Below, one piece after another: positions 1 through 64,000 of a DNA stretch of 64,000 nucleotides. The position numbers and the translations under genes were made by a program. This stretch comes from Bacillus sp. Y1 (lineage in GTDB: Bacteria > Bacillota > Bacilli > Bacillales > Cytobacillaceae). Location of the stretch: the NCBI RefSeq assembly GCF_003586445.1, contig NZ_CP030028.1, positions 1,254,501-1,318,500 of the forward strand, in the 5' to 3' direction. The notes beneath the pieces are model-generated. The model had not been told where the DNA came from and did not search any database. It worked only from the letters and a program-made list of their open reading frames with translations. Numbering within the stretch: the stretch's first letter is position 1; each line of letters opens with the position of its first letter.

Positions 1-1433
1 TATCGTTCATGACTGAGCCTTCGGAGCTTGCTGAGTTGGAACAATTAAAATTTGTTGCACATCAAAATACGGCTTTGGCTTATTTAACTTCACAGCTTCA
101 ACTAAAGAAAAGAAATTACCCTATCTACGACTTATGGTGGGATGTGTATAACTATTACCAGTCAAAACCGCATTTTCAAAGGGACGTAAGGAAAGTACTT
201 TCCAGCTTAACCTATGAAAATCGAACATCTAAGCTGTCCGAGGAGACAAGCAAGGATTTGTATGGAGAAGAAATCCAATCGAGTGTCAGTCGAATGGAAA
301 TGTTCCATAGCTGCCCGTTTTCACATTTCTCCCAGCATGGGTTAAAGCTTAGAGAACGCCAAGTATTTAAGCTGGAAGCACCGGATATTGGAGAGCTCTT
401 TCACGCGGCATTAAAGTATATAACCGAAACAATTGTGGCCAGCAAATTGTCATGGTCAGATGTGTCAAAGGATGAAATGGAAAATTTGGCAAAACAAGCA
501 GTGGATTTACTTGCACCAAAACTACAAAATGAAATTCTATTAAGCTCGAATCGCCACCATTATATTAAACGAAAGCTAGAACAAATTATTCAGCGGGCTT
601 CGCTTATTTTACGTGACCATGCGAAGGCAAGTGGGTTTGCACCGGTAGGACTTGAATTACCATTTGGACCAACGGAACAAATAAAGCCTGCACCATTTAC
701 CTTGAAAAATGGAACAAAGATGGAGCTAGTGGGTCGTATTGACCGAGTAGACAAAGCCGCTCATGACGGTGAAGTGTTCCTGCGAATACTCGACTATAAA
801 TCCAGTGCAAAAGACGTAAATGTAAACGAAATTTATTATGGTTTGGCCCTGCAAATGCTTACGTATTTAGATATCATTATTTCAAACTCTGAATCTTTGA
901 TTGGTACTAAGGCTAGCCCAGCAGGGGTTGTGTATTTCCATGTGCATAATCCGATGATAAGTACGAGCAAAATGCTTACGTTAGATGAGATAGAAACAGA
1001 GCTTTTCAAAAAATTTAAGATGAATGGTTTATTGCTAGGCGAAGAAAATGTGATCAAACTCATGGATCAAACATTGGAGTCTGGTGAATCGACGATTATC
1101 TCTGCAGGAATTAAAAAAGACGGGTCGCTAACGAAAAGATCAAAAGTGGCTAGTAAGGAAGAATTTAATCAGTTGCGTTCGTATGTTAGAAGTATGTACG
1201 TAAAAACAGGAAATAGTATAGTCGACGGTGCCGTTCAAATTTCTCCTTATAAAATGAAGGAGAAAACACCTTGTACTTTTTGTTCTTTCAAGTCTGTTTG
1301 TCAATTCGATGAGTCATTACAGACCAATAAATATAGGATGCTGAAGGTTGAAGATAAGGAGACTGTAATAGAAAAAATGCGAAAGGAGAGTGTTGAAAAT
1401 GGCGAGCATGAAACTTCCACCGAAGCCGAGTGA
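1..1433 (+). CDS. addB: ATP-dependent helicase/nuclease subunit AddB, C-terminal part (5' truncated by window)
   Basis: This is the C-terminal part (about 475 residues) of AddB, whose full length is about 1,160 residues, and the reading frame is open to the window edge. AddB pairs with AddA to resect double-strand breaks and load recombinase in the cytoplasm. The RecB-type nuclease domain is visible: a G-R-I-D-R-V-D segment near 730 and L-D-Y-K-S near 790 supply the metal-binding acidic residues and catalytic lysine. One cysteine near 311 (F-H-S-C-P-F) plus the C-x2-C-x5-C cluster near 1273 match the family's four-cysteine iron-sulfur staple. addA starts inside its last codons, so the two are translationally coupled. 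Confidence 0.95.
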   Translation, partial: SFMTEPSELAELEQLKFVAHQNTALAYLTSQLQLKKRNYPIYDLWWDVYNYYQSKPHFQRDVRKVLSSLTYENRTSKLSEETSKDLYGEEIQSSVSRMEMFHSCPFSHFSQHGLKLRERQVFKLEAPDIGELFHAALKYITETIVASKLSWSDVSKDEMENLAKQAVDLLAPKLQNEILLSSNRHHYIKRKLEQIIQRASLILRDHAKASGFAPVGLELPFGPTEQIKPAPFTLKNGTKMELVGRIDRVDKAAHDGEVFLRILDYKSSAKDVNVNEIYYGLALQMLTYLDIIISNSESLIGTKASPAGVVYFHVHNPMISTSKMLTLDEIETELFKKFKMNGLLLGEENVIKLMDQTLESGESTIISAGIKKDGSLTKRSKVASKEEFNQLRSYVRSMYVKTGNSIVDGAVQISPYKMKEKTPCTFCSFKSVCQFDESLQTNKYRMLKVEDKETVIEKMRKESVENGEHETSTEAE

Positions 1434-4400
1434 TGTGACTTGGACAGATGACCAGTGGAAAGCAATTGTTGCGAACGGACAGGATATATTAGTTGCTGCC
1501 GCAGCAGGGTCAGGAAAAACGGCCGTTCTTGTTGAGAGAATGATCAAGAAAATTGTTTCGGAAGATGATCCGATGGACGTTGATGAGATGCTAGTCGTTA
1601 CCTTCACAAATGCTTCCGCGGCAGAAATGAAGCACCGTATGGGAGAGGCACTCGAGAAGGCGATTGATGAAAATCCCACATCGAGACATCTTCGAAAGCA
1701 ACTAAGTTTATTAAATAAGGCAAGCATATCAACTCTTCATTCCTTTTGCTTAGAGGTAATTCGGAAGTTTTATTATAAAATTGAAGTTGATCCCGGTTTT
1801 AGAATTGCTGACGAAACGGAAGCACAGCTCTTAAGAGATGAGGTTTTAGATACTTTATTCGAAGAAGAGTACGGGAAGGAAGCTAATACTGAATTTTTTG
1901 ATTTAGTTGATATGTTTTCAAATGACCGCAGTGATGCGGCACTTCAAGTGATTATCCGGGAGCTTTATGACTTTGCACGTTCAAATCCATCGCCCAAGAG
2001 CTATCTACAATCAATTATTGATATGTATGATGTAGATGAAGAAACAACGATCGAATCATTGCCCTTTTATCAGACACTTCTTTTCGATATCCAACTCCAG
2101 CTTCAAGGAGCAAGGGGCTTATTTGAAGCAGCTCTTGAAATAACGAAGCTTCCAGAAGGACCAAGTCCTCGAGCGGAAACTTTTATTGATGATATTAGAA
2201 TCATTGATCGACTAGTTGAAGCAAGTAACCACTCGTGGGATGAGTTATATAACACACTGCTAAGTGAAACATTTTCAAAGCTAAAACCATGTAAAAAAAC
2301 GGATTATGATGAGGTTTTATTAGAAAAATCCCAAAAACTTCGAGACAAAGGAAAGAAAATGGTTCAAGCCTTACAAGCTGAGCTTTTTTCGAGAAAACCG
2401 CAAAGCTTCATTCATGATATGAAACAAATGAAGTCATATATTCAAACATTGGTTAGACTTGTCGAGGAATTTTCTATACGATTCGATTTTATCAAGAGGG
2501 AAAAAGGACTCGTCGACTTTGCTGATTTAGAGCATTATTGTCTCCAGATTTTATCAGACCCACAAGAAAGTACGGACCATGAGTTCAAACCTTCTGAGGA
2601 AGCAATGTCCTATCGCCGTCAATTTAAAGAAGTTCTTGTGGATGAATATCAAGACACAAATATGGTACAGGAAGCGATATTAAATTTAGTAACTAAAGAC
2701 GAAGAGAATACAGGGAATTTGTTTATGGTGGGAGATGTAAAGCAATCGATTTATCGCTTCCGCTTAGCAGAGCCGAATTTATTTTTGGGTAAATATAATC
2801 GATTTACCTCACAGGGTGACGAATCTGGGCTTCGAATTGATTTAGCTCGGAATTTCCGGAGCCGAAAGGAAGTCCTTCATGGAACCAACTATCTATTCAA
2901 GCAGATCATGGGTGTATTAGTTGGAGAAATCAACTATGATGAAGCAGCTGAGTTAATTACTGGTGCGTCCTACCCAGAGGAAGCTGTTCCAGTTGAGTTG
3001 TTGATTATTAATAGTGATGGTAAAGAGGAAATTTCGAGTGAAGAAGGAGATAATGAGATCCAAGGTGACTCCTTTGATGAAGAAGAACTGGAACAATCTC
3101 AGCTTGAAGCCAAGCTTATTGCGAGTAAAATACACGATCTGATTCAAGGGCGAAAGCCTGTTTACAATCCTAAAACAAAAAGCTCTAAGCCGGCTTCGTA
3201 TAAAGATATTGTCATTTTGCTTCGATCTATGACGTGGGCTCCGCAGATTATGGAGGAGTTAAAAGATCAGGGAATTCCGGTTTATGCAAACCTTTCAACG
3301 GGTTATTTTGAAGCAACAGAAGTCGTTATTATGATGTCTCTGTTACATGTCATTGATAACCCATATCAGGATATCCCACTTGCTTCAGTTCTTCGCTCTC
3401 CGATTGTGGGCTTAACAGAAGAAGACCTGGCGCGAATTCGTATGGAGGATCGAAGGGGATCTTTTTACGAGGCTCTAACATCCTTTTACCGAAAAGTACC
3501 AACGGAAATGAATGAAGAGGCGCATGAGAAAATTGTTCCTTTTATGGAAAATTTATCAAAATGGCGGACGTCTGCTAGACAAGGTGCTTTATCAGAGTTA
3601 CTTTGGCAGTTATTTCGCGAAACGGGATTCTTTGACTTTGTGGGCGGTTTGCCAGGCGGGAAGCAGAGGCAAGCGAATTTACGTGCTCTGTATGACCGTG
3701 CTCGACAATATGAGGAAACATCGTTCCGTGGGTTGTTCCGATTTCTTCGGTTTATCGAGCGCATGAGAGAACGTGGGGACGACCTAGGTGCTGCTCGCGC
3801 ACTCGGGGAAAGTGAAGATGTTGTTCGAATCATGACTATTCACAGCAGCAAAGGATTAGAATTTCCAGTTGTGTTTGTGGCTGGATTGGGCCGTCAGTTC
3901 AATATGATGGATATCAGGAAATCCTATATGCTGGACAAGGAACTTGGCTTTTCTGCAAAGTATGTCGACCCTAAAAAGAGAATATCTTATCCATCGTTGC
4001 CCCAGCTTGCTTTTAAACGCAAAAAGAAACTTGAGATGCTAGCTGAAGAAATGCGTGTTTTGTATGTTGCATTAACCCGTGCAAAAGAGTACTTATATTT
4101 ACTAGGAACCGTAAAGAATGTAGAAAAGAAACTTGAGGATTGGGAGCAGTTCTCAACCCATTCGGAATGGCTGCTAAAAGAGTACGACCGTCAATCAGCG
4201 AAGGGTTACCTAGACTGGATTGGGCCATCCTTAATTAGACATCAAGAATGTCAGGAGTTGCGAAATGGAAAGGAAATCGGACACTTAGTTCCAGAAGAGA
4301 TTTCGAACCATTCATCGTGCTGGAAGATAGAAGTAATCGATGGAGTACAGTTGGCTTCTATGAAGGAAACGGTTTTAGAAGAAAAGGATCATTTATTAGA

Positions 4401-5172
4401 ACTTGTAATAGAAGGAAAAGAACTTCCGGTTAAATCAGAGCGGAACGAACAGGTGCTTTCACAATTAGAGTTCAAATATGAATACTTCGCACCTTCCACT
4501 CATCGTTCCAAGCAGTCTGTCTCTGAAGTGAAAAGGCAAAGAGAATTGCAGGATGAAGAAAGTGGAATAGAATTGCAAAAAAAATTCAGGAAACCACTAA
4601 TTAATCGTCCACGTTTTATGCAGGAAAAATCCTTAACTCCAGCCGAGCGAGGAACGGCTATGCATGCAGTGATGCAGCAGATTGATTTAAATAAACCAAT
4701 CACCTTTGATAGCATTACGAGCCAATTAAATGAAATGGTTCAACGTGAACTGTTAACGCTAGAGCAGTTGGAGGTAATAGATATTGACCAGGTGGTACAA
4801 TTTTTTGAATCGGAGCTTGGTGTTAGATTACTAAGTGCAAACACGGTCCTACGTGAGATTCCTTTCAGTTTATCTCTTCCTGCAAGCGTTGTGTATGTAG
4901 ATTGGAAGGGAGAGGAAGAGGCCGTTCTCCTTCAAGGTATCATTGATTGTGTCTTTGAAGATGAGAACGGACCCGTCCTACTTGATTTTAAAACGGATGG
5001 AATTCATGATCGTTACAAGGGTGGATATGAAGAAGCGAAGTTGATTCTTGAAGATCGTTACAAAGTCCAAATTGAATTATATAAAAGAGCGTTAGAGGAA
5101 ATATGGAAGAAGAAAGTTAATGAATCGTATTTATTCTTCTTCGATGGTGCACATATCATGAAAATGGACTAA
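1399..5172 (+). CDS. addA: ATP-dependent helicase/nuclease subunit AddA
   Basis: AddA is the UvrD-type 3'-5' helicase and second nuclease of the AddAB recombination complex. The 1,257-residue product is of normal family length. Walker A (A-G-S-G-K-T, residues about 36-42), the motif II box V-D-E-Y-Q-D-T near 413, G-D-V-K-Q-S near 443 and the motif VI V-A-L-T-R-A-K near 888 are all present. The C-terminal nuclease domain shows the metal site I-I-D-C and L-D-F-K-T-D near residues 1182-1200. I chose the ATG at 1399 because the GGAG at 1385-1388 is ten bases upstream; a GTG at 1390 in the same frame is too close. It overlaps addB by 35 bases. Confidence 0.96.
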   Translation: MASMKLPPKPSDVTWTDDQWKAIVANGQDILVAAAAGSGKTAVLVERMIKKIVSEDDPMDVDEMLVVTFTNASAAEMKHRMGEALEKAIDENPTSRHLRKQLSLLNKASISTLHSFCLEVIRKFYYKIEVDPGFRIADETEAQLLRDEVLDTLFEEEYGKEANTEFFDLVDMFSNDRSDAALQVIIRELYDFARSNPSPKSYLQSIIDMYDVDEETTIESLPFYQTLLFDIQLQLQGARGLFEAALEITKLPEGPSPRAETFIDDIRIIDRLVEASNHSWDELYNTLLSETFSKLKPCKKTDYDEVLLEKSQKLRDKGKKMVQALQAELFSRKPQSFIHDMKQMKSYIQTLVRLVEEFSIRFDFIKREKGLVDFADLEHYCLQILSDPQESTDHEFKPSEEAMSYRRQFKEVLVDEYQDTNMVQEAILNLVTKDEENTGNLFMVGDVKQSIYRFRLAEPNLFLGKYNRFTSQGDESGLRIDLARNFRSRKEVLHGTNYLFKQIMGVLVGEINYDEAAELITGASYPEEAVPVELLIINSDGKEEISSEEGDNEIQGDSFDEEELEQSQLEAKLIASKIHDLIQGRKPVYNPKTKSSKPASYKDIVILLRSMTWAPQIMEELKDQGIPVYANLSTGYFEATEVVIMMSLLHVIDNPYQDIPLASVLRSPIVGLTEEDLARIRMEDRRGSFYEALTSFYRKVPTEMNEEAHEKIVPFMENLSKWRTSARQGALSELLWQLFRETGFFDFVGGLPGGKQRQANLRALYDRARQYEETSFRGLFRFLRFIERMRERGDDLGAARALGESEDVVRIMTIHSSKGLEFPVVFVAGLGRQFNMMDIRKSYMLDKELGFSAKYVDPKKRISYPSLPQLAFKRKKKLEMLAEEMRVLYVALTRAKEYLYLLGTVKNVEKKLEDWEQFSTHSEWLLKEYDRQSAKGYLDWIGPSLIRHQECQELRNGKEIGHLVPEEISNHSSCWKIEVIDGVQLASMKETVLEEKDHLLELVIEGKELPVKSERNEQVLSQLEFKYEYFAPSTHRSKQSVSEVKRQRELQDEESGIELQKKFRKPLINRPRFMQEKSLTPAERGTAMHAVMQQIDLNKPITFDSITSQLNEMVQRELLTLEQLEVIDIDQVVQFFESELGVRLLSANTVLREIPFSLSLPASVVYVDWKGEEEAVLLQGIIDCVFEDENGPVLLDFKTDGIHDRYKGGYEEAKLILEDRYKVQIELYKRALEEIWKKKVNESYLFFFDGAHIMKMD

Positions 5173-5176
5173 ATGG

Positions 5177-5218
5177 ATAGTCAGCAGGAGACATTACTCT
5201 TGCTGGCTATTTTTTTTT
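5177..5218 (+). terminator. Intrinsic terminator after addA
   Basis: A stem of ATAGTCAGCA (5177-5186) pairs with TGCTGGCTAT (5201-5210) with one G-U pair and is followed by eight T residues. It lies five bases after the addA stop. Confidence 0.85.
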
Positions 5219-5231
5219 AGGAGGGAAGGAA

Positions 5232-5543
5232 ATGGGGAAGAAACCAATCGTTCTTGGTGATTGTGAGCTTTGTTTGCGCAACCATGTCGAGATTACTATC
5301 CATCATCTAACACCGAAGGAGCTTGGAGGTGCTTTTTTACCGACAGCCAAGCTATGTGTCCCGTGTCATAAGCAAATTCATGCCCTTTATACAAATGAGG
5401 AATTGGCTGCTCGTATGAACACCATTGAACGACTACGTGATGACGAAACGATTAATAAGTTTGTGAAATGGATTCAGAAACAACCAGCTTCCAAGCTTAT
5501 TACTGTTTCGAAATCAAAGGATAGAAGGCAAAAAAAGAGGTGA
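5232..5543 (+). CDS. HNH-motif protein (YisB/HlpB-like)
   Basis: A 103-residue cytoplasmic protein with two zinc-type cysteine pairs (C-E-L-C near residues 11-14 and C-V-P-C near 46-49), a H-H-L-T-P-K-E central motif and H-K-Q-I-H near 50-54. This is the pattern of small HNH nuclease-like proteins. In B. subtilis the equivalent gene (hlpB/yisB) lies between sbcC and gerPF; here it directly follows addA, in line with a role near DNA repair. The RBS AGGAGGGAAGG at 5220 is strong. Nuclease activity is inferred from the motif only. Confidence 0.8.
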   Translation: MGKKPIVLGDCELCLRNHVEITIHHLTPKELGGAFLPTAKLCVPCHKQIHALYTNEELAARMNTIERLRDDETINKFVKWIQKQPASKLITVSKSKDRRQKKR

Positions 5544-5556
5544 AACAGAGTTCCAC

Positions 5557-5775
5557 CTAGTTATTTCCTAATGTTGGCTGATCTATTAAGTTAGTATCTA
5601 ACACATTGCTAGCTGACAATCCGTTATTAGTAATAATAATGCCGCCTGTATTTACAGCACCAGCACCAGTGACAGATTTAGAGTTGCTTTTGGGTGAGAT
5701 GTAGAGTGCATCGCCAAATTGGACAATTCCCCCACTCACCGTTGTAATTTGAACAGGACCGATAATAGCTGGCAT
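5557..5775 (-). CDS. gerPF: Spore germination protein GerPF
   Basis: A 72-residue protein of the GerPA/GerPF family, starting M-P-A-I-I-G-P-V and rich in Gly, Asn and Thr. GerP proteins are made in the mother cell and are needed for germinants to cross the spore coat. It is the last gene of the gerPABCDEF operon. I start at the ATG at 5775 (AAAGGATG about ten bases upstream) rather than the adjacent TTG at 5778. It resembles GerPA at the other end of the operon, as expected for this family. Confidence 0.93.
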   Translation of the reverse strand: MPAIIGPVQITTVSGGIVQFGDALYISPKSNSKSVTGAGAVNTGGIIITNNGLSASNVLDTNLIDQPTLGNN

Positions 5776-5810
5776 CAAAAAAACATCCTTTGCATAATAT
5801 TTTCAAGAAG

Positions 5811-6191
5811 TCAGCTCCTATTATGTCTTGTTAAAAGCTGACGAATATGCTTTACTCTTGCTTCCATATTGATTGAATCTGTATTTCCAACATGAAGAAT
5901 TGAGGAGGAGGAAAAGGCAATGACATTAATGCTATTCACATGAATCATTGGATTTTGATGAAAGGAAGTGATCATCACTTCTTCGTTATCTTGAGGAAAA
6001 ATAATGGGGCGTTGAAAGATGGGATATTTTGAGAAATCCTCCTCATCACCAATAAACAACTGCTTTTCTCGTTGCACAGCAATCGCTCTATTTAGACCAT
6101 TAATAATTTTTGAATCCCCAAGTTGAATGACGGATGATAGAGCTGCATTTGTAATGTGAATATGTTTAACAGAACTTGACCGTTGAAGCAT
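5811..6191 (-). CDS. gerPE: Spore germination protein GerPE
   Basis: A 126-residue protein matching GerPE in length and gene position. It contains two V-x-Q/H-x-G-D/N repeats (V-I-Q-L-G-D near residue 20 and I-L-H-V-G-N near 97) that recur in all the small GerP proteins and probably reflect a shared fold. It starts two bases after gerPD stops. The role is inferred from the family: permeability of the spore coat to germinants. Confidence 0.9.
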   Translation of the reverse strand: MLQRSSSVKHIHITNAALSSVIQLGDSKIINGLNRAIAVQREKQLFIGDEEDFSKYPIFQRPIIFPQDNEEVMITSFHQNPMIHVNSINVIAFSSSSILHVGNTDSINMEARVKHIRQLLTRHNRS

Positions 6192-6192
6192 G

Positions 6193-6378
6193 CTATCTAC
6201 CTTCTACGGCTAAGGGTACAAAGGGGCCAATGATTAGAGATTCAGCAGGAGTATCGAACGCTGATGCCAGTTGAATGGTTTCCGCGTCTCCTACCATTAA
6301 TATAGAAGAACTCGATACACCGACCACTCGAATATCTCCCACATGTATATCACGATTGTATACTTGGAAATTTATCAT
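6193..6378 (-). CDS. gerPD: Spore germination protein GerPD
   Basis: A 61-residue GerPD protein that opens with V-Y-N-R-D-I-H-V-G-D and carries S-S-S-I-L-M-V-G-D in the middle, the motif shared with GerPA, GerPB, GerPE and GerPF. Its start codon overlaps the gerPC stop by four bases (ATGA), so translation is coupled. The coat-permeability role is taken from the family. Confidence 0.9.
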   Translation of the reverse strand: MINFQVYNRDIHVGDIRVVGVSSSSILMVGDAETIQLASAFDTPAESLIIGPFVPLAVEGR

Positions 6379-6992
6379 TCCTGTTTCATCCCTTTCACAT
6401 TCTCCGGTAAATTCTTAATAAAAACCTCAACTCCATGCTCCATTTCCTTGTGAAACTGGTCAGTTATCGTTTTCTCTAAACGTGAACGGTCCTCGGTTTC
6501 TATAACTACGGAGGAAAACTCGCGTATATAATGTTCTACTCTTTTTGGTATTTGTTTTTTAATATCTTCCTCGATAAAGTGATAATACGAATCATCGAGA
6601 TTTGTTTGCAGTTTTGCTTGGGTTTTCTCAAAGATCGCAGGTAAATGATTGCCCATATATTCATAAACTATATCCTCGAGTTCCATTGTTCTTTGGAACA
6701 TTTGCTTTGGAGGGGAAGGAGTCTTGATGGATTGATTTGGAACAGAGAACTCATCGATTCCTTGTAGATCCGATGGATTGAGTCCAATATTTAAAGTACC
6801 ATCAAGGGATTCTACCTTGAGTTGATCAAATTTGTATTCAATTCTATCCACATGAACAGGTGGTCTTTCTTTGAGTTGAGATATTTCTTTTTGCATTTGT
6901 AATACACTTCGTTCAAGAGCTCGAATCCGGTGTTCTTGGCTTTCAACAAGTTGGTGAAGCTGTCTTAAGTATTCGTAGAATTCATTATTCAT
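6375..6992 (-). CDS. gerPC: Spore germination protein GerPC
   Basis: At 205 residues this is the only large GerP protein. The N-terminal 45 residues look like a coiled coil (L-H-Q-L-V-E-S-Q-E-H-R-I-R-A-L-E), followed by a V-D-R-I-E-Y-K-F-D-Q-L segment and an acidic/basic helical C-terminus. Position and length match GerPC of B. subtilis and B. cereus. A strong AGGAGGGAAGG lies upstream of the ATG at 6992. Confidence 0.92.
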   Translation of the reverse strand: MNNEFYEYLRQLHQLVESQEHRIRALERSVLQMQKEISQLKERPPVHVDRIEYKFDQLKVESLDGTLNIGLNPSDLQGIDEFSVPNQSIKTPSPPKQMFQRTMELEDIVYEYMGNHLPAIFEKTQAKLQTNLDDSYYHFIEEDIKKQIPKRVEHYIREFSSVVIETEDRSRLEKTITDQFHKEMEHGVEVFIKNLPENVKGMKQE

Positions 6993-7011
6993 ACTGACAC
7001 CTTCCCTCCTT

Positions 7012-7275
7012 TTATGAAATGGATAATGGAACAGCTGGAGAATCTATATACGATCCAGTATCACTTCCTGTAAATTCAGCCGAATCCTGAGAAGTTACGA
7101 TTGTTCCGCCGGGATGAATAGGTTCAGGTGCAGGTCCTGTGAAACCTCCAGTATTATATAGATGGGAGGTTGGACGAATAACTCCAGCACTGCCAATCTG
7201 TAATACGGATGAATTCGTAATCGCATCAATACGTAGAAGATTAATAGATATATTTTGTTGAATATAGAAATTCAT
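7012..7275 (-). CDS. gerPB: Spore germination protein GerPB
   Basis: An 87-residue GerPB protein: N-terminal M-N-F-Y-I-Q-Q, the shared motif S-V-L-Q-I-G-S-A-G near residue 24, and a Pro/Gly/Thr-rich C-terminal half. It is the second gene of the operon, with an AGGTGAT ribosome binding site. Function is inferred from the family. Confidence 0.9.
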   Translation of the reverse strand: MNFYIQQNISINLLRIDAITNSSVLQIGSAGVIRPTSHLYNTGGFTGPAPEPIHPGGTIVTSQDSAEFTGSDTGSYIDSPAVPLSIS

Positions 7276-7290
7276 ATCATCACCTGCTTA

Positions 7291-7512
7291 TTAAGCATTT
7301 AAAATATTTCCTTGGTCAATGCCGTCATGGTCATACGCGTTGGTAGAACTAAACTTGTTATAAACACGTAACCCATCCCCTGTATTAAAGGAACCTGCCC
7401 CTGAGTATGTCTTGGCATTAGAAATAGGCATGATTTTATATACATCTCCAATATGAAAAATGGAACTACTTCCAATCGAGATTACTTGAGCTACACCGAC
7501 TATTGCTGGCAT
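7291..7512 (-). CDS. gerPA: Spore germination protein GerPA
   Basis: First gene of the gerP operon, 73 residues starting M-P-A-I-V-G and containing S-S-I-F-H-I-G-D. It is homologous to GerPF and of the usual length. The ATG at 7512 has an AAAGGGTG site upstream. A sigma-K-like promoter lies just ahead, in line with mother-cell expression. Confidence 0.92.
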   Translation of the reverse strand: MPAIVGVAQVISIGSSSIFHIGDVYKIMPISNAKTYSGAGSFNTGDGLRVYNKFSSTNAYDHDGIDQGNILNA

Positions 7513-7541
7513 ACACTACACCCTTTGTTTAAGATTCCTTA

Positions 7542-7569
7542 CATTGTATGTGCCTAGAAACTAGATGTG
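7542..7569 (-). promoter_or_regulatory. Candidate sigma-K promoter of gerPA-F
   Basis: Read on the minus strand, CATACAATG (7550-7542) matches the sigma-K -10 consensus CATANNNTA at all but the last base. An AC element lies 16 bases upstream (at 7567-7568 on the plus strand), the expected -35. It ends 30 bases before the gerPA start. Confidence 0.6.
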
Positions 7570-7630
7570 ATTTATTTATGAAAAAAGTTGAATTATGTGT
7601 TTTGTACTATAACAGAATTATTCAATGTTA

Positions 7631-7675
7631 TTGTGTGTTATGTTAAAATATTTATATAATTAGTAATATTTTAAC
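7631..7675 (+). promoter_or_regulatory. Promoter with overlapping 11-bp inverted repeat before the acyl-CoA ligase
   Basis: TTGTGT (7631-7636) and TATAAT (7655-7660) are 18 bases apart. A perfect inverted repeat, GTTAAAATATT (7642-7652) and AATATTTTAAC (7665-7675), flanks the -10 with a 12-base spacer, which is the geometry of a repressor operator. The regulator is not identifiable here. Confidence 0.6.
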
Positions 7676-7691
7676 AAAGGGAGATGTTGAA

Positions 7692-9284
7692 ATGAATGTA
7701 CCTTTGGTGTTAACTCAGTTTTTGGACCGTGCGGTATCTCTTTATAGTGAAAAAGAAGCAGTATATTGTGGAGAACGGAGCTTTACATATGGTCAATTGG
7801 GAGAAAGAGTAAATCAGCTGGCACATGGATTAAAAGATCTAGGAGTGAACAAAGGTGATCGGGTAGCCTATTTAGCTCCTAACAGTGTTGAAATGCTAGA
7901 AGGTTTTTATGGGGTATTCTTGTTGGGTGGAGTGATGGTGCCACTTAATATTCGGTTAAAGCCAGAAGATTATTTGTTTATATTAAATCATAGTGAATCA
8001 AAGGTATTATTTGTAGATCAAGAGCTCTTTGATCTTATTCTCCCTATTAAGGAAAAATTAGAAACAGTTGAGACCATCATTGTTCATTACAAAAATGAGG
8101 TAACACAAGAGATAGGGTACGACGAATGGTTAGCGACCAAAGAAAAGAAAGCGTTTCCTAGAGCTGAGCTACATGAGGATGATGTTTGTAGCTTGTTATA
8201 TACAAGTGGTACAACGGGGCATCCAAAAGGAGTGATGCTCACTCACCGTAATAATTATATACATGCTCTTACGACGATGCACCATTTACGGGTAAGTGAT
8301 CAAGATGTTCTGCTTCATATTCTCCCGATGTTCCATGTGAATGGTTGGGGGTCCCCTTTTTATTATACAGCCAATGGATCTACTCAAATATGTTTGCGAA
8401 AGGCTACTCCAGAGGCTATTTTTAATGCGATAGAAAAATATAAAGTAAGCGTTATGCATATGGCACCAACTGTATTAAATAGCCTGCTTCAATTCTATGA
8501 GAAAAACATCCCGCAAATTGATCATAAGGTAAGAGTGGTCATAGCAGGCTCTGCTCCACCACCAGCATTTGTGACAAGGGTAGAAAGAGAGCTTAGGTGG
8601 GAGTTTATACAAGTGTATGGAATGACCGAATCCTCTCCTTTAAGTACAATCTCAACCATTCGTTCTCATTTGGCTGATCTTCCATTAAAGGACCAATACC
8701 GTATGAAGGCTATGGCTGGGGTGAGCATGATCGGATGTGAAGTGCGTGTTATAAATGAAAAGGGACAGGAAGTGGAAAAGAATGGGAAGGAAATTGGTGA
8801 AGTGGTCACGCGAAGCAATGGCGTCATGAAGGGGTATTGGAAAAATCCAGAGGCTACGATGGAAACCATTAGGGATGGATGGCTTCATACGGGTGATATG
8901 GCAACAGTTGACTCGTACGGGAATATTGATATTGTCGATCGGAAAAAGGATATCATTATAAGTGGTGGGGAGAATATTTCTTCTATTGAAGTTGAAGGAG
9001 TACTTTATGAGCACCCGAGTGTATTAGAAGCAGCAGTTATTGCTGTTCCGCATGAGAAGTGGGGAGAAACACCTCATGCTTTCGTAGTGGTTAGATCTGG
9101 TCATTCGGTGGAAGAAAAGGATCTTATCTCTTTCTCTCGTGAAAAGCTTGCTCATTTTAAAGCAGTTACCGGTGTTACTTTTGTTAAAGAATTACCGAAA
9201 ACCGCATCAGGAAAAATTCAAAAAGTCCATCTTAGAAATGATTATTGGGAGTCTCATGGAAAAGCAGGTAAATTTGTTAATTAA
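7692..9284 (+). CDS. Fatty-acid/acyl-CoA ligase (ANL superfamily)
   Basis: A 530-residue AMP-forming acyl-CoA synthetase that activates a carboxylic acid, probably a medium- or long-chain fatty acid, through an acyl-adenylate. The P-loop motif Y-T-S-G-T-T-G-H-P-K-G is near residue 170, Y-G-M-T-E-S near 310, W-L-H-T-G-D near 396, the hinge D-R-K-K-D near 416 and the C-terminal catalytic lysine in K-T-A-S-G-K-I near 508. Chain-length specificity cannot be read from the sequence. It has its own promoter and a terminator, so it is monocistronic. B. subtilis has yisI and yisJ at this position instead. Confidence 0.88.
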   Translation: MNVPLVLTQFLDRAVSLYSEKEAVYCGERSFTYGQLGERVNQLAHGLKDLGVNKGDRVAYLAPNSVEMLEGFYGVFLLGGVMVPLNIRLKPEDYLFILNHSESKVLFVDQELFDLILPIKEKLETVETIIVHYKNEVTQEIGYDEWLATKEKKAFPRAELHEDDVCSLLYTSGTTGHPKGVMLTHRNNYIHALTTMHHLRVSDQDVLLHILPMFHVNGWGSPFYYTANGSTQICLRKATPEAIFNAIEKYKVSVMHMAPTVLNSLLQFYEKNIPQIDHKVRVVIAGSAPPPAFVTRVERELRWEFIQVYGMTESSPLSTISTIRSHLADLPLKDQYRMKAMAGVSMIGCEVRVINEKGQEVEKNGKEIGEVVTRSNGVMKGYWKNPEATMETIRDGWLHTGDMATVDSYGNIDIVDRKKDIIISGGENISSIEVEGVLYEHPSVLEAAVIAVPHEKWGETPHAFVVVRSGHSVEEKDLISFSREKLAHFKAVTGVTFVKELPKTASGKIQKVHLRNDYWESHGKAGKFVN

Positions 9285-9291
9285 GAAGTAG

Positions 9292-9320
9292 CCGTTCCCT
9301 ATTGAGGGAACGGTTTTGGT
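9292..9320 (+). terminator. Intrinsic terminator after the acyl-CoA ligase
   Basis: CCGTTCCCT (9292-9300) pairs with AGGGAACGG (9305-9313) around a four-base loop and is followed by TTTT. Confidence 0.85.
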
Positions 9321-9391
9321 GTTTATTGGGAATATTTCAAGTATAATAGGTTTCGGGGGAGTGTAGAAATAGGGAGGGATATATATAAGAA

Positions 9392-10567
9392 ATGAATAAC
9401 CAGAAGAGAATTGTTTCCATTGATATAATGAGAGGATTATCCATATTGGGGATTTTCTTAGTAAACATGCTATCTTTTCATACTCCAATCCTTTATATTG
9501 ACCCATTTGTTACATGGACGACAACTAGTGACCGCTTGTTTTACTCGTGGATAGATTTGTTCATCCAAGGAAGTATATATCCTTTATTCTCTTTTCTCTT
9601 TGGATATGGTTTTGTGATTTTAAGAGAGAGAACGATTGCAAAGGGTGGAAACTTTCCGACCATAGCAATAAGGAGATTACTTTTTTTGTTCATTATCGGT
9701 TGGGTGCATGCGAACTATATCTGGCATGGAGATATTCTTTTTACCTACTCCTTGTTTGGCATCCTCCTGCTACTCTTTATCAGACTTAGAGGAAAAGTAC
9801 TTATGTTACTGGGGATGATTTTATACTTTGTACCTAATGTCATCATTACGGTAATGATGATCTTAGCGTCAATGGTTGCTGGTAATGGGGAATTTACGTT
9901 GGCAGATGAGACAAGTGCACTAGCGTCGTATAAAGCTTATCAAAATGGTACTTATGAGGAAATACGGGAGCAAAGATTTATGGATTGGTATTTAGTAAAT
10001 AATCCAGGTAATCTATTCTTTATGCTCTTTTCAATCTTTCCGATGTTTTTAATCGGGGGAGGAGCGGCGAAAGAGAACTGGTTAAGAAGAGTAAAAGAAT
10101 TAAAGAGACCGTTTCTAGTAGCAATAGGGGTAACATTACTCATTGGATTGGTTATTAAGAGCGCTCCTTATTGGTTAACAAGAAACTGGCCAACAGAATA
10201 TTCTCAAGATATGCTTGGTGGTCCTCTTTTATCTATATCATACATCCTACTGATCGCACTTGGTACGAATCATGAACGAGGCTTACAGGTGTTAAAATTC
10301 TTTGGACCTGTTGGGAAGCTTAGTTTCACAAATTACTTAGTACAATCCATCGTATCGACGATGATATTTTATTCCTACGGACTTGGACTGTATGGACAAG
10401 TATCAGTTGTCGAAGGAACGTTATTAGCCTTAACGATATTTCTATTTCAATTAATTTTTAGTCATATATGGATAAAGTATTTTTATATAGGCCCATTTGA
10501 GTGGGTGTGGAGAACAGTTTCGTACTGGGAATGGCAGAATTTAATGAAAAAAGGAGAAAACAAATGA
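9392..10567 (+). CDS. DUF418/YeiB-family membrane protein
   Basis: A 391-residue integral membrane protein with about ten hydrophobic segments. It opens with the family signature R-I-V-S-I-D-I-M-R-G-L-S-I-L-G-I-F and carries the C-terminal DUF418 block (F-G-P-V-G-K-L-S-F-T-N-Y near residue 308). YeiB/DUF418 proteins are distant relatives of membrane acyltransferases, but their substrate is unknown. It overlaps the next gene by four bases (ATGA), so the two are translationally coupled, which does not by itself indicate a shared pathway. Confidence 0.85.
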   Translation: MNNQKRIVSIDIMRGLSILGIFLVNMLSFHTPILYIDPFVTWTTTSDRLFYSWIDLFIQGSIYPLFSFLFGYGFVILRERTIAKGGNFPTIAIRRLLFLFIIGWVHANYIWHGDILFTYSLFGILLLLFIRLRGKVLMLLGMILYFVPNVIITVMMILASMVAGNGEFTLADETSALASYKAYQNGTYEEIREQRFMDWYLVNNPGNLFFMLFSIFPMFLIGGGAAKENWLRRVKELKRPFLVAIGVTLLIGLVIKSAPYWLTRNWPTEYSQDMLGGPLLSISYILLIALGTNHERGLQVLKFFGPVGKLSFTNYLVQSIVSTMIFYSYGLGLYGQVSVVEGTLLALTIFLFQLIFSHIWIKYFYIGPFEWVWRTVSYWEWQNLMKKGENK

Positions 10568-11430
10568 AGCTTATTACCGGAAAAAGAGAAAACAAAGTTT
10601 TTATTGGTGTTTTAGATTCAACAGAAACAAAGGTTGTTTCTGTTAACGAAACGGATTCAATGGTCGAATGTATTGCAAAGGGAGAAGAATTTCTACAGGA
10701 GATAAACGAAAAAATCCAAGCAGCAAGCGAGGAGGATTATTTCCTTTTAGAAGAGGTTACCTTGCTTTCACCCATTACAAAGCCTCCGAAAAACATTTTG
10801 TGTGTAGGGAAAAATTACGTGGACCATGCGATTGAGATGGGAAGTAAGGATGACATTCCTGAACATATGATGGTTTTTACAAAAGCTCCAACTACGATTA
10901 TTGGTCCAAATGAACAAATTGAGAATCATCTTTCCATTACGGAGCAGTTAGACTATGAAGGGGAGTTAGCGATCGTGATTGGAAAGAAGGGAAGGAATAT
11001 TCAAAAAGAAGATGCCCTTGACTATGTGTTTGGTTATACGATTGTAAACGATATAACGGCACGCGATCTTCAGGCGAAACATAAGCAGTTCTTTCTCGGA
11101 AAAAGCCTAGATACCAGTTGCCCGATGGGACCATTTCTTGTTTATAAAGAGAGCCTATCAAATCCCAATCAATTACAAATTGAAACGAAAGTAAATGGAG
11201 AGGTTCGCCAAAGCTCTAATACAAAGCACTTTATCTTTTCGGTTGAAGAAATGGTCTCGACACTTTCACTGGGGATGACACTTGAACCAGGAGATGTGAT
11301 TGCTACGGGTACTCCAGCAGGTGTAGGTAAAGGATTTCACCCACCGCGCTTTCTAAAGCCAGGCGATCAAATTGAAATTACGATTGAGGGTATTGGAACC
11401 CTAATGAATAAAGTCAGTGAGGAAATTTGA
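10564..11430 (+). CDS. yisK: Fumarylacetoacetate hydrolase-family protein (YisK-like)
   Basis: A 288-residue FAH-fold enzyme. Metal ligands typical of the family are visible: C-V-G-K-N-Y-V-D-H near residue 82, D-Y-E-G-E-L-A near 132 and N-D-I-T-A-R-D near 165; a G-D-V-I-A-T-G-T-P-A-G-V-G block near 245 completes the fold. B. subtilis YisK lies in the same gene neighbourhood and has been described as an oxaloacetate decarboxylase-type FAH protein; the substrate here is inferred. I use the ATG at 10564 (AAAGGAG eight bases upstream), which overlaps the previous stop, not the upstream in-frame codon at 10501. Confidence 0.85.
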   Translation: MKLITGKRENKVFIGVLDSTETKVVSVNETDSMVECIAKGEEFLQEINEKIQAASEEDYFLLEEVTLLSPITKPPKNILCVGKNYVDHAIEMGSKDDIPEHMMVFTKAPTTIIGPNEQIENHLSITEQLDYEGELAIVIGKKGRNIQKEDALDYVFGYTIVNDITARDLQAKHKQFFLGKSLDTSCPMGPFLVYKESLSNPNQLQIETKVNGEVRQSSNTKHFIFSVEEMVSTLSLGMTLEPGDVIATGTPAGVGKGFHPPRFLKPGDQIEITIEGIGTLMNKVSEEI

Positions 11431-11540
11431 AAACTTTGTGAACAAATGATGAATCAAGAAATTCAATAGAGACGTTCTTTTTAGTTTTTTTAACACTGTT
11501 GTGGTATGATAAAGTCGATATTTAATAGGGAGGCTAATTT

Positions 11541-11909
11541 ATGTCGATTAACACACATGCCCATATTACCGCATGGGTTCTTGCACTAGTCCTATTTTTT
11601 GTAGCAAACTCATTACATAAGAGTGGAAAAGCAAAGGCTGCGAAAATCGTTCATATGATTTTGAGAGTTTTGTATATCATTGTGTTTGCAACAGGTGGAA
11701 TGCTCGTTCATACGTTATTCTCCATGCAGCCAGTTGAGTATATAGCTAAAGTTTTAATTGGACTTTGGGTAATCGCAGCGATGGAGATGGTTCTCGTTCG
11801 TACGGTAAAAGGAAAAGAAACAAAGTCGCTTTGGATACAATTTTATGTTGCGGTTGTTCTAGTAATCTTATTAGGACTTCGCTTACCACTTGGATTTCAA
11901 TTATTTTAA
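11541..11909 (+). CDS. yisL: YisL family membrane protein (DUF1516)
   Basis: A 122-residue protein with four hydrophobic segments (about residues 8-25, 38-60, 70-85 and 98-118) and few polar loops. Length, topology and the position between yisK and yisN match B. subtilis YisL. Function is unknown. An extended -10 (TGGTATGAT, ending near 11510) precedes it, and it ends at a bidirectional terminator. Confidence 0.8.
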   Translation: MSINTHAHITAWVLALVLFFVANSLHKSGKAKAAKIVHMILRVLYIIVFATGGMLVHTLFSMQPVEYIAKVLIGLWVIAAMEMVLVRTVKGKETKSLWIQFYVAVVLVILLGLRLPLGFQLF

Positions 11910-11910
11910 A

Positions 11911-11945
11911 TAAAACCTGCTCCTTAAATCTCGGAGCAGGTTTTA
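11911..11945. terminator. Bidirectional terminator between yisL and yisN
   Basis: A perfect 13-bp stem, 11911-11923 with 11933-11945, has A-rich and T-rich flanks so it can end transcription from both convergent genes. Confidence 0.9.
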
Positions 11946-12506
11946 TTATATAAATTTTTCAATCACCGTTCTCTTACCAGCGTTAAGTGTAAATTCAAAA
12001 CGGTCGGTTTGCTTTTTATAATAACAGAAATGATGTTGAACATTACAAATATCCTCTTGATTATCAAAGATAATAAAATTCACACCACTTTTTCTTTCCG
12101 CATCCTTTAAAAAAGTTAGATGATTGTAGCAATAAATACAATCAAAGATTGAAAAACCAAGCGAATTTAAATGAGAAATAAATTGATAAAACGAATCATC
12201 GTTGATCTCTTCTAGCAACCGTTCAAGGGAATACATTAAGTGTTTGCGGATTCTTACTACATCTTGATTTTTTAAATGAAGAGTTTCACTTCCAAATGTT
12301 ACTTTCCCATCCTCAAATAAAATTCCCTTTTTCCATCGATTGAATCGAAATACCTCAATTTCTTGGTGTAAAAAATCATCCAAAATGGAGGCTTCATCTG
12401 TTTCCTCATCGAAAAAAATCCACTGGTTGTTTATATGCTCTACCGTACCTTCAATAAATGCTCTCGTTTGATACTCAAAAAGTTTTAGTCGTTGCTGTCT
12501 ATTCAT
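11946..12506 (-). CDS. yisN: YisN-like protein (DUF2777)
   Basis: A 186-residue soluble protein without a signal peptide or clear catalytic motif. The N-terminus M-N-R-Q-Q-R-L-K-L-F and the position between yisL and asnO identify it with YisN (DUF2777), whose function is unknown. I start at the ATG at 12506, which has GGAGG seven bases upstream; a longer in-frame start at 12575 lacks this support. Confidence 0.75.
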   Translation of the reverse strand: MNRQQRLKLFEYQTRAFIEGTVEHINNQWIFFDEETDEASILDDFLHQEIEVFRFNRWKKGILFEDGKVTFGSETLHLKNQDVVRIRKHLMYSLERLLEEINDDSFYQFISHLNSLGFSIFDCIYCYNHLTFLKDAERKSGVNFIIFDNQEDICNVQHHFCYYKKQTDRFEFTLNAGKRTVIEKFI

Positions 12507-12637
12507 GATAAGACCTCCGTTAAAGGCTAAAGGGTATAAAAGTTTTTTAGATCTATCTTCATTCTTTGTAGACATCTTGTTTGTATTTTAAACGCCCGCG
12601 CTTAAAATTTGGACAATTAACCATTTTTCGCGCCCAG

Positions 12638-12645
12638 CATAGTAT
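12638..12645 (+). promoter_or_regulatory. Candidate sporulation-type -10 element of asnO
   Basis: CATAGTAT fits the -10 of sigma-E (CATANNNT), and an AC 16 bases upstream would also suit sigma-K. asnO is sporulation-linked in B. subtilis. The start site is not proven and other promoters are possible. Confidence 0.35.
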
Positions 12646-12701
12646 GGGTATATGTTCGGACTGACCAAACAAACGCACTACTTTGAAAGGATGAAAAAAA
12701 T

Positions 12702-14555
12702 ATGTGTGGCATAACAGGCTGGATTGACTTCCAAAGAGATATGAGAAAAGAACGTGACTCTATTACGAAAATGGCTGAAACCTTGGCAAAGCGCGGTCCA
12801 GATGATACAAATGTATGGACGGATATTCATGCAGGATTCGGACATAAACGCTTAATTGTTGTTGACCCTGAGGGCGGAAAACAACCAATGTCTAAATCAA
12901 AAAATAATCACAAATATACGATTTGTTATAATGGTGAACTATATAATACCGAAGATATTCGAAAAGAACTGTTAGTAAAAGGATATTCCTTTAGCGGTCA
13001 TTCTGATACAGAAGTTCTATTAACTGCATATATAGAATGGGAAGAAAATTGTGTTGAACATTTAAATGGCATATTTGCTTTCGCCATTTGGGATGAGAAG
13101 AAGGAACAGCTCTTTATAGGAAGAGATCGACTTGGCGTTAAGCCGCTTTTTTATTTATCAACAGAAAAAGGAATTATATTTGGCTCTGAATTAAAAGCGA
13201 TTCTTGCTCATCCAGAAGTGAAAACAGAAATTGACCGAGAAGGATTAGCAGAAGTCTTTGCTCTAGGTCCATCAAGATCCCCAGGAAATGGGGTATTTAA
13301 AGGGATATCTGAGCTAAGGCCTGCTCATGCACTTACTCTATCCAAAAGCAAAGGACTAAATATTTGGCGATACTGGAATGTAAAAAGTGAGAAGCATACG
13401 GACAGCTTGAATGATACCGTTGATAAGGTTCGCTTCCTCTTTACGGATGCGGTTAAACGCCAGCTTGTTTCAGATGTTCCTCTTTGTACATTTTTATCAG
13501 GCGGAGTAGATTCTAGTGCTATTACAGCCATTGCTGCGATGGAATATCAAAAAGAAGGAAAAGGGAGCCTTCATACGTATTCAATTGATTATGAAGGAAA
13601 TGACCAGTTCTTTAAGGCAAATGAATTTCAGCCGAATTCGGATGGAATCTATATACAAAAAATGTCTGATGAATTTCAGACCACTCATCACAATAGCATT
13701 ATTTCTCAAGAGCTTCTTGCTGAACATTTAATTGAAGCGGTTCATGTGAGAGATTTACCAGGAATGGCTGATGTAGATTCATCTCTTTTATGGTTCTGCC
13801 GTGAAATTAAAAAGGATTTTGTTGTTAGTTTATCGGGGGAATGTGCAGATGAGATTTTTGGTGGATACCCTTGGTTCCGACGTGAAGCTGATTTATCACG
13901 TGAAGGTTTTCCGTGGATGAGATCGATTGAAGAAAGACAGGGTTTGCTTCGAACAGAATGGCGGGAAAAGTTACAGCTTAAGGACTATATGCTTCAACAA
14001 TTCAATAAGACTGTTCAAGAAACTCCTGTTTTAGAGGGGGAGACGAGGGAAGAAGCAAAAAGACGAGAGTTGTTTTATCTGAATATGATTTGGTTTATGA
14101 CCACCTTACTTGATCGAAAGGATCGAATGAGTATGGGAGCAAGTCTTGAAGTAAGGGTTCCTTTTGCAGATCATCGACTAGTTGAATATGTCTGGAATAT
14201 CCCTTGGGAGATGAAGAATTATCAGAATCGTGAAAAAGGATTGTTACGAAAAGCATTAGAAGGAATTCTCCCAGAGGAAGTATTGTATCGAAAGAAAAGT
14301 CCGTATCCGAAAACGCATAATCCGAAGTATACAAAAGCAGTACAGCAGATGCTTGCAGAGATTATGACGGATAGAGGTTCAGTTCTTTATGAATTCTTTG
14401 ATGAAGCAAAACTAAAGGAAATAATCGCTACTGAAGGTGCAGCCTTTAAAGAACCTTGGTTCGGCCAATTAATGACTGGACCACAGCTTCTTGCTCATCT
14501 AGCCCAAATTCACATCTGGTTTAAAGATTACAATATTAATATTGTTGAGTCGTAA
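12702..14555 (+). CDS. asnO: Asparagine synthetase (glutamine-hydrolysing)
   Basis: A 617-residue class II asparagine synthetase, converting aspartate, glutamine and ATP to asparagine. The N-terminal nucleophile is Cys2 (M-C-G-I-T-G), the glutaminase domain covers about residues 2-200, and the synthetase P-loop S-G-G-V-D-S-S is near residue 266, with the R-V-P-F-A-D-H-R motif near 484. Gene order (yisN before, yisP after) matches asnO of B. subtilis, which is associated with sporulation. It has AAAGGATG upstream of its ATG and its own terminator. Confidence 0.93.
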   Translation: MCGITGWIDFQRDMRKERDSITKMAETLAKRGPDDTNVWTDIHAGFGHKRLIVVDPEGGKQPMSKSKNNHKYTICYNGELYNTEDIRKELLVKGYSFSGHSDTEVLLTAYIEWEENCVEHLNGIFAFAIWDEKKEQLFIGRDRLGVKPLFYLSTEKGIIFGSELKAILAHPEVKTEIDREGLAEVFALGPSRSPGNGVFKGISELRPAHALTLSKSKGLNIWRYWNVKSEKHTDSLNDTVDKVRFLFTDAVKRQLVSDVPLCTFLSGGVDSSAITAIAAMEYQKEGKGSLHTYSIDYEGNDQFFKANEFQPNSDGIYIQKMSDEFQTTHHNSIISQELLAEHLIEAVHVRDLPGMADVDSSLLWFCREIKKDFVVSLSGECADEIFGGYPWFRREADLSREGFPWMRSIEERQGLLRTEWREKLQLKDYMLQQFNKTVQETPVLEGETREEAKRRELFYLNMIWFMTTLLDRKDRMSMGASLEVRVPFADHRLVEYVWNIPWEMKNYQNREKGLLRKALEGILPEEVLYRKKSPYPKTHNPKYTKAVQQMLAEIMTDRGSVLYEFFDEAKLKEIIATEGAAFKEPWFGQLMTGPQLLAHLAQIHIWFKDYNINIVES

Positions 14556-14563
14556 ATAAGAGA

Positions 14564-14605
14564 GCAAAAAGTCTATACGTGTGACGTATAGACTTTTTGC
14601 ATTTC
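14564..14605 (+). terminator. Intrinsic terminator after asnO
   Basis: A perfect 17-bp stem, 14564-14580 with 14584-14600, closes a three-base loop and contains the T-run in its 3' arm. Confidence 0.88.
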
Positions 14606-14698
14606 AGAGAGTTTAAAGTTTTTCTTGATACACACAAGTGGTATATTGTTTGTATATATAATATATAGGTTTTGTATAACTATAAGAGGAGAAAATTT

Positions 14699-16219
14699 AT
14701 GCGTAAAAAAGTAGTTGTTATTGGTGCGGGTCCAGGAGGCTTAGCCATTTCTATGCTTTTGTCTAGCCTTGGTTACCATGTAGAAGTTTTTGAAAAACAT
14801 GGGAAGGTAGGGGGAAGAAATGGAGCTATGCATGAAAAGGGATTTACCTTTGATATTGGCCCAACTTTTTTAAGTATGCCTCATATTGCTGAAGAGCTTT
14901 TTCAAGCGGCAGGCAGAAATCTTCATGACTATGTAACCCTCATTGAACTTACAAACATGTACGAACTTTTATTTGATAAGAGACGATTACGTATGTACCG
15001 TGACAGAGATTTAATGATTAAAGAAATAGAAAAATATTTTCCGAGCGATGGAGAAGGATACCTTCGATTTATGAGCGATACAAAAAAGAAGTTTGAGATG
15101 TTAACACCTCTTTTACAAAACAAAATGGATCGATATCTTGATTATGTTTCGTGGAGGGTTTTACAGGCATTACCACATCTCTCTCTAGGGAGGAGCTTAT
15201 ACGATGTCTTAAGTGATTATTTTTCTAATAAGGAGCTTTTGCTTGCATTTACATTTCAATCCAAGTATTTAGGTATGTCGCCGTGGGAATGTCCTGGAGC
15301 ATTTTCCATTCTATCCTATATGGAACACGAATATGGAGTGTATCATCCGATTGGAGGGCTAAATCAACTGTCAGAAGCAATGGCGAAGGTTACAGTGGAA
15401 TTAGGCGGAGTCATTCACCTGGGGGCTGAGGTCGACAAGCTTTGGTTAGAAGGAAAAAAGACAAAAGGGATCATTTTAAAGACGGGAGAACGGATTCAGG
15501 CGGATGAAGTCATTATTAATGGGGATTTTGCTCATGTAATGACCCATTTAGTGCCTGAGGGGATATTGAAGAAGTATAGCAAAGAAAAAATGAATAAAAA
15601 GAAATTTTCATGTTCTACATTTATGATTTATCTAGGTTTAAATAAGCGATACGATACCTCTCATCATACGATTTGTTTCGCAAAAGACTATAAGAAAAAT
15701 GTAGAAGAAATTACGAAAGAGCTGGTTTTATCAGAAGATCCGTCCATTTATATTCAGAATGCCTCTGTTACTGACTCAACCTTAGCGCCAGAAGGAAAAT
15801 CTACGCTATATATACTAGCACCTGTACCAAATAATATGAGCCAGATTGACTGGGAATTAAATGAACAAGCATTTAAGGAGCTTGTTTATGCGATTTTGGA
15901 AGATCGAACAGATTTTAAAGACTTAAAAAGATATATAGAATTCGAAAAGGTTATATCACCTGTACAGTGGGAAAGTGAAATGAACGTGTTTCAAGGGGCA
16001 ACCTTTAGTTTAGGGCATCAGCTTTCGCAAATGATGGTATTCAGACCACATAATAAGTTTGAAGAATTACAGAATACTTGGTTAGTTGGCGGTGGTACCC
16101 ACCCAGGCAGCGGACTCCCGACCATATTGGAATCTGCAAGAATCACAGCAAAATTGATGTCACAAGCCGACGGGATTAAGTTTCCATCTCATTCTGAAAT
16201 TGCCTGGGGGAATGCGTAA
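14699..16219 (+). CDS. Carotenoid desaturase/oxidase, CrtI/CrtN family (first of two)
   Basis: A 506-residue FAD-dependent enzyme. The dinucleotide-binding motif V-I-G-A-G-P-G-G is at residues 7-14, F-E-K-H-G-K-V-G-G-R near 35, F-D-I-G-P-T near 50, and the C-terminal family signature G-G-G-T-H-P-G-S-G-L-P near 465. Relatives desaturate phytoene/diapophytoene (CrtI, CrtN) or oxidise the terminal methyl (CrtP/CrtNb); sequence alone does not decide between these here. I chose the ATG at 14699 (AGAGGAG seven bases upstream); 27 upstream bases in frame lack an RBS. The stop and the next start overlap (TAATG). Confidence 0.88.
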   Translation: MRKKVVVIGAGPGGLAISMLLSSLGYHVEVFEKHGKVGGRNGAMHEKGFTFDIGPTFLSMPHIAEELFQAAGRNLHDYVTLIELTNMYELLFDKRRLRMYRDRDLMIKEIEKYFPSDGEGYLRFMSDTKKKFEMLTPLLQNKMDRYLDYVSWRVLQALPHLSLGRSLYDVLSDYFSNKELLLAFTFQSKYLGMSPWECPGAFSILSYMEHEYGVYHPIGGLNQLSEAMAKVTVELGGVIHLGAEVDKLWLEGKKTKGIILKTGERIQADEVIINGDFAHVMTHLVPEGILKKYSKEKMNKKKFSCSTFMIYLGLNKRYDTSHHTICFAKDYKKNVEEITKELVLSEDPSIYIQNASVTDSTLAPEGKSTLYILAPVPNNMSQIDWELNEQAFKELVYAILEDRTDFKDLKRYIEFEKVISPVQWESEMNVFQGATFSLGHQLSQMMVFRPHNKFEELQNTWLVGGGTHPGSGLPTILESARITAKLMSQADGIKFPSHSEIAWGNA

Positions 16220-17694
16220 TGAGAGTAGCGATTATTGGAGGAGGGATTGGAGGTCTTACATCCGCTCTACTGTTATCCCAAAAAGGAATCAATGTGACTA
16301 TCTATGAAAAGTCCCACAAATTAGGGGGAAGATTAGCATTTGAAGGGAACGATGAGTTTCGGATTGATCAAGGTCCTACCATTGTCCTTTTACCGGATAT
16401 GATAAAAACCATTTTATCAGAAGGAGGTATTTCCCCTTCTGCTTACAAGCTTTTAAAATGTGATCCATTGTATAAGATTCATTTTTCAGATGGATCTACT
16501 TACACAAAGTATAGTGACCGATTGAAACAGGAAAAGGAAATTGCGAAGATGTTCCCTGAGGATGTAAAGGGGTTCAACCAATTTATTACTGATATGAAAA
16601 CTAGATTTCAACTAGGTAAAATTCATTTTTTAGAAAAGCCTTTTCTAAGTTTTCAAGAGTTTTGGAACTATCGAACGGTCATGCTTCTAGCAAAATTAAA
16701 GGCTTATAGAAGTGTATATAAGGAACTCTCAACATACTTTACAAATGAAAAATTGCGAATTTCTTATGCCTTACAAACGCTTTATATCGGTGGAAATCCA
16801 TTTACGACACCTGCCATTTATAGTTTAGTATCGTTTAGCGAACATGATCATGGGATTTATTATTTACAAGGTGGATACGCCAGTTTGGTAGCGGTACTTG
16901 AGGAGGAGCTTAGAAAGCGTAAGGTGAACATCTATACCTCCTGTCATGTAGAGAAAATTATATCAAGTGGGAACAAAGCAGAGTATTTAATGGTAAATGG
17001 AAGAAAGGAAATCTATGATTCGTATATTATAAACGGTGATTTTCCGGTGGAGCAAAAGAGGTTATTAAATAGAGAACGATCATTTACACCGTCATCTGCT
17101 TGTCTATTAATCTATTTGGGTCTTAGCAAGACGTTTGAGTCTCCATCCCTTCACCAATTCTTTATCGGAGATGACTTTGCTCGATCGATGAAGGAGATTT
17201 TTGAGGAAGAAACTATTCCACAATCACCATCGTTTTACACCTTCTATCCTTCAGCAATTGACGCAACTCTTGCCCCTTTAGGTAAGAGTGTTCTGTATAC
17301 GCTTGTTCCAGTACCGGCTGGGGATCATATTGATTGGGATATAGAAGCGCCGAAATTAGTTGATAGAATTATTGAGAAAATGAATCACAAAGGCTTTCTA
17401 GGTATAAAGGCACATATTGAATGGTCAAAGGTTCGAACTCCTGCAGACGCTATGCGGGAAGGATTGTATAAAGGAGGAAGTTTTGGTATTGCCCCTACAC
17501 TTTTTCAATCAGGTATGTATCGACCACAGGTAAAGCCTTTTCATGAGAAGAATATTTTTGCAGTTGGAGCATCAATACATCCAGGGGGTGGAATTCCAAT
17601 TGTCATGCAAGGAGCCAAGTTACTTGTTGATTATATATGTGATGAAATGAATGAAAGAATAGGAAAGGAAGTGAAGAGTGTTGATAACTATTGA
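16219..17694 (+). CDS. Carotenoid desaturase/oxidase, CrtI/CrtN family (second of two)
   Basis: A 491-residue paralogue of the preceding gene. The FAD motif I-I-G-G-G-I-G-G is at residues 4-11, E-K-S-H-K-L-G-G-R near 31, D-Q-G-P-T near 52 and G-A-S-I-H-P-G-G-G-I-P near 455. In C30 carotenoid clusters one such enzyme makes diaponeurosporene or diapolycopene and the other oxidises an end group, so the pair would fit a C30 pathway. The assignment of steps is inference. It overlaps both neighbours, so the three genes form one translationally coupled operon. Confidence 0.87.
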   Translation: MRVAIIGGGIGGLTSALLLSQKGINVTIYEKSHKLGGRLAFEGNDEFRIDQGPTIVLLPDMIKTILSEGGISPSAYKLLKCDPLYKIHFSDGSTYTKYSDRLKQEKEIAKMFPEDVKGFNQFITDMKTRFQLGKIHFLEKPFLSFQEFWNYRTVMLLAKLKAYRSVYKELSTYFTNEKLRISYALQTLYIGGNPFTTPAIYSLVSFSEHDHGIYYLQGGYASLVAVLEEELRKRKVNIYTSCHVEKIISSGNKAEYLMVNGRKEIYDSYIINGDFPVEQKRLLNRERSFTPSSACLLIYLGLSKTFESPSLHQFFIGDDFARSMKEIFEEETIPQSPSFYTFYPSAIDATLAPLGKSVLYTLVPVPAGDHIDWDIEAPKLVDRIIEKMNHKGFLGIKAHIEWSKVRTPADAMREGLYKGGSFGIAPTLFQSGMYRPQVKPFHEKNIFAVGASIHPGGGIPIVMQGAKLLVDYICDEMNERIGKEVKSVDNY

Positions 17695-18517
17695 AGAGGC
17701 GTATTTACATTGCGAGAGAGTGATTCAAGCACATTCAGAAACCTTTTATAAAGCATTTTCATATTTGCCGAAAGAACAAAAAAAAGCGGTTTGGGCCATC
17801 TATTCTTTTTGTCGGATTATCGATGATATCATTGATGAAGAAAGAGTTCCAGAGGAAGGAATAAAACAATTCGAAAAGGAATTTGAATTGTTTAAAAGGA
17901 AACAAATAGGCAGTCAGTTTGAGTTTATGTGGATTGCTTTATCAGATGTGTTCGAGAAATTTGAGATGGAAGTAACTCCTTTTGAAGATATGATAAAAGG
18001 CCAAAGGATGGATTTTCAACGGACGAAATACGAGACATTCGATGAAGTGTTACAATACTCCTATTATGTGGCTAGTACTGTAGGAATAATGCTGTTACCT
18101 GTTTTGGCCCCAAAAAATATCGATGTTTTAAGGGAGGGTGCCATTCAATTAGGCTTAGCGATGCAGCTAACAAATATATTAAGAGATATTGGTGAGGACC
18201 TTTCCATGGGAAGAATATATATACCAAAAGAAATGTTCTTAAAGCATCATTACTCGTATAAAGAGCTTCTTCACTACGAGGTGAATGATCGATTTATTAG
18301 GATGTGGGAAGATATTGCGGCAATTTCTGAATATTACTATGAACAAGCGTTACTAACGATCAATTATTATCCAGAATACTCAAGGATTCCCGTAAAGGGT
18401 GCAGCTTTAATGTATAAAGCCATTCTCGATCAAGTTAGGAAAAATGGATATAATATTTTTAAATATCGGAGTTTTATCGGGTCAGACACAAAGGAGAAAA
18501 TTCTTGCAGCATTATAA
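17678..18517 (+). CDS. crtM: Phytoene/squalene synthase family protein (YisP/CrtM-like)
   Basis: A 279-residue head-to-head prenyl synthase. Both aspartate-rich motifs that bind the diphosphates are intact: D-D-I-I-D near residue 48 and D-I-G-E-D near 172; Y-Y-V-A-S-T-V-G lies near 129. With two desaturases it probably makes diapophytoene from two farnesyl diphosphates, as CrtM does. By position it is the yisP homologue; B. subtilis YisP itself acts as a farnesyl diphosphate phosphatase, so the synthase role here is inferred from the added desaturases. It starts at a GTG with AAAGGAAG upstream. Confidence 0.85.
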   Translation: MLITIEEAYLHCERVIQAHSETFYKAFSYLPKEQKKAVWAIYSFCRIIDDIIDEERVPEEGIKQFEKEFELFKRKQIGSQFEFMWIALSDVFEKFEMEVTPFEDMIKGQRMDFQRTKYETFDEVLQYSYYVASTVGIMLLPVLAPKNIDVLREGAIQLGLAMQLTNILRDIGEDLSMGRIYIPKEMFLKHHYSYKELLHYEVNDRFIRMWEDIAAISEYYYEQALLTINYYPEYSRIPVKGAALMYKAILDQVRKNGYNIFKYRSFIGSDTKEKILAAL

Positions 18518-18546
18518 AGAAGCAAGGCGAAATGCCTTGCTTCTTT
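18516..18546 (+). terminator. Intrinsic terminator after the carotenoid operon
   Basis: A perfect 13-bp stem, 18516-18528 with 18534-18546, includes the last bases of the stop codon and ends in TTCTTT. It also faces the MATE gene on the other strand. Confidence 0.85.
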
Positions 18547-18556
18547 ATATCTCCTA

Positions 18557-19912
18557 TTAAACTGCTTTTTCTTCTATAAAGGAATGGCGAACCCAAATTT
18601 TTGAACGCCATCTCCAAAGCATGAGTAAGCCTCTAAGCCATTCATCTACAATAAAAGCAATCCAAATGCCAACGAGTCCAAGACCAAAGGTAATTCCTAG
18701 TAAATAAGCTAAGGTGACAGCTACCCCCCACATAGAAAGAATCCCCATATATACTGGGAATTTTACATCACCAGTCGCCCTTAAAGAATTGATAATGACT
18801 AAGTTAAACGAGCGTCCTGGTTCTAAAATGATCGTTAACAGAATCAACGTACTACCCAGTGCAATGATGTCCTCATTGCTTGTAAATAACTTCATTAAAT
18901 CTTTTGCAAAAAACGAGAAGAGTACGGCTGCGCTTAAGGAAATAATAATAGCTAGACGTAGACTTGTTAAGCATCGATGATAGGCATCCTCATACTTCTT
19001 TGCACCAATCAAATAACCTATTAATATTTGTGTACCTTGACTTATAGCAATGCTAAAAAGGAAGATAAACATCATAAGATTCTGAGCGTATACTTTGGAA
19101 GTTAGTGCTTCCGTACCAAGTGTGGCAATAAAGAACGTAATGACCATCTGGGAACCATTATAGGAAAGTTGCTCACCAGCGGAAGGAATACCAATTTTAA
19201 GCAAGTTTCTGACATGCACCTTTGGAAAACGGAACAGCAGGTGAAACGGCAGCTGTACAGGAATTCTTTTAATCATCACGATGAGGGCTATAACCAAACC
19301 TATGAATCTACTAACAGTAGTTGAGATAGCTACTCCTTCCACGCCGAGAATCGGAAAACCAAAAGGGCCAAAAATGAAAAAGTAGTTACCAATCACATTA
19401 ATAATATTCATGCCAATTGTGATGTACATAACATCTTTCGTAAACCCATAACTACGAATGACTGCACCAATCGTCATAATAAACGCTTGAACAAAAGAAA
19501 ATCCTCCGACAATTAACAGGTAAGAGTTCGCCTCATCCAATAGTTCGGGAGGTAAATCCATCATTAATAAAATAGGTTTACTAAAGAGAATAATTCCTAT
19601 ACTTAAAAGGATTCCAAAAACAAGATTTGCTCCAAGGGAAACGATTGAAATTTCTGCAGCTGTATTTTCTTGCTTTGCCCCTAAATTCTGTGTGACAAGA
19701 ATAGCTGTTCCTGTTGCAACAAAACCAAACATAACGATGATTAGCGAAAGGACTTGGTTCGATACGCCAACAGCGGCAACGGACTCATCAGAGTATTGAG
19801 AGAGCATTAATGTATCTGCATTCCCCATAAGCATATACAATAAGATTTCAATAAAGATGGGCCATGTTAAAGCAACAAGGGTCATCTTTTGTTTTTTGCT
19901 TTTCGTGCTCAT
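18557..19912 (-). CDS. yisQ: MATE-family multidrug/sodium antiporter (YisQ-like)
   Basis: A 451-residue membrane protein with about twelve hydrophobic segments arranged as two similar halves, and the MATE hallmark near the N-terminus (W-P-I-F-I-E-I-L-L, then G-N-A-D-T-L-M-L). MATE proteins export drugs or metabolites in exchange for Na+ or H+. The position after yisP matches B. subtilis yisQ. I chose the ATG at 19912, ten bases after AGGGGG; a start at 19933 is possible. The substrate is unknown. Confidence 0.88.
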   Translation of the reverse strand: MSTKSKKQKMTLVALTWPIFIEILLYMLMGNADTLMLSQYSDESVAAVGVSNQVLSLIIVMFGFVATGTAILVTQNLGAKQENTAAEISIVSLGANLVFGILLSIGIILFSKPILLMMDLPPELLDEANSYLLIVGGFSFVQAFIMTIGAVIRSYGFTKDVMYITIGMNIINVIGNYFFIFGPFGFPILGVEGVAISTTVSRFIGLVIALIVMIKRIPVQLPFHLLFRFPKVHVRNLLKIGIPSAGEQLSYNGSQMVITFFIATLGTEALTSKVYAQNLMMFIFLFSIAISQGTQILIGYLIGAKKYEDAYHRCLTSLRLAIIISLSAAVLFSFFAKDLMKLFTSNEDIIALGSTLILLTIILEPGRSFNLVIINSLRATGDVKFPVYMGILSMWGVAVTLAYLLGITFGLGLVGIWIAFIVDEWLRGLLMLWRWRSKIWVRHSFIEEKAV

Positions 19913-20010
19913 GACTACTTGACCCCCTAACATAATAAAAGGAAATAGTCTTAAGCAGAATGCTTAAGACTATTTCGTAAACAATTCATTTTAACAGATG
20001 AAGTATTAAT

Positions 20011-21771
20011 TTAAAAGGAGATGATTTCAAAGCCGAAAGGAGCAACTGTAACTGAAAGTTGATCAGACTCAGCAGCAAATTCACTATTTTTTAATAAGTC
20101 TGTAAGTTTTCTCCCTTTTAAATGAAATGGCAAAGAATACGTAGCCTCTTTGGACGTAGGGTTTAAAATAACTATAATTGCTTTGTTTTCATCCTTTTTG
20201 GAGTAGGCAATACACACATCTTCATCGGAATTAGCAAGGAAGGAGAAGGCTCCTGAGTTTGCGAGAAGCTTTTCTTCTTTTCTTAGCTTAATTAATGTTT
20301 GGATATGTTGTCGCATCTCACTATTCCACTTTTCTTCCTCCCACGGCATGCATTCTCTACAACCAGGGTCCATGACTCCACTTAAGCCAATTTCATCTCC
20401 ATAATATATACAAGGTGTCCCGATAAATGTCATCATAAAGGTGTAGATGAGCTTCATTCTATCTGTGCTGTCCTTACATTCTGTCAAAATACGCGGTGTA
20501 TCATGGCTTCCAACGAGGTTAAAAGCAGCTTCATTAACATTGCTAGGATACATTTGTATAACAGATGTCATGTTCTCAATAAACTGCTGCTTTGAAATCT
20601 GGTCTTTTGCAAAGAAATTTAATACATTTGTTAAGAAAGGATAGTTCATAACTGCATCAAATTGGTCTCCTCGCAGCCATGGCATGGAATCATGCCAAAT
20701 TTCACCTAGAATATATAGGTCAGGCTTGAGTTCTTTAACGGCAAGACGGAACTCCCTCCAAAACTGATGGTCAATTTCATTCGCTACGTCTAACCGCCAT
20801 CCATCTATATCAAACTCTCGAACCCAGTACCTTCCCACCTCGAGCAGGTATTGCTTTACGTCTTCGTTTTGTGTATTAAGCTTAGGCATCGTTTGCTCAA
20901 AGGCAAATGTAGAGTAGTTTGGAAGCTCGCCGCCTTTTAAAGGAAATTCCTTCGCGTGGAACCAGCTTGCGTATTTTGAGTTCTCTCCATTCTTAAGAAC
21001 ATCTTGAAAGGGAGGGAAGTGATATCCGCTATGATTAAACACAGCATCAAGCATTACCTTTATTCCATTTTTGTGGCAAATTTTCACAAGTTCCTTAAAG
21101 GTTTCCTTATCCCCAAACTGAGGGTCAATCTCCATATAATCAATCGTATCGTATTTATGATTCGAATATGCCTTGAAAATAGGAGTAAAGTAAATTCCAG
21201 TGATCCCTAAATCCACTAAATAATCAATATGATCGATGATACCTTTAAAGTCGCCACCAAAAAAGTTCTTCGGTGATGGAGGTTCACTTGCCCAAGGTAG
21301 TGCACCTTCTGGATCATTGGTAAGATCACCATTGGCGAATCTTTCTGGGAATATTTGATACCAGACAGTATCCTTTACCCAGCTTGGAGCACGAAATACT
21401 TCGCTCGCATGAAGGAAGGGAAAAGAGAAGTAATAGCCCGGATCCTTTGGAGCCTTCTCATAAACCCCTTTTTCTGTATATAAAATGGTTTCTTCTCCAT
21501 TACTAATAAAGAAACCGTAGCGAATTCGCTTATAGGCAGGTTGTATGCTTATAAGCCAGTAATCAAAAAGAGCATCTGTTGCGACTTTCTCCATTTCTGT
21601 CTGCTGAGAAATCCAAGCCCCATCTTTCCACTCATATTGATCACCGAATAAAAGTTGAACCGTGTGTACCTCTTCTTTACGAGTACGCAGTTTTATATGT
21701 AATGTATGTTCATCAATGGGATATGCGTATTCATCTGTAGGACGATGATAGATAGAAGAACGAGTAATCAT
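20011..21771 (-). CDS. Neopullulanase/maltogenic amylase (GH13, CBM34-like N-terminus)
   Basis: A 586-residue cytoplasmic glycoside hydrolase without a signal peptide. An N-terminal CBM34-like domain (about 1-125) precedes the GH13 barrel, the layout of cyclomaltodextrinases and neopullulanases. Catalytic residues are visible: nucleophile Asp in W-R-L-D-V-A near residue 325, acid Glu in L-G-E-I-W near 354 and Asp in S-H-D-T-P-R near 421. It would cut imported maltodextrins or cyclodextrins. It is divergent from malE and shares the control region, with a LacI-type operator between its RBS and promoter region. The ATG at 21771 has GGGAGG upstream. Confidence 0.9.
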   Translation of the reverse strand: MITRSSIYHRPTDEYAYPIDEHTLHIKLRTRKEEVHTVQLLFGDQYEWKDGAWISQQTEMEKVATDALFDYWLISIQPAYKRIRYGFFISNGEETILYTEKGVYEKAPKDPGYYFSFPFLHASEVFRAPSWVKDTVWYQIFPERFANGDLTNDPEGALPWASEPPSPKNFFGGDFKGIIDHIDYLVDLGITGIYFTPIFKAYSNHKYDTIDYMEIDPQFGDKETFKELVKICHKNGIKVMLDAVFNHSGYHFPPFQDVLKNGENSKYASWFHAKEFPLKGGELPNYSTFAFEQTMPKLNTQNEDVKQYLLEVGRYWVREFDIDGWRLDVANEIDHQFWREFRLAVKELKPDLYILGEIWHDSMPWLRGDQFDAVMNYPFLTNVLNFFAKDQISKQQFIENMTSVIQMYPSNVNEAAFNLVGSHDTPRILTECKDSTDRMKLIYTFMMTFIGTPCIYYGDEIGLSGVMDPGCRECMPWEEEKWNSEMRQHIQTLIKLRKEEKLLANSGAFSFLANSDEDVCIAYSKKDENKAIIVILNPTSKEATYSLPFHLKGRKLTDLLKNSEFAAESDQLSVTVAPFGFEIISF

Positions 21772-21789
21772 AATATTTTCCTCCCTTTG

Positions 21790-21803
21790 TGCAATCGATT
21801 GCA
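21790..21803. promoter_or_regulatory. LacI-type operator upstream of the neopullulanase
   Basis: TGCAATCGATTGCA is a perfect 14-bp palindrome with the central CG typical of LacI-family sites. It is 18 bases upstream of the neopullulanase start, suiting repression by the MalR-like protein of this island. Confidence 0.7.
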
Positions 21804-21906
21804 TTTAATACTACTTTCTTTACGTTAGCAGATATGTGAAAACCCTTCAACAAATACATGGCAAAACACTTATAAATTTTTTTCTTTGTCTTTTATGTGA
21901 AAATAG

Positions 21907-21934
21907 TTGTCAAAACAAAAAAACTAGGTATAAT
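21907..21934 (+). promoter_or_regulatory. Sigma-A promoter of the malEFG operon
   Basis: TTGTCA (21907-21912) and TATAAT (21929-21934) are 16 bases apart, with an operator beginning 15 bases downstream. The 349-base gap between the divergent genes (21772-22119) holds this promoter and four LacI-type sites, and no gene. Confidence 0.75.
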
Positions 21935-21949
21935 AAAAAATATAGTTTG

Positions 21950-21963
21950 TGCAATCGTTTTCA
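21950..21963. promoter_or_regulatory. LacI-type operator/cre-like site 1 of malE
   Basis: TGCAATCGTTTTCA has the central CG and flanking TG...CA of LacI/CcpA sites and lies just after the -10, so binding could block transcription. Confidence 0.6.
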
Positions 21964-22023
21964 CAACTCTATTGTTTCAGTCAAACGTATAAGACCAATG
22001 AATTACTTATTTTTAACTAATTG

Positions 22024-22037
22024 TGGCAACGTTTTCA
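22024..22037. promoter_or_regulatory. LacI-type operator/cre-like site 2 of malE
   Basis: TGGCAACGTTTTCA fits the cre-type pattern TGNNANCGNTNNCA. It could bind CcpA, the local LacI-type regulator, or both. Confidence 0.55.
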
Positions 22038-22061
22038 TAGAGTGCTGTTTTTGTAGATTTG

Positions 22062-22075
22062 TGCAATCGTTTGTA
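22062..22075. promoter_or_regulatory. LacI-type operator site 3 of malE
   Basis: TGCAATCGTTTGTA repeats the left half of sites at 21790 and 21950 and lies 45 bases before the malE start. Confidence 0.5.
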
Positions 22076-22119
22076 CAGCTAGCAGAAATTAAAAACATAC
22101 ATTTTTGGAGGGGTCAATA

Positions 22120-23403
22120 ATGAAAAAAGCATTTTCGCTTTTCATGATGATCATGTTAGTACTAGGAGTCCTTGCTGCATGTGGACCAAATCGTGAGGAA
22201 GGTACTTCAACAGAAAATGAAGGTGGCAATACTGCTGGAGAAGAACCAGCAAAGCCAGAGAAATTAGTAGTATGGGAAGATACAGATAAAGAGGTTGCAT
22301 TAGAGCCTGCTATCGAAGCTTTCGAAAAAGAATATGGTATTAAGGTTGAGTATAAAACTTTAGGAATGGCAGACAAAATTCGTGACCAACTTCGTCTAGA
22401 TGGTCCAGCTGGAAATGCTCCAGACGTTGTAACTCTACCACATGACCAAATCGGTCAAGTAGTTGTTGAGGGATTAATCTCAGAAATCGAAGTAGAGCAA
22501 GACGTACTTGATACGTTCACTGAATCTTCAATTTCAGCTCAAATGTATGATGGGAAGCTTTATGGACTACCAAAAGCTACAGAAACACCAGTCTTTATTT
22601 ACAACAAAGCGTTAATGGAAAAAGCTCCTGAAACTTTTGATGAGTTATATGCTTTCTCAAAGGATTTCACTAAAGGTGATAACTACGGTTTCTTAGCTCT
22701 TTGGGATAACTATTACTTCGCTCATGGTATTATGGGTGGAAACGGTGCTTACGTATTTAAAGAAGAAAATGGTGCGTTAAACCGCGATGATATCGGTCTA
22801 AATAACGAAGGTTCTGTAACAGGTGCTGCGTACATTCAACAATGGTATAAAGAAGGACTTTTCCCTAAAGGAATCATCGGTGAATCTGGTGGATCTGCTA
22901 TGGACGGGCTATTTAACGAAGGGAAAGTTGCTTCTGTTATGAACGGTCCTTGGGCATTCCAAGCAATGAAGGATGCTGGAATTGACTACGGTGTTGCACC
23001 GCTACCAACTTTACCAAATGGTGAAAATGTAAAAACATTCATGGGCGTTAAAGGATGGCATGTAACAGCATTCACTGAAAATCAATATTGGGCTACAAAG
23101 CTTGTTGAATTCTTAACAAATGAAGATAGTGCAAAAACTCGTTTTGAAACAACTGGAGAAATTCCACCAGTTAAAACTTTAATCGAGGATCCAATTATTG
23201 CTGATAACGAAGCTGCAAAAGCAGTGGCTGTTCAGTCCTCATATGCGATTCCAATGCCTAATATTCCAGAAATGGCTGAGGTTTGGTCTCCAATGGCATC
23301 AGCATTACAACAAATTGCTACTCAAAAATCAGAGCCAAAAGCAGCTCTTGATTCTGCAGTAGATACAATTAAGAAGCAGATTGAGACGAACCACGCAAAA
23401 TAA
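22120..23403 (+). CDS. mdxE: Maltodextrin-binding lipoprotein (MalE/MdxE)
   Basis: A 427-residue extracellular solute-binding protein. Residues 1-22 form a lipoprotein signal with the lipobox L-A-A-C, so the mature protein is anchored to the outer face of the membrane through Cys. The mature part matches the maltose-binding family (V-V-W-E-D near 47, M-N-G-P-W-A-F near 272). It delivers maltodextrins to MdxF/MdxG. No ATPase gene is present, so a shared MsmX-type ATPase elsewhere is probably used. The ATG at 22120 follows GGAGGGG. Confidence 0.93.
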   Translation: MKKAFSLFMMIMLVLGVLAACGPNREEGTSTENEGGNTAGEEPAKPEKLVVWEDTDKEVALEPAIEAFEKEYGIKVEYKTLGMADKIRDQLRLDGPAGNAPDVVTLPHDQIGQVVVEGLISEIEVEQDVLDTFTESSISAQMYDGKLYGLPKATETPVFIYNKALMEKAPETFDELYAFSKDFTKGDNYGFLALWDNYYFAHGIMGGNGAYVFKEENGALNRDDIGLNNEGSVTGAAYIQQWYKEGLFPKGIIGESGGSAMDGLFNEGKVASVMNGPWAFQAMKDAGIDYGVAPLPTLPNGENVKTFMGVKGWHVTAFTENQYWATKLVEFLTNEDSAKTRFETTGEIPPVKTLIEDPIIADNEAAKAVAVQSSYAIPMPNIPEMAEVWSPMASALQQIATQKSEPKAALDSAVDTIKKQIETNHAK

Positions 23404-23417
23404 TTTGTGGTACAATC

Positions 23418-23446
23418 GATAGGCAGTACCTCCGGTATTGCCTATC
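23418..23446 (+). other. Intercistronic hairpin between mdxE and mdxF
   Basis: A 13-bp stem (23418-23430 with 23434-23446, one G-U pair) without a T-run follows the mdxE stop. Such hairpins often protect the upstream message and give more binding protein than permease. Confidence 0.6.
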
Positions 23447-23461
23447 ATTACATTCATTTAG

Positions 23462-23473
23462 GCAAACGGTTGC
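23462..23473. promoter_or_regulatory. LacI-type site between mdxE and mdxF
   Basis: GCAAACGGTTGC is a near palindrome with a central CG resembling the sites upstream of mdxE. Its use is uncertain. Confidence 0.4.
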
Positions 23474-23521
23474 GCAATAAAAATACATTCCTCCTCAAGT
23501 TAGAAAGGGGATAGAAGTCAA

Positions 23522-24808
23522 ATGGAAGCGGAAAAAGTAGGAACAACAAAGCATGCAAAGACAGCTGCATTGCTTTCAATTGTCCCAGGATTAGGGCAAT
23601 TTTATAATCGTCAGTTTTTAAAAGGAATAATCTTTCTTGTATTAGCAGCTTCATTCGGTATTGTGTTTGGCGACATATTGAACATGGGATTTTGGGGATT
23701 GTTTACACTAGGTGAAATACCTAAAGTTGACCATTCGATCTTTCTTTTGATTGATGGAATTATCGCATTGATTGTTACAGTACTAGGGTTAGGGGTGTAT
23801 GCATTTAACCTTTACGATGCACACTCTAATGGAAAAAAACGTGATCTAGGTTTAAAACTAAATTCAGTTAGAGAACAATACCACAACTTAATTGACGGTG
23901 GTTTTCCATATTTAATGATTTCACCAGGGTTCTTGTTATTAATATTTGTTGTAATCTTTCCGATTATTTTCGTCATCTTATTGGCGTTTACAAACTACGA
24001 TTTATACCACTCTCCACCAGCTAAGCTAGTTGATTGGATTGGGATACAGAACTTTATCGATATCTTTAAAATTGATATCTGGCGAAATACGTTCTTTAAA
24101 GTATTAGGTTGGACAATTGTTTGGACATTTGGTGCGACAACGTTCCAAATTGCTTTAGGGATGTTTCTTGCAATTATTGTTAACCAGAAAGATCTTAAAG
24201 GTAAAGCGATTATTCGTACCATATTAATTTTACCTTGGGCGGTACCAGCTTTCGTATCCATTATGATTTTCTCTGGAATGTTCAATGAAACTTTCGGTGC
24301 GATTAATAAAATGATATTACCAGCTCTAGGGTTAGATCCGCAGCCATGGATGACAGAAGCCAACTGGACACGTCTAGCATTGATTTTAATTCAAGGGTGG
24401 TTAGGTTTCCCGTTCATTTTTGCAATGGTAACAGGTGTGCTTCAGTCTATACCAGAGGACTTATATGAAGCAGCAACTGTAGATGGTGCAAGTATTTGGC
24501 AAAAGTTCTCAAAGATTACTTTACCACTTGTATTGTTTGCAACTGCACCGATCATGATTACACAATATACGTTTAACTTTAATAACTTTAATGTTATCTT
24601 CCTCTTTAACAACGGGGGACCAGCTGTGCCAGGGCAAACCGCATGGGGAACAGATATTTTAATATCATGGATCTATCGATTGACGATGACTTCAGCACAA
24701 TATGGAAAAGCGGCTGCCATCACAATGATTCTATCCTTCATTATTATTGCAGTGGCTTTATGGCAATTTAGAAGAACAAAATCATTCCAAGAAGAGGATA
24801 TGATGTAA
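23522..24808 (+). CDS. mdxF: Maltodextrin ABC transporter permease (MalF/MdxF)
   Basis: A 428-residue inner permease with about eight membrane segments. The C-terminal half carries the ABC permease domain with the EAA loop Y-E-A-A-T-V-D-G-A near residue 317, where the ATPase docks. An unusual N-terminal region (about 1-110), beginning after L-L-S-I-V-P-G-L-G-Q-F-Y, holds extra hydrophobic segments like the N-terminal extension of MalF proteins. RBS: AAAGGGGAT. It is followed by mdxG after one base. Confidence 0.92.
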   Translation: MEAEKVGTTKHAKTAALLSIVPGLGQFYNRQFLKGIIFLVLAASFGIVFGDILNMGFWGLFTLGEIPKVDHSIFLLIDGIIALIVTVLGLGVYAFNLYDAHSNGKKRDLGLKLNSVREQYHNLIDGGFPYLMISPGFLLLIFVVIFPIIFVILLAFTNYDLYHSPPAKLVDWIGIQNFIDIFKIDIWRNTFFKVLGWTIVWTFGATTFQIALGMFLAIIVNQKDLKGKAIIRTILILPWAVPAFVSIMIFSGMFNETFGAINKMILPALGLDPQPWMTEANWTRLALILIQGWLGFPFIFAMVTGVLQSIPEDLYEAATVDGASIWQKFSKITLPLVLFATAPIMITQYTFNFNNFNVIFLFNNGGPAVPGQTAWGTDILISWIYRLTMTSAQYGKAAAITMILSFIIIAVALWQFRRTKSFQEEDMM

Positions 24809-24809
24809 T

Positions 24810-25652
24810 ATGAGTATGAAAAAGAATAAAATCATAAGACTTACACTGTCATACTTAGTCATTGCGGTCATGGCAGTTATTGTATTCTACCCATTGCTTT
24901 GGATTATTGGATCTTCGTTTAATCCTGGGAATAGTCTCTCGGGCTCAACGATGTTTCCAGAAAACCCAACACTAGCACACTATAAGCATCTGTTTGATGC
25001 TGACAAGAGTGACTATATTATCTGGTATAAAAATTCCTTAAAAATCAGTATTATCACAATGGTGTTAACTGTTGCGAGTGTGGCATTAACCGCATACTCA
25101 TTCTCAAGATACCGTTTTGTTGGTCGAAAGAATGGTCTAATCACGTTCTTAATTCTACAAATGATTCCAAACTTTGCTGCACTTATTGCAATCTTTGTTT
25201 TAGCAAACCGTACAGGTTTAATTGATACACACTTAGGATTAATTCTTGTGTATGTCGGTGGTCAAATTCCTATGAATACGTATTTAATGAAAGGATATTT
25301 AGATACGATTCCGAAAGAGCTTGATGAATCTGCAAAAATGGATGGAGCGGGACATTTAAGAATTTTCTTCCAAATTGTTATGCCTCTTGCAAAACCAATA
25401 TTAGCAGTAGTTGCTTTATTCTCATTTATTGCTCCTTTTGGAGACTTTATCTTAGCGCGTATTTTATTACGATCAGAAGATAAATTTACATTATTAGTTG
25501 GCCTATATGAACTGGTTGCGAAACAGTTCGGTAACGAATTTACAAAGTTTGCTGCAGGTTCTGTATTAATTGCTATACCAATCGCTGCATTATTCTTAGT
25601 TTTCCAAAGATATTTCGTTTCTGGTTTGACGGCTGGAGGAACAAAAGGATAA
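24810..25652 (+). CDS. mdxG: Maltodextrin ABC transporter permease (MalG/MdxG)
   Basis: A 280-residue permease with six membrane segments and the EAA-type loop E-L-D-E-S-A-K-M-D-G-A-G near residue 170. It pairs with MdxF to form the channel of the importer. The start codon follows the mdxF stop by one base, which fits coupled translation. Confidence 0.93.
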   Translation: MSMKKNKIIRLTLSYLVIAVMAVIVFYPLLWIIGSSFNPGNSLSGSTMFPENPTLAHYKHLFDADKSDYIIWYKNSLKISIITMVLTVASVALTAYSFSRYRFVGRKNGLITFLILQMIPNFAALIAIFVLANRTGLIDTHLGLILVYVGGQIPMNTYLMKGYLDTIPKELDESAKMDGAGHLRIFFQIVMPLAKPILAVVALFSFIAPFGDFILARILLRSEDKFTLLVGLYELVAKQFGNEFTKFAAGSVLIAIPIAALFLVFQRYFVSGLTAGGTKG

Positions 25653-25694
25653 TCTTGTAGGGAAGGATTTCTAACAGGAAAAGGAGGAGCGGAG

Positions 25695-27236
25695 ATGAAA
25701 AAGAAAATGCTTTCTTTCATCTTAATCCCGTTTCTTCTTTTTTACTCCCTACCGGTAGGTGCAGTGGAAAAAGAAGAGCGAAAATGGCAGGATGAGACTT
25801 TTTATTTTATTATGATCGATCGCTTTAATAATAGTGATTTCAGCAATGATTTTAAAGTAAATATGGATGATCCCAAATCATATCATGGCGGTGACTTTCA
25901 AGGTATAATCGATCAATTGGATTATATTAAAGACATGGGGTTCACCGCTATTTGGCTTACCCCGGTTTTTGATAATGCGGAAAAGGGCTATCATGGATAC
26001 TGGATTACTGACTTTTACAACACAGAAGAACATTTTGGAACGATAGAAAAGTTTAAAGAATTAGTAGAAGAGGCACATAAACGAGACATAAAGATCGTCC
26101 TTGACTTTGTTGTCAATCATGTTTCCCCTGAGCACGAGTGGCTGACAGACAGTGAGAAAAAGGATTGGTTTCATGAAAATAAGGAAATTTTAAATTGGGA
26201 AGATCAAGATGAACTCAATAATGGTTGGATTTATGGATTACCTGATTTAAATACGGAAAATCCTGAAGTGTCAAATTATCTATTAGAGGCAGCAAAGTGG
26301 TGGATCACAGAAACAGATATCGATGGCTATCGACTCGATACGGTACGACATGTACCAGTTGATTTTTGGGAAACATTTTCTAAAGAAGTAAAAAGTGTAA
26401 AGGATGATTTCTACTTACTCGGTGAGGTTTGGGACAATGACCCAAATTATATAGCCCAGTATGACAAAGCTGGTATTGATGGCTTTGTGGATTATCCCTT
26501 AAACGAACATTTACGTACGGCTTTTGCTAAACCTGATCAATCTCTTTATTGGTTGTATACGACTGCGGACCGAAACAAAACCATTTATGAAGATCCTTAT
26601 TTAATGGGTACTTTTATGGATAATCATGATACTCCGCGCTTTACAAGAGATGCGGTGCAAAACAATGAGCATCCTGGTCCTCGCTGGAAGCTTGGCCTTA
26701 CCTACTTGTATACGACGCCTGGTATTCCGATCGTTTATTATGGTAGTGAGATTGCTCTTGATGGTGGGGAAGACCCTGATAACCGTAGACAAATGGATTT
26801 CCGAACAGATAAAGAATTGGTGGATTATATTTCTCAAATTGGAGCTGCTAGACAAACACTTCCGTCCTTAACTCGTGGTACGTTCGAGTTTCTATATGAA
26901 GAGAAGGGAATGGCTGTATATAAAAGGGAGTATGATGGTGAAACCACTGTTGTAGCAATTAATAACACATCAAAAACACAAACAGTAACCATTACAGAAG
27001 GGCTTGAAAAGGATAAAGAACTTCGAGGTGTACTCAGTGATGAGATTGTCCGTGGAAAAGGCCAGGAATATACGATCGTACTCGACCGTGACCAAGCGCA
27101 AATTTTTATCTTAGGCCAGAAAACAGGGTTGAATATCCCATATATACTTATAATGGGAGCTGTGTACGTAGCGTTTATTATATTTATCTATTTCCTATGG
27201 AAAAGATCGAAAAGGAAAAAACTCCCGAATCAATGA
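25695..27236 (+). CDS. Secreted, C-terminally membrane-anchored alpha-amylase (GH13)
   Basis: A 513-residue GH13 enzyme. Residues 1-23 are a signal peptide (positive start, hydrophobic core, G-A-V cleavage region). The catalytic Asp is in Y-R-L-D-T-V near residue 214, Glu in L-G-E-V-W near 243 and Asp in D-N-H-D-T-P-R near 312. Residues about 480-503 are a hydrophobic segment followed by W-K-R-S-K-R-K-K, a stop-transfer anchor. The enzyme would therefore face outside while held to the membrane, feeding oligosaccharides to MdxE. It is in the mdxEFG operon with GGAGGAGCGGAG upstream. Product specificity is not readable. Confidence 0.88.
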   Translation: MKKKMLSFILIPFLLFYSLPVGAVEKEERKWQDETFYFIMIDRFNNSDFSNDFKVNMDDPKSYHGGDFQGIIDQLDYIKDMGFTAIWLTPVFDNAEKGYHGYWITDFYNTEEHFGTIEKFKELVEEAHKRDIKIVLDFVVNHVSPEHEWLTDSEKKDWFHENKEILNWEDQDELNNGWIYGLPDLNTENPEVSNYLLEAAKWWITETDIDGYRLDTVRHVPVDFWETFSKEVKSVKDDFYLLGEVWDNDPNYIAQYDKAGIDGFVDYPLNEHLRTAFAKPDQSLYWLYTTADRNKTIYEDPYLMGTFMDNHDTPRFTRDAVQNNEHPGPRWKLGLTYLYTTPGIPIVYYGSEIALDGGEDPDNRRQMDFRTDKELVDYISQIGAARQTLPSLTRGTFEFLYEEKGMAVYKREYDGETTVVAINNTSKTQTVTITEGLEKDKELRGVLSDEIVRGKGQEYTIVLDRDQAQIFILGQKTGLNIPYILIMGAVYVAFIIFIYFLWKRSKRKKLPNQ

Positions 27237-27352
27237 TAAAAAATATACTACAAAAGTATCGGATAGTTAGGGTAGAATAAGGAATAAAGAAAACCTGAAT
27301 AATTATTAATACTATTCAGAAAATGTAGTTATTAGGAAATGAGGTGGGTAAG

Positions 27353-28414
27353 ATGGCTGTTACAATTAAAGATGTTGCTAAATTAGCAAAGGTCGCACCA
27401 TCTACCGTATCACGTGTAATTGCAAATAATCCTCGTATAAGTGAAAAAACGAAGAAAAAGGTTAGAGAAGCCATGGATGAGTTAGGATACCATCCTAACT
27501 TTATTGCAAGAAGTTTAGCGAGTCAAAGCACACAGGCAATCGGTCTCGTCATGCCGAGCTCTACTGACGTAGTATTTCAGAATCCCTTTTTTCCAACGGT
27601 ACTTAGAGGACTTAGTGAAGGTGCGCATGAAAAACACTACGCGTTATATATGACAACAGGAAAGACTGACAATGAAATTCTAGACGGAGTTACACAGATG
27701 GTCCAAGGTGGACGCGTTGACGGAGTCGTCCTCCTTTATTCGAAAATTGAAGATCAAGTGTTAATGTATTTGCAGGAGAGAGGCATTCCATTTGTAGTTA
27801 TTGGCAAACCTTTTAAGCATGTGGAGGAAATTACTCATGTTGATAATGATAACTTCCGTGCAACAAAGGAAGTAACGGAATATCTCATTCAGCTTGGACA
27901 TGATCATATCGCTTTTGTCGGTGGAAACTTAAATCTTGTTGTAACGGTTGAGCGTTTACTTGGATACGAAAAGGCACTTCGTGAAGCAGGAATTCCATTA
28001 AATGATGATTATATTGTACATGAAGAATTTTTAAGAGAAGGTGGACAAGAAGCTGTAAGGGAATTGCTTTCTTTAAAGGTTCCACCAACTGCACTGGTTG
28101 TCGCGGATGATTTAATGGCATTAGGGGTTCTTAATACATTAGATGAATTGGGAATTAAAGTACCTGAAGATATCTCGATCATCAGTTTCAATAATGTACT
28201 AGTGTCAGAGATGTCCAGGCCACCTCTCACAAGTGTGGATATTAATATTTTTGACCTTGGGTTTGAAGCTGCTCGTAGCTTGATCCAAAAGATAGAAAAC
28301 CCAAAAGAACCAATCAAGAGAATTATTATTCCACATCAAATTGTTAAACGCTTCTCTTGTTCTTATCCAAATGAAGAAAGAGTATTGTTGCCTCAAAAAG
28401 GGACTTTCAGTTGA
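27353..28414 (+). CDS. malR: LacI-family maltose-operon regulator (MalR/MdxR-like)
   Basis: A 353-residue repressor-type regulator. The N-terminal helix-turn-helix is I-K-D-V-A-K-L-A-K-V-A-P-S-T-V-S-R-V, followed by the hinge helix P-N-F-I-A-R-S-L-A near residue 48, and a periplasmic-binding-like effector domain from about 60 on. It closes the maltodextrin operon and probably binds the central-CG palindromes around mdxE and the neopullulanase, responding to maltose or maltodextrin. The ATG at 27353 has GAGGTGG upstream; a GTG at 27344 is in frame but unsupported. Confidence 0.88.
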   Translation: MAVTIKDVAKLAKVAPSTVSRVIANNPRISEKTKKKVREAMDELGYHPNFIARSLASQSTQAIGLVMPSSTDVVFQNPFFPTVLRGLSEGAHEKHYALYMTTGKTDNEILDGVTQMVQGGRVDGVVLLYSKIEDQVLMYLQERGIPFVVIGKPFKHVEEITHVDNDNFRATKEVTEYLIQLGHDHIAFVGGNLNLVVTVERLLGYEKALREAGIPLNDDYIVHEEFLREGGQEAVRELLSLKVPPTALVVADDLMALGVLNTLDELGIKVPEDISIISFNNVLVSEMSRPPLTSVDINIFDLGFEAARSLIQKIENPKEPIKRIIIPHQIVKRFSCSYPNEERVLLPQKGTFS

Positions 28415-28429
28415 AAAGTCCCTTTTTTT
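28395..28429. terminator. Bidirectional terminator after malR
   Basis: A 13-bp stem, 28395-28407 with 28415-28427, has an A-run before and a T-run after. It also ends the convergent SDR gene. Confidence 0.88.
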
Positions 28430-28433
28430 ATCC

Positions 28434-29297
28434 TTATCCATTGACGACTGTTCCACCATTAACATGAATCATTTGACCGCTAACATAAGAGGAGTCATTT
28501 GATGCGAGAAAAACATAACTCGCGGCAAGTTCATACGGCTGTCCGGCTCTTCCCATTGGTGTCGTAGATCCGAATTCTGCTACTTGTTCGGCTGGGAAGG
28601 TGGAAGGAATGAGAGGAGTCCAGATAGGTCCCGGTGCCACTCCATTTACTCGTATTCCATCCTTAGCAAGTGACTTTGAAAGAGATCTGGTAAAGGTAAC
28701 AATTGCTCCTTTAGTAGCGGAATAGTCAAGTAGTTGCTCGTTTCCTTGATAGGCTGTTATGGAAGCTGTGTTAATAATGGAGCTCCCTTTCTTCAGATGG
28801 GGAAGAGCAGCCTTAGTTAAATAAAAATAAGAGAAGATATTTGTTCGGAACGTTCGTTCAAGCTGCTCTGATGTGATATCAAGTAAACTTTGTTGTGGAT
28901 GTTGTTCGGCAGCGTTATTGACGATTATATCAATTTTGCCAAATGCTTTTATTGTATCATCTACAATTTGGTTACAAACCTCCTCATCCCCAATATCTCC
29001 TGCGGCAAGGATACAACGTCTGCCTTCTGCCTCAACTTTCTTTTTCGTGTCCTCAGCATCCTTTGTTTCGTTTAAATAGGAAACTACAACGTCAGCTCCT
29101 TCTTTAGCAAAATAGATGGCCACTGACTTCCCAATTCCACTATCACCACCTGTAATAATCGCTACCTTGTCTTTTAATTTATTGGAGCCTTTATACTGTT
29201 CACTAACATGAATCGGTATGGGGTTCATTTCATCCTCAACACCGGGTTGATGATTTTGATGTTGAGGTGGAAAAGTTTGTTTGTTATTCTTAGACAA
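28434..29297 (-). CDS. SDR-family oxidoreductase (YdaD/YhxC-type general stress dehydrogenase)
   Basis: A 287-residue short-chain dehydrogenase. The N-terminal 40 residues are Gln/Pro/His-rich (Q-P-G-V-E-D-E-M-N-P), a mark of the YdaD/YhxC subfamily. The cofactor motif T-G-G-D-S-G-I-G is near residue 50, N-N-A-A near 127, and the catalytic Tyr/Lys in Y-S-A-T-K near 193. The substrate is unknown. I start at a TTG at 29297, which has AAAGGATGG about six bases upstream; the in-frame TTG at 29315 has no RBS. Confidence 0.82.
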   Translation of the reverse strand: MSKNNKQTFPPQHQNHQPGVEDEMNPIPIHVSEQYKGSNKLKDKVAIITGGDSGIGKSVAIYFAKEGADVVVSYLNETKDAEDTKKKVEAEGRRCILAAGDIGDEEVCNQIVDDTIKAFGKIDIIVNNAAEQHPQQSLLDITSEQLERTFRTNIFSYFYLTKAALPHLKKGSSIINTASITAYQGNEQLLDYSATKGAIVTFTRSLSKSLAKDGIRVNGVAPGPIWTPLIPSTFPAEQVAEFGSTTPMGRAGQPYELAASYVFLASNDSSYVSGQMIHVNGGTVVNG

Positions 29298-29395
29298 GCA
29301 TATCCATCCTTTCAAATGATCTTTGTCATTTTTGTAGTATAGGTTAAATGAGGGGATTTATATGCAAACGGAACAATTCAGAATAGGAGAAAAAT

Positions 29396-29425
29396 TTGAC
29401 GGATTTATATGAATTATGATATAAG
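29396..29425 (+). promoter_or_regulatory. Promoter of the aldolase-domain gene
   Basis: TTGACG (29396-29401) and TATAAG (29420-29425) are 18 bases apart, 57 bases before the start codon. Confidence 0.6.
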
Positions 29426-29481
29426 CTATAATATTAAAAATATTTTCTAATGAACGTAATCAATTGGAGGAAGTGACATTT

Positions 29482-30441
29482 ATGGAACATCGTAGTAAGA
29501 TTATAGACTGTACAATTCGAGATGGAGGCTTAGTCAACAATTGGGATTTTAGCGTAGAGTTTGTTCAGGACTTGTATAATGGTTTAAGTGAGGCTGGAGT
29601 TGAATATATGGAAATTGGATACAAAAATTCAGCCAGGTTACTGAACGTATCAGAACCCAATCCATGGAGATTTCTCGACGATCACTTCCTAAAAGAAATT
29701 ATTCCAGAGAAAAAATTCACGAAGCTATCTGCCTTAGTGGATATTGGACGAGTAGACCCTAATGACATCCTTCCTCGAGAGCAAAGTATCTTAGATATGA
29801 TTCGAGTAGCATGCTATGTTCGTGAAGTGGATAAAGGATTAGAACTTGTACAAATGTTCCATGATTTAGGCTATGAGACTTCTCTCAACATTATGGCGTT
29901 ATCTAGTGTACCAGAGCAACAGCTTATAAAAGCGTTTGAGTTGGTAAAAGAGAGCCCAGTAGATGTGGTATATATCGTTGACTCATTCGGAAGCTTAGAT
30001 CCTGGGGATATTGAGCACCAAGTGAAAAAATTCCAAGCACTGATTCCTAACAAACAGCTAGGAATTCATACTCATAACAATATGCAACTGGCATTTGCCA
30101 ATACGTTAACTGCGTTTCAAAATGGCGTTACGTTCCTTGATTCATCTGTTTATGGGATGGGACGTGCAGCGGGTAACTGCAACACAGAGCTTCTCGTTAG
30201 CTATATTCAAAAACCAAGCTATGAGCTTAAACCAGTTCTTGGCGTTATCGAAAAACATATGTTAGACATGCGTAAAAAGTGGGAATGGGGCTATATCATC
30301 CCTTATATGATCTCTGGTGTTCTCAATGAGCATCCACGTATTGCTATGGCATACCGTGATAGTTCAGATAGAGATAAATTTGTAGAATTCTATGACAAAG
30401 TAACGACACCTGAAGCTACTATGGTCTTAGAGTCAAAGTAA
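29482..30441 (+). CDS. HMG-lyase-like aldolase catalytic domain protein
   Basis: A 319-residue DRE-TIM metallolyase-fold protein. The family marks are D-C-T-I-R-D-G-G at residues 8-15 and the metal-binding H-T-H-N-N near 200, with G-M-G-R-A-A-G-N-C near 229. Relatives include HMG-CoA lyase, isopropylmalate synthase and 4-hydroxy-2-oxovalerate aldolase, but this short form has no C-terminal regulatory domain and its substrate is unknown. The ATG at 29482 follows TTGGAGG by eleven bases; an upstream TTG at 29464 is in frame. Confidence 0.75.
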   Translation: MEHRSKIIDCTIRDGGLVNNWDFSVEFVQDLYNGLSEAGVEYMEIGYKNSARLLNVSEPNPWRFLDDHFLKEIIPEKKFTKLSALVDIGRVDPNDILPREQSILDMIRVACYVREVDKGLELVQMFHDLGYETSLNIMALSSVPEQQLIKAFELVKESPVDVVYIVDSFGSLDPGDIEHQVKKFQALIPNKQLGIHTHNNMQLAFANTLTAFQNGVTFLDSSVYGMGRAAGNCNTELLVSYIQKPSYELKPVLGVIEKHMLDMRKKWEWGYIIPYMISGVLNEHPRIAMAYRDSSDRDKFVEFYDKVTTPEATMVLESK

Positions 30442-30462
30442 TAAATAGGTATTCAGATTTTT

Positions 30463-30490
30463 AAAAAAAGGCCAATATTGGCCTTTTTTT
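30463..30490 (+). terminator. Intrinsic terminator after the aldolase gene
   Basis: A perfect palindrome of 28 bases, 30463-30490, with a GC core (GGCC) between an A-run and a T-run. Confidence 0.88.
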
Positions 30491-30670
30491 ATTTTTATTT
30501 TATTTATATATGTTTTATCACTATTATCAAAACAAAAAAGTGAAAAACTATTGTCATGGATGCGCTTTCGTGATAAGTTTAAAAGGTCAAATGTGACATA
30601 TTTGTGAATAATAATAATTATGTTTTTGATACGAAAACAGCGACCCTGTTGATCGGTTGAAAAATCTTTA

Positions 30671-30792
30671 TTTATTTTGTTTATGACAGTTGGTACTTAG
30701 CAGCGCTCCTGTATAAGGCAAACCGTTGTAATGATTCAGGTGAAGGTTCCTTATATAGGAGTCTAAATTTGGATTAATTACAACGGTTTTTT
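30671..30792 (+). promoter_or_regulatory. Candidate regulatory leader RNA A with intrinsic terminator, upstream of the OFA transporter
   Basis: A 36-nt core (30689-30724) can fold as a hairpin: GTT at 30689-30691 with AAC at 30721-30723, CTTA at 30696-30699 with TAAG at 30714-30717, and CAG at 30701-30703 with CTG at 30709-30711. Its last bases, AACC, are the 5' end of a perfect 12-bp terminator stem (30721-30732 with 30777-30788) with a T-rich tail, so hairpin and terminator compete. The core recurs before the molybdoenzyme (29 of 36 bases identical). I do not recognise it as a known riboswitch. The rest of the 396-base gap (30442-30837) holds the previous terminator and AT-rich sequence, and no gene. 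Confidence 0.65.
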
Positions 30793-30837
30793 GTTTTCTA
30801 TTGGAGCATCTATGCGATTGATGTAGGGGGAAAACAA

Positions 30838-32109
30838 ATGAAAACAACAAAAAATCGTTGGCTTATTGCATTATCAGCAGTTGGAATACATATTTCCATT
30901 GGTTCGGTATATGCATGGAGTAATTTTACCGCTCCCTTAAAGAACATGTTTGGGTGGTCGGATTCAGAGGTAGCACTTACTTTTAGTATCGCTATCTTAT
31001 TTTTAGGTCTCTCAGCTGCATTTTTGGGACATTTTGTAGAAAAGTATGGTCCAAGAAAAGCAGGATTACTAGCAGCCATTTTCTTTGGAATTGGTATTAC
31101 TGGTTCTGGTTTAGCAGTCGATTTTGGTTCAAAGTATATGCTTTATGTGTGTTACGGAGCACTAGGTGGAATTGGACTTGGAGTTGGTTACATCGCACCT
31201 GTTTCTACTCTAGTAAAATGGTTTCCTGATCGAAGAGGTTTAGCCACTGGCCTTGCTATTATGGGATTTGGGTTTGCAGCAGCCATTTCAAGCCCAATTA
31301 TGAACTCATTGATTGAAACTGTAGGTGTAGCGAATACATTTTATATTTTAGGTGTATCATACTTTGCTATTATGACTCTTTCTTCATTATATTTAGAGAA
31401 GCCTGCTGAAGGTTGGTTACCAGAAGGTTTTCAAGCGAAAATTGAAAGTGGAAAGGCAAAACCAACCATGGAATTGTCACAGCTAATGGCTAATGAAGCA
31501 GTAAAAACAAAACGCTTCTGGTATTTATGGCTCATGTTATTCATTAATGTCACTTGTGGAATTGCCATCTTAGCGGTAGCGAAACCACTAGCGATGGAAA
31601 GCATCGGCATTGACATGACAGCAGCTGCAGCATTGGTTGGTGCAATTGGTATCTTTAATGGTTTAGGTCGAATTGGTTGGGCTTCCTTATCTGATTATAT
31701 TGGACGTCCAAATACCTATACAGCCTTTTTTGTTCTACAAATTGTCATGTTTTTCTTTTTACCACAAGTGTCCATTCAGTGGTTATTTATGGCTATGCTT
31801 ATTGTCGTTTATACTTGCTATGGTGGTGGATTTTCTTCTATTCCAGCTTATATTGGAGATATGTTTGGTACAAAGCAACTTGGGGCCATCCATGGCTATA
31901 TTTTAACGGCATGGGCAGCTGCAGGACTAGTTGGTCCTTTATTCGCTGCATGGATTAAGGATACGACTGGCAGCTATGCAGGAAGTTTAACCTTCTTTTC
32001 CGGATTATTTGTAGTTGCATTAGTGATATCAATTTTAATAAGATTTGATATTAATAGATTAAAAGCAGAGAATGCCGGAAAGTTAGGACATTCTAAAGAA
32101 GCAGTATAA
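30838..32109 (+). CDS. OFA-type MFS transporter (oxalate/formate antiporter family)
   Basis: A 423-residue major facilitator with about twelve membrane segments. The N-terminal G-I-H-I-S-I-G-S-V-Y-A-W-S-N-F motif and L-G-H-F-V-E-K-Y-G-P-R-K near residue 62 are typical of the oxalate/formate antiporter (OFA) family. It opens an operon that also encodes an FdhF/YdeP-type molybdoenzyme, so formate, oxalate or another small carboxylate is a reasonable but unproven substrate. A GGGGGAAAA site precedes the ATG. Expression is probably controlled by the leader/terminator just upstream. Confidence 0.85.
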   Translation: MKTTKNRWLIALSAVGIHISIGSVYAWSNFTAPLKNMFGWSDSEVALTFSIAILFLGLSAAFLGHFVEKYGPRKAGLLAAIFFGIGITGSGLAVDFGSKYMLYVCYGALGGIGLGVGYIAPVSTLVKWFPDRRGLATGLAIMGFGFAAAISSPIMNSLIETVGVANTFYILGVSYFAIMTLSSLYLEKPAEGWLPEGFQAKIESGKAKPTMELSQLMANEAVKTKRFWYLWLMLFINVTCGIAILAVAKPLAMESIGIDMTAAAALVGAIGIFNGLGRIGWASLSDYIGRPNTYTAFFVLQIVMFFFLPQVSIQWLFMAMLIVVYTCYGGGFSSIPAYIGDMFGTKQLGAIHGYILTAWAAAGLVGPLFAAWIKDTTGSYAGSLTFFSGLFVVALVISILIRFDINRLKAENAGKLGHSKEAV

Positions 32110-32154
32110 TATCTAACAAAAATAGTGTAAGATAGGGAAAAAACGGTAAGTGAG

Positions 32155-32523
32155 TTGAAACGAGTGAATAAGTACGAAGCTGAGTTTAGCAATATTGTTC
32201 GAGCCTTTCGTAAAAAGCATATGGGAAAAGGTCCAAGTCAAGTTCGAACCACTTTCTCAAAAAACTGGGCCATCTGTGAACTGGAGGGGAATCTATCCCC
32301 TATTGAAAAATTCATTGCCACAGCAGAAGATGGGCGCCAAATGCTTCGCTCTGCCCGTACAGAAATGGTGAAGGAGATTTATAAAAAAAATCATCCTACA
32401 GAAATGGAAGAATTGCTTGGCACAAAATTCGTCCGTGTGTTTGTCGATATCGATATTGAGTTAGACATAGGTATGTCGATCTTTGTATTTGAAGATAACA
32501 TTGAAGAGAAATTTAATATGTAA
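32155..32523 (+). CDS. DUF2294-family protein
   Basis: A 122-residue soluble protein that matches the DUF2294 family in length and pattern: H-M-G-K-G-P-S-Q-V near residue 22, L-S-P-I-E-K-F near 44, and a V-R-V-F-V-D-I-D-I-E-L-D near 92. The function of the family is unknown. It lies 45 bases after the OFA transporter with no terminator between, so it is probably cotranscribed. The start is uncertain: a TTG at 32155 or a GTG at 32164, neither with a good RBS, suggesting low or coupled translation. Confidence 0.75.
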   Translation: MKRVNKYEAEFSNIVRAFRKKHMGKGPSQVRTTFSKNWAICELEGNLSPIEKFIATAEDGRQMLRSARTEMVKEIYKKNHPTEMEELLGTKFVRVFVDIDIELDIGMSIFVFEDNIEEKFNM

Positions 32524-32540
32524 TAACTGTTGCAAGCAGA

Positions 32541-32638
32541 TTTATTTTGTTGGAACTTGGCAGCGCACCTGTTAAAGACTAACCACCTGAAGTTTCGTCC
32601 TAATAAAAAGGAAGGATTTCTTCTGGTGGTTTTTTATA
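32541..32638 (+). promoter_or_regulatory. Candidate regulatory leader RNA B with intrinsic terminator, upstream of the FdhF/YdeP gene
   Basis: TTTATTTTGT (32541-32550) and the core (32549-32584) repeat leader A, except that A has a ten-base insertion (30681-30690) after that decamer. Possible pairs: GTTGG 32549-32553 with CTAAC 32579-32583 (one G-U), CTT 32556-32558 with AAG 32575-32577, CAG 32561-32563 with CTG 32569-32571. The closing AACC starts a terminator stem, AACCACC (32581-32587) with GGTGGTT (32625-32631), extended by GAAG/CTTC past one mismatch, with a run of six T residues. It starts only 18 bases after the DUF2294 stop. Confidence 0.65.
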
Positions 32639-32667
32639 TGAAAAAAGTGTAAATGGAGGAATAAATT

Positions 32668-35025
32668 ATGGGGAAAACAAAACATCCAGGACCACAAAAG
32701 AAAGCCTTACTACCCGCACCGAAGTACTGGGTTAGTCCCATCCCATTTGGATTAGGAAAGATTAAACCAAAACATATCCGCGATACGATGAAGGTCGCTT
32801 ATGATAATAAAGACAATTTAGGGTATGCCACTCGAATCATTACAGAGGGCGTATGTGACGGTTGTGCGCTTGGAGTATCTGGCTTGTATGACCAAACTTT
32901 AACCGGTCCACATCTGTGTACGACCCGTTTAAATGTTTTAAGATTAAACACCATGCCAGCAATTAAACCAGAGATTCTTCATGCAGATATTGACGAACTT
33001 AAAAAATATGACAGTACGGAACTTCGGAAACTTGGTCGTATCCCATATCCAATGATTCGTCGCAAAGGTGAGCGTAAGTTTTCTCGCATTACATGGGATG
33101 ATGCGATGAATATGATTGCCGGAAAGATGAAAAAGCTAAATCCTAAGCAATATGCTTTCTACTTAACATCACGTGGAATTACCAATGAAAATTATTATGT
33201 AGCAGCTAAAGTTTCACGCTTTTTAGGAGCAAACAATATCGATAATGCATCACGAATTTGTCACTCTCCAAGTAAAACGGCATTAAAACGTTCGATTGGT
33301 GTAGGAGCATCCACTTCGAACTATTTAGATTGGATTGGTACAGATATACTTCTATTCTGGGGTAGTGTGGCATCAAATGCTTCACCGGTATCTTCTAAAT
33401 ACATGTTAGAAGCTAAGAAAAAGGGTACAAAAATTATTGTTATTAATCCATATCGTGAGCCAGCAATGGAAAATTATTGGATTCCTTCCAACCCAGAATC
33501 AGCCCTATTTGGAACCAAACTAGCAGATGATTTCTACCAAGTTAATATCGGCGGAGACATTGCATTTATGCATGGAATCATGAAGCACTGGTTTGATATG
33601 GAATCCAAGCAACATGGTTCGGCAATTAATCATCAGTTTGTACAAGAACATGTGAATGGTTACGAAGAACTTAAAGCAAAGGTACAAGAGCAAACATGGG
33701 AACATATTATAGAATCATCAGGTGTAACAAAAGAGCGTATCATCGAGCTTGCTGAAATTTTAGCAAAAGCAAAAAATGCTGTCTTTGCCTGGGCTCTTGG
33801 TTTAACGATGCATTCCTTTGCAACAGACAACATCTCCCAAGTTGCTAATCTAGCATTATTACGTGGTTTCCTAGGTCGCAAGCACTCTGGTTTAATGCCG
33901 TTTCGTGGTCACTCCTCTGTACAAGGTTCTGGGGAAATGGGAGCAGATCCCTTTGTCTTACCAGGTGGAGATTTTTACGGTGAGAATATTGAGCGTATTG
34001 AAAAGCTGTGGGGCTTTAAACTTCCGCGTTGGCAAGGGGATATTGTTGGTGTCACTCTTGAAAATATTATGCTACCAGAAGACCATGAGAGAAAGGTGAA
34101 GTTATATTATTTAAGTGGTGGTAACTTCTTAGAAACCATGCCTGATCCCATATTTGTCGAAAAAGCATTATCTCAACTAGATATTCGTGTCCACCAAGAT
34201 ATTATCCTAAACACTTCTACTCTAGTAGATGCAAAAGAAGCAGTTATCGTGCTACCGGCGAAAACCAGATATGAGCAAGAAGGTGGCGGAACGTCAACTT
34301 CCACTGAAAGAATGGTTTACTATTCTCCTGAAATCGAAGGAAATAAAAACCGAATTGAGGAAGCTCGTGAAGAATGGAAAATCTACATTGATCTAGCAAA
34401 GCGTGTAAATCCTACTATGGCACATCAGGTGGATTTTAAAGATGCACAGGCGATCCGCGACGAGATCGCATTAGCAAATCCAAATTACGACGGTATCCAG
34501 CACCTAAAGAAAAAAGGTGATGTGTTCCAATGGGGCGGTGCATGGCTATGTGAAGATGGAATCTGTCCAACTCCAGATGGGAAAGGGACATTAATTACAG
34601 TCGATATCCCAAATATGGGTAAAAAAGAAGGACAGTTTTTACTAACGACTCGCCGTGGAAAGCAATTCAATTCCATGGTGTTTAGTGAAAAAGATCCATT
34701 GAACGGGTCTGACCGTTATGATGTCTTGATTAACGCTGAAGAAGCTCGTTTGCATAGGATTGCAGATGGAGAAGGGATTGTTGTCTATAATCAGCACGGA
34801 GTGTTTCAAGGACGTGCAAAGTATGCTGATATCACAACAGGGAACCTTGGTGTTCACTTCCCTGAAGGAAACTTCTTATTACCAAAAGGAAAATATGAAA
34901 AATTTGCTGGTATTCCAGATTATAATATTGCGGTAAAAGTAGAGAAAGCAGAACGTTTTAATGCTCGTAAAGATACACAATACCTGGAGAAACCAATTCC
35001 AGATCTAGAGACGGAAGTAAGCTAA
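32668..35025 (+). CDS. FdhF/YdeP-type molybdopterin oxidoreductase
   Basis: A 785-residue bis-MGD molybdoenzyme of the FdhF/YdeP family. C-D-G-C near residues 63-66 and a further Cys in H-L-C-T-T near 90 are candidate iron-sulfur ligands. R-I-C-H-S-P-S near 196 aligns with the segment of E. coli FdhF that carries its metal-ligating selenocysteine, with Cys here instead. The C-terminal MGD-binding domain follows (residues about 650-760). It lacks the N-terminal ferredoxin domains of the larger Bacillus formate dehydrogenases. The formate substrate is inferred from family and neighbours (OFA transporter, fdhD); E. coli YdeP is linked to acid resistance instead. Confidence 0.87.
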   Translation: MGKTKHPGPQKKALLPAPKYWVSPIPFGLGKIKPKHIRDTMKVAYDNKDNLGYATRIITEGVCDGCALGVSGLYDQTLTGPHLCTTRLNVLRLNTMPAIKPEILHADIDELKKYDSTELRKLGRIPYPMIRRKGERKFSRITWDDAMNMIAGKMKKLNPKQYAFYLTSRGITNENYYVAAKVSRFLGANNIDNASRICHSPSKTALKRSIGVGASTSNYLDWIGTDILLFWGSVASNASPVSSKYMLEAKKKGTKIIVINPYREPAMENYWIPSNPESALFGTKLADDFYQVNIGGDIAFMHGIMKHWFDMESKQHGSAINHQFVQEHVNGYEELKAKVQEQTWEHIIESSGVTKERIIELAEILAKAKNAVFAWALGLTMHSFATDNISQVANLALLRGFLGRKHSGLMPFRGHSSVQGSGEMGADPFVLPGGDFYGENIERIEKLWGFKLPRWQGDIVGVTLENIMLPEDHERKVKLYYLSGGNFLETMPDPIFVEKALSQLDIRVHQDIILNTSTLVDAKEAVIVLPAKTRYEQEGGGTSTSTERMVYYSPEIEGNKNRIEEAREEWKIYIDLAKRVNPTMAHQVDFKDAQAIRDEIALANPNYDGIQHLKKKGDVFQWGGAWLCEDGICPTPDGKGTLITVDIPNMGKKEGQFLLTTRRGKQFNSMVFSEKDPLNGSDRYDVLINAEEARLHRIADGEGIVVYNQHGVFQGRAKYADITTGNLGVHFPEGNFLLPKGKYEKFAGIPDYNIAVKVEKAERFNARKDTQYLEKPIPDLETEVS

Positions 35026-35044
35026 TATTTAGGAGGGTACAGAA

Positions 35045-35845
35045 ATGGACAATGAAATAGATGAAGTGACCACCACTAGAAGCATCATGAGATTTGACGG
35101 CCAGGACTTCTATGAACAAGAGGAGACAATAGCTGTTGAATTCCCGCTAACGGTGATGTTGGATGGTCAGGAATTTGCTACCATGGTCTGTACCCCTGCT
35201 AATATGGAAGAACTCGTTATCGGTTTTTTAGCTTCAGAAGGTGTAATTCGAAGGTATGATGAGATTCAATCGTTAACAATTGACGACTCTAAAGGGTTTG
35301 CATATGTGGAGCTAGTGACTAAGAAGGAAATACAAAACCACCATCACTCCAAACGCTTTATTGGTTCATGCTGTGGGAAAGGACGACAGTTTTACTTTTA
35401 CAATGATATGAAAACGGCAAAAACAGTCATGAGTAAGACAACTATAACTGGCCAAGACTGTCAGAGGCTGATGAACCTTATGCAAGAAAGTTCATCTCAC
35501 TTTCAACAAACGGGCGGCGTGCACAATTCGGCTTTGTGTTCAAAAGAAGGGATCATAGTTTCACGGACGGATATTGGTCGCCACAATGCTTTAGACAAAA
35601 TTTTTGGATATTGCTTAATCAATCGCATTCCGTTGAAAGACAAGATTATTGTATTTAGTGGACGAATTTCTTCAGAGGTATTGTTGAAGGCTGCAAAAAT
35701 TGGAGTTGGAATTGTATTATCAAAATCAGCTCCTACAAACCTAGCACTTGATTTGGCTGAAGAACTAGGTATTACAGCTGTTGGATTCATTCGCGGTCAA
35801 GGGTTTAATGTATACACACATCAAGAACGTATTTTAGGTGGATAA
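35045..35845 (+). CDS. fdhD: Formate dehydrogenase accessory sulfurtransferase FdhD
   Basis: A 266-residue FdhD protein. FdhD passes sulfur from a cysteine desulfurase to the molybdenum cofactor of formate-dehydrogenase-type enzymes. The conserved cysteine pair is in G-S-C-C-G-K near residue 108, and the family blocks G-G-V-H-N-S-A near 157 and D-I-G-R-H-N-A-L-D near 176 are intact. It lies 19 bases after the molybdoenzyme gene with GGAGGGTA upstream, so the two form one unit. Confidence 0.95.
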   Translation: MDNEIDEVTTTRSIMRFDGQDFYEQEETIAVEFPLTVMLDGQEFATMVCTPANMEELVIGFLASEGVIRRYDEIQSLTIDDSKGFAYVELVTKKEIQNHHHSKRFIGSCCGKGRQFYFYNDMKTAKTVMSKTTITGQDCQRLMNLMQESSSHFQQTGGVHNSALCSKEGIIVSRTDIGRHNALDKIFGYCLINRIPLKDKIIVFSGRISSEVLLKAAKIGVGIVLSKSAPTNLALDLAEELGITAVGFIRGQGFNVYTHQERILGG

Positions 35846-35854
35846 GATGAGAAG

Positions 35855-35889
35855 CGCACGGTAGCCAATAGTTACCGTGCGTATTTTTG
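35855..35889 (+). terminator. Intrinsic terminator after fdhD
   Basis: CGCACGGTA (35855-35863) pairs perfectly with TACCGTGCG (35873-35881), followed by TATTTTTG. Confidence 0.85.
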
Positions 35890-35944
35890 TTTAACGTTTC
35901 ATGAATTTTGATATAAATTATCGATAATTTAATAATCGGCTTTT

Positions 35945-36568
35945 TTAATGTTGCTTATCTAAAGCCAACTTTAATCCAAATCCAATTAATACAAGACCCG
36001 TTACTTTATCCATGATCCTTTGTACTTTTGGAGACATAAGCCATTCACGTAAATAGTTAATAAAAAAGACATAAACAAAAAACCAAGTAATAGATAGCAC
36101 TGTATAAATAACACCCATCATAATAAATAGTTGTGTCGCGTCTGCTCCTGTTTTCACAAATTGGGGTAAAAATGTTAGAAAGAACATGGCAACCTTTGGA
36201 TTAAGCACATTGGAGAACAACCCTTGTTTAAAGGCTGATTTTTTCAATTCAGAATTATTCTGGTTTTCAATATGAGTAACGTATTTGTTTTTCTTAGTGA
36301 TAAAAGAGGATAATCCAAGGTATATCAAGTAGACGGCACCTGCGTATTTAACGATTTCAAAAGCAACGGCGGACTGCATTAATATAGCTGAAAGACCAAA
36401 CGCAGCTGCAAATGTATGCACCAATGAACCAGTTGTAATACCTAGAGCCATTTTATAGCCGTCAATTCTTCCATCTGAAATAGTCCTTTTTGTAATTAGT
36501 GCTGTATCAATTCCTGGACTCATCACAACGAACAATGAAAGGACTAAAAACGTATAGAAATCATTCAT
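35945..36568 (-). CDS. LysE/RhtB-family amino acid exporter
   Basis: A 207-residue membrane protein with about six hydrophobic segments. The LysE/RhtB signature S-P-G-I-D-T-A-L-I near residue 17 and L-N-P-K-V-A-M-F-F near 123 are present. These proteins export amino acids or similar small molecules; the substrate is unknown. It is divergent from an XRE-cupin regulator that probably controls it. The ATG at 36568 has AGGAGTGG upstream; a GTG at 36577 is also in frame. Confidence 0.87.
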   Translation of the reverse strand: MNDFYTFLVLSLFVVMSPGIDTALITKRTISDGRIDGYKMALGITTGSLVHTFAAAFGLSAILMQSAVAFEIVKYAGAVYLIYLGLSSFITKKNKYVTHIENQNNSELKKSAFKQGLFSNVLNPKVAMFFLTFLPQFVKTGADATQLFIMMGVIYTVLSITWFFVYVFFINYLREWLMSPKVQRIMDKVTGLVLIGFGLKLALDKQH

Positions 36569-36719
36569 TTTCACCACTCCTTACTGACTTGTAAAAGGCT
36601 ATTTGCTAAAATATAATTTAAATTATTAAATACAGTTTAACATAGATGTTATTCGTTTTTAAGTTTAATTTAATAAAGTTAAATTATTTTTAATTTTAGC
36701 CTTAAGGAGTGCCGGAAAA

Positions 36720-37265
36720 ATGGAGAATATAGATATTGGGAAAAAAGTGGAGAAATTTAGAAAGGCTAAAGGTTTAAGTAGTAGAGAATTAGCAAAAATA
36801 GCTGAAATCACTCCATCAATGTTAAGTCAAATTGAACGAGGGCTGGCAAATCCCTCAATCCAAACGCTAAAGGTTTTAGCTAAAGCCCTTGACGTTCCTA
36901 CCTTTAGTTTTTTGCTTGAAGAAACGAATACAAAAGATTTAGTTGTTAGGTCAAATAAGCGCAAGAAAATGGTAGTTGACAACTTATCGTACGAGTTATT
37001 GTCGCCTGATTTTACAGGAACAATCTCAACTGCGATTATGAATGTTCCTCCAAATACATCTTCTTCAGAGAGTCTTTTGGAACACAAAGGAGAAGAGGTT
37101 GCTTTTGTGTTAGAAGGGAAAATTAAAGTGTTTTTAAATGAGGAAGAATATATATTAGATACAGGTGATAGTGTGAAAATACCAGCACATATGAAGCATA
37201 AATGGGAAAATAATTTTTCTACAAAGGCTACGATACTATTTTCGGTCACCCCATCTGCTTTTTAA
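36720..37265 (+). CDS. XRE-family transcriptional regulator with cupin sensor domain
   Basis: A 181-residue regulator. Residues 7-61 are an XRE helix-turn-helix (L-S-S-R-E-L-A-K-I-A-E-I-T-P-S-M-L-S-Q), and residues about 105-175 are a cupin-2 barrel (E-H-K-G-E-E-V-A-F-V-L-E-G, G-D-S-V-K-I-P). This architecture usually senses a small metabolite bound in the cupin. The divergent LysE-type exporter is its most likely target. The 151-base intergenic region is very AT-rich with repeated TTTAA motifs that could be the operator. Confidence 0.87.
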   Translation: MENIDIGKKVEKFRKAKGLSSRELAKIAEITPSMLSQIERGLANPSIQTLKVLAKALDVPTFSFLLEETNTKDLVVRSNKRKKMVVDNLSYELLSPDFTGTISTAIMNVPPNTSSSESLLEHKGEEVAFVLEGKIKVFLNEEEYILDTGDSVKIPAHMKHKWENNFSTKATILFSVTPSAF

Positions 37266-37350
37266 TATCCTGTTCAACTCCCTCAGTTTGATACGATCAC
37301 CTTTTCTTATTTACTAAAGGGAGTTTAATCGAGAAATGATTTATGGAATA

Positions 37351-37380
37351 TAAAAATGCCCGACTGATTAAGAGGGGCAT
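37351..37380 (-). terminator. Intrinsic terminator of the DUF3231 gene
   Basis: On the minus strand a six-base stem (ATGCCC 37380-37375 with GGGCAT 37361-37356) is followed by TTTTTA, five bases after the stop codon. Confidence 0.6.
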
Positions 37381-37385
37381 GTGAA

Positions 37386-38384
37386 TTATATTTCTTTTGA
37401 AATTTCTTTTCTATTAGGTGCGAGTGGAGGTTGTTCTAACCATTTGTTTTTTACCATAACATCAAACCAATTCTTTGTAACCACAAGGTTTTGTAAAATA
37501 ATTGTCTCATAAGTGGTCACGAGGTCTGTTCGCATGGATGTTGCAAGACCTGCGCCATGATAAGTTTGTGCAGCTTGAAACAAAAAACCCATGTGATACA
37601 TTAATAACTTATCAGAAAATGGAGAGTCTGTTGAAATGGTTATTTCTGTTTCCAAAGATTTAGGAACTGGTAAATTGTCAGCTTGCAGTATTTTTGCAAA
37701 TGCTTTTATTTGATCATCAGCAGTCTTCTCAGATTCACTTAAAAATTGTCTAACCTCTTGCGATTGAGCCACTTGGCTGAATCCAATAGAAAGGGTTTTA
37801 GCCATAATACTTTTTTTTAGGTTTAAAGATATACTGATGATTTCAGTCGCTGCAAGAGTTCTACCCTTTCCAAAAAAACCATCTTTAAAATCTTTACTTG
37901 AAATATATTCAGGATGTTCATATGCATAAAATATTGGGTCTCTCTGAAAAAGTCCTTTTTCCAGCAATAACTCTATAGTTTGATGATACATCCTTTTCGC
38001 ATCGTTATCGCATGAGTCGTAAAAATCCCTTAAATCTTTTCTTACAGAAATGCATAATGAAGTGCTATGTCCTAATAAACCATGTAAAGTCATTATGTTT
38101 AAATAATTTAAGCAGAATGCATCTGAAAACAATCTCTCTTTTCCTGAATACAGGTCAGTCTCATTAAATCCAACCGGAACGGGAAATCCTTCATTTTCAA
38201 TAAAAGTCTTTATTTGTTCCTTTTGTTTTTCGAATGTCTGGATTGCATCTTTGAATACCGCTTTTATTTCTTCATCTTCAATAATTGAATACATATATGT
38301 AATTACTACATGTGTCGCTGTTCCGGTTACATACTCCCCCCATAATGAACCTATTTCAGAGGAAGTAAGTTTCAACTTTTCCAT
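37386..38384 (-). CDS. DUF3231-family protein
   Basis: A 332-residue helical protein built from two similar halves of about 165 residues: both contain a L-T/S-x2-E-I-x3-W or comparable helix, an F-P-V-P / L-P-V-P turn (near 68 and 232) and an L-G/F-H-S/A-type helix. This is the duplicated DUF3231 layout found in Bacillus, distantly similar to spore coat CotF-like four-helix bundles. Function is unknown. The ATG at 38384 has GGGAGGTGAAG upstream. It stands alone between its terminator and the LysR gene. Confidence 0.75.
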   Translation of the reverse strand: MEKLKLTSSEIGSLWGEYVTGTATHVVITYMYSIIEDEEIKAVFKDAIQTFEKQKEQIKTFIENEGFPVPVGFNETDLYSGKERLFSDAFCLNYLNIMTLHGLLGHSTSLCISVRKDLRDFYDSCDNDAKRMYHQTIELLLEKGLFQRDPIFYAYEHPEYISSKDFKDGFFGKGRTLAATEIISISLNLKKSIMAKTLSIGFSQVAQSQEVRQFLSESEKTADDQIKAFAKILQADNLPVPKSLETEITISTDSPFSDKLLMYHMGFLFQAAQTYHGAGLATSMRTDLVTTYETIILQNLVVTKNWFDVMVKNKWLEQPPLAPNRKEISKEI

Positions 38385-38521
38385 ATCTTCACCTCCCAAG
38401 TATTATTTCCAATTTCAATAGAAAGTATGTTTTTCTCAAGGTTTTTATTTGTTATACTATAGTTTTTCCTGTTTTAAATTACTTATATGGTAATTGATAG
38501 TAAAATATATCGTATTTTTAT

Positions 38522-39421
38522 TTAAAGATGATTTGTAAACTTCGCCTGAATTTCTTTTAAAAACATCTCAGCAGCAGCGGAAAATACCTGATGCTTTTTC
38601 CAAACGATATTTAGGCCAGATTCAAGTCTTGGTTCTAGCGGTCTAAAACAAAGGTTACTATCACTAGATGTATTTACTATTTTATCAAGGGTTATGGCAT
38701 AACCAATGCCCTCTTCAACCATAAGGGAAGCATTAAATGCAAGATTGTATGTAGACACAACGTTTAATTTTTCAAAATCTTCACCAAACCAATCCGCAAA
38801 TTCATTTTTAGAAAATGTCTGTTTAATAGCCTGTCTTGAACAAATTAGAGGAACATTTAATAAATCCGCTGCTTGAATGGTACTTTTGAAAGCAAGCGGA
38901 CTGTCTTTCCTCATAACAACGCCCCAAACATCTTTGGCAGGGATATTAATATAATTGTATTTTGATAAATCCGCTGGTTGAATTAAAATACCAAAGTCAA
39001 GCAATCCCTTGTCAAGCCGTTCAGTCACATCGTCTTCGTTTCCGCTGTAGAGGTGATACCGTATATTTGGATAACCTAATTGTAAATCTTTTACTACCCG
39101 TGCTATCTGTCTCATGGCATCTGTTTCCCCGCCACCTATATAAACATCACCACTAATTGTTTCTTCCATGGAACTAAATTCAGCCCCTAATTTATCGACC
39201 ATATCTATGATTTCTTCTGCTCTCTTTCGCAGGAGCATTCCTTCATCTGTGAGAATGATACTGTGACTACTTCGAATAAATAGTTTTTTTCCTAACTCTT
39301 GTTCAAGGTCCTTTATTTGTCTGGACAAGGTTGGCTGTGTGACGTGTAAAAAATCAGCAGCAGCCGTCATGCTTCCTTCTCTTGCCACCGTAAGGAAATA
39401 TCGCAAAACTCTTAATTCCAT
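38522..39421 (-). CDS. LysR-family transcriptional regulator
   Basis: A 299-residue LysR-type regulator: winged helix-turn-helix in residues 1-60 (A-A-D-F-L-H-V-T-Q-P-T-L-S-R-Q) and a periplasmic-binding-like effector domain from about 90 on. It is divergent from an SDR-MFS-SDR gene set, the likely target. A dyad at 39479-39497 between them is a plausible binding site. AAAGGAGG precedes the ATG. Confidence 0.9.
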   Translation of the reverse strand: MELRVLRYFLTVAREGSMTAAADFLHVTQPTLSRQIKDLEQELGKKLFIRSSHSIILTDEGMLLRKRAEEIIDMVDKLGAEFSSMEETISGDVYIGGGETDAMRQIARVVKDLQLGYPNIRYHLYSGNEDDVTERLDKGLLDFGILIQPADLSKYNYINIPAKDVWGVVMRKDSPLAFKSTIQAADLLNVPLICSRQAIKQTFSKNEFADWFGEDFEKLNVVSTYNLAFNASLMVEEGIGYAITLDKIVNTSSDSNLCFRPLEPRLESGLNIVWKKHQVFSAAAEMFLKEIQAKFTNHL

Positions 39422-39478
39422 TCTTTACTCCTCCTTTATCATGTTTTAGTATATACATTCCAGAAATGCCTATCAAGC

Positions 39479-39497
39479 ATATCACGATATATGATAT
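39479..39497. promoter_or_regulatory. Candidate LysR operator
   Basis: ATATCA (39479-39484) and TGATAT (39492-39497) form a perfect inverted repeat with a seven-base spacer in the divergent promoter region, the usual form of a LysR recognition site. Confidence 0.45.
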
Positions 39498-39609
39498 AAG
39501 TATTAGCTATGTAAAATAGAGCGCGCTAGAATAAATAACAAGGAAGTAATATGGGGGTAGGGATAACCACCGAATAAAAATCAAGTAGTGTGAAAGGGAG
39601 GAGATAAGC

Positions 39610-40455
39610 ATGACTAACTATAAAAAAGTTTGGTTTATCACAGGTGCTGGACGTGGAATGGGTGTTGATTTCGCAAAAGCAGCACTTGCAGCAGGATACC
39701 AGGTTGTCGCCACTGGTCGTAATACTGACAAGGTAGCCAAAGCCCTTGGCGATCACGAAAATCTGTTAATTGTGAAGTTGGATATTACTGACCCATTAGA
39801 TGCCGAGACTGCCGTGAAGTTAGCCGTCGACCGTTTTGGCCGTATTGATGTGTTGGTCAACAACGCAGGTAGCTTCTATGGTGGTTTCTTCGAGGAACTT
39901 ACACCACAACAGATTGAACGTCAAATCACGACCAACCTGTATGGCCCTATGAACGTCACCCGTGCCGTGTTGCCATTTATGCGTAAGGTTCGTTCTGGAC
40001 ATATTATATCAATTTCTTCTCTTGCAGGATTAGCTGGATTTGAATACAATGCTGCATACTGTGCTTCGAAGTTCGGTCTTGAAGGCTTTATGGAGTCGTT
40101 ACATCATGATGTTGCCCCTTTTGGTATTAAAACGACCATTGTAGAACCAGGTTTCTTCCGTACCAAATTTTTAGAGCTAGAATCAAAATTCCTTGCTGAG
40201 GCATCTATTGATGATTACGCCGAGCGTAATGCACAATTCTATGCTTTTTGGGAAGAAAAAAATGGAAAGCAGGAAGGCGATCCTACCAAACTTGCTAAGG
40301 CTTTGATCACCATCGTAAATCAGGAGGAACCACCGTCACGCTGGATCGCTGGTGCAGATGCCCTTGCTGGTGCCGAACAAAAAGTTGTAGAACTTCAACA
40401 ACAGATCAACGCCTATCGTGACTTATCTACCTCCCTCGCATACGAGGATGAGTAA
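39610..40455 (+). CDS. SDR-family oxidoreductase
   Basis: A 281-residue short-chain dehydrogenase. T-G-A-G-R-G-M-G near residues 12-19 binds NAD(P), N-N-A-G is near 87, the catalytic Ser is in S-I-S-S-L near 137 and Tyr/Lys in Y-C-A-S-K near 153. The length and C-terminal region suit the classical SDR group that includes retinol-dehydrogenase-like and ketoreductase enzymes. The substrate is unknown. It is the first gene of the set divergent from the LysR gene. Confidence 0.88.
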   Translation: MTNYKKVWFITGAGRGMGVDFAKAALAAGYQVVATGRNTDKVAKALGDHENLLIVKLDITDPLDAETAVKLAVDRFGRIDVLVNNAGSFYGGFFEELTPQQIERQITTNLYGPMNVTRAVLPFMRKVRSGHIISISSLAGLAGFEYNAAYCASKFGLEGFMESLHHDVAPFGIKTTIVEPGFFRTKFLELESKFLAEASIDDYAERNAQFYAFWEEKNGKQEGDPTKLAKALITIVNQEEPPSRWIAGADALAGAEQKVVELQQQINAYRDLSTSLAYEDE

Positions 40456-40486
40456 ACAGTCAGATTATTTGAGATAAAGCTAAAAA

Positions 40487-40515
40487 AAATGGCCCTCTAA
40501 GAATGGGGCTATTTA
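40487..40515 (+). terminator. Stem-loop between the SDR and MFS genes
   Basis: A nine-base stem (40488-40496 with 40506-40514, one G-U) of terminator type. The downstream T-run is weak, so readthrough to the MFS gene is possible. Confidence 0.5.
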
Positions 40516-40537
40516 TTTATAGGAAGGAGTTGTTTTT

Positions 40538-41707
40538 TTGGCTAAACAAAATAATTTGTTGATTTTCATATTAACAATAGGAGTATTTGGTATCTTAAAT
40601 ACTGAAATGGGAGTTATCGGTATACTGCCTTCCCTTGCTGAACATTTTAATGTTAGTGTATCAAAAGCTGGTTTGCTGGTGAGTCTTTTTGCCCTAGTGA
40701 TTGCAGTATCTGGTCCAACGATGCCTTTATTGTTTTCAGGTATCAATCGGAAGAAGGTTATGTTACTCGTACTTGGTGTTTTCGTTGTAGGGAACATTGT
40801 TTCTATATTTACAACTAACTTCAGCATTGCATTAATTGCTCGTGTGATACCAGCCCTTTTTCATCCCATTTATTGTTCATTGGCTTTTTCAGTGGTTGCT
40901 GCCTCAGTTAGCAAAGAAGAAGCTCCTAAAGCTGTTTCTAAAGTATTTATAGGTGTATCCGCTGGTATGGTAGTTGGCGTACCAATCGCTAGTTTTATTG
41001 CCAGTACAATTTCTTTACAAATGGCGATGGTATTCTTTGCTGTTGTAAATGCTATTGCATTCTTTGCTACCTTGCTATTTGTACCATCTATGCCTGTAAC
41101 TGAAAAACTTTCTTATGGAGCACAATTATCCGTATTAAAAAAATTCGTTACTTGGCAGTCCATTGTAGCAGTCATTTTTCTGAACACAGCCATATTCGGG
41201 GTTTATAGTTATTTGGCTGAGTATTTAAAAACTGTTACGAATATGTCTTCGAATACAATTACGATTATGTTATTTGTATTCGGTGGCGCCAATATTATTG
41301 GGAATGTTTTGGCAGGGAAGTTACTTACTAAAAATGCCTTAAGTTCTGTAGTGTTATTTCCTTTCGTATTAGGAGCAGTTTATATCTTATTATTCCTTTT
41401 TGGACATTTATCCGTACCTATGGCAATCATTACTTTATTCTGGGGAATCTTAGCAGGAGTAGGAGGAAATATCAATCAATATTGGATTATGTCTTCAGCT
41501 CCCGAAGCACCTGATTTCGCTAATGGATTATTTTTAACATCGGCTAATCTAGGAACAACAATTGGAGCAGCTATAGGTGGATTATTTATATCAGATTTGG
41601 GTACAGAATACGTTGTATTAGTGGGAATCCTATCATTGCTACTAGGTTCCATATCTATTTTTCTAAGAAATTATATGTATAGTTCTACAAAACAACTTTC
41701 CATATAA
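40538..41707 (+). CDS. MFS transporter, DHA1-type (AraJ/drug-efflux-like)
   Basis: A 389-residue membrane protein with twelve hydrophobic segments. The N-terminal G-V-F-G-I-L-N-T-E-M-G-V-I-G-I-L-P motif is typical of DHA1 efflux proteins related to AraJ and NepI. The start is a TTG at 40538, set by GGAAGGAG eight bases upstream; no ATG has comparable support. Neighbouring SDR genes suggest export or detoxification of a carbonyl compound, an inference only. Confidence 0.87.
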   Translation: MAKQNNLLIFILTIGVFGILNTEMGVIGILPSLAEHFNVSVSKAGLLVSLFALVIAVSGPTMPLLFSGINRKKVMLLVLGVFVVGNIVSIFTTNFSIALIARVIPALFHPIYCSLAFSVVAASVSKEEAPKAVSKVFIGVSAGMVVGVPIASFIASTISLQMAMVFFAVVNAIAFFATLLFVPSMPVTEKLSYGAQLSVLKKFVTWQSIVAVIFLNTAIFGVYSYLAEYLKTVTNMSSNTITIMLFVFGGANIIGNVLAGKLLTKNALSSVVLFPFVLGAVYILLFLFGHLSVPMAIITLFWGILAGVGGNINQYWIMSSAPEAPDFANGLFLTSANLGTTIGAAIGGLFISDLGTEYVVLVGILSLLLGSISIFLRNYMYSSTKQLSI

Positions 41708-41748
41708 GAATGTTAACTCAATCAAAGAACGAGAAAGGGAGGATTTAA

Positions 41749-42456
41749 ATGACACATGATAAACAAGTGGCGCTTGTAACTGGAGGGAATCGAGGAATTG
41801 GGTATGAGCTGGTCAAACAATTGAGTTTGTCTGGTTTTAATGTCATTTTGGCAAGTCGGGATCATGAAATGGGTAATAAGGCTGTGCAAAAACTTAAGGA
41901 GTTAAATCTGGATGTTTCGTGTATTGAGATGGATGTTTCAAATCACGAAAGCATCACCCAAGCTGCAATTACTCTAAATGAGCAATATGGAAGATTAGAT
42001 GTATTAATTAATAATGCAGGCGTGTATTTAGACGAGAATGAAAATTTATTGACTATGGATCCTAGTATTCTCCAGAAAACAATGGAAACTAATTTCTTTG
42101 GTGTCTACCATGTCATGCGTTCCTTTATTCCCTTAATGGAAAAACAAGGATATGGGAGAATTATTAATATTTCCTCAGAATATGGGGCGATAAGCGAAAT
42201 GTCCTCTCCAGGAGTAGGCGCCTATAAGTTGTCCAAATTTGCCTTAAATGGTTTGACAAGATTAGTAGCTGCAGAAACTAAAGGTGATATTAAAATAAAT
42301 GCAGTTGATCCGGGATGGGTAAGCTCAGATATGGGGGGACCATCTGCCCCAAGAACACCAAGGGAAGCAGCCGAGTCTATCCTGTGGTTAGCGACGATTG
42401 GGTCTGAAGGACCAAACGGAGGGTTCTTTAGAGATGGGAAACAAATACCTTGGTAG
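41749..42456 (+). CDS. SDR-family oxidoreductase (carbonyl-reductase-like)
   Basis: A 235-residue short-chain dehydrogenase. T-G-G-N-R-G-I-G is at residues 11-18, N-N-A-G near 89, the catalytic Ser in I-S-S-E-Y near 143 and Tyr/Lys in Y-K-L-S-K near 160. The E-Y-G-A segment after the Ser and the short C-terminus resemble carbonyl reductases. It lies 41 bases after the MFS gene with GGGAGGA upstream and is probably cotranscribed. Confidence 0.87.
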   Translation: MTHDKQVALVTGGNRGIGYELVKQLSLSGFNVILASRDHEMGNKAVQKLKELNLDVSCIEMDVSNHESITQAAITLNEQYGRLDVLINNAGVYLDENENLLTMDPSILQKTMETNFFGVYHVMRSFIPLMEKQGYGRIINISSEYGAISEMSSPGVGAYKLSKFALNGLTRLVAAETKGDIKINAVDPGWVSSDMGGPSAPRTPREAAESILWLATIGSEGPNGGFFRDGKQIPW

Positions 42457-42486
42457 ACGTTAGTAGTTGTGAAAATCCTTTCGAAA

Positions 42487-42521
42487 AAAGCCGAACACCC
42501 AAAAACTTGGGGTTCGGCTTT
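42487..42521. terminator. Bidirectional terminator between the SDR gene and lutC
   Basis: AAAGCCGAAC (42487-42496) pairs with GTTCGGCTTT (42512-42521), and inner CCC pairs with GGG past a bulged A. A- and T-runs on both sides serve both convergent units. Confidence 0.82.
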
Positions 42522-42542
42522 ACTTGTTTTGCTAAAAGTTAT

Positions 42543-43262
42543 TTATAAATCGTCAATAAGGATATAGCTAGCTTTAACGGGGCCATGAACTCCAACTACT
42601 AAATTTAATTCAATATCAGCAGAATTACTTGGGCCAGTAATAAAATTTACACATGAAGCAACTTGCTTACCTTGTTCATGTATGGAACGAAGTTTTTGCG
42701 CAGCTTGCGTCATTCTCGGTACTAGAGTGCTTTTAGGAACTAAAACGATGAGTGTAGCAGGAAGAAAGCTAACGGTCCGCCCCTTATCCTTGTCACTTAG
42801 TAAAACAACCGTACCTGATTCTGCAAGTGTTATTTCACTAATTGTGATTCCTACGTTTGCTTTTTCAGCAAGAGAGATGTTTTCCATTTCTTTTGTGTAA
42901 TCCCATTCATGAATAGAAACTCCTTCGCTCGGCCAAGTTTCATTCATAAGAGGAGAAAGACCCCAATTTGAAAAACGTTCATCCTTCCAAGATACAATGG
43001 GCCCACCGCCATGAACGGCAACCGTTTCTTTAAGTGTATTCTCTAGTTCCTTGAGATTTGTTTCAACGAGAGTAGTATGAATTTTTTCGCATTGTAACCT
43101 CAAAACTTCTACTAAGTCATCAACGGATGCATCCTTTAACACGAGGTGTTGGGGCTGATGCTTCCAGTTACGAACAGGTGCGTTTTGGATACGTCTTTCG
43201 CGACCAAGTGAGGTAGCTATTTGATTTAAAAAAACATCTTTATTTTGTATTGTTCCAGTCAT
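42543..43262 (-). CDS. lutC: L-lactate utilization protein LutC
   Basis: A 239-residue LUD-domain protein, third member of the LutABC complex that oxidises L-lactate to pyruvate. The family block [11 protein letters not shown] near residue 147 and the C-terminal G-V-H-G-P-V/K are present. It overlaps lutB by four bases (ATGA), so the complex subunits are made in step. There is no lactate permease gene in the window. Confidence 0.93.
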
Positions 43263-44689
43263 GATGGTTCTCCACCTTTGTCCCTATTTTTAAACCAATC
43301 TCTAAATCTTTCCTTGTTTGGTGCAGGGAACTCCCGAATTTCTGTCCATGCCTTTAAAGGACCAACCCCTTTAGAGATTTTGTCACCTGAAGTAAAAGGT
43401 AGCATGGCCGTCGGTGCGAACTTAGATCCCAGGTTGTAAAGGGAAGGGGACGCAGCACCCAAACCAAATGCCTTCATAGCTAACTTTTCTGAAATTGGTG
43501 CTTTGCCTTCTTTTTCAACAATTGTTTGTCTATGCTTATGCAACAGCTCGTGTAAAGGTATTTTTACTGGGCAAACCTCAGTACATGCTCCACAAAGTGT
43601 TGATGCGTATGGTAATTCTTTATAATCATCGTACCCGCCTAATAAAGGGGATAATACAGCACCAATTGGTCCCGAATAGATGGATCCATATGAATGGCCA
43701 CCAACATGTCGATAGACAGGACATACATTTATGCAAGCTGCACAGCGAATACATTGAAGGATCGATTGAAATTCACCACCGAGTATACTAGAGCGGCCAT
43801 TATCTACGATAACGAGATGGAAGTCTTCGGGACCATCAACATCATGTTCTTCACGAGGGCCAGTTAACACAGTAATGTAGCTAGTCAGTTTCTGACCAAC
43901 CGCACTTCTAGTAAGAAGACTAACCAGAACTTCCATTTCTTCAAAGGTCGGAACAAGTCTTTCCATCCCCATAACGGTAATTTGCGTTTTCGGAAGGGAA
44001 GTGACAAGATCCGCATTGCCTTCATTCGTGACTAGACTGATTGATCCTGATTCTGCAACGGCAAAATTACAACCAGTAATTCCTACATCAGCTGTTAAAT
44101 ATTCTTGACGAAGCATTTCTCTAGCGTGCCAGGCGAGTTCTTCTGGTTTTTCAGTCTTTTTATAGCCCAGCTTTTCCGAAAACACGTCACGTATTTGCTC
44201 TTTGTTTTTATGAAGAGCGGGAACAACGATATGAGAAGGAGGGTCATGGTCATCAACCTGCAAAATATACTCTCCAAGGTCGGTTTCGATTACCTCACAA
44301 CCCGCATCTTCAAGACACTGGTTAAGGTGAATCTCCTCCGTAACCATCGATTTAGCTTTCACCACTTTTTTGGCGTTCTTTTCTTTAATAACTCCACTGA
44401 TATATTCATTGGCTTGTTCAGCTGTTTGGGCGAAAAATACGTGGCCGCCTCGCTTAGCAACATTTTCACTAAGCTGTTCTAAATAATAGTCAAGATGGTC
44501 AAGTACATGCTTTCTAATTTCCTCACCGTGGTTACGCCATTCTTCCCAGTTTCCTAGTTCGATTGTTGCGTCTAATCTGCGTGTACCCATTCTTTCCTGA
44601 GCTCCAACTACTGCTCCTCGCATGAATGAGTCTTGAATTCCTTTATCCACTCGCTCTTTAAAGTCAGTTGTGCTAATTTTCATTGACAT
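43259..44689 (-). CDS. lutB: L-lactate utilization iron-sulfur protein LutB
   Basis: A 476-residue iron-sulfur subunit of LutABC. An N-terminal LUD domain (A-V-A-E-S-G-S-I near residue 208) is followed by two ferredoxin-type clusters, C-I-R-C-A-A-C-x3-C-P near 308 and C-G-A-C-x3-C-P near 359. Electrons from lactate pass through these clusters. I chose the ATG at 44689, which follows GGGGAGGG; an in-frame codon at 44707 is less likely. Confidence 0.94.
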
Positions 44690-44723
44690 CTGTTTATCCC
44701 TCCCCAAGGTTCCTTGTTCACCA

Positions 44724-45440
44724 TTAGCGACTATTTAATATTTCGGCTATATGTAACACCTTAATTGGTTTTAAATTCCGTTCAATACGCCCGCCAATGT
44801 TCATTAAACAACCAGCGTCAGCACCAATTAAATAATCTGCTCCGGTTTCTTCCACATGAGCTACTTTTTCATCGACCATTTGTTCAGAGATTTGTGCCAT
44901 TTTTACAGAAAATGTTCCGCCAAATCCACAGCATTGCTCTTTTCCTGGTAACTCAGTAAACTCTAGATCTCTCACATTTGATAGAAGGACTATCGGAGCT
45001 TTTTTTACACCTAGTAATCTAGTCATATGGCAAGAAGTATGGTAAGTAACTTTTCCTTTAAAGCGAGCACCAACATCTTCTATTTTCAATACATCAACAA
45101 TAAATTGAGTTAATTCATATGATTTGGAAGCGAGTTCCTTTGCTTTTGGGCCCCAAACCGGATCATCTTTGAAAATATGCTCATACTCATGAAACATGGC
45201 AACGCAGGAGCCAGAAGGTGAAACGATATATTCAGCATGTGAAAACGTGTTAATCATTGTCTTCATTGCTTCCTTCGATTCTTTTACATATCCGCTATTA
45301 TAGGAGGGCTGACCACAGCAAACTTGAGCAGTTGGGAAATCAATTTCACAGCCTAAATGCTCAAGCAATTCAACCGTTGCTTTTCCTACATTGCTTTGAA
45401 ACATATCAACAAGGCATGTGGCAAAAAGGGTAACTTTCAT
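44724..45440 (-). CDS. lutA: L-lactate utilization protein LutA
   Basis: A 238-residue protein with two cysteine-rich CCG domains (V-C-C-G-Q-P near residue 39 and C-C-G-F-G-G near 166), as in LutA/GlcF-type subunits that handle electron transfer. It opens the lutABC operon. An AGGAGATAA site precedes its ATG, and a perfect operator palindrome lies 31 bases upstream of the start. Confidence 0.94.
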
Positions 45441-45470
45441 GATTGTTTATCTCCTATTCTTTTTAAAAAT

Positions 45471-45489
45471 CAGGTCATCTGATGACCTG
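45471..45489. promoter_or_regulatory. LutR-type operator upstream of lutA
   Basis: CAGGTCATC and GATGACCTG form a perfect 9+1+9 palindrome. The core TCATC-N-GATGA is the pattern I recall for LutR of B. subtilis. Its position just before lutA suits repression in the absence of lactate. Confidence 0.75.
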
Positions 45490-45563
45490 TTCAAAATAGA
45501 TTAATTAATAACAATAATACTATATTTATAGTATTTCTTGAAAGGGATTACACGAAATTTTCT

Positions 45564-45602
45564 AAAAAAATGCACTTCATTCATTTTTTTAATAGAAGTG
45601 CA
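45564..45602 (-). terminator. Intrinsic terminator of the lutR gene
   Basis: On the minus strand TGCACTTC (45602-45595) pairs with GAAGTGCA (45578-45571) and is followed by a run of seven T residues. It separates lutR from lutA. Confidence 0.8.
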
Positions 45603-45608
45603 TGAAGA

Positions 45609-46319
45609 TTATTTTAAGTATTTATAAAGAACACTTTCTACATTTTCAAGATGATCAAGCATAAGTGCACGTGCTTTTTCTCCTTCTTGTTCTTTTATGG
45701 CTAAATAAATTTTGCGATGTTCTTCATATAGACGGTCAACAGTGATTTGTTCAGAAAAGAGCCAAAGACGACGTGTTTCCTTAATGGTTTCACCAATAAG
45801 TCCTGATACGTGGTTCATTAAATTTACAAGTAAAGGATTTTGAGTTGCTTCGGCTATGGACATATGAAAGGCAAGATCTGCTTTTTCGTTAAGCTCTTCA
45901 TTGCCGCTAGCGAGCTGCATTTCTTTAAGAGCGGCTTCGATGGTTTGCAGATGTTCCTCTGTTCTTTTTTGGGAAGCTGTGTAACATGTTCCTGCTTCTA
46001 AAATTTTTCGGACCTCGAGTAAATTTTGAGTATCCTGTAAGTTCATTAATATAGCGGTAGAGAGGGGAAGACTTACTTGTTCCGATTCAAACTCCTTTAC
46101 ATATGTTCCTTCGCCTTGTCGAATTTCTATTAATCCCATAGCACGTAAAGCGGTTAATGCTTCTCTAATTGTTGAGCGTCCAACCTGAAAGTTTTCGGCT
46201 AATTGCTGGACGGAATCAAGCTTATCGCCAGGCTTAAATTGCCCTGCCTTAATCATATCGTGTATGGCATCGGCAACTTCTTCATAAATTTTTTTCGGTT
46301 TTATCTTTTTGTAATTCAA
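45609..46319 (-). CDS. lutR: GntR/FadR-family regulator of the lut operon
   Basis: A 236-residue regulator with an N-terminal GntR winged helix (F-Q-V-G-R-S-T-I-R-E-A-L-T-A-L near residue 45) and a C-terminal all-helical FCD effector domain. It lies just upstream of lutABC on the same strand and should bind the palindrome at 45471. The start is probably a TTG at 46319, seven bases after GGAGG; the longer in-frame TTG at 46334 has no RBS. Confidence 0.85.
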   Translation of the reverse strand: MNYKKIKPKKIYEEVADAIHDMIKAGQFKPGDKLDSVQQLAENFQVGRSTIREALTALRAMGLIEIRQGEGTYVKEFESEQVSLPLSTAILMNLQDTQNLLEVRKILEAGTCYTASQKRTEEHLQTIEAALKEMQLASGNEELNEKADLAFHMSIAEATQNPLLVNLMNHVSGLIGETIKETRRLWLFSEQITVDRLYEEHRKIYLAIKEQEGEKARALMLDHLENVESVLYKYLK

Positions 46320-46404
46320 AGGAAGAGCCTCCAAAACATGTTCTTATATTTAGTATACAACTTTTTGATATTAAAAAAGGATACATAATGTAAGACATAT
46401 GAAA

Positions 46405-46434
46405 AAAATCTGCCGGAGTTGTCGGCAGATTTTA
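46405..46434 (-). terminator. Intrinsic terminator of the yajQ gene
   Basis: An 11-bp stem (46405-46415 with 46423-46433) is followed on the minus strand by a run of seven T residues. Confidence 0.83.
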
Positions 46435-46439
46435 TTATA

Positions 46440-46931
46440 CTAGCGATAGTTTGTAAATTGTACTTCTACTGTTAGGTCTGCTTCTTTTACAAGAGCAATA
46501 ATCTTTTGAAGATCATCACGATTCTTACCAGTGACGCGAACTTGATCATCTTGAACTTGGCTTTTTACCTTTACGCCACTATTTTTTATAATCGTATTAA
46601 TTTTTTTGGCATTTTCTTTATCAATTCCTTGAACGAGCTTCGCACGTTGTCTGACTGTTCCGCCAGAAGCCCCTTCCAGCTTCCCATAATCGAGATTACC
46701 GATTGGAACTCCACGTTTGATTAATTTACTTAGAAGCACATCTTTGAGTTGATCTAGCTTATACTCGTCATCTGAAATAAGTACTAATTCTTCCTTATCC
46801 AGTGATACTTCACTCTTACTACCCTTAAAATCATAGCGAGTAGAAATTTCTTTCATCGTTTGTGTAATGGCATTTGTTACTTCTGAAAAATCAACTTTTG
46901 ATACAATATCGAATGAACTTTCTTTAGACAT
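46440..46931 (-). CDS. yajQ: YajQ/YitK family nucleotide-binding protein (DUF520)
   Basis: A 163-residue cytoplasmic protein of the YajQ (UPF0234) family: [10 protein letters not shown] at the N-terminus, R-Y-D-F-K-G-S near residue 33 and [11 protein letters not shown] near 132. Relatives bind nucleotides, and some bind cyclic di-GMP. In B. subtilis the equivalent yitK lies beside yitL, as here. The cellular role is not well defined. Confidence 0.92.
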
Positions 46932-47092
46932 ATGAGCCTCCTACAATCAAAAAATTTTTATGTATCTTTTATTCAGTTTCCCTTTATGGGTTCATTATAG
47001 TAAAATATAGCAGTTCAAACAACTTTCTCGCCGTTTTATAAACGATAGATAAGGTTAATGTATAGATATAGATAAATTTTAGGAGGTAGTGT

Positions 47093-47977
47093 ATGTCACT
47101 AACTGATTACATTGGACAGGTCACAACCCTGACGGTAGCAAGGCAGGCTGCGTTTGGCTACTTTTTAACTAATGGGGAAGAAGACGTTCTTTTACATGAA
47201 AATGAAATGGTTGAAAATGCGGAATTATCGGAGGACCAAGAAATTGAGGTTTTCCTTTATATCGACTCTCGTGATCGTATTACAGCAACCACTTACATAC
47301 CAGAAGTTCAAGTCGGCAAGTATGGCTGGGCGAAGGTGGTCGAAGTTAAGCCTGGAATTGGTGTGTTTCTTGATATTGGTATAAAAAAGGATGTGTTACT
47401 AGGAGAAGAGGACCTTCCTGTACATACATCTGTTTGGCCAAATGTGGATGATCTTTTATACATCTCACTTCGTGTAAATAAAAATAACCGAATTTATGTA
47501 AAAGCTGCGACTGATCCTATTATTACAGATATAAGTATTAAAGCTACATCAAAGGACTTTAATAAAAATATACAAGGACATGTCTACAGAACAGCAAAGG
47601 TTGGCACTTGGGTATATACGGTTGAAGGGTTTAAAGGCTTTGTTCATGAGTCGCAGCGGAAAGTGGAGCCTAGACTAGGTGAAAAAGTAGAAGGTCGAAT
47701 CATTGATGTAAAAGAAGATGGAACCGTTAATATCTCTTTAATTCCTCGTAAACAGGAAGCACTCGACGAGGATGCAAATAAGATTTATGAGTATCTCCTA
47801 CTAAGAAATGGGGCAATGCCTTATAGTGATAAAAGCATGCCAGAGGACATTCTAGAACGATTTGGATTAAGTAAAGCTGCTTTTAAGCGTGCATTAGGAA
47901 AATTGATGAAGAATGGGTTAGTTTATCAAGAGGATTTTTGGACATATAAAAAAGAAGAGAAAAATGACGTGGAGTAA
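47093..47977 (+). CDS. cvfB: S1-domain RNA-binding protein CvfB/YitL
   Basis: A 294-residue protein with three S1-type RNA-binding repeats (roughly residues 5-65, 70-135 and 150-220) and a C-terminal winged helix (about 228-285). This is the layout of CvfB, linked to virulence gene expression in Staphylococcus aureus; B. subtilis YitL is the equivalent. AGGAGGTAG precedes the ATG. It is divergent from yajQ. Confidence 0.9.
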   Translation: MSLTDYIGQVTTLTVARQAAFGYFLTNGEEDVLLHENEMVENAELSEDQEIEVFLYIDSRDRITATTYIPEVQVGKYGWAKVVEVKPGIGVFLDIGIKKDVLLGEEDLPVHTSVWPNVDDLLYISLRVNKNNRIYVKAATDPIITDISIKATSKDFNKNIQGHVYRTAKVGTWVYTVEGFKGFVHESQRKVEPRLGEKVEGRIIDVKEDGTVNISLIPRKQEALDEDANKIYEYLLLRNGAMPYSDKSMPEDILERFGLSKAAFKRALGKLMKNGLVYQEDFWTYKKEEKNDVE

Positions 47978-47990
47978 CCACGTCATTTTT
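47961..47990 (+). terminator. Terminator overlapping the end of cvfB
   Basis: A perfect 12-bp stem (47961-47972 with 47978-47989) spans the stop codon and is followed by T residues. On the other strand it can also end the convergent small gene. Confidence 0.82.
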
Positions 47991-47994
47991 CTAT

Positions 47995-48126
47995 TTACAA
48001 ATGATCTGTCTTCTTAGAAAATGATTTTTTTCCTGCTGTTCTGTTCTTTTCTTCTAACATTTTTTTCTCATGTCTGAGAGCATTTTTGTCTTGTGCTTTT
48101 TTATCATTATCTGAAGTATGTGGCAT
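47995..48126 (-). CDS. DUF3941-like small protein
   Basis: A 43-residue, highly charged protein beginning M-P-H-T-S-D-N-D-K-K and ending S-K-K-T-D-H-L, the pattern I recall for the DUF3941 family of Bacillus. It has no hydrophobic segment and looks largely disordered. AAAGGGGA lies six bases before the ATG, and the gene fits exactly between two terminators. Function is unknown. Confidence 0.7.
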   Translation of the reverse strand: MPHTSDNDKKAQDKNALRHEKKMLEEKNRTAGKKSFSKKTDHL

Positions 48127-48211
48127 AATAATCCCCTTTCCTAGATAAAACAATCTACCTCATAATACAAGGCTTCTTTTAGTTTCTGTTGGAAAAAGAG
48201 AAGTATGCAAG

Positions 48212-49072
48212 TTACGAATGAAGCTTATTTAGAAAGAATATGGCAATCGTTCCTGGCCCTGTATGTGACCCAATTGCAGCCCCAATATCTGAGATATAAA
48301 CATCTTGAGGTGAGAATTCGTCAATTATCATGGTTCTCATTTCTTCCACGGTTGTTTTGTCATCGGCATGACTAATTCCAATAACTTGTTTATCTAAAGA
48401 CACTCCTCGTTCTTTCATAACTTCAATGATTCGACGCATTAATTTTTTCTTTCCTCGTATTTTCTCAATAGGTACGAGTTTCCCATCTTCCACATTTAAG
48501 AGCGGTTTAATATTTAACAGACCTCCAACGAAAGCAGAAGCCTTAGAAACCCTTCCGCCTTTAGCTAAATGGTCAAGATCATCAACTGAAAAAAGATGCT
48601 CCATATGCTTACATAGAAATTCTGAAGACGCAATGACTTGTTCCTTAGTAGCACCATTTTTTAGGAGTTTCGCTGCCTCCATAACAACCAATCCACATCC
48701 AAGTGACGCACATTTTGTATCAATAATAGTCAAGTCCAGATCAGGATATTGTTCTTTCACTTGGTCACGTATCATCACTGCTGTTGAATAGGTTCCTGAT
48801 AATTCGGAAGAAAAAGCGATGTATAGACCAGATTCTTTGTTGATGGCTAGCTCGGTAAAGTGTTTTTCAAATACAGATGGAGACACTTGAGATGTTTTGG
48901 GTATATCTCCGTTTCGAATGGACTCGTAAACCGTTTCGGGATTAATCGTTAGTAAATCTTCGAACTCCTGCTCCTTTACATGTACCTTTAACGGTAACAT
49001 GGTTACATTATGTTCAGCAAAAAAGTTAAGCGGCAAATCGCTAGCAGAATCAGCCATTAATTTAATCGACAT
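48212..49072 (-). CDS. yitS: DegV-family fatty-acid-binding protein (YitS-like)
   Basis: A 286-residue DegV-fold protein. M-A-D-S-A-S-D-L-P near residue 5, S-S-E-L-S-G-T-Y near 92, H-L-A-K-G-G-R near 172 and H-T-G-P-G-T near 270 are the conserved lipid-binding blocks. In Firmicutes DegV proteins (FakB) bind fatty acids for phosphorylation by FakA. Position before yitT matches YitS. I chose the ATG at 49072 (GGAGTG upstream). Confidence 0.9.
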   Translation of the reverse strand: MSIKLMADSASDLPLNFFAEHNVTMLPLKVHVKEQEFEDLLTINPETVYESIRNGDIPKTSQVSPSVFEKHFTELAINKESGLYIAFSSELSGTYSTAVMIRDQVKEQYPDLDLTIIDTKCASLGCGLVVMEAAKLLKNGATKEQVIASSEFLCKHMEHLFSVDDLDHLAKGGRVSKASAFVGGLLNIKPLLNVEDGKLVPIEKIRGKKKLMRRIIEVMKERGVSLDKQVIGISHADDKTTVEEMRTMIIDEFSPQDVYISDIGAAIGSHTGPGTIAIFFLNKLHS

Positions 49073-49193
49073 GCCTATCACACTCCAATAACTATGTAAT
49101 CTTATCTTTAGTTTAAAGAAATTATAGTTGAATTACAATTAAATGCGGGGGAGTTTGCTCATAATAGGGAAAATAGAGTTTTCGAGGAGGGGA

Positions 49194-50030
49194 ATGTCAT
49201 TGATTTATCTGCATACGAAAAAAATAATCATTGTGACCATCGGAGCTATATTAAATGCAGTGGCAATGAATTTTTTCTTAATCCCGGCTAATGTATACTC
49301 CAGTGGTTTCGTGGGAGTAGCACAGCTAATATCAAGTGTCTTTGGAAATTTCATGACAACTGGGGTTTGGTTATTTATTCTTAATCTTCCTGTAACCATT
49401 TTAGCTTGGAAAAAGGTAGGTCGATCGTTCACCATCTACAGTTTTATTAGTGTATTTCTAATGTCTTTTTTCTTAGAAATTGTCCCAATCATCAATGTTT
49501 CTAAAGATATTTTACTAAATGCGGTTTTTGGAGGAGTTATTGCGGCTATTGGAACAGGGATTACCTTAAAGTGGGGAGCGTCTACAGGAGGAATGGATAT
49601 AGTCGCGATGGTTTTATCGAGAATGAAGGATAAGCCCGTTGGAACGTATTTCTTTATTTTAAATGGCGCAATCATTGTAACCGCAGGTTTTTTATATGGA
49701 TGGGAAAAGGCCTTATACACGCTAGTCACTTTATATGTTTCTACAAGGGTGATAGATACCATTCACACTCGTCATGAAAAGCTGACAGCCATGATTATAA
49801 CTAAAAAGTCGGATGAAATGAAACATGCCATTCATTCAAAGCTTGTTCGAGGGATTACAACTGTACCTGCAAAGGGTGCATTTACAAACGAAAATAAAGA
49901 AATGCTAATAACAGTTATTACTCGTTATGAATTATTTGATCTCGAACGAATCATTAAGTCAGTTGATCCCAATGCATTTACTAATATTGTTCAAACAGCA
50001 GGGATCTTTGGTTTCTTTCGAAAAGAATAA
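49194..50030 (+). CDS. yitT: YitT-family membrane protein (DUF161/DUF2179)
   Basis: A 278-residue protein with five or six membrane segments in the first 190 residues (DUF161: F-L-I-P-A-N-V-Y-S-S-G-F-V-G near 25 and W-G-A-S-T-G-G-M-D near 126) and a cytosolic DUF2179 domain at the C-terminus (G-I-T-T-V-P-A-K-G-A-F near 220). The transported substrate, if any, is unknown. The start is the ATG at 49194 or the TTG at 49200; the RBS GAGGAGGGG suits the latter better by spacing. Confidence 0.87.
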   Translation: MSLIYLHTKKIIIVTIGAILNAVAMNFFLIPANVYSSGFVGVAQLISSVFGNFMTTGVWLFILNLPVTILAWKKVGRSFTIYSFISVFLMSFFLEIVPIINVSKDILLNAVFGGVIAAIGTGITLKWGASTGGMDIVAMVLSRMKDKPVGTYFFILNGAIIVTAGFLYGWEKALYTLVTLYVSTRVIDTIHTRHEKLTAMIITKKSDEMKHAIHSKLVRGITTVPAKGAFTNENKEMLITVITRYELFDLERIIKSVDPNAFTNIVQTAGIFGFFRKE

Positions 50031-50047
50031 CTACAGGAGGGAAAATC

Positions 50048-50419
50048 ATGAAAAAATTGCTTTTTATGCTCACCATCATGTTTATGCTCATTCCAACAAA
50101 TGGCTATGCAAAAGAAGAATCTGCTTTTAAAAATATTATCGTAGATGGGGGGAGTGGAAATTACAAAGTACGAGGGGATGCTCATATTGGAAAAGATTAT
50201 TTTTATTATTCCGTAGAAGACGGACATACACAATTTATCAATGAAACAAAAGTTCAAACAGGAAAAGCCTTTGGTGATGCGTATCCTTTTGTTATTACGG
50301 TCTCGATCCCCAAGGAGAAACTTCCAAAAAATGGTACCTTGATTATGAATTTGTTTACGAAATCCGAAAAGGGTGAAATCCAACAATCCCACCCAGTGGT
50401 TCTAGAAGTGTTTGAATAA
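50048..50419 (+). CDS. Secreted Gmad2-like immunoglobulin-fold protein
   Basis: A 123-residue protein with a signal peptide (residues 1-21, cleavage after G-Y-A) and a single beta-rich domain resembling Gmad2, the domain found in spore-germination GerMN-type proteins: V-R-G-D-A-H-I near 42, V-E-D-G-H near 56 and L-E-V-F-E at the end. It has no lipobox, so it is probably released or wall-associated. It starts 17 bases after yitT with AGGAGGG upstream. The domain call is from pattern only. Confidence 0.6.
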   Translation: MKKLLFMLTIMFMLIPTNGYAKEESAFKNIIVDGGSGNYKVRGDAHIGKDYFYYSVEDGHTQFINETKVQTGKAFGDAYPFVITVSIPKEKLPKNGTLIMNLFTKSEKGEIQQSHPVVLEVFE

Positions 50420-50432
50420 ATTTATGACATTA

Positions 50433-50675
50433 ATGACGCGAGAGCATAGTAAAGTAAATGGGTTCACGTCATAAGAAGAAGTTTATGACGCGAGAGCATG
50501 GAAAAGTAGACGGATTCGAGTCATAATTAAGAAGATAATGACGCGAGAGCATAGAAAAGTAAATGGGTTCGCGTCATAAGAAGAAGTTAATGACGCGGGA
50601 GCATGGAAAAGTAGACGGGTTCAAGTCATAAGAAAAGTTTTACGACGCAACGCCATGAAAAGAAGAGAAGTTATA
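50433..50675. repeat. Tandem hairpin repeats, four copies plus a degenerate fifth
   Basis: Four 40-base units start at 50433, 50485, 50538 and 50590, a 52-53-base period. Each begins ATGACGCG(A/G) and ends in a (C/A/G)GTCAT-type arm, giving an imperfect hairpin; unit 3 has a perfect nine-base stem. Units 1 and 3 share one centre (AGTAAATGGGTTC) and units 2 and 4 another (AGTAGACGG), so the array looks like a duplicated 105-base dimer. A decayed fifth unit starts near 50642. The 366-base gap (50420-50785) holds only these repeats and a terminator. Confidence 0.85.
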
Positions 50676-50747
50676 AGAAGTAGTTTAAGGAATCAGAGAG
50701 AGTAAGAAATAGTTGAAGTCATTACATTCGACTACGCGAAGGGTTAC

Positions 50748-50787
50748 AAAAAAGGAAGGCTGACGAACTCGTCAGCCTTCCTTTTTT
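50748..50787. terminator. Bidirectional terminator after the repeat array
   Basis: An 11-bp GC-rich stem (GGAAGGCTGAC with GTCAGCCTTCC) is flanked by A- and T-runs. It can end both the yitT unit and the convergent DUF3813 gene. Confidence 0.85.
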
Positions 50788-50965
50788 ATATATCTAGCTC
50801 GTTTTGCATTTCTCGCAGCTGCGCTTGTTCAGCTACAGTGGAGTTAGCATATGCAGAAGATAAAGCATTTTTGGCTCTTGATATCGCTTCATACTGGCCG
50901 CTGCCCGTTGCGTTTTTGGCAAGGTCAACTGCTTTTCTGGCTTCGATAAATAGTCTGTTCCCCAT
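50786..50965 (-). CDS. DUF3813-like small protein
   Basis: A 59-residue helical protein, M-G-N-R-L-F-I-E-A-R-K-A-V at the start and T-V-A-E-Q-A-Q-L-R-E-M-Q near the end, the pattern of DUF3813. It has no membrane segment. Its start overlaps the upstream stop (TAATG), so it is coupled to the preceding small gene. Function is unknown. Confidence 0.75.
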   Translation of the reverse strand: MGNRLFIEARKAVDLAKNATGSGQYEAISRAKNALSSAYANSTVAEQAQLREMQNELDI

Positions 50966-51117
50966 TATATTCCACCAAGTGATGATTCTTTCACATTTGC
51001 CATTTTTTGTGCTTCTGCTTCTGCATAGGTTGTATGATATGGGATACGATCGTCATGCTTGGATACTGCATCTACACCTTGTTGTACAAAGCGTTTTGAT
51101 TTATTGCGTTTACCCAT
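50965..51117 (-). CDS. Small basic protein of unknown function
   Basis: A 50-residue protein, M-G-K-R-N-K-S-K-R-F-V at the basic start and H-T-T-Y-A-E-A-E-A-Q-K near the centre. I do not recognise the family. GGAGGG lies seven bases before the ATG at 51117; the frame is open further upstream, but without an RBS. It is coupled to the DUF3813 gene, and together they form a two-gene unit in the interval where B. subtilis also has small genes. Confidence 0.65.
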   Translation of the reverse strand: MGKRNKSKRFVQQGVDAVSKHDDRIPYHTTYAEAEAQKMANVKESSLGGI

Positions 51118-51235
51118 TGCAAATCCCTCCATATCCGAGCTATTTTGAAGTAACAGGCTTGCTACCTCAAGTGTTAGTATGCTCACTAATCTGCTCGCTT
51201 ACTAGAAGAAAAAATGGGAGGGTTTGTATATATTG

Positions 51236-52054
51236 TTACAGTGCTTTTAAGTTTAAATAATCATTTAAGTAGATAGCAATTCCATCTTCCTCGTTAGTAA
51301 GTGTAACGTCATTCGCAAGGGTCTTTAGTTGCTCAATGCCATTGCCCATCGCAATTCCCCGACCAGCATACTCAATCATTTCAAAATCATTATCCTCGTC
51401 GCCAAAAGCAATAATTCTTTCCTTTGGAATATGTAGGAACTCTGATACCTTTTTTAGGCCAACCGCTTTGTTCAAACCTGATTTCACAATTTCAATCACA
51501 TGCCATGGATCAGCCCAACGACGATGATCAATAACCTCTGCATGAACATCTGATAAATGCTTACGGATTTCCTGCACTTGCTCTTCTTCTGTGTGTATCA
51601 GCATACTAGTTGGTGACTCTTTTAGGAACCTTCGTAAATCACCTGTTGTAATATTCGGTTTTCCTAAACCGAATATATCTAAAAGTTTTTCATCATGATA
51701 ATGAAAATACACATCGTCAATGACTTCAGCAATAATATTGTGAAAGGAAAAAGAGTCTAGTGCCTCAACAATATCCTTTGCCACTTCTATATCTAAAGGC
51801 GTATGATACGCTCCCCACTGGTTAGAACGGGGGTGGTGAATAAATGCACCGTTAAAATTTACAATTGGAGTCGTAAGGTTTAATTCATGGTAATACATTT
51901 CGCTTGAGCGGAATGGCCTTCCCGTAGCAATCATAATCTCATGTCCTTGTTCTCTGGCGCTGTTAAGGACTTTTTTCGTTTTTTCAGAAATGGTCTTATC
52001 GTCTTTTAATAAAGTACCATCAAGGTCTAAAGCAATTAAATGTTTTTCTCTCAT
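51236..52054 (-). CDS. yitU: HAD-family Cof-type phosphatase (YitU-like)
   Basis: A 272-residue haloacid-dehalogenase hydrolase. Motif I is D-L-D-G-T-L-L at residues 9-15 with the nucleophilic Asp, motif II is in A-T-G-R-P near 43, and motif III/IV is G-D-E-D-N-D near 219. The C2-type cap between them marks the Cof subfamily, which dephosphorylates small phosphates such as flavin precursors or sugar phosphates; B. subtilis YitU acts on a riboflavin precursor as far as I recall. The ATG at 52054 follows GAGGGATAG. Confidence 0.88.
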   Translation of the reverse strand: MREKHLIALDLDGTLLKDDKTISEKTKKVLNSAREQGHEIMIATGRPFRSSEMYYHELNLTTPIVNFNGAFIHHPRSNQWGAYHTPLDIEVAKDIVEALDSFSFHNIIAEVIDDVYFHYHDEKLLDIFGLGKPNITTGDLRRFLKESPTSMLIHTEEEQVQEIRKHLSDVHAEVIDHRRWADPWHVIEIVKSGLNKAVGLKKVSEFLHIPKERIIAFGDEDNDFEMIEYAGRGIAMGNGIEQLKTLANDVTLTNEEDGIAIYLNDYLNLKAL

Positions 52055-52231
52055 GTCTATCCCTCGATTCATGACGTAGTAGGTTAAGTGTAAACCTTTA
52101 GGAAAATACTTGTCCACATGATACACTAAAATATAGAAATTCTTAATAAAAGAATGTTGTACATATTCTTATGTTAACAATATTGCTTCCCTTCTGTAAA
52201 AAAATTCAACTTATTATTGGAGGTTTTCTTT

Positions 52232-53038
52232 GTGATTTCTGTTGAAAATAAACAAATAGGGGAGATTCCATTATTACATTTGGCTCGTACGAACCTTTTT
52301 GATAAGAAGCTCCCTCTCGTGATTTTTATACATGGGTTTATGAGTGCGAAGGAACATAATTTGCATTATGCTTATTTACTGGCTGAAAAAGGGTTTCGTG
52401 TGTTACTACCAGACTGTCTGTATCATGGGGAGAGACAGACGGAAGAAACTAGTTCCCATTTGCAGTTTCATTTTTGGGAAATTGTTTTACAAACCATTTC
52501 AGAACTGAAAGATCTGAAGAAGTATTTTGAAGAAAGTCAGTTGATCGAATCTGAAAAGATTGGAGTTGTTGGAACTTCAATGGGAGGAATTGTTACACTA
52601 GGTGCATTAACACAGTATCCATGGATTCATACTGCTGTAAGTCTTATGGGTATGCCTTATTATGAAAAACTTGCTAAAGCGCAAATTGCAGAGCTGAAAA
52701 ATCAAGGAAAAGAACTGCCAATTGAGCAGTCAGCTATTGATGAATTATTTGATCGTCTTCGAGAAAGAGACTTAAGCCTGCAACCGGAAAAATTAAAGGG
52801 AAGACCACTTTTATTTTGGCATGGGAAAAGGGACAATATTGTTCCGTATTCATATGCGTATGATTACTACGAAAGCATTAAGAAACATTATCAACAAACC
52901 CCTCAGTTACTACATTTTATTAGTGACGAAAAGGCTGATCATAAGGTCAGCAGAGAAGGGCTGTTAAAAACCGTTGAGTGGTTTGATAAGCATTTACTTT
53001 CATCAAGTATGATGTACGTCACTTCAGCAGAAAAATAA
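52232..53038 (+). CDS. yitV: Alpha/beta hydrolase (YitV-like)
   Basis: A 268-residue serine hydrolase. The oxyanion region H-G-F-M-S-A is near residue 34, the nucleophile elbow G-T-S-M-G-G near 117, the acid in H-G-K-R-D-N near 201 and the histidine in A-D-H-K-V near 241. No signal peptide is present, so it is cytoplasmic. The start is a GTG at 52232, eight bases after GGAGG. The substrate is unknown; relatives are esterases. Confidence 0.87.
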   Translation: MISVENKQIGEIPLLHLARTNLFDKKLPLVIFIHGFMSAKEHNLHYAYLLAEKGFRVLLPDCLYHGERQTEETSSHLQFHFWEIVLQTISELKDLKKYFEESQLIESEKIGVVGTSMGGIVTLGALTQYPWIHTAVSLMGMPYYEKLAKAQIAELKNQGKELPIEQSAIDELFDRLRERDLSLQPEKLKGRPLLFWHGKRDNIVPYSYAYDYYESIKKHYQQTPQLLHFISDEKADHKVSREGLLKTVEWFDKHLLSSSMMYVTSAEK

Positions 53039-53110
53039 TCATTATATTATAACTTATGTAAACCATTTTGTTATCATGTAAATAGAGTTGAACTTTAAGG
53101 AGTGATTATA

Positions 53111-53419
53111 ATGGATCAAGATTTAAAAGATAGTATTATGGGGGCTTTGGAATTAGTTGTTGACCCAGAGCTTGGAATAGATATTGTGAACCTTGGCCTT
53201 GTTTATGATATTGAGATGGACGAAGAAGGTACTGCGACCATTACAATGACGTTAACTTCAATGGGTTGTCCGTTAGCAGGTTCTATTGTGGAAAATGTGA
53301 AAGAGGCTCTAAGTGACATCCCTGAAGTTAAAAAGACAGAAGTAAATATCGTCTGGAGCCCACCATGGTCTAAAGATAGAATGTCAAGATACGCAAAGAT
53401 TGCGCTTGGAATTCGATAG
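53111..53419 (+). CDS. yitW: MIP18/DUF59-family iron-sulfur assembly protein (YitW-like)
   Basis: A 102-residue DUF59 protein: V-V-D-P-E-L-G-I-D-I-V-N-L-G-L near residue 14 and M-G-C-P-L near 52, whose cysteine is the conserved metal-binding residue. Relatives (SufT, MIP18) help mature iron-sulfur proteins. Several iron-sulfur enzymes follow downstream, but the gene also occurs here in B. subtilis without them. ATG at 53111 with AAGGAGTG. Confidence 0.9.
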   Translation: MDQDLKDSIMGALELVVDPELGIDIVNLGLVYDIEMDEEGTATITMTLTSMGCPLAGSIVENVKEALSDIPEVKKTEVNIVWSPPWSKDRMSRYAKIALGIR

Positions 53420-53424
53420 GACGG

Positions 53425-53458
53425 AAGCTAACCGCTCGTGCGGTTAGCTTTTTTTTAT
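53425..53458 (+). terminator. Intrinsic terminator after yitW
   Basis: A perfect 11-bp stem (53425-53435 with 53440-53450) closes a four-base loop and leads into a run of at least eight T residues. Confidence 0.88.
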
Positions 53459-53472
53459 AAAAAATATGATTG

Positions 53473-53515
53473 TGTGAGCTAGTTCACTTATTTCAGGAGA
53501 AGATCCCTATACAAT
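53473..53515 (+). promoter_or_regulatory. Fnr-type box and promoter of the radical SAM gene
   Basis: TGTGA-N6-TCACT (53473-53488) matches the Bacillus Fnr site TGTGA-N6-TCACA except the last base. A -10 element TACAAT (53510-53515) predicts a start near 53522, which puts the box centre at -41.5, the position for direct activation. Confidence 0.75.
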
Positions 53516-53565
53516 GGACGTATATGATTCATAAAGTTGTGCTTTGTCAGGAGGTCCTCAATGTG

Positions 53566-54681
53566 ATGGTCAGTCGAGACTTTAACAAAGATCCGTTTAT
53601 TGTTATTTGGGAGTTAACGAGAGCTTGTCAGCTAAAATGCCTTCACTGTCGTGCAGAAGCACAGTATAAAACAGATCCAAGGGAATTAACCTTTGAAGAA
53701 GGTAAAAAATTAATAAATGAAATTTATGAAATGAATAATCCTATGCTCGTATTTACAGGCGGAGATCCGCTTTTGAGAAAAGATGTATTTGATATTGCCG
53801 AATATGCTGTAAAAAAAGGTGTACGCGTATCGATGACACCAAGTGCCACACCAAATGTTACGAAAGAGTCAATCGAAAAAGCCAAGGAGGTAGGTCTTTC
53901 ACGTTGGGCCTTTAGTTTAGACGGTCCGACTGCTGAAATACATGACCATTTTCGTGGCACAGCAGGTTCATTTGACTTAACCATAGAAAGAATTCAGTAC
54001 CTTCATGAACTTGAAATACCGATTCAAATCAACACGGTGATCTCTCGCTACAATTATGAATACCTAGACGAGATGGCTGCACTAGTTGAGAAGCTGCAAT
54101 GTGTTTTGTGGAGTGTCTTTTTCTTAGTACCAACTGGTAGAGGACAAGAAAAAGATATGATTTCTCCAGTAGAGCATGAAAAAGTATTTATCTGGCTTCA
54201 GGAGCTGAGCAAACGCGTACCATTTGATATAAAAACGACAGCCGCTCAACATTATCGACGTGTGTTTATTCAGCAAAAAATGAAAGAAGAGAAGAATAAG
54301 GAAAATATATCTTATTTGGATGCTTTAACTAGTCAGGGCTTAACAGGAAGTATTGATGGGTTAGGAAGAGCTCCCAAGGGGGTCAATGACGGAAACGGTT
54401 TTGTATTTATTTCTCATATTGGGGACGTGTACCCGAGTGGGCTGTTACCAATAAAAGCAGGGAATGTGCGTGAGCAGCCGTTAGCCGAGATTTATAGAGA
54501 ATCACCGATTTTTAAAGACTTGAGGAACCCTGATAAATATAAAGGGAAGTGTGGCGTATGTGAGTTCAGATATGTGTGCGGTGGCTCACGCTCAAGAGCA
54601 TATGCTATGACAGGAGATTACCTAGAAAGTGAACCATTTTGTGTTTATGTGCCAAAGGCTTTAAGATCAAAGAAAGCATAA
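53566..54681 (+). CDS. Radical SAM/SPASM-domain protein
   Basis: A 371-residue radical SAM enzyme. The SAM-binding cluster motif C-Q-L-K-C-L-H-C is near residues 20-27, G-G-D-P near 64, and the C-terminal SPASM cluster motif C-G-V-C-x5-C-G-G near 342 with a further Cys in P-F-C near 365. It resembles the heme d1/NirJ-AhbD-like branch and the family named TIGR04053, but the substrate is unknown. I start at the ATG at 53566 (AGGAGGTCCT upstream; GTG at 53563 also possible) because the Fnr-type promoter lies inside the longer frame. Probably made without oxygen. Confidence 0.85.
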   Translation: MVSRDFNKDPFIVIWELTRACQLKCLHCRAEAQYKTDPRELTFEEGKKLINEIYEMNNPMLVFTGGDPLLRKDVFDIAEYAVKKGVRVSMTPSATPNVTKESIEKAKEVGLSRWAFSLDGPTAEIHDHFRGTAGSFDLTIERIQYLHELEIPIQINTVISRYNYEYLDEMAALVEKLQCVLWSVFFLVPTGRGQEKDMISPVEHEKVFIWLQELSKRVPFDIKTTAAQHYRRVFIQQKMKEEKNKENISYLDALTSQGLTGSIDGLGRAPKGVNDGNGFVFISHIGDVYPSGLLPIKAGNVREQPLAEIYRESPIFKDLRNPDKYKGKCGVCEFRYVCGGSRSRAYAMTGDYLESEPFCVYVPKALRSKKA

Positions 54682-54686
54682 AAAAA

Positions 54687-54709
54687 GAGTGCAGAAAATC
54701 CCTGCACTC
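54687..54709. terminator. Bidirectional terminator between the radical SAM gene and fnr paralogue 1
   Basis: GAGTGCAG (54687-54694) pairs with CTGCACTC (54702-54709) after a run of A residues. On the minus strand it is followed by T residues and overlaps the end of the Fnr gene region. Confidence 0.7.
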
Positions 54710-54713
54710 CGAT

Positions 54714-55412
54714 TTATTCAATACTGCAATAAACCTTTGGACAATTTTCACAACCAATTTCATCTCTTAAATATTGTAGATTATGAACGATGATTTTACT
54801 CTTTTTAATAGAAATAATTTGCTCTTTTTTTAGTTCATTTAAGATGCGATTGGTACTTTCACGGGAAGTTCCACAAAAATTGGCAAGTTCTTGATTTGTC
54901 AGTGGAAGATCGATAAGGATCCCATTTTGTACCTCTACACCATAACTATTGGTCATACGGATCAGAGTCGAATATAATGCACCTTTCTTTCCGTTTAAAA
55001 CGAGATCACGGAACTTCGTTTGCGTTTTTCTGAAATGATCGCTCATCCATTTTAAAAACTCTAGGGCAAGAGAACTGTTTTGAAAGATTTCTTTCTCAAG
55101 GACGTCCTTATTAATTGCAGCAATTTCTGCATCTTCAAGTACCCTAGCGCTAAGCAAATATTTAGGGGAATGAGTAAAAAGTGTTAGTTCTCCACAAATA
55201 TCATTTTTACCGCAAATCCTTAATGACAGCTCCCTGCCATCGGATGTAATTTTACTAATCTGTACCTTCCCTGACAGAATGACGTACATTTCCTCTGCTT
55301 CCATTCCTTCTTGAAAGATAAAAGTATTTTTTTCTCCAATAAAACGGCGGTCAGCCAGATGAAGAAGTTCTTTTATCTCTATTGAATGAGTTTCTTTTAC
55401 AACTGCTGACAT
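54714..55412 (-). CDS. fnr: Fnr-type anaerobic regulator, paralogue 1
   Basis: A 232-residue Crp/Fnr regulator. An N-terminal cyclic-nucleotide-type fold (about 20-125) precedes a long dimer helix and a winged helix-turn-helix (F-C-G-T-S-R-E-S-T-N-R near residue 187). The C-terminus G-C-E-N-C-P-K-V-Y-C holds three cysteines spaced as in B. subtilis Fnr, which bind a [4Fe-4S] cluster with an Asp; Asp136 in F-R-D-L is the likely fourth ligand. It would activate anaerobic genes by binding TGTGA-N6-TCACA. A second paralogue is at 60737. Confidence 0.88.
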   Translation of the reverse strand: MSAVVKETHSIEIKELLHLADRRFIGEKNTFIFQEGMEAEEMYVILSGKVQISKITSDGRELSLRICGKNDICGELTLFTHSPKYLLSARVLEDAEIAAINKDVLEKEIFQNSSLALEFLKWMSDHFRKTQTKFRDLVLNGKKGALYSTLIRMTNSYGVEVQNGILIDLPLTNQELANFCGTSRESTNRILNELKKEQIISIKKSKIIVHNLQYLRDEIGCENCPKVYCSIE

Positions 55413-55475
55413 CCGGATTCACCCTTTTTTAGACATAAATGATTCTATCATCTACAATGAGGGCAATAAGAATTG

Positions 55476-55493
55476 TTGTCAATAACTTCACGA
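55476..55493. promoter_or_regulatory. Rex- or Fnr-like inverted repeat between fnr paralogue 1 and moaA
   Basis: The 18 bases read TTGTCAA-N4-TTCACGA, two mismatches from the Rex consensus TTGTGAA-N4-TTCACAA, and also TGTCA-N6-TCACG, two from Fnr. A second partial dyad follows at 55498-55515. It could respond to NADH (Rex) or act as an Fnr autoregulation site. Confidence 0.5.
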
Positions 55494-55552
55494 ATGATGT
55501 AACAATATGTTCACGTTTAATAAAATAGTTATGTTGTAAAGTGATTTACCGT

Positions 55553-55558
55553 TATAAT
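55553..55558 (+). promoter_or_regulatory. Candidate -10 element of moaA
   Basis: TATAAT is 50 bases before the moaA start with no good -35 at normal spacing, which suits an activator-dependent promoter. Confidence 0.4.
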
Positions 55559-55608
55559 AAAATAAACTACAATGCATGCAAGATACTCTTGCGATGGAGT
55601 TGATTATC

Positions 55609-56619
55609 ATGAATAAAATTACTGATCAATTAAACCGTCCGTTACGAGATTTAAGAATATCGGTTATCGATCGATGCAATTTCCGGTGTCAGTACTGCAT
55701 GCCAGCAGAGGTGTTTGGTCCCGATTTTGCTTTTTTACCTAGAAATGAATTACTTAGCTACGAAGAAATTGAGCGGTTAGCTTATATATTTGTGGGACTT
55801 GGAGTGGAAAAAATACGGCTCACAGGTGGCGAGCCTCTCCTTCGAAAACAGCTTCCTTTGCTTGTTGAGAAGCTCTCTAAAATAAAGGGCTTAAAGGATA
55901 TTGGCTTAACAACGAACGGAGTTCTTTTACCAAAGTATGCTGAGGAATTAAAGGATGCTGGTCTTAAGAGGGTAAATGTTAGCCTTGATAGCTTGAATGA
56001 CGAGCTCTTTGGTGAGATTAATGGTCGCGGTGTGAAAACTGGACCTGTAATAGAAGGAATTCATGCGGCCCAAAAAGCAGGGCTAGGTGTCAAACTGAAT
56101 ATGGTTGTTAAAAAAGGATTAAATGATCAAGAGATTGTTCCTATGGCACAATTTTGTAAAGATAATGGACTACAACTCCGTTTTATTGAGTACATGGATG
56201 TTGGTAGTACAAACGGATGGAAAATGGATGACGTTGTAACAAAAAAGGAAATTTATGAACGATTAAATGAGCATTATTTGTTAGAGCCTGTTGATCCCGA
56301 TTATTTCGGAGAAGTTGCTAAGCGATATCGATACAAGGGTTCCAACGTAGATGTCGGATTTATTACTTCTGTTTCTGAGTCGTTTTGCTCTAGCTGTACT
56401 CGTTCGAGACTTTCTGCTAATGGACAGCTCTTTACTTGTTTGTTTAATGGGAACGGACACGATATTCGTGACTTTATGAGAAGCGGTGTGTCTGATTCGG
56501 AAATTGAACAAAGAATTACTGAAATTTGGAATGGAAGAAATGATCGTTATTCGGATGAAAGAACGGAAGAAACAATAGCAAATAGAAAGAAAATTGAAAT
56601 GTCCTATATAGGGGGATAA
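55609..56619 (+). CDS. moaA: GTP 3',8-cyclase MoaA
   Basis: A 336-residue radical SAM enzyme for the first step of molybdenum cofactor synthesis, GTP to 3',8-cyclo-GTP. The first cluster motif is C-N-F-R-C-Q-Y-C near residues 22-29, the second is F-C-S-S-C and a later Cys in F-T-C-L near 260-280, and the protein ends in the Gly-Gly that is needed for activity. I chose the ATG at 55609, nine bases after GGAG. moaC and the molybdopterin synthase genes are not in the window. Confidence 0.94.
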
Positions 56620-56622
56620 ATA

Positions 56623-56650
56623 AAAACTACTTCTGCTGAAGAAGTAGTTT
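56623..56650 (+). terminator. First terminator after moaA
   Basis: AAACTACTTC (56624-56633) pairs with GAAGTAGTTT (56641-56650). The same stem sequence recurs at 57130-57160. Confidence 0.65.
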
Positions 56651-56659
56651 CAGATTGTC

Positions 56660-56700
56660 GACAAAAGGCAGCGAAAAGCTCGCTGCCTTTTGTCATTTTT
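56660..56700 (+). terminator. Second terminator after moaA
   Basis: A perfect 14-bp stem (56660-56673 with 56681-56694) followed by ATTTTTT. The 547-base gap (56620-57166) also contains a GC-rich repeat and a third terminator; I see no gene in it. Confidence 0.9.
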
Positions 56701-57017
56701 TATTTGGAATGGTAGAGAAAAGGCTGATTTCCGCTCCAATCAGCGGTTTAGCTGTTAAAGATTGACTAGGAAAACTTGTGCAATAAGGATTCCTAGTCAT
56801 TGTCAAGCAACTTAGTATGAACTGAATGAAGATCATCCTTATTAAAACCACTGGATCCATACTTGGACGTCAGATCTAGAATATAAGCCTTTCTACATTG
56901 GAATATTAAATGAACAATCAATGGTCTGCATTTCTAATCGTTTACGTTCAGTCTTCCTCGTTCTTCACCTCAAAGGATTACTCTATATGTTTTAAGGATA
57001 GAGTCAGCTAATTTAAG

Positions 57018-57104
57018 TTGATTGGAGCGGAGGGTGGCGACTCCTTCGGGAAAAGCGGCTCGGCCCCGCCCGCGGAAAGCGTCCACCCGGAGTGGAAATC
57101 TACC
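57018..57104. repeat. GC-rich intergenic repeat, apparently shortened
   Basis: A GC-rich block inside AT-rich DNA. It starts TTGATTGGAGCGGA, contains GACTCCT.CGGGA and CCGCGGAAAGCG, and ends GGAGTGGAAATC. I recall this pattern as a dispersed intergenic repeat in several Bacillus genomes, usually longer in the middle, so this copy may be internally deleted. It codes for nothing I can see. Confidence 0.6.
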
Positions 57105-57129
57105 AGTACAAGTTACATTTTATTCAAAC

Positions 57130-57160
57130 AAAAACTACTTCTGGTATAGAAGTAGTTTTT
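57130..57160 (-). terminator. Intrinsic terminator of ric
   Basis: A perfect 13-bp stem (57130-57142 with 57148-57160), T-rich on both strands, lies just after the ric stop on the minus strand. Confidence 0.85.
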
Positions 57161-57166
57161 GTTTTC

Positions 57167-57865
57167 TTATGAGATGTATCTAGGGAATAGAATATTGTTT
57201 TCAAGGTGAACGTGCATAAATGTTTGTTCTTCTAATAATTCAAGTCTTTTGTATACTAGACGGTACGTACCACAAGCATCCATTGGTGGTTGGAAGTCGG
57301 ATGTAATATCTCTTAGTTCCTTTAAAATTGCTCCAGCATGATCATGTTCTTTTTCTAATTCTGTTATCTCTTTAATCATTTCGTTACGAGTTTCGCCAGT
57401 GGTAGTATCAAGCTTTTGTAGCATCGGAAAAACGAGTTCTTCTTCTTTTGCTGTGTGTTCAAGTAATTCCTTTTTTAGTTCGTAAAATAGTTCGTATACC
57501 TTTAACAATTCTGGGCGATGGCCACCATGGACCTTTGCAACCTTTGTTACGTAAGGACTTAAGTTAGCGAGTTCTTCTTCTAAAGGACGGTGATAATGTT
57601 CAATCACATGGTTAATAATTACGTCAGATGCAGAATCTGTCCATACTGCTACATCTTCTTTAGATCCTTTATACGTATCAAAAAGCTGTTGAAGCTCTTG
57701 AATAATTTCATTAGCATCTACTGATTTTTCAGAAGCAGCTTGGTCTAAAGGAATATTCCCACCACAGCAAAAATCAATTCGGTTTCTCTTAAACACGTCT
57801 GCTGCTTTTGGGAATTCATTTACTATATCTTTTACTAATGAGTCAGTTTGAAATGGATATGTCAT
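57167..57865 (-). CDS. ric: Iron-sulfur cluster repair di-iron protein Ric (ScdA/YtfE)
   Basis: A 232-residue protein with an N-terminal DUF542 domain (D-F-C-C-G-G near residue 31) and a hemerythrin-like di-iron domain: H-V-I-E-H-Y-H near 86, H-T-A-K-E-E near 137, E-H-D-H near 174 and H-V-H-L-E-N-N near 217 provide the ligands. Ric repairs iron-sulfur clusters damaged by nitric oxide or peroxide and can release NO from iron. It is preceded by an Fnr-type box at the activating distance and is divergent from moeA. Confidence 0.94.
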   Translation of the reverse strand: MTYPFQTDSLVKDIVNEFPKAADVFKRNRIDFCCGGNIPLDQAASEKSVDANEIIQELQQLFDTYKGSKEDVAVWTDSASDVIINHVIEHYHRPLEEELANLSPYVTKVAKVHGGHRPELLKVYELFYELKKELLEHTAKEEELVFPMLQKLDTTTGETRNEMIKEITELEKEHDHAGAILKELRDITSDFQPPMDACGTYRLVYKRLELLEEQTFMHVHLENNILFPRYIS

Positions 57866-57904
57866 TTTAATTGCCCTCCAAAAATACTTTTTATTTACAA
57901 ATTA

Positions 57905-57947
57905 AGAATAAATGATTTTGTCTTACTTTATGGTGATGTGAATCACA
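57905..57947 (-). promoter_or_regulatory. Fnr-type box and promoter of ric
   Basis: GGTGA-N6-TCACA (57932-57947) matches the Fnr consensus except one base. On the minus strand a -10-like TATTCT (57910-57905) predicts a start near 57898, with the box centre at -41.5. Confidence 0.65.
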
Positions 57948-58099
57948 CTTTCAAATAAATGTTTTCTATTTTCTTCAAATTGTTATGGGAAGTGCGCTAA
58001 AATAAGTTATTAAGTGATGTTTGTCCTGTTTTATAGTTATTTGAATGTTTATAATTACACAGGTGAACAGAGGACCTTACCATATAGGAGTTGATTTAA

Positions 58100-59365
58100 T
58101 TGGTTGAAAAAAGAACGCCGATACAAGTTGGTGAAGCAGTAAAGAAAGTGATGTCGTATTTCTTACCGGGCAAAAAAGAATTAGTTTCTATTAACGAGAG
58201 TTATGGCCGATACCTTTCAGAGGATTTAGTCGCAACGTCAGATGTTCCCCACTTCAATCGTTCTCCTTATGATGGTTTTGCTATTCGTTCGGTTGATTCA
58301 GCAAATGCTTCGCTTTCCAATCCTGTTGAATTCGAAGTGGTTGATCATATTGGTGCAGGATACGTTTCTAATAAGGAAGTCGGTGAATTCCAGGCAGTTC
58401 GCATTATGACAGGTGCACAGATGCCTATGAATTGTGACGCAGTTGTCATGTTAGAACTCACAAAAACAAGTGAAAAGAACGGAAAATCATATATGTCCAT
58501 TAAGCGATCTTATAAACCAGGAGATAATGTTTCTTTCGCTGGTGAGGATGCGAAAAAGGGAGAAGTCCTTGTAAAAAGAGGAACAAAAATCAATCCCGGG
58601 ATTCAAGCGATGCTTGCAACATTTGGCTATAAGGATGTACCTGTTGCTAAAAAACCTATAATTGGATTATTTGCCACTGGTACAGAACTGCTTGAGGTAG
58701 AGGATGAATTACAGCCGGGGAAAATCCGAAACTCTAATACCCACATGATCATTGCTCAAATCGAGCGTTCTGGGGCCGAAGTAAGGTATTTCGGAAAACT
58801 TCCTGATGATTTTGAATTATGCTATGAATCGATTAGAAGTGCCATAGTAGAGGTTGATTTATTGATTACTACTGGTGGTGTCTCGGTTGGAGACTTCGAT
58901 TATTTGCCTCAAATTTATAAAAAGTTGGGGGCGGATGTCCTTTTTAATAAAGTAGCAATGAGACCTGGAAGTGTTACCACAGTAGCACAATTGGATGGAA
59001 AAATTTTATTTGGGTTATCTGGAAATCCTTCTGCTTGTTATGTAGGGTTTGAGTTATTTACGAGACCAATCATTCGTACCATGCTGTATTGTCCGAAGCC
59101 ACATTTAAGAAGAGAAAAGGCCGTTCTAGAAGTTGATTTTCCAAAAGCAAACCCATTTACTCGTTTTGTGAGGAGCAAAGTAACAATCGCTGATGGAAAG
59201 TTAGTGGCCGCACCTAGTGGAGTAGACAAATCAAATATAGTGATGAGTTTGGCAGGGGCCAATTCATTTATTATCCTACCAGGTGGAACAAGAGGGTATG
59301 AAGCCCATACGATTGTTGATGTCTTACTGTTAGAGGATCATGAAGGTAGTGAATGGCCGTGGTAA
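58100..59365 (+). CDS. moeA: Molybdopterin molybdenumtransferase MoeA
   Basis: A 421-residue MoeA, which inserts molybdate into adenylylated molybdopterin. The N-terminal P-x-F-N-R-S-P-Y-D-G-F-A block is near residue 52, M-T-G-A near 102, T-G-G-V-S-V-G-D-x-D near 257 and L-S-G-N-P-S-A near 302. The start is a TTG at 58100, ten bases after ATAGGAG; no ATG fits better. It overlaps mobB by 13 bases, so the two are coupled. Confidence 0.94.
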   Translation: MVEKRTPIQVGEAVKKVMSYFLPGKKELVSINESYGRYLSEDLVATSDVPHFNRSPYDGFAIRSVDSANASLSNPVEFEVVDHIGAGYVSNKEVGEFQAVRIMTGAQMPMNCDAVVMLELTKTSEKNGKSYMSIKRSYKPGDNVSFAGEDAKKGEVLVKRGTKINPGIQAMLATFGYKDVPVAKKPIIGLFATGTELLEVEDELQPGKIRNSNTHMIIAQIERSGAEVRYFGKLPDDFELCYESIRSAIVEVDLLITTGGVSVGDFDYLPQIYKKLGADVLFNKVAMRPGSVTTVAQLDGKILFGLSGNPSACYVGFELFTRPIIRTMLYCPKPHLRREKAVLEVDFPKANPFTRFVRSKVTIADGKLVAAPSGVDKSNIVMSLAGANSFIILPGGTRGYEAHTIVDVLLLEDHEGSEWPW

Positions 59366-59880
59366 ACCCCGTAATTGTGCAAGTAGTTGGTTTTCAAAAC
59401 AGTGGAAAAACAACATTTGTCAAAAAACTACTAAATGAACTATCCAAGCAAAATATATATGTAGCTACAATTAAACATCATGGGCATGGTGGCAAACCTG
59501 ACGTAGTTGAAAAAAAGGACTCTTCGGAGCATATATATTCTGGTGCCTTTGCCTCATTAGTTGAGGGAGAAGGAAGACTTCTTCTTCAAGTAGAGAAGGA
59601 TGAATGGAATGTACAAGAACAGATCCATATTTTATGTAGCATGAATCCAGAGGTTATTGTAATAGAAGGGCATAAAAATGAAAGATATAACAAAATTGTC
59701 CTTTTAAGAAATAAAGAAGATTTTGATGCTCTTAAAAGTTTAGAGCATGTGATGGCGTTTGTAAGTTGCGAACCGTTACATATAAATACGAACGTTCCTA
59801 TTTGGAACGAAAACGATACAATGACCTGGCTTGTACAATATATAAATGAACAAAGAAATCATGGAAACTGCAAAGTGTAA
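59353..59880 (+). CDS. mobB: Molybdopterin-guanine dinucleotide biosynthesis adaptor MobB
   Basis: A 175-residue P-loop GTPase-like protein. Walker A is G-F-Q-N-S-G-K-T-T at residues 10-18, and I-K-H-H-G-H-G near 40 and V-I-E-G-H-K near 93 are typical MobB blocks. It helps form the guanine dinucleotide form of the cofactor, the form used by formate dehydrogenase and nitrate reductase. mobA is not in the window. Confidence 0.92.
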   Translation: MAVVNPVIVQVVGFQNSGKTTFVKKLLNELSKQNIYVATIKHHGHGGKPDVVEKKDSSEHIYSGAFASLVEGEGRLLLQVEKDEWNVQEQIHILCSMNPEVIVIEGHKNERYNKIVLLRNKEDFDALKSLEHVMAFVSCEPLHINTNVPIWNENDTMTWLVQYINEQRNHGNCKV

Positions 59881-59903
59881 AAGTGCTTTGCAGTTTTTTG
59901 CAC

Positions 59904-59946
59904 TGTGATTCAATTCACTTACTAACACCCTTCATTCTTTTATAGT
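59904..59946 (+). promoter_or_regulatory. Fnr-type box and promoter of ywiC
   Basis: TGTGA-N6-TCACT (59904-59919) is one base from the Fnr consensus. A -10 TATAGT (59941-59946) predicts a start near 59953, again placing the box centre at about -41.5. Confidence 0.75.
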
Positions 59947-59977
59947 ATAAATAGCTACAACACTAGGAGTGAGGACA

Positions 59978-60700
59978 ATGAAATTATTTTTACCAAAACA
60001 GCATGGTGCATGGGCAATGTTAATCATCCCTTTTTGGTTAGGTGTGATTGCTTCCAACTTCCTTTGGCAGCATATCCCTTTCTTTGTGGGGTGGTTACTA
60101 CTATATTTGGCGACATATCCTATGTTGCTATTATTTAAAAGAAAGAAACTCTCTTTGTATAAAAAATGGACGATTATCTACATGCTACCGGCTTTGTTTT
60201 TTCTGCTGTTCCCTTTGTTGACAAGGCCTTCTATTATTCTTTTTGGACTGATCATGATCCCGTTTTTTTGCATAAATGCGTATTTCTCTAGCAAAAACAA
60301 CGATCGTGCACTAACGAATGATTTAAGCGCCATTATCGTATTTGCAATTGCTGGCTTAGCAAGTAGCTTTTTAGGGGAGGGAGTAGTTAGTTACAAAGCG
60401 TGGCTTGTCTTTTTCTCTTCGATTCTCTTTTTTACAGGAAGTACATTCTATGTAAAAACCATGATTCGCGAGAAAAAGAGTGAAGTATACAAACAAATCT
60501 CATGGGGATATCATTTGTTGGTGGTCATACTTTGGCTGATTGTTGGCTATTGGATCTTTGCATTAGCTAGCTTGCCCAGCTTACTTAGAGCCATTTTCTT
60601 CTATGGGAAGCCTTACTCAGCAAAAAAAGTAGGGATTTTAGAGATTGTAAATGCTGTTTTATTTTTTGGAATGATGACAGTAGCGTTACTAGTATCATAA
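59978..60700 (+). CDS. ywiC: YwiC-like membrane protein
   Basis: A 240-residue protein with about six to eight hydrophobic segments, opening M-K-L-F-L-P-K-Q-H-G-A-W-A-M-L, the signature of YwiC-like proteins. In B. subtilis ywiC lies beside the nitrate reductase and fnr genes and is switched on without oxygen; the Fnr-type promoter here agrees. Function is unknown. The ATG at 59978 follows AGGAGTGAGG. Confidence 0.9.
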   Translation: MKLFLPKQHGAWAMLIIPFWLGVIASNFLWQHIPFFVGWLLLYLATYPMLLLFKRKKLSLYKKWTIIYMLPALFFLLFPLLTRPSIILFGLIMIPFFCINAYFSSKNNDRALTNDLSAIIVFAIAGLASSFLGEGVVSYKAWLVFFSSILFFTGSTFYVKTMIREKKSEVYKQISWGYHLLVVILWLIVGYWIFALASLPSLLRAIFFYGKPYSAKKVGILEIVNAVLFFGMMTVALLVS

Positions 60701-60702
60701 AT

Positions 60703-60738
60703 AAAGCACTCGGCGTTTCACATCTGCCGAGTGCTTTT
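60703..60738. terminator. Bidirectional terminator between ywiC and fnr paralogue 2
   Basis: A perfect 12-bp stem (60703-60714 with 60726-60737) has A and T runs on both sides and overlaps the end of the convergent fnr gene. Confidence 0.86.
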
Positions 60739-61417
60739 AATCAATTTTACAAATATCAATTGGACAATCTTCACAATCAATCTCATCTCTTAAGAACATC
60801 AAATTATGAATAGTAATAATTCCTTTATCGATGGAAATGATGTTATTTTTTCGTAATTCACTTAACAAGCGATTAGCAACTTCCCTGGATGTTCCACAAA
60901 AATTAGCTATCTCTTGATTGGTCAAGGGATGATCTATGACAATGCCATGTTCACGAACAATTCCATAACTATTGCATAAACGAATGAGTGTGGAGTACAA
61001 TGCCCCTTTTTTACCGTGAAGAATAAGGTCTCTAAATTTGGTTTGGTTTCTCAATAGCTGACCGTTTAACCATTTCATAAATTGCAAAGATAAAGAATGA
61101 TCCTTGCTAAGCTTTTCCTCTAAATCGCACTTATGAATGACTGCAACCTCACCATCTTCTACTATCTTTGCGTCCAACATGTACTTAGGTGAAGCACAAA
61201 ATAAAGGCATTTCCCCAATAAGCTCTCCAGTAGAGCACATTCGAATGGTCAGTTCTCTTCCATCTGGGACCATTTTGCTGATTTGGATCTTTCCATTTAG
61301 AACGACAAATAACTCCTCAGCCTTTTGGCCTTCTTGAAATAAATAATTTCCTTTTTCAATCTTACGTGTATACCTTGCCACTTGTATAAAATCTTGTAGC
61401 TGTATGGAAGTATTCAT
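60737..61417 (-). CDS. Fnr-type anaerobic regulator, paralogue 2
   Basis: A 226-residue Crp/Fnr regulator closely similar to paralogue 1 along its length: the same F-R-D-L, G-K-K-G-A-L-Y-S-T-L-I-R and F-C-G-T-S-R-E blocks and the C-terminal D-C-E-D-C-P-I-D-I-C, so the three cluster cysteines are kept. The recognition helix differs only in S-T to V-A after the S-R-E. It should bind the same type of site. I chose the ATG at 61417 (GGTGGGTGA upstream); a GTG at 61432 is in frame. Confidence 0.87.
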   Translation of the reverse strand: MNTSIQLQDFIQVARYTRKIEKGNYLFQEGQKAEELFVVLNGKIQISKMVPDGRELTIRMCSTGELIGEMPLFCASPKYMLDAKIVEDGEVAVIHKCDLEEKLSKDHSLSLQFMKWLNGQLLRNQTKFRDLILHGKKGALYSTLIRLCNSYGIVREHGIVIDHPLTNQEIANFCGTSREVANRLLSELRKNNIISIDKGIITIHNLMFLRDEIDCEDCPIDICKID

Positions 61418-61601
61418 GGAGATGTCACCCACCTGACCGCTTTGCTAGCCACTTTAATTAACTAGTCTAACTGTAAAAAGAAAAATCAATTTCGTCAACC
61501 TTAAAACCTCCCAATAGGAGTAATTGTTTATACAGATTTTTTGTTAGAAGTACTAACATTAAAAATAATCTAAAAAAAATGAAAATAGTTTAAAAAATTG
61601 G

Positions 61602-61630
61602 TTGATTTTATTGTTAGCTATTTTTATAAT
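61602..61630 (+). promoter_or_regulatory. Sigma-A promoter of the arg operon
   Basis: TTGATT (61602-61607) and TATAAT (61625-61630) are 17 bases apart, 72 bases before the argC start. Confidence 0.7.
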
Positions 61631-61672
61631 AAGGTACATTAAAACTTATAAAAATTAAATAGAATGATTAAA

Positions 61673-61690
61673 TATGCAATAATATTCAGG
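61673..61690 (+). promoter_or_regulatory. Candidate ARG box (AhrC/ArgR operator)
   Basis: The 18 bases starting TATGCA and ending ATTCAGG match the ARG box pattern TNTGAATWWWWATTCANW at all but three positions. It lies between promoter and argC, suiting arginine repression. Confidence 0.55.
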
Positions 61691-61702
61691 AAGGGGTAAG
61701 GA

Positions 61703-62737
61703 ATGAAAGTATCAATTATCGGAACAACCGGATATGGTGGAGTTGAGTTGCTCCGTATATTGCACTCACACCCTGAATTCGACATACATTCCATTCATTC
61801 AACAAAAGAAGAAGTTGCCATTTCAGATGAATATCCACATCTTTATGGAATTATTGATAAAAAAATGAGCAGCATTGATGCTGATAAAATTGCTAAAGAA
61901 AGTGATTTAGTCTTTTTTGCTACTCCATCAGGGGTTTCCTCAAGCCTCGTTGATCAATTTATCGGTAAAGATATCAAGGTCATTGACCTATCAGGGGATT
62001 TAAGGTTAAAGGATTCTTCTGATTATCTAAAATGGTATAAAAAAACTCCTGCAAATGAGACCATTGTTGATGAAGCTGTATATGGATTAAGCGAATGGAA
62101 TAAGGAGCAGGTAAAAGCGGCAAATTGGGTCGCCAATCCCGGATGTTATCCAACAGCTACTTTACTTGGGTTAGCTCCTGTTGTAAAGGAAGGGTTAATT
62201 GACCCAAGGAGTATTATCGTTGATGCGAAATCAGGAACCTCAGGGGCAGGGAGAGCAGCTAGTCGAGCAACATTATATGCAGAGGTAAATGAGAATTTTA
62301 AAATTTACAAGGTGAATGAACATCAGCATATTCCAGAAATTGAGCAACAGTTAATGCTCTGGAATAGTGAAATTCAGCCAATCACCTTTAGCACTCATCT
62401 TCTTCCGTTAACAAGAGGGATTATGGCCACGATGTATGTCCAGCTTTCAGCAGATTGGGAGACAGGAAGAGTTATAGATTTATATCAATCGTATTATGAA
62501 AATGAGCCGTTCGTCCGAGTAAGACCACAAGGCTATTTTCCATCAATCAAGGATGTATCAAGTTCAAACTATTGTGATATAGGTTTACACGTTGATAAGA
62601 GAACAAACCGATTAACAATCGTATCGGTAATCGATAATTTAATGAAGGGTGCTGCAGGGCAGGCCGTACAAAATGCAAACATCATGTTTGGTTTGGAGAG
62701 TCATTCAGGTTTGAAGTTTATGCCACTGTATCCGTAA
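61703..62737 (+). CDS. argC: N-acetyl-gamma-glutamyl-phosphate reductase ArgC
   Basis: A 344-residue NADPH-dependent reductase of arginine synthesis. G-T-T-G-Y-G-G at residues 7-13 binds the cofactor, the catalytic Cys is in N-P-G-C-Y-P-T near 149, and K-S-G-T-S-G-A-G-R near 178 and H-x-H near 209 are conserved. It opens the arg operon, as in B. subtilis, where argC also follows the yit genes. AGGAAGGGGTAAGG precedes the ATG. Confidence 0.96.
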   Translation: MKVSIIGTTGYGGVELLRILHSHPEFDIHSIHSTKEEVAISDEYPHLYGIIDKKMSSIDADKIAKESDLVFFATPSGVSSSLVDQFIGKDIKVIDLSGDLRLKDSSDYLKWYKKTPANETIVDEAVYGLSEWNKEQVKAANWVANPGCYPTATLLGLAPVVKEGLIDPRSIIVDAKSGTSGAGRAASRATLYAEVNENFKIYKVNEHQHIPEIEQQLMLWNSEIQPITFSTHLLPLTRGIMATMYVQLSADWETGRVIDLYQSYYENEPFVRVRPQGYFPSIKDVSSSNYCDIGLHVDKRTNRLTIVSVIDNLMKGAAGQAVQNANIMFGLESHSGLKFMPLYP

Positions 62738-62751
62738 TAGGAGGTTAAGGG

Positions 62752-63984
62752 ATGGAAGCTTTATCGGAAGTGTCACAAGTAAAAAAAGTAAATGGTGGTA
62801 GCGTCGTCTCACCAAAGGGATTTTATGCAGGTGGTGTACACGCTGGACTTCGTTATTCTAGAAAAGATGTTGGATTAATATATAGTGAAGTACCTGCCAG
62901 TAGCGCAGCTGTTTACACATTAAATCAGTTTCAAGCAGCCCCGCTAAAGGTAACTCAGCATAGTATTCAGGAAAATGGAAAGCTACAAGCGGTGATTGTA
63001 AATAGTGCATGCGCAAATGCTTGTACAGGAGAAAGAGGTCTACAAGATGCCTACTCCATGCGAAAGCTGACAGCCGATAAGCTAAACATTGAGGAAACTT
63101 TCGTAGCGGTTGCTTCTACAGGAGTAATCGGTGAGTACCTCCAAATGGATCGAATTGCAGCAGGAATTTCAGAAATACAATTTGGTCAAACAGAAGAAGA
63201 TGCTGAAGGATTTCAAACGGCGATTTTAACAACAGATACATGTATGAAAAGCAGTTGTTACACAACTGAGATTGATGGGAAACTAGTGACGATGGGTGGA
63301 GCATCAAAAGGATCTGGAATGATTCATCCAAATATGGCTACCATGCTCGGCTTTATTACTTGTGATGCCGCAATATCTCCTGAGTCTCTAAAGAAAGCAC
63401 TAAAAAGCGTAACAAATGAGTCCTTCAACCAAATAACTGTCGATGGTGATACATCTACGAACGATATGGTACTTGTAATGGCGAACGGAAAAGCTGGAAA
63501 TGAGGAGCTTCATGAAGGCCATAAGGATTGGGAAGCTTTCATTGAGTTACTGAAAAATACAAGTCAAGACTTAGCAAAACAAATTGCGCGTGACGGAGAG
63601 GGAGCCACAAAGCTAATAGAAGTGAGTGTAAAAGGTGCAGCTTCCAATGACGATGCGCGTAAAATTGCAAAGCAAATTGTAGGTTCCAATCTTGTGAAAA
63701 CAGCTATTTTCGGTGCTGATGCAAACTGGGGACGTATTATTGGTGCGATTGGTCAAGCGGGTGTCGAAGTGAATGTTGATACTGTAGATATTAAACTTGG
63801 TGAAACAACGATGTTATTAAATAGTGTGCCTCAAGTGTTTTCAGAGGATGACGCTAAGAAATATTTAGAAAATGATACGATCCATATTTTCGTCGATTTA
63901 CAATTTGGAGACGGAGAAGGAAAGGCATGGGGATGTGACCTTTCTTACGATTACGTAAAAATTAATGCGAGCTATCGGACGTAA
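62752..63984 (+). CDS. argJ: Bifunctional glutamate N-acetyltransferase/amino-acid acetyltransferase ArgJ
   Basis: A 410-residue ArgJ, which transfers the acetyl group between ornithine and glutamate and so recycles it in arginine synthesis. The precursor cuts itself before the Thr in N-M-A-T-M-L-G near residue 198, giving alpha and beta chains. K-G-S-G-M-I-H-P near 185 and D-G-D-T-S-T-N-D near 230 are intact. It starts 15 bases after argC with TAGGAGGTTAAGG and continues the operon. Confidence 0.96.
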   Translation: MEALSEVSQVKKVNGGSVVSPKGFYAGGVHAGLRYSRKDVGLIYSEVPASSAAVYTLNQFQAAPLKVTQHSIQENGKLQAVIVNSACANACTGERGLQDAYSMRKLTADKLNIEETFVAVASTGVIGEYLQMDRIAAGISEIQFGQTEEDAEGFQTAILTTDTCMKSSCYTTEIDGKLVTMGGASKGSGMIHPNMATMLGFITCDAAISPESLKKALKSVTNESFNQITVDGDTSTNDMVLVMANGKAGNEELHEGHKDWEAFIELLKNTSQDLAKQIARDGEGATKLIEVSVKGAASNDDARKIAKQIVGSNLVKTAIFGADANWGRIIGAIGQAGVEVNVDTVDIKLGETTMLLNSVPQVFSEDDAKKYLENDTIHIFVDLQFGDGEGKAWGCDLSYDYVKINASYRT

Positions 63985-63997
63985 GGAGGCACATAGG

Positions 63998-64000
63998 TTG
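63998..64000 (+). CDS. argB: Probable start codon of argB, cut by the window end
   Basis: GGAGG at 63986-63990 is followed seven bases later by a TTG at the last three bases of the window. argB (acetylglutamate kinase) follows argJ in B. subtilis. Only the position supports this. Confidence 0.35.

Follow-up and report, generated by a model that had tools for sequence, protein, structure and literature searches.

In Bacillus sp. Y1 an OFA-type transporter gene and an FdhF/YdeP oxidoreductase gene are each preceded by a cis-acting leader RNA, an element that we confirm to be real, widespread in Bacilli and outside Rfam. The leader is a terminator/antiterminator attenuator, in which a conserved hairpin is mutually exclusive with an intrinsic terminator, and the DUF2294/MpsC protein encoded between the two copies is probably its trans-acting partner.

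A conserved hairpin and an intrinsic terminator that exclude each other

The window, by which we mean the whole stretch of 64,000 nucleotides that was analysed, carries the element at two places (Table 1). A preliminary description had reported two cores identical at 29 of 36 positions, and direct reading of the window gave the same count. A pattern built from the two copies matched only these two places in the window, where none was expected (100 shuffles), and with up to three mismatches it matched them alone in the 5.03-Mb genome, the backward control giving no match. The core's 3′ end had been described as opening the 5′ arm of a terminator; both terminators were found, with arms starting AAACC/AACC. 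The string TTTATTTTGT, said to be shared before the cores, is indeed present at both, but its distance from the core is 9 nt greater in the first copy than in the second and it was not seen kept in the relatives whose contexts were read, and it was therefore left out of the element. The hairpin-terminator layout likewise held for both copies, but the OFA leader is actually a tandem, whose upstream hairpin (H1) had been overlooked.

Table 1. Features of the leader locus in the window
Feature	Position	Strand	Details
H1, upstream hairpin of OFA leader	~30623..30664	+	apical CAGCGACCCTG = CAG-CGACC-CTG at 30638-30648; the H2 apical motif follows 63 nt downstream
H2, OFA leader, predicted antiterminator	30689..30724	+	outer stem GTTGG/CAAAC, CTT/AAG, apical stem, loop CGCTC
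Intrinsic terminator, OFA leader	30720..30794	+	5′ arm AAACCGTTG (30720-30728) overlaps 3′ base of H2
OFA-type MFS transporter gene	30838..32109	+	423 aa
DUF2294/MpsC gene, subtype A	32155..32523	+	start TTG 32155 or GTG 32164; predicted trans-acting partner
Single H2-type hairpin, FdhF/YdeP leader	32549..32584	+	between DUF2294 and FdhF
Intrinsic terminator, FdhF leader	32581..32636	+	5′ arm AACCACCTG (32581-32589) overlaps 3′ base of hairpin
FdhF/YdeP family molybdopterin oxidoreductase gene	32668..35025	+	785 aa
fdhD, formate dehydrogenase accessory sulfurtransferase	35045..35845	+	

The hairpins share a fold in which P1, with G-C and G.U as its top pairs, is followed by an internal loop (NA/R), a 3-bp P2 and a one-base 3′ bulge, and in which the apex is formed by a 5-bp P3 under the loop CGNN(N)C. 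P2 is CTT/AAG in FdhF leaders and often CGA/TCG in H1. Compensatory changes, which the preliminary description had named as a check on its proposed stems, were found: in an alignment of 48 sequences (A3), drawn from 91 unique hairpins, 95.8% of cells were paired and 5 of 10 pairs showed two-sided changes, giving a covariation score that was reached in 0 of 500 shuffles. An earlier alignment of 26 sequences (A1), drawn from 52 distinct ones, was less telling, with one two-sided pair and a score reached in 15 of 500 shuffles. The bulged register, whose pairs lie outside the pattern used for selection, was also followed in a larger set of 365 pattern-selected hairpins; here -3:+4, -4:+5 and -5:+6 paired in 272, 292 and 280 hairpins, respectively, where 43%, 43% and 56% would be expected from column make-up, the excess being least clear in OFA H2. 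In this set identical contexts were counted once, G-numbered and named loci of one genome may both be present, and the 118 OFA and 19 DUF H2 rows include some chance apical matches that were left in. The invariance of AG/CT and of the loop G follows in part from the search pattern.

Several known RNA motifs were considered and set aside. A kink-turn in OFA H2 was dropped, tandem G-A being present in some members only. Loop-loop kissing through CG occurs in guanidine-II; it was dropped here because no compensatory change was seen by eye. The string TGGNAC resembles a T-box antiterminator, but T-box identity was rejected, since leaders of this length are too short for one and the TGGNAC bases are predicted to be paired.

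To score terminators, a strict definition was used (at least 8 bp with at least 4 GC pairs and a T-run, starting 7-12 nt after the apical CTG), which replaced a loose test that had proved uninformative, 57 of 94 OFA H1 controls being positive. Strict terminators were present at 107 of 110 FdhF hairpins and at 99 of 118 OFA H2 matches, and at 0 of 113 H1 hairpins. The folding energies of the isolated H2 hairpins were -6.5 and -8.4 kcal/mol, compared with -37.9 and -27.8 for the full leaders. The weakness of the isolated hairpins relative to the full leaders argues that termination is the default, and hence that H2 would need a stabilizing factor. The earlier view of a cis-acting leader RNA whose hairpin excludes the terminator is thus borne out by structures and conservation.

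Tandem hairpins were found in 94 of the 110 loci with a hairpin before the OFA gene (apical spacing 58-90 nt) and in 12 of 109 FdhF leader loci; over 113 tandem pairs the apical spacing was 56-90 nt, with the window pair at 63 nt. FdhF leaders are also tandem in many genomes of a Brevibacillus-type family (f68), and without a preceding transporter a tandem leader can sit directly before DUF2294 (L099, L230, L266, L269, L272). In Alkalihalophilus pseudofirmus OF4 (L287) the locus comprises a tandem leader, a transporter gene and DUF2294. H1 does not overlap a terminator and is nevertheless conserved, which is easier to reconcile with a bound dimer than with an aptamer acting alone.

Other sequence features were noticed around the OFA leaders. 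Promoter-like TTGCAT / TGATAAAAT boxes stand before H1 (window 30540-30620; L043, L052, L102), and repeated TTGTGAA / TTCACA motifs lie near the expected transcription start; we take the latter to resemble ResD or Fnr/Rex boxes, which suggests additional low-oxygen control of OFA leaders. Just 5′ of the H2 base, locus L043 carries TGAAAGCGATAACT, with similar sequence in L044, L052, L102 and L108, which we presume to be cre-like (CcpA-type). The gene directly upstream in the window (29464-30441) is HMGL-like / 4-hydroxy-2-oxovalerate aldolase-like and was not noticed at the other leader loci read.

Distribution of the leaders and their target genes

A search of the 64-kb window with the Rfam 15 covariance models gave no match at the gathering threshold, and none of the four matches below threshold in 30600-32700 (up to E 10) was meaningful; the preliminary description had matched it to none of the Moco, THF, preQ1, fluoride and guanidine classes, and this stands. 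The element is also not described in the literature searched, which consisted largely of papers outside subscription journals, among them the accessible parts of PMC2965389, PMC2864571, PMC11109978 and PMC7266159.

Further copies were found in related genomes, before the same genes, as the preliminary description had anticipated. The pattern, with up to three mismatches, matched in 76 of 193 family genomes, with no backward-control match among the rows listed. A covariance model built from 26 sequences (R1) detected leaders in 56 of 299 order genomes, representing 27 of 117 genera, and a broader model (R2) gave matches in 55 of 398 class genomes at E<=0.05, although not all of these were strong. 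On a phylum sample R2 matched in 15 of 398 genomes, and its matches outside class Bacilli were weak (E 5e-4 or worse); these matches were rejected, and the four whose contexts were read (L226, L227, L228, L234) overlap ORFs. The records that hold two Bacilli-type loci (L306, L338) bear the titles Pseudomonas sp. ISL-84 and Chryseobacterium sp. ISL-80; they are probably mislabelled or contaminated.

The leader target genes are those for the OFA transporter, DUF2294, FdhF/YdeP and FdhD. At the loci read, strong matches precede FdhF/YdeP, in most cases with a second, more divergent copy ~1.8-2.0 kb upstream of the FdhF copy, before the OFA transporter. In some loci without FdhF, an FdhD or moeA-type gene follows the leader. 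A link to formate/oxalate or molybdenum metabolism had been proposed; the formate-type genes support the first part, but the molybdenum part is weaker: moeA-type genes occur in some loci, whereas DUF2294 is the partner found throughout. In NCBIfam, the window's OFA transporter passes the cut-off for SfMCT, an L-lactate transporter model, and falls below those for the oxalate/formate models.

FdhF can also be replaced. Genome G348 has a formate dehydrogenase alpha subunit in its place (TIGR01591 over cut-off) and G462 a similar 997-aa ORF, while in G499 (L235) a tandem leader precedes a formate dehydrogenase frame that an in-frame TGA interrupts. The broken formate dehydrogenase-like frames at L235 and L216 are compatible with selenocysteine, and several distant FDH matches likewise contain one TGA.

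Close FdhF orthologs (E 0) were present in 28 of 28 leader-positive genomes, compared with 3 of 32 leader-negative genomes, and around these three no leader, OFA gene or DUF2294 was seen. Upstream of one close FdhF that occurs without DUF2294 (L153, in G025) lies a terminator-bearing leader of a different kind.

DUF2294/MpsC as the probable partner of the leaders

The operon protein belongs to the DUF2294/MpsC family (PF10057; 113.8 bits against a Pfam gathering cut-off of 23) and is 98% identical to a Robertmurraya korlensis protein, which suggests that the genome is close to that species. In nearly all leader loci DUF2294 is of one distinct subtype, here called A, scoring 179-251 bits to the window protein where other members reach at most 119. 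Subtype A was found in 60 of the 299 order genomes, among them 56 of 56 that were leader-positive. The four further genomes (G217, G277, G348, G462) carry divergent tandem hairpins, seen by eye, that R1 missed and that R2 scores at E 0.01-0.7; the other 239 were searched for leaders with R1 alone.

The association holds even where gene and leader are unlinked. Nine genomes of one genus (g11) keep the subtype gene away from the leaders, at a locus of its own. Of the 25 leader-positive g11 genomes 20 were tested, and all 20 had a DUF2294 match of 117-120 bits that covered profile positions 4-111. Among 11 leader-negative g11 genomes, five (G029, G030, G032, G038, G039) had no DUF2294 match above 80 bits, three (G040, G041, G064) had DUF2294 of type C and two (G042, G047) had strong DUF2294 matches; G050 has subtype A together with a variant tandem leader, and so represents a pattern miss rather than a true leader-negative genome. 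Approached from the protein side, 80 named loci found via DUF2294 included 57 with tandem hairpins, 68 with at least one hairpin and 12 with none. All 12 hairpin-less loci have a reverse fdhD upstream, which is the unlinked arrangement, and for six of them (L288, L303, L306, L312, L326, L340) the leader probably lies elsewhere in the genome.

Other DUF2294 types have leaders of their own. Type B loci are arranged FNT-FDH-DUF1641-DUF2294-FdhD, and in type C DUF2294 is divergent from FDH; most loci of both types carry hairpin-terminator leaders that are distinct in sequence, several of them clearly tandem. Alignments of such leaders, made from sequences picked by eye with the degenerate FDH leader of L345 left out, were 95.8% paired with two two-sided pairs and a score reached by 24 of 500 shuffles (A5, 11 sequences) and 98.2% paired with a score reached by 0 of 500 (A6, 8 sequences). 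UGG..CUA with a G.U pair is common to types A and C, and a pentaloop with G second was present in 7 of 8 A6 rows. Plasmids with a DUF2294 match had a hairpin-terminator leader, recognized by eye, in 5 of 5 cases (four type C, one type B), including a B. licheniformis plasmid whose unannotated DUF2294 gene was matched in two pieces. The B and C patterns fixed beforehand missed the five plasmid loci and were loosened after these sequences had been read; in their final form they match 12 and 11 places, respectively, in 368 sequences, all at DUF2294 loci of the matching type, miss eight type B/C loci and, read backwards, give no match in 3.03 Mb.

Some DUF2294 genes have other neighbours. At L360, in the same genome as the window (C1:383500-392500), and at L362 DUF2294 lies beside an SbtA-type bicarbonate transporter (PF05982 at L360); terminators stand before DUF2294 and between it and the transporter gene, tandem hairpins not being clear. 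At L343, L355 and L357 the divergent neighbour of DUF2294 belongs to PF03458 (glycine transporter / TRIC-type), and the leader of this neighbour resembles, by eye, a type C hairpin with terminator. One genome (G441) has an unusual expansion of 24 DUF2294/MpsC matches.

We conclude that the operon DUF2294 is probably the trans-acting partner of the leaders. Its RNA binding is predicted from its co-occurrence with the leaders, its retention where unlinked, the existence of leaders specific to each subtype and its placement for autoregulation, and not from its fold: the AlphaFold model is confident (pLDDT 94.1), and comparison of the model revealed no clear structural relative. The family is named for a membrane-potential system, whereas the role proposed here is RNA-linked, and no RNA role for DUF2294/MpsC was found in the literature searched. 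According to the accessible part of one study, S. aureus mpsC does not contribute to MpsAB activity, its deletion has no effect on growth, and the gene is preceded by a weak terminator (PMC6689103).

Proposed mechanism and alternatives

The reading that we favour, and consider probable, is that the leaders are DUF2294-dependent transcription antiterminators of formate/C1 genes. In the absence of the factor the strong intrinsic terminator would form, leaving expression off by default. Active DUF2294/MpsC would bind H2 and, in leaders that have it, H1 as well, perhaps with a dimer occupying the two similar hairpins. It would recognize the CGNN(N)C loop together with the pairs that close it and the internal loops close by. 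The bound protein would keep the P1 strand AACC within H2 and thereby block the terminator, and readthrough would allow expression of the transporter, of DUF2294 itself (positive feedback) and of FdhF/FdhD. The activating signal would probably be formate or a linked C1 species.

The preliminary description had left the sensor as either a ligand or a protein, and the evidence favours the protein over a small-molecule aptamer. A riboswitch, in which the hairpins bind formate, oxalate, a monocarboxylate, Moco or a metal directly, tandems act cooperatively and DUF2294 is a travelling FDH accessory, appears unlikely to us. Such a model would account for the element's small size, the conserved bases in its loop and internal loops, its overlap with a terminator and its metabolically coherent targets, and DUF2294 does occur in operons with FDH, DUF1641 and FdhD, as expected of an accessory; Moco and formate/THF-linked riboswitches likewise lie upstream of molybdopterin-enzyme genes. 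However, H1 is conserved though it has no terminator of its own, the leader type differs with the DUF2294 subtype, the unlinked gene is retained alongside the leader in the nine g11 genomes, and the leaders here match no Rfam aptamer.

We regard it as improbable that another RNA-binding protein encoded elsewhere, of the LicT/SacY or ANTAR kind, is the factor and that DUF2294 is merely co-regulated. The architecture is certainly reminiscent of ANTAR targets (EutV, NasR, AmiR), which, in the accessible part of the source, consist of two stem-loops, the second overlapping a terminator, with short stems and hexanucleotide loops carrying A1 and G4, separated in the E. faecalis eut targets by a linker of 5-12 nt (PMC3369931). 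The OFA loci with tandem hairpins resemble these targets in having two stem-loops, the second over an intrinsic terminator, and conserved loop bases. They differ from the targets as there described in that the apical motifs lie 56-90 nt apart on long irregular stems and A1/G4 hexanucleotide loops were not found, the aligned loops being CGNN(N)C closed by AG/CT. An ANTAR protein scored over cut-off in just 13 of 46 leader-positive genomes (including the window genome, with one), and ANTAR was rejected as the factor since it did not do so in the other 33.

CAT_RBD proteins are more widely shared, occurring in 26 of 28 leader-positive genomes tested and three times in the window genome. The RAT hairpin bound in this system (LicT, SacY, GlcT) has internal loops, and its 3′ base is the 5′ arm of a terminator. 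The leaders described here share both features, but they differ in their conserved apical loop and tandem copies. A CAT_RBD search found none in leader-positive G195 and G226 (96 and 97% complete), and on this ground a CAT/RAT factor appears improbable, less firmly so than ANTAR; CAT_RBD and ANTAR were the families covered.

Repression, with DUF2294 or another factor favouring termination or acting on translation, is very improbable: although direction cannot be read from sequence, the conserved bases lie in H1/H2 and not in the terminator body, H2 binding would exclude the terminator, and the terminator is the more stable default.

On balance, we favour a broader proposal in which DUF2294/MpsC would be a new family of signal-responsive RNA-binding antiterminators, with subtypes A (OFA/FdhF), B (FNT-FDH) and C (FDH or glycine-transporter/TRIC-type) each acting on a cognate, often tandem leader in a formate/C1 system of Bacilli, and working in an ANTAR-like manner through an unrelated protein and RNA. 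This proposal provides a testable role for MpsC, a common protein family that has lacked an assigned function, and the leaders add an RNA class outside Rfam that in many Bacilli precedes genes for formate-type transport and oxidation. If the system is a formate- or CO2-responsive antiterminator, it would explain formate sensing and provide a compact genetic part for C1 biotechnology.
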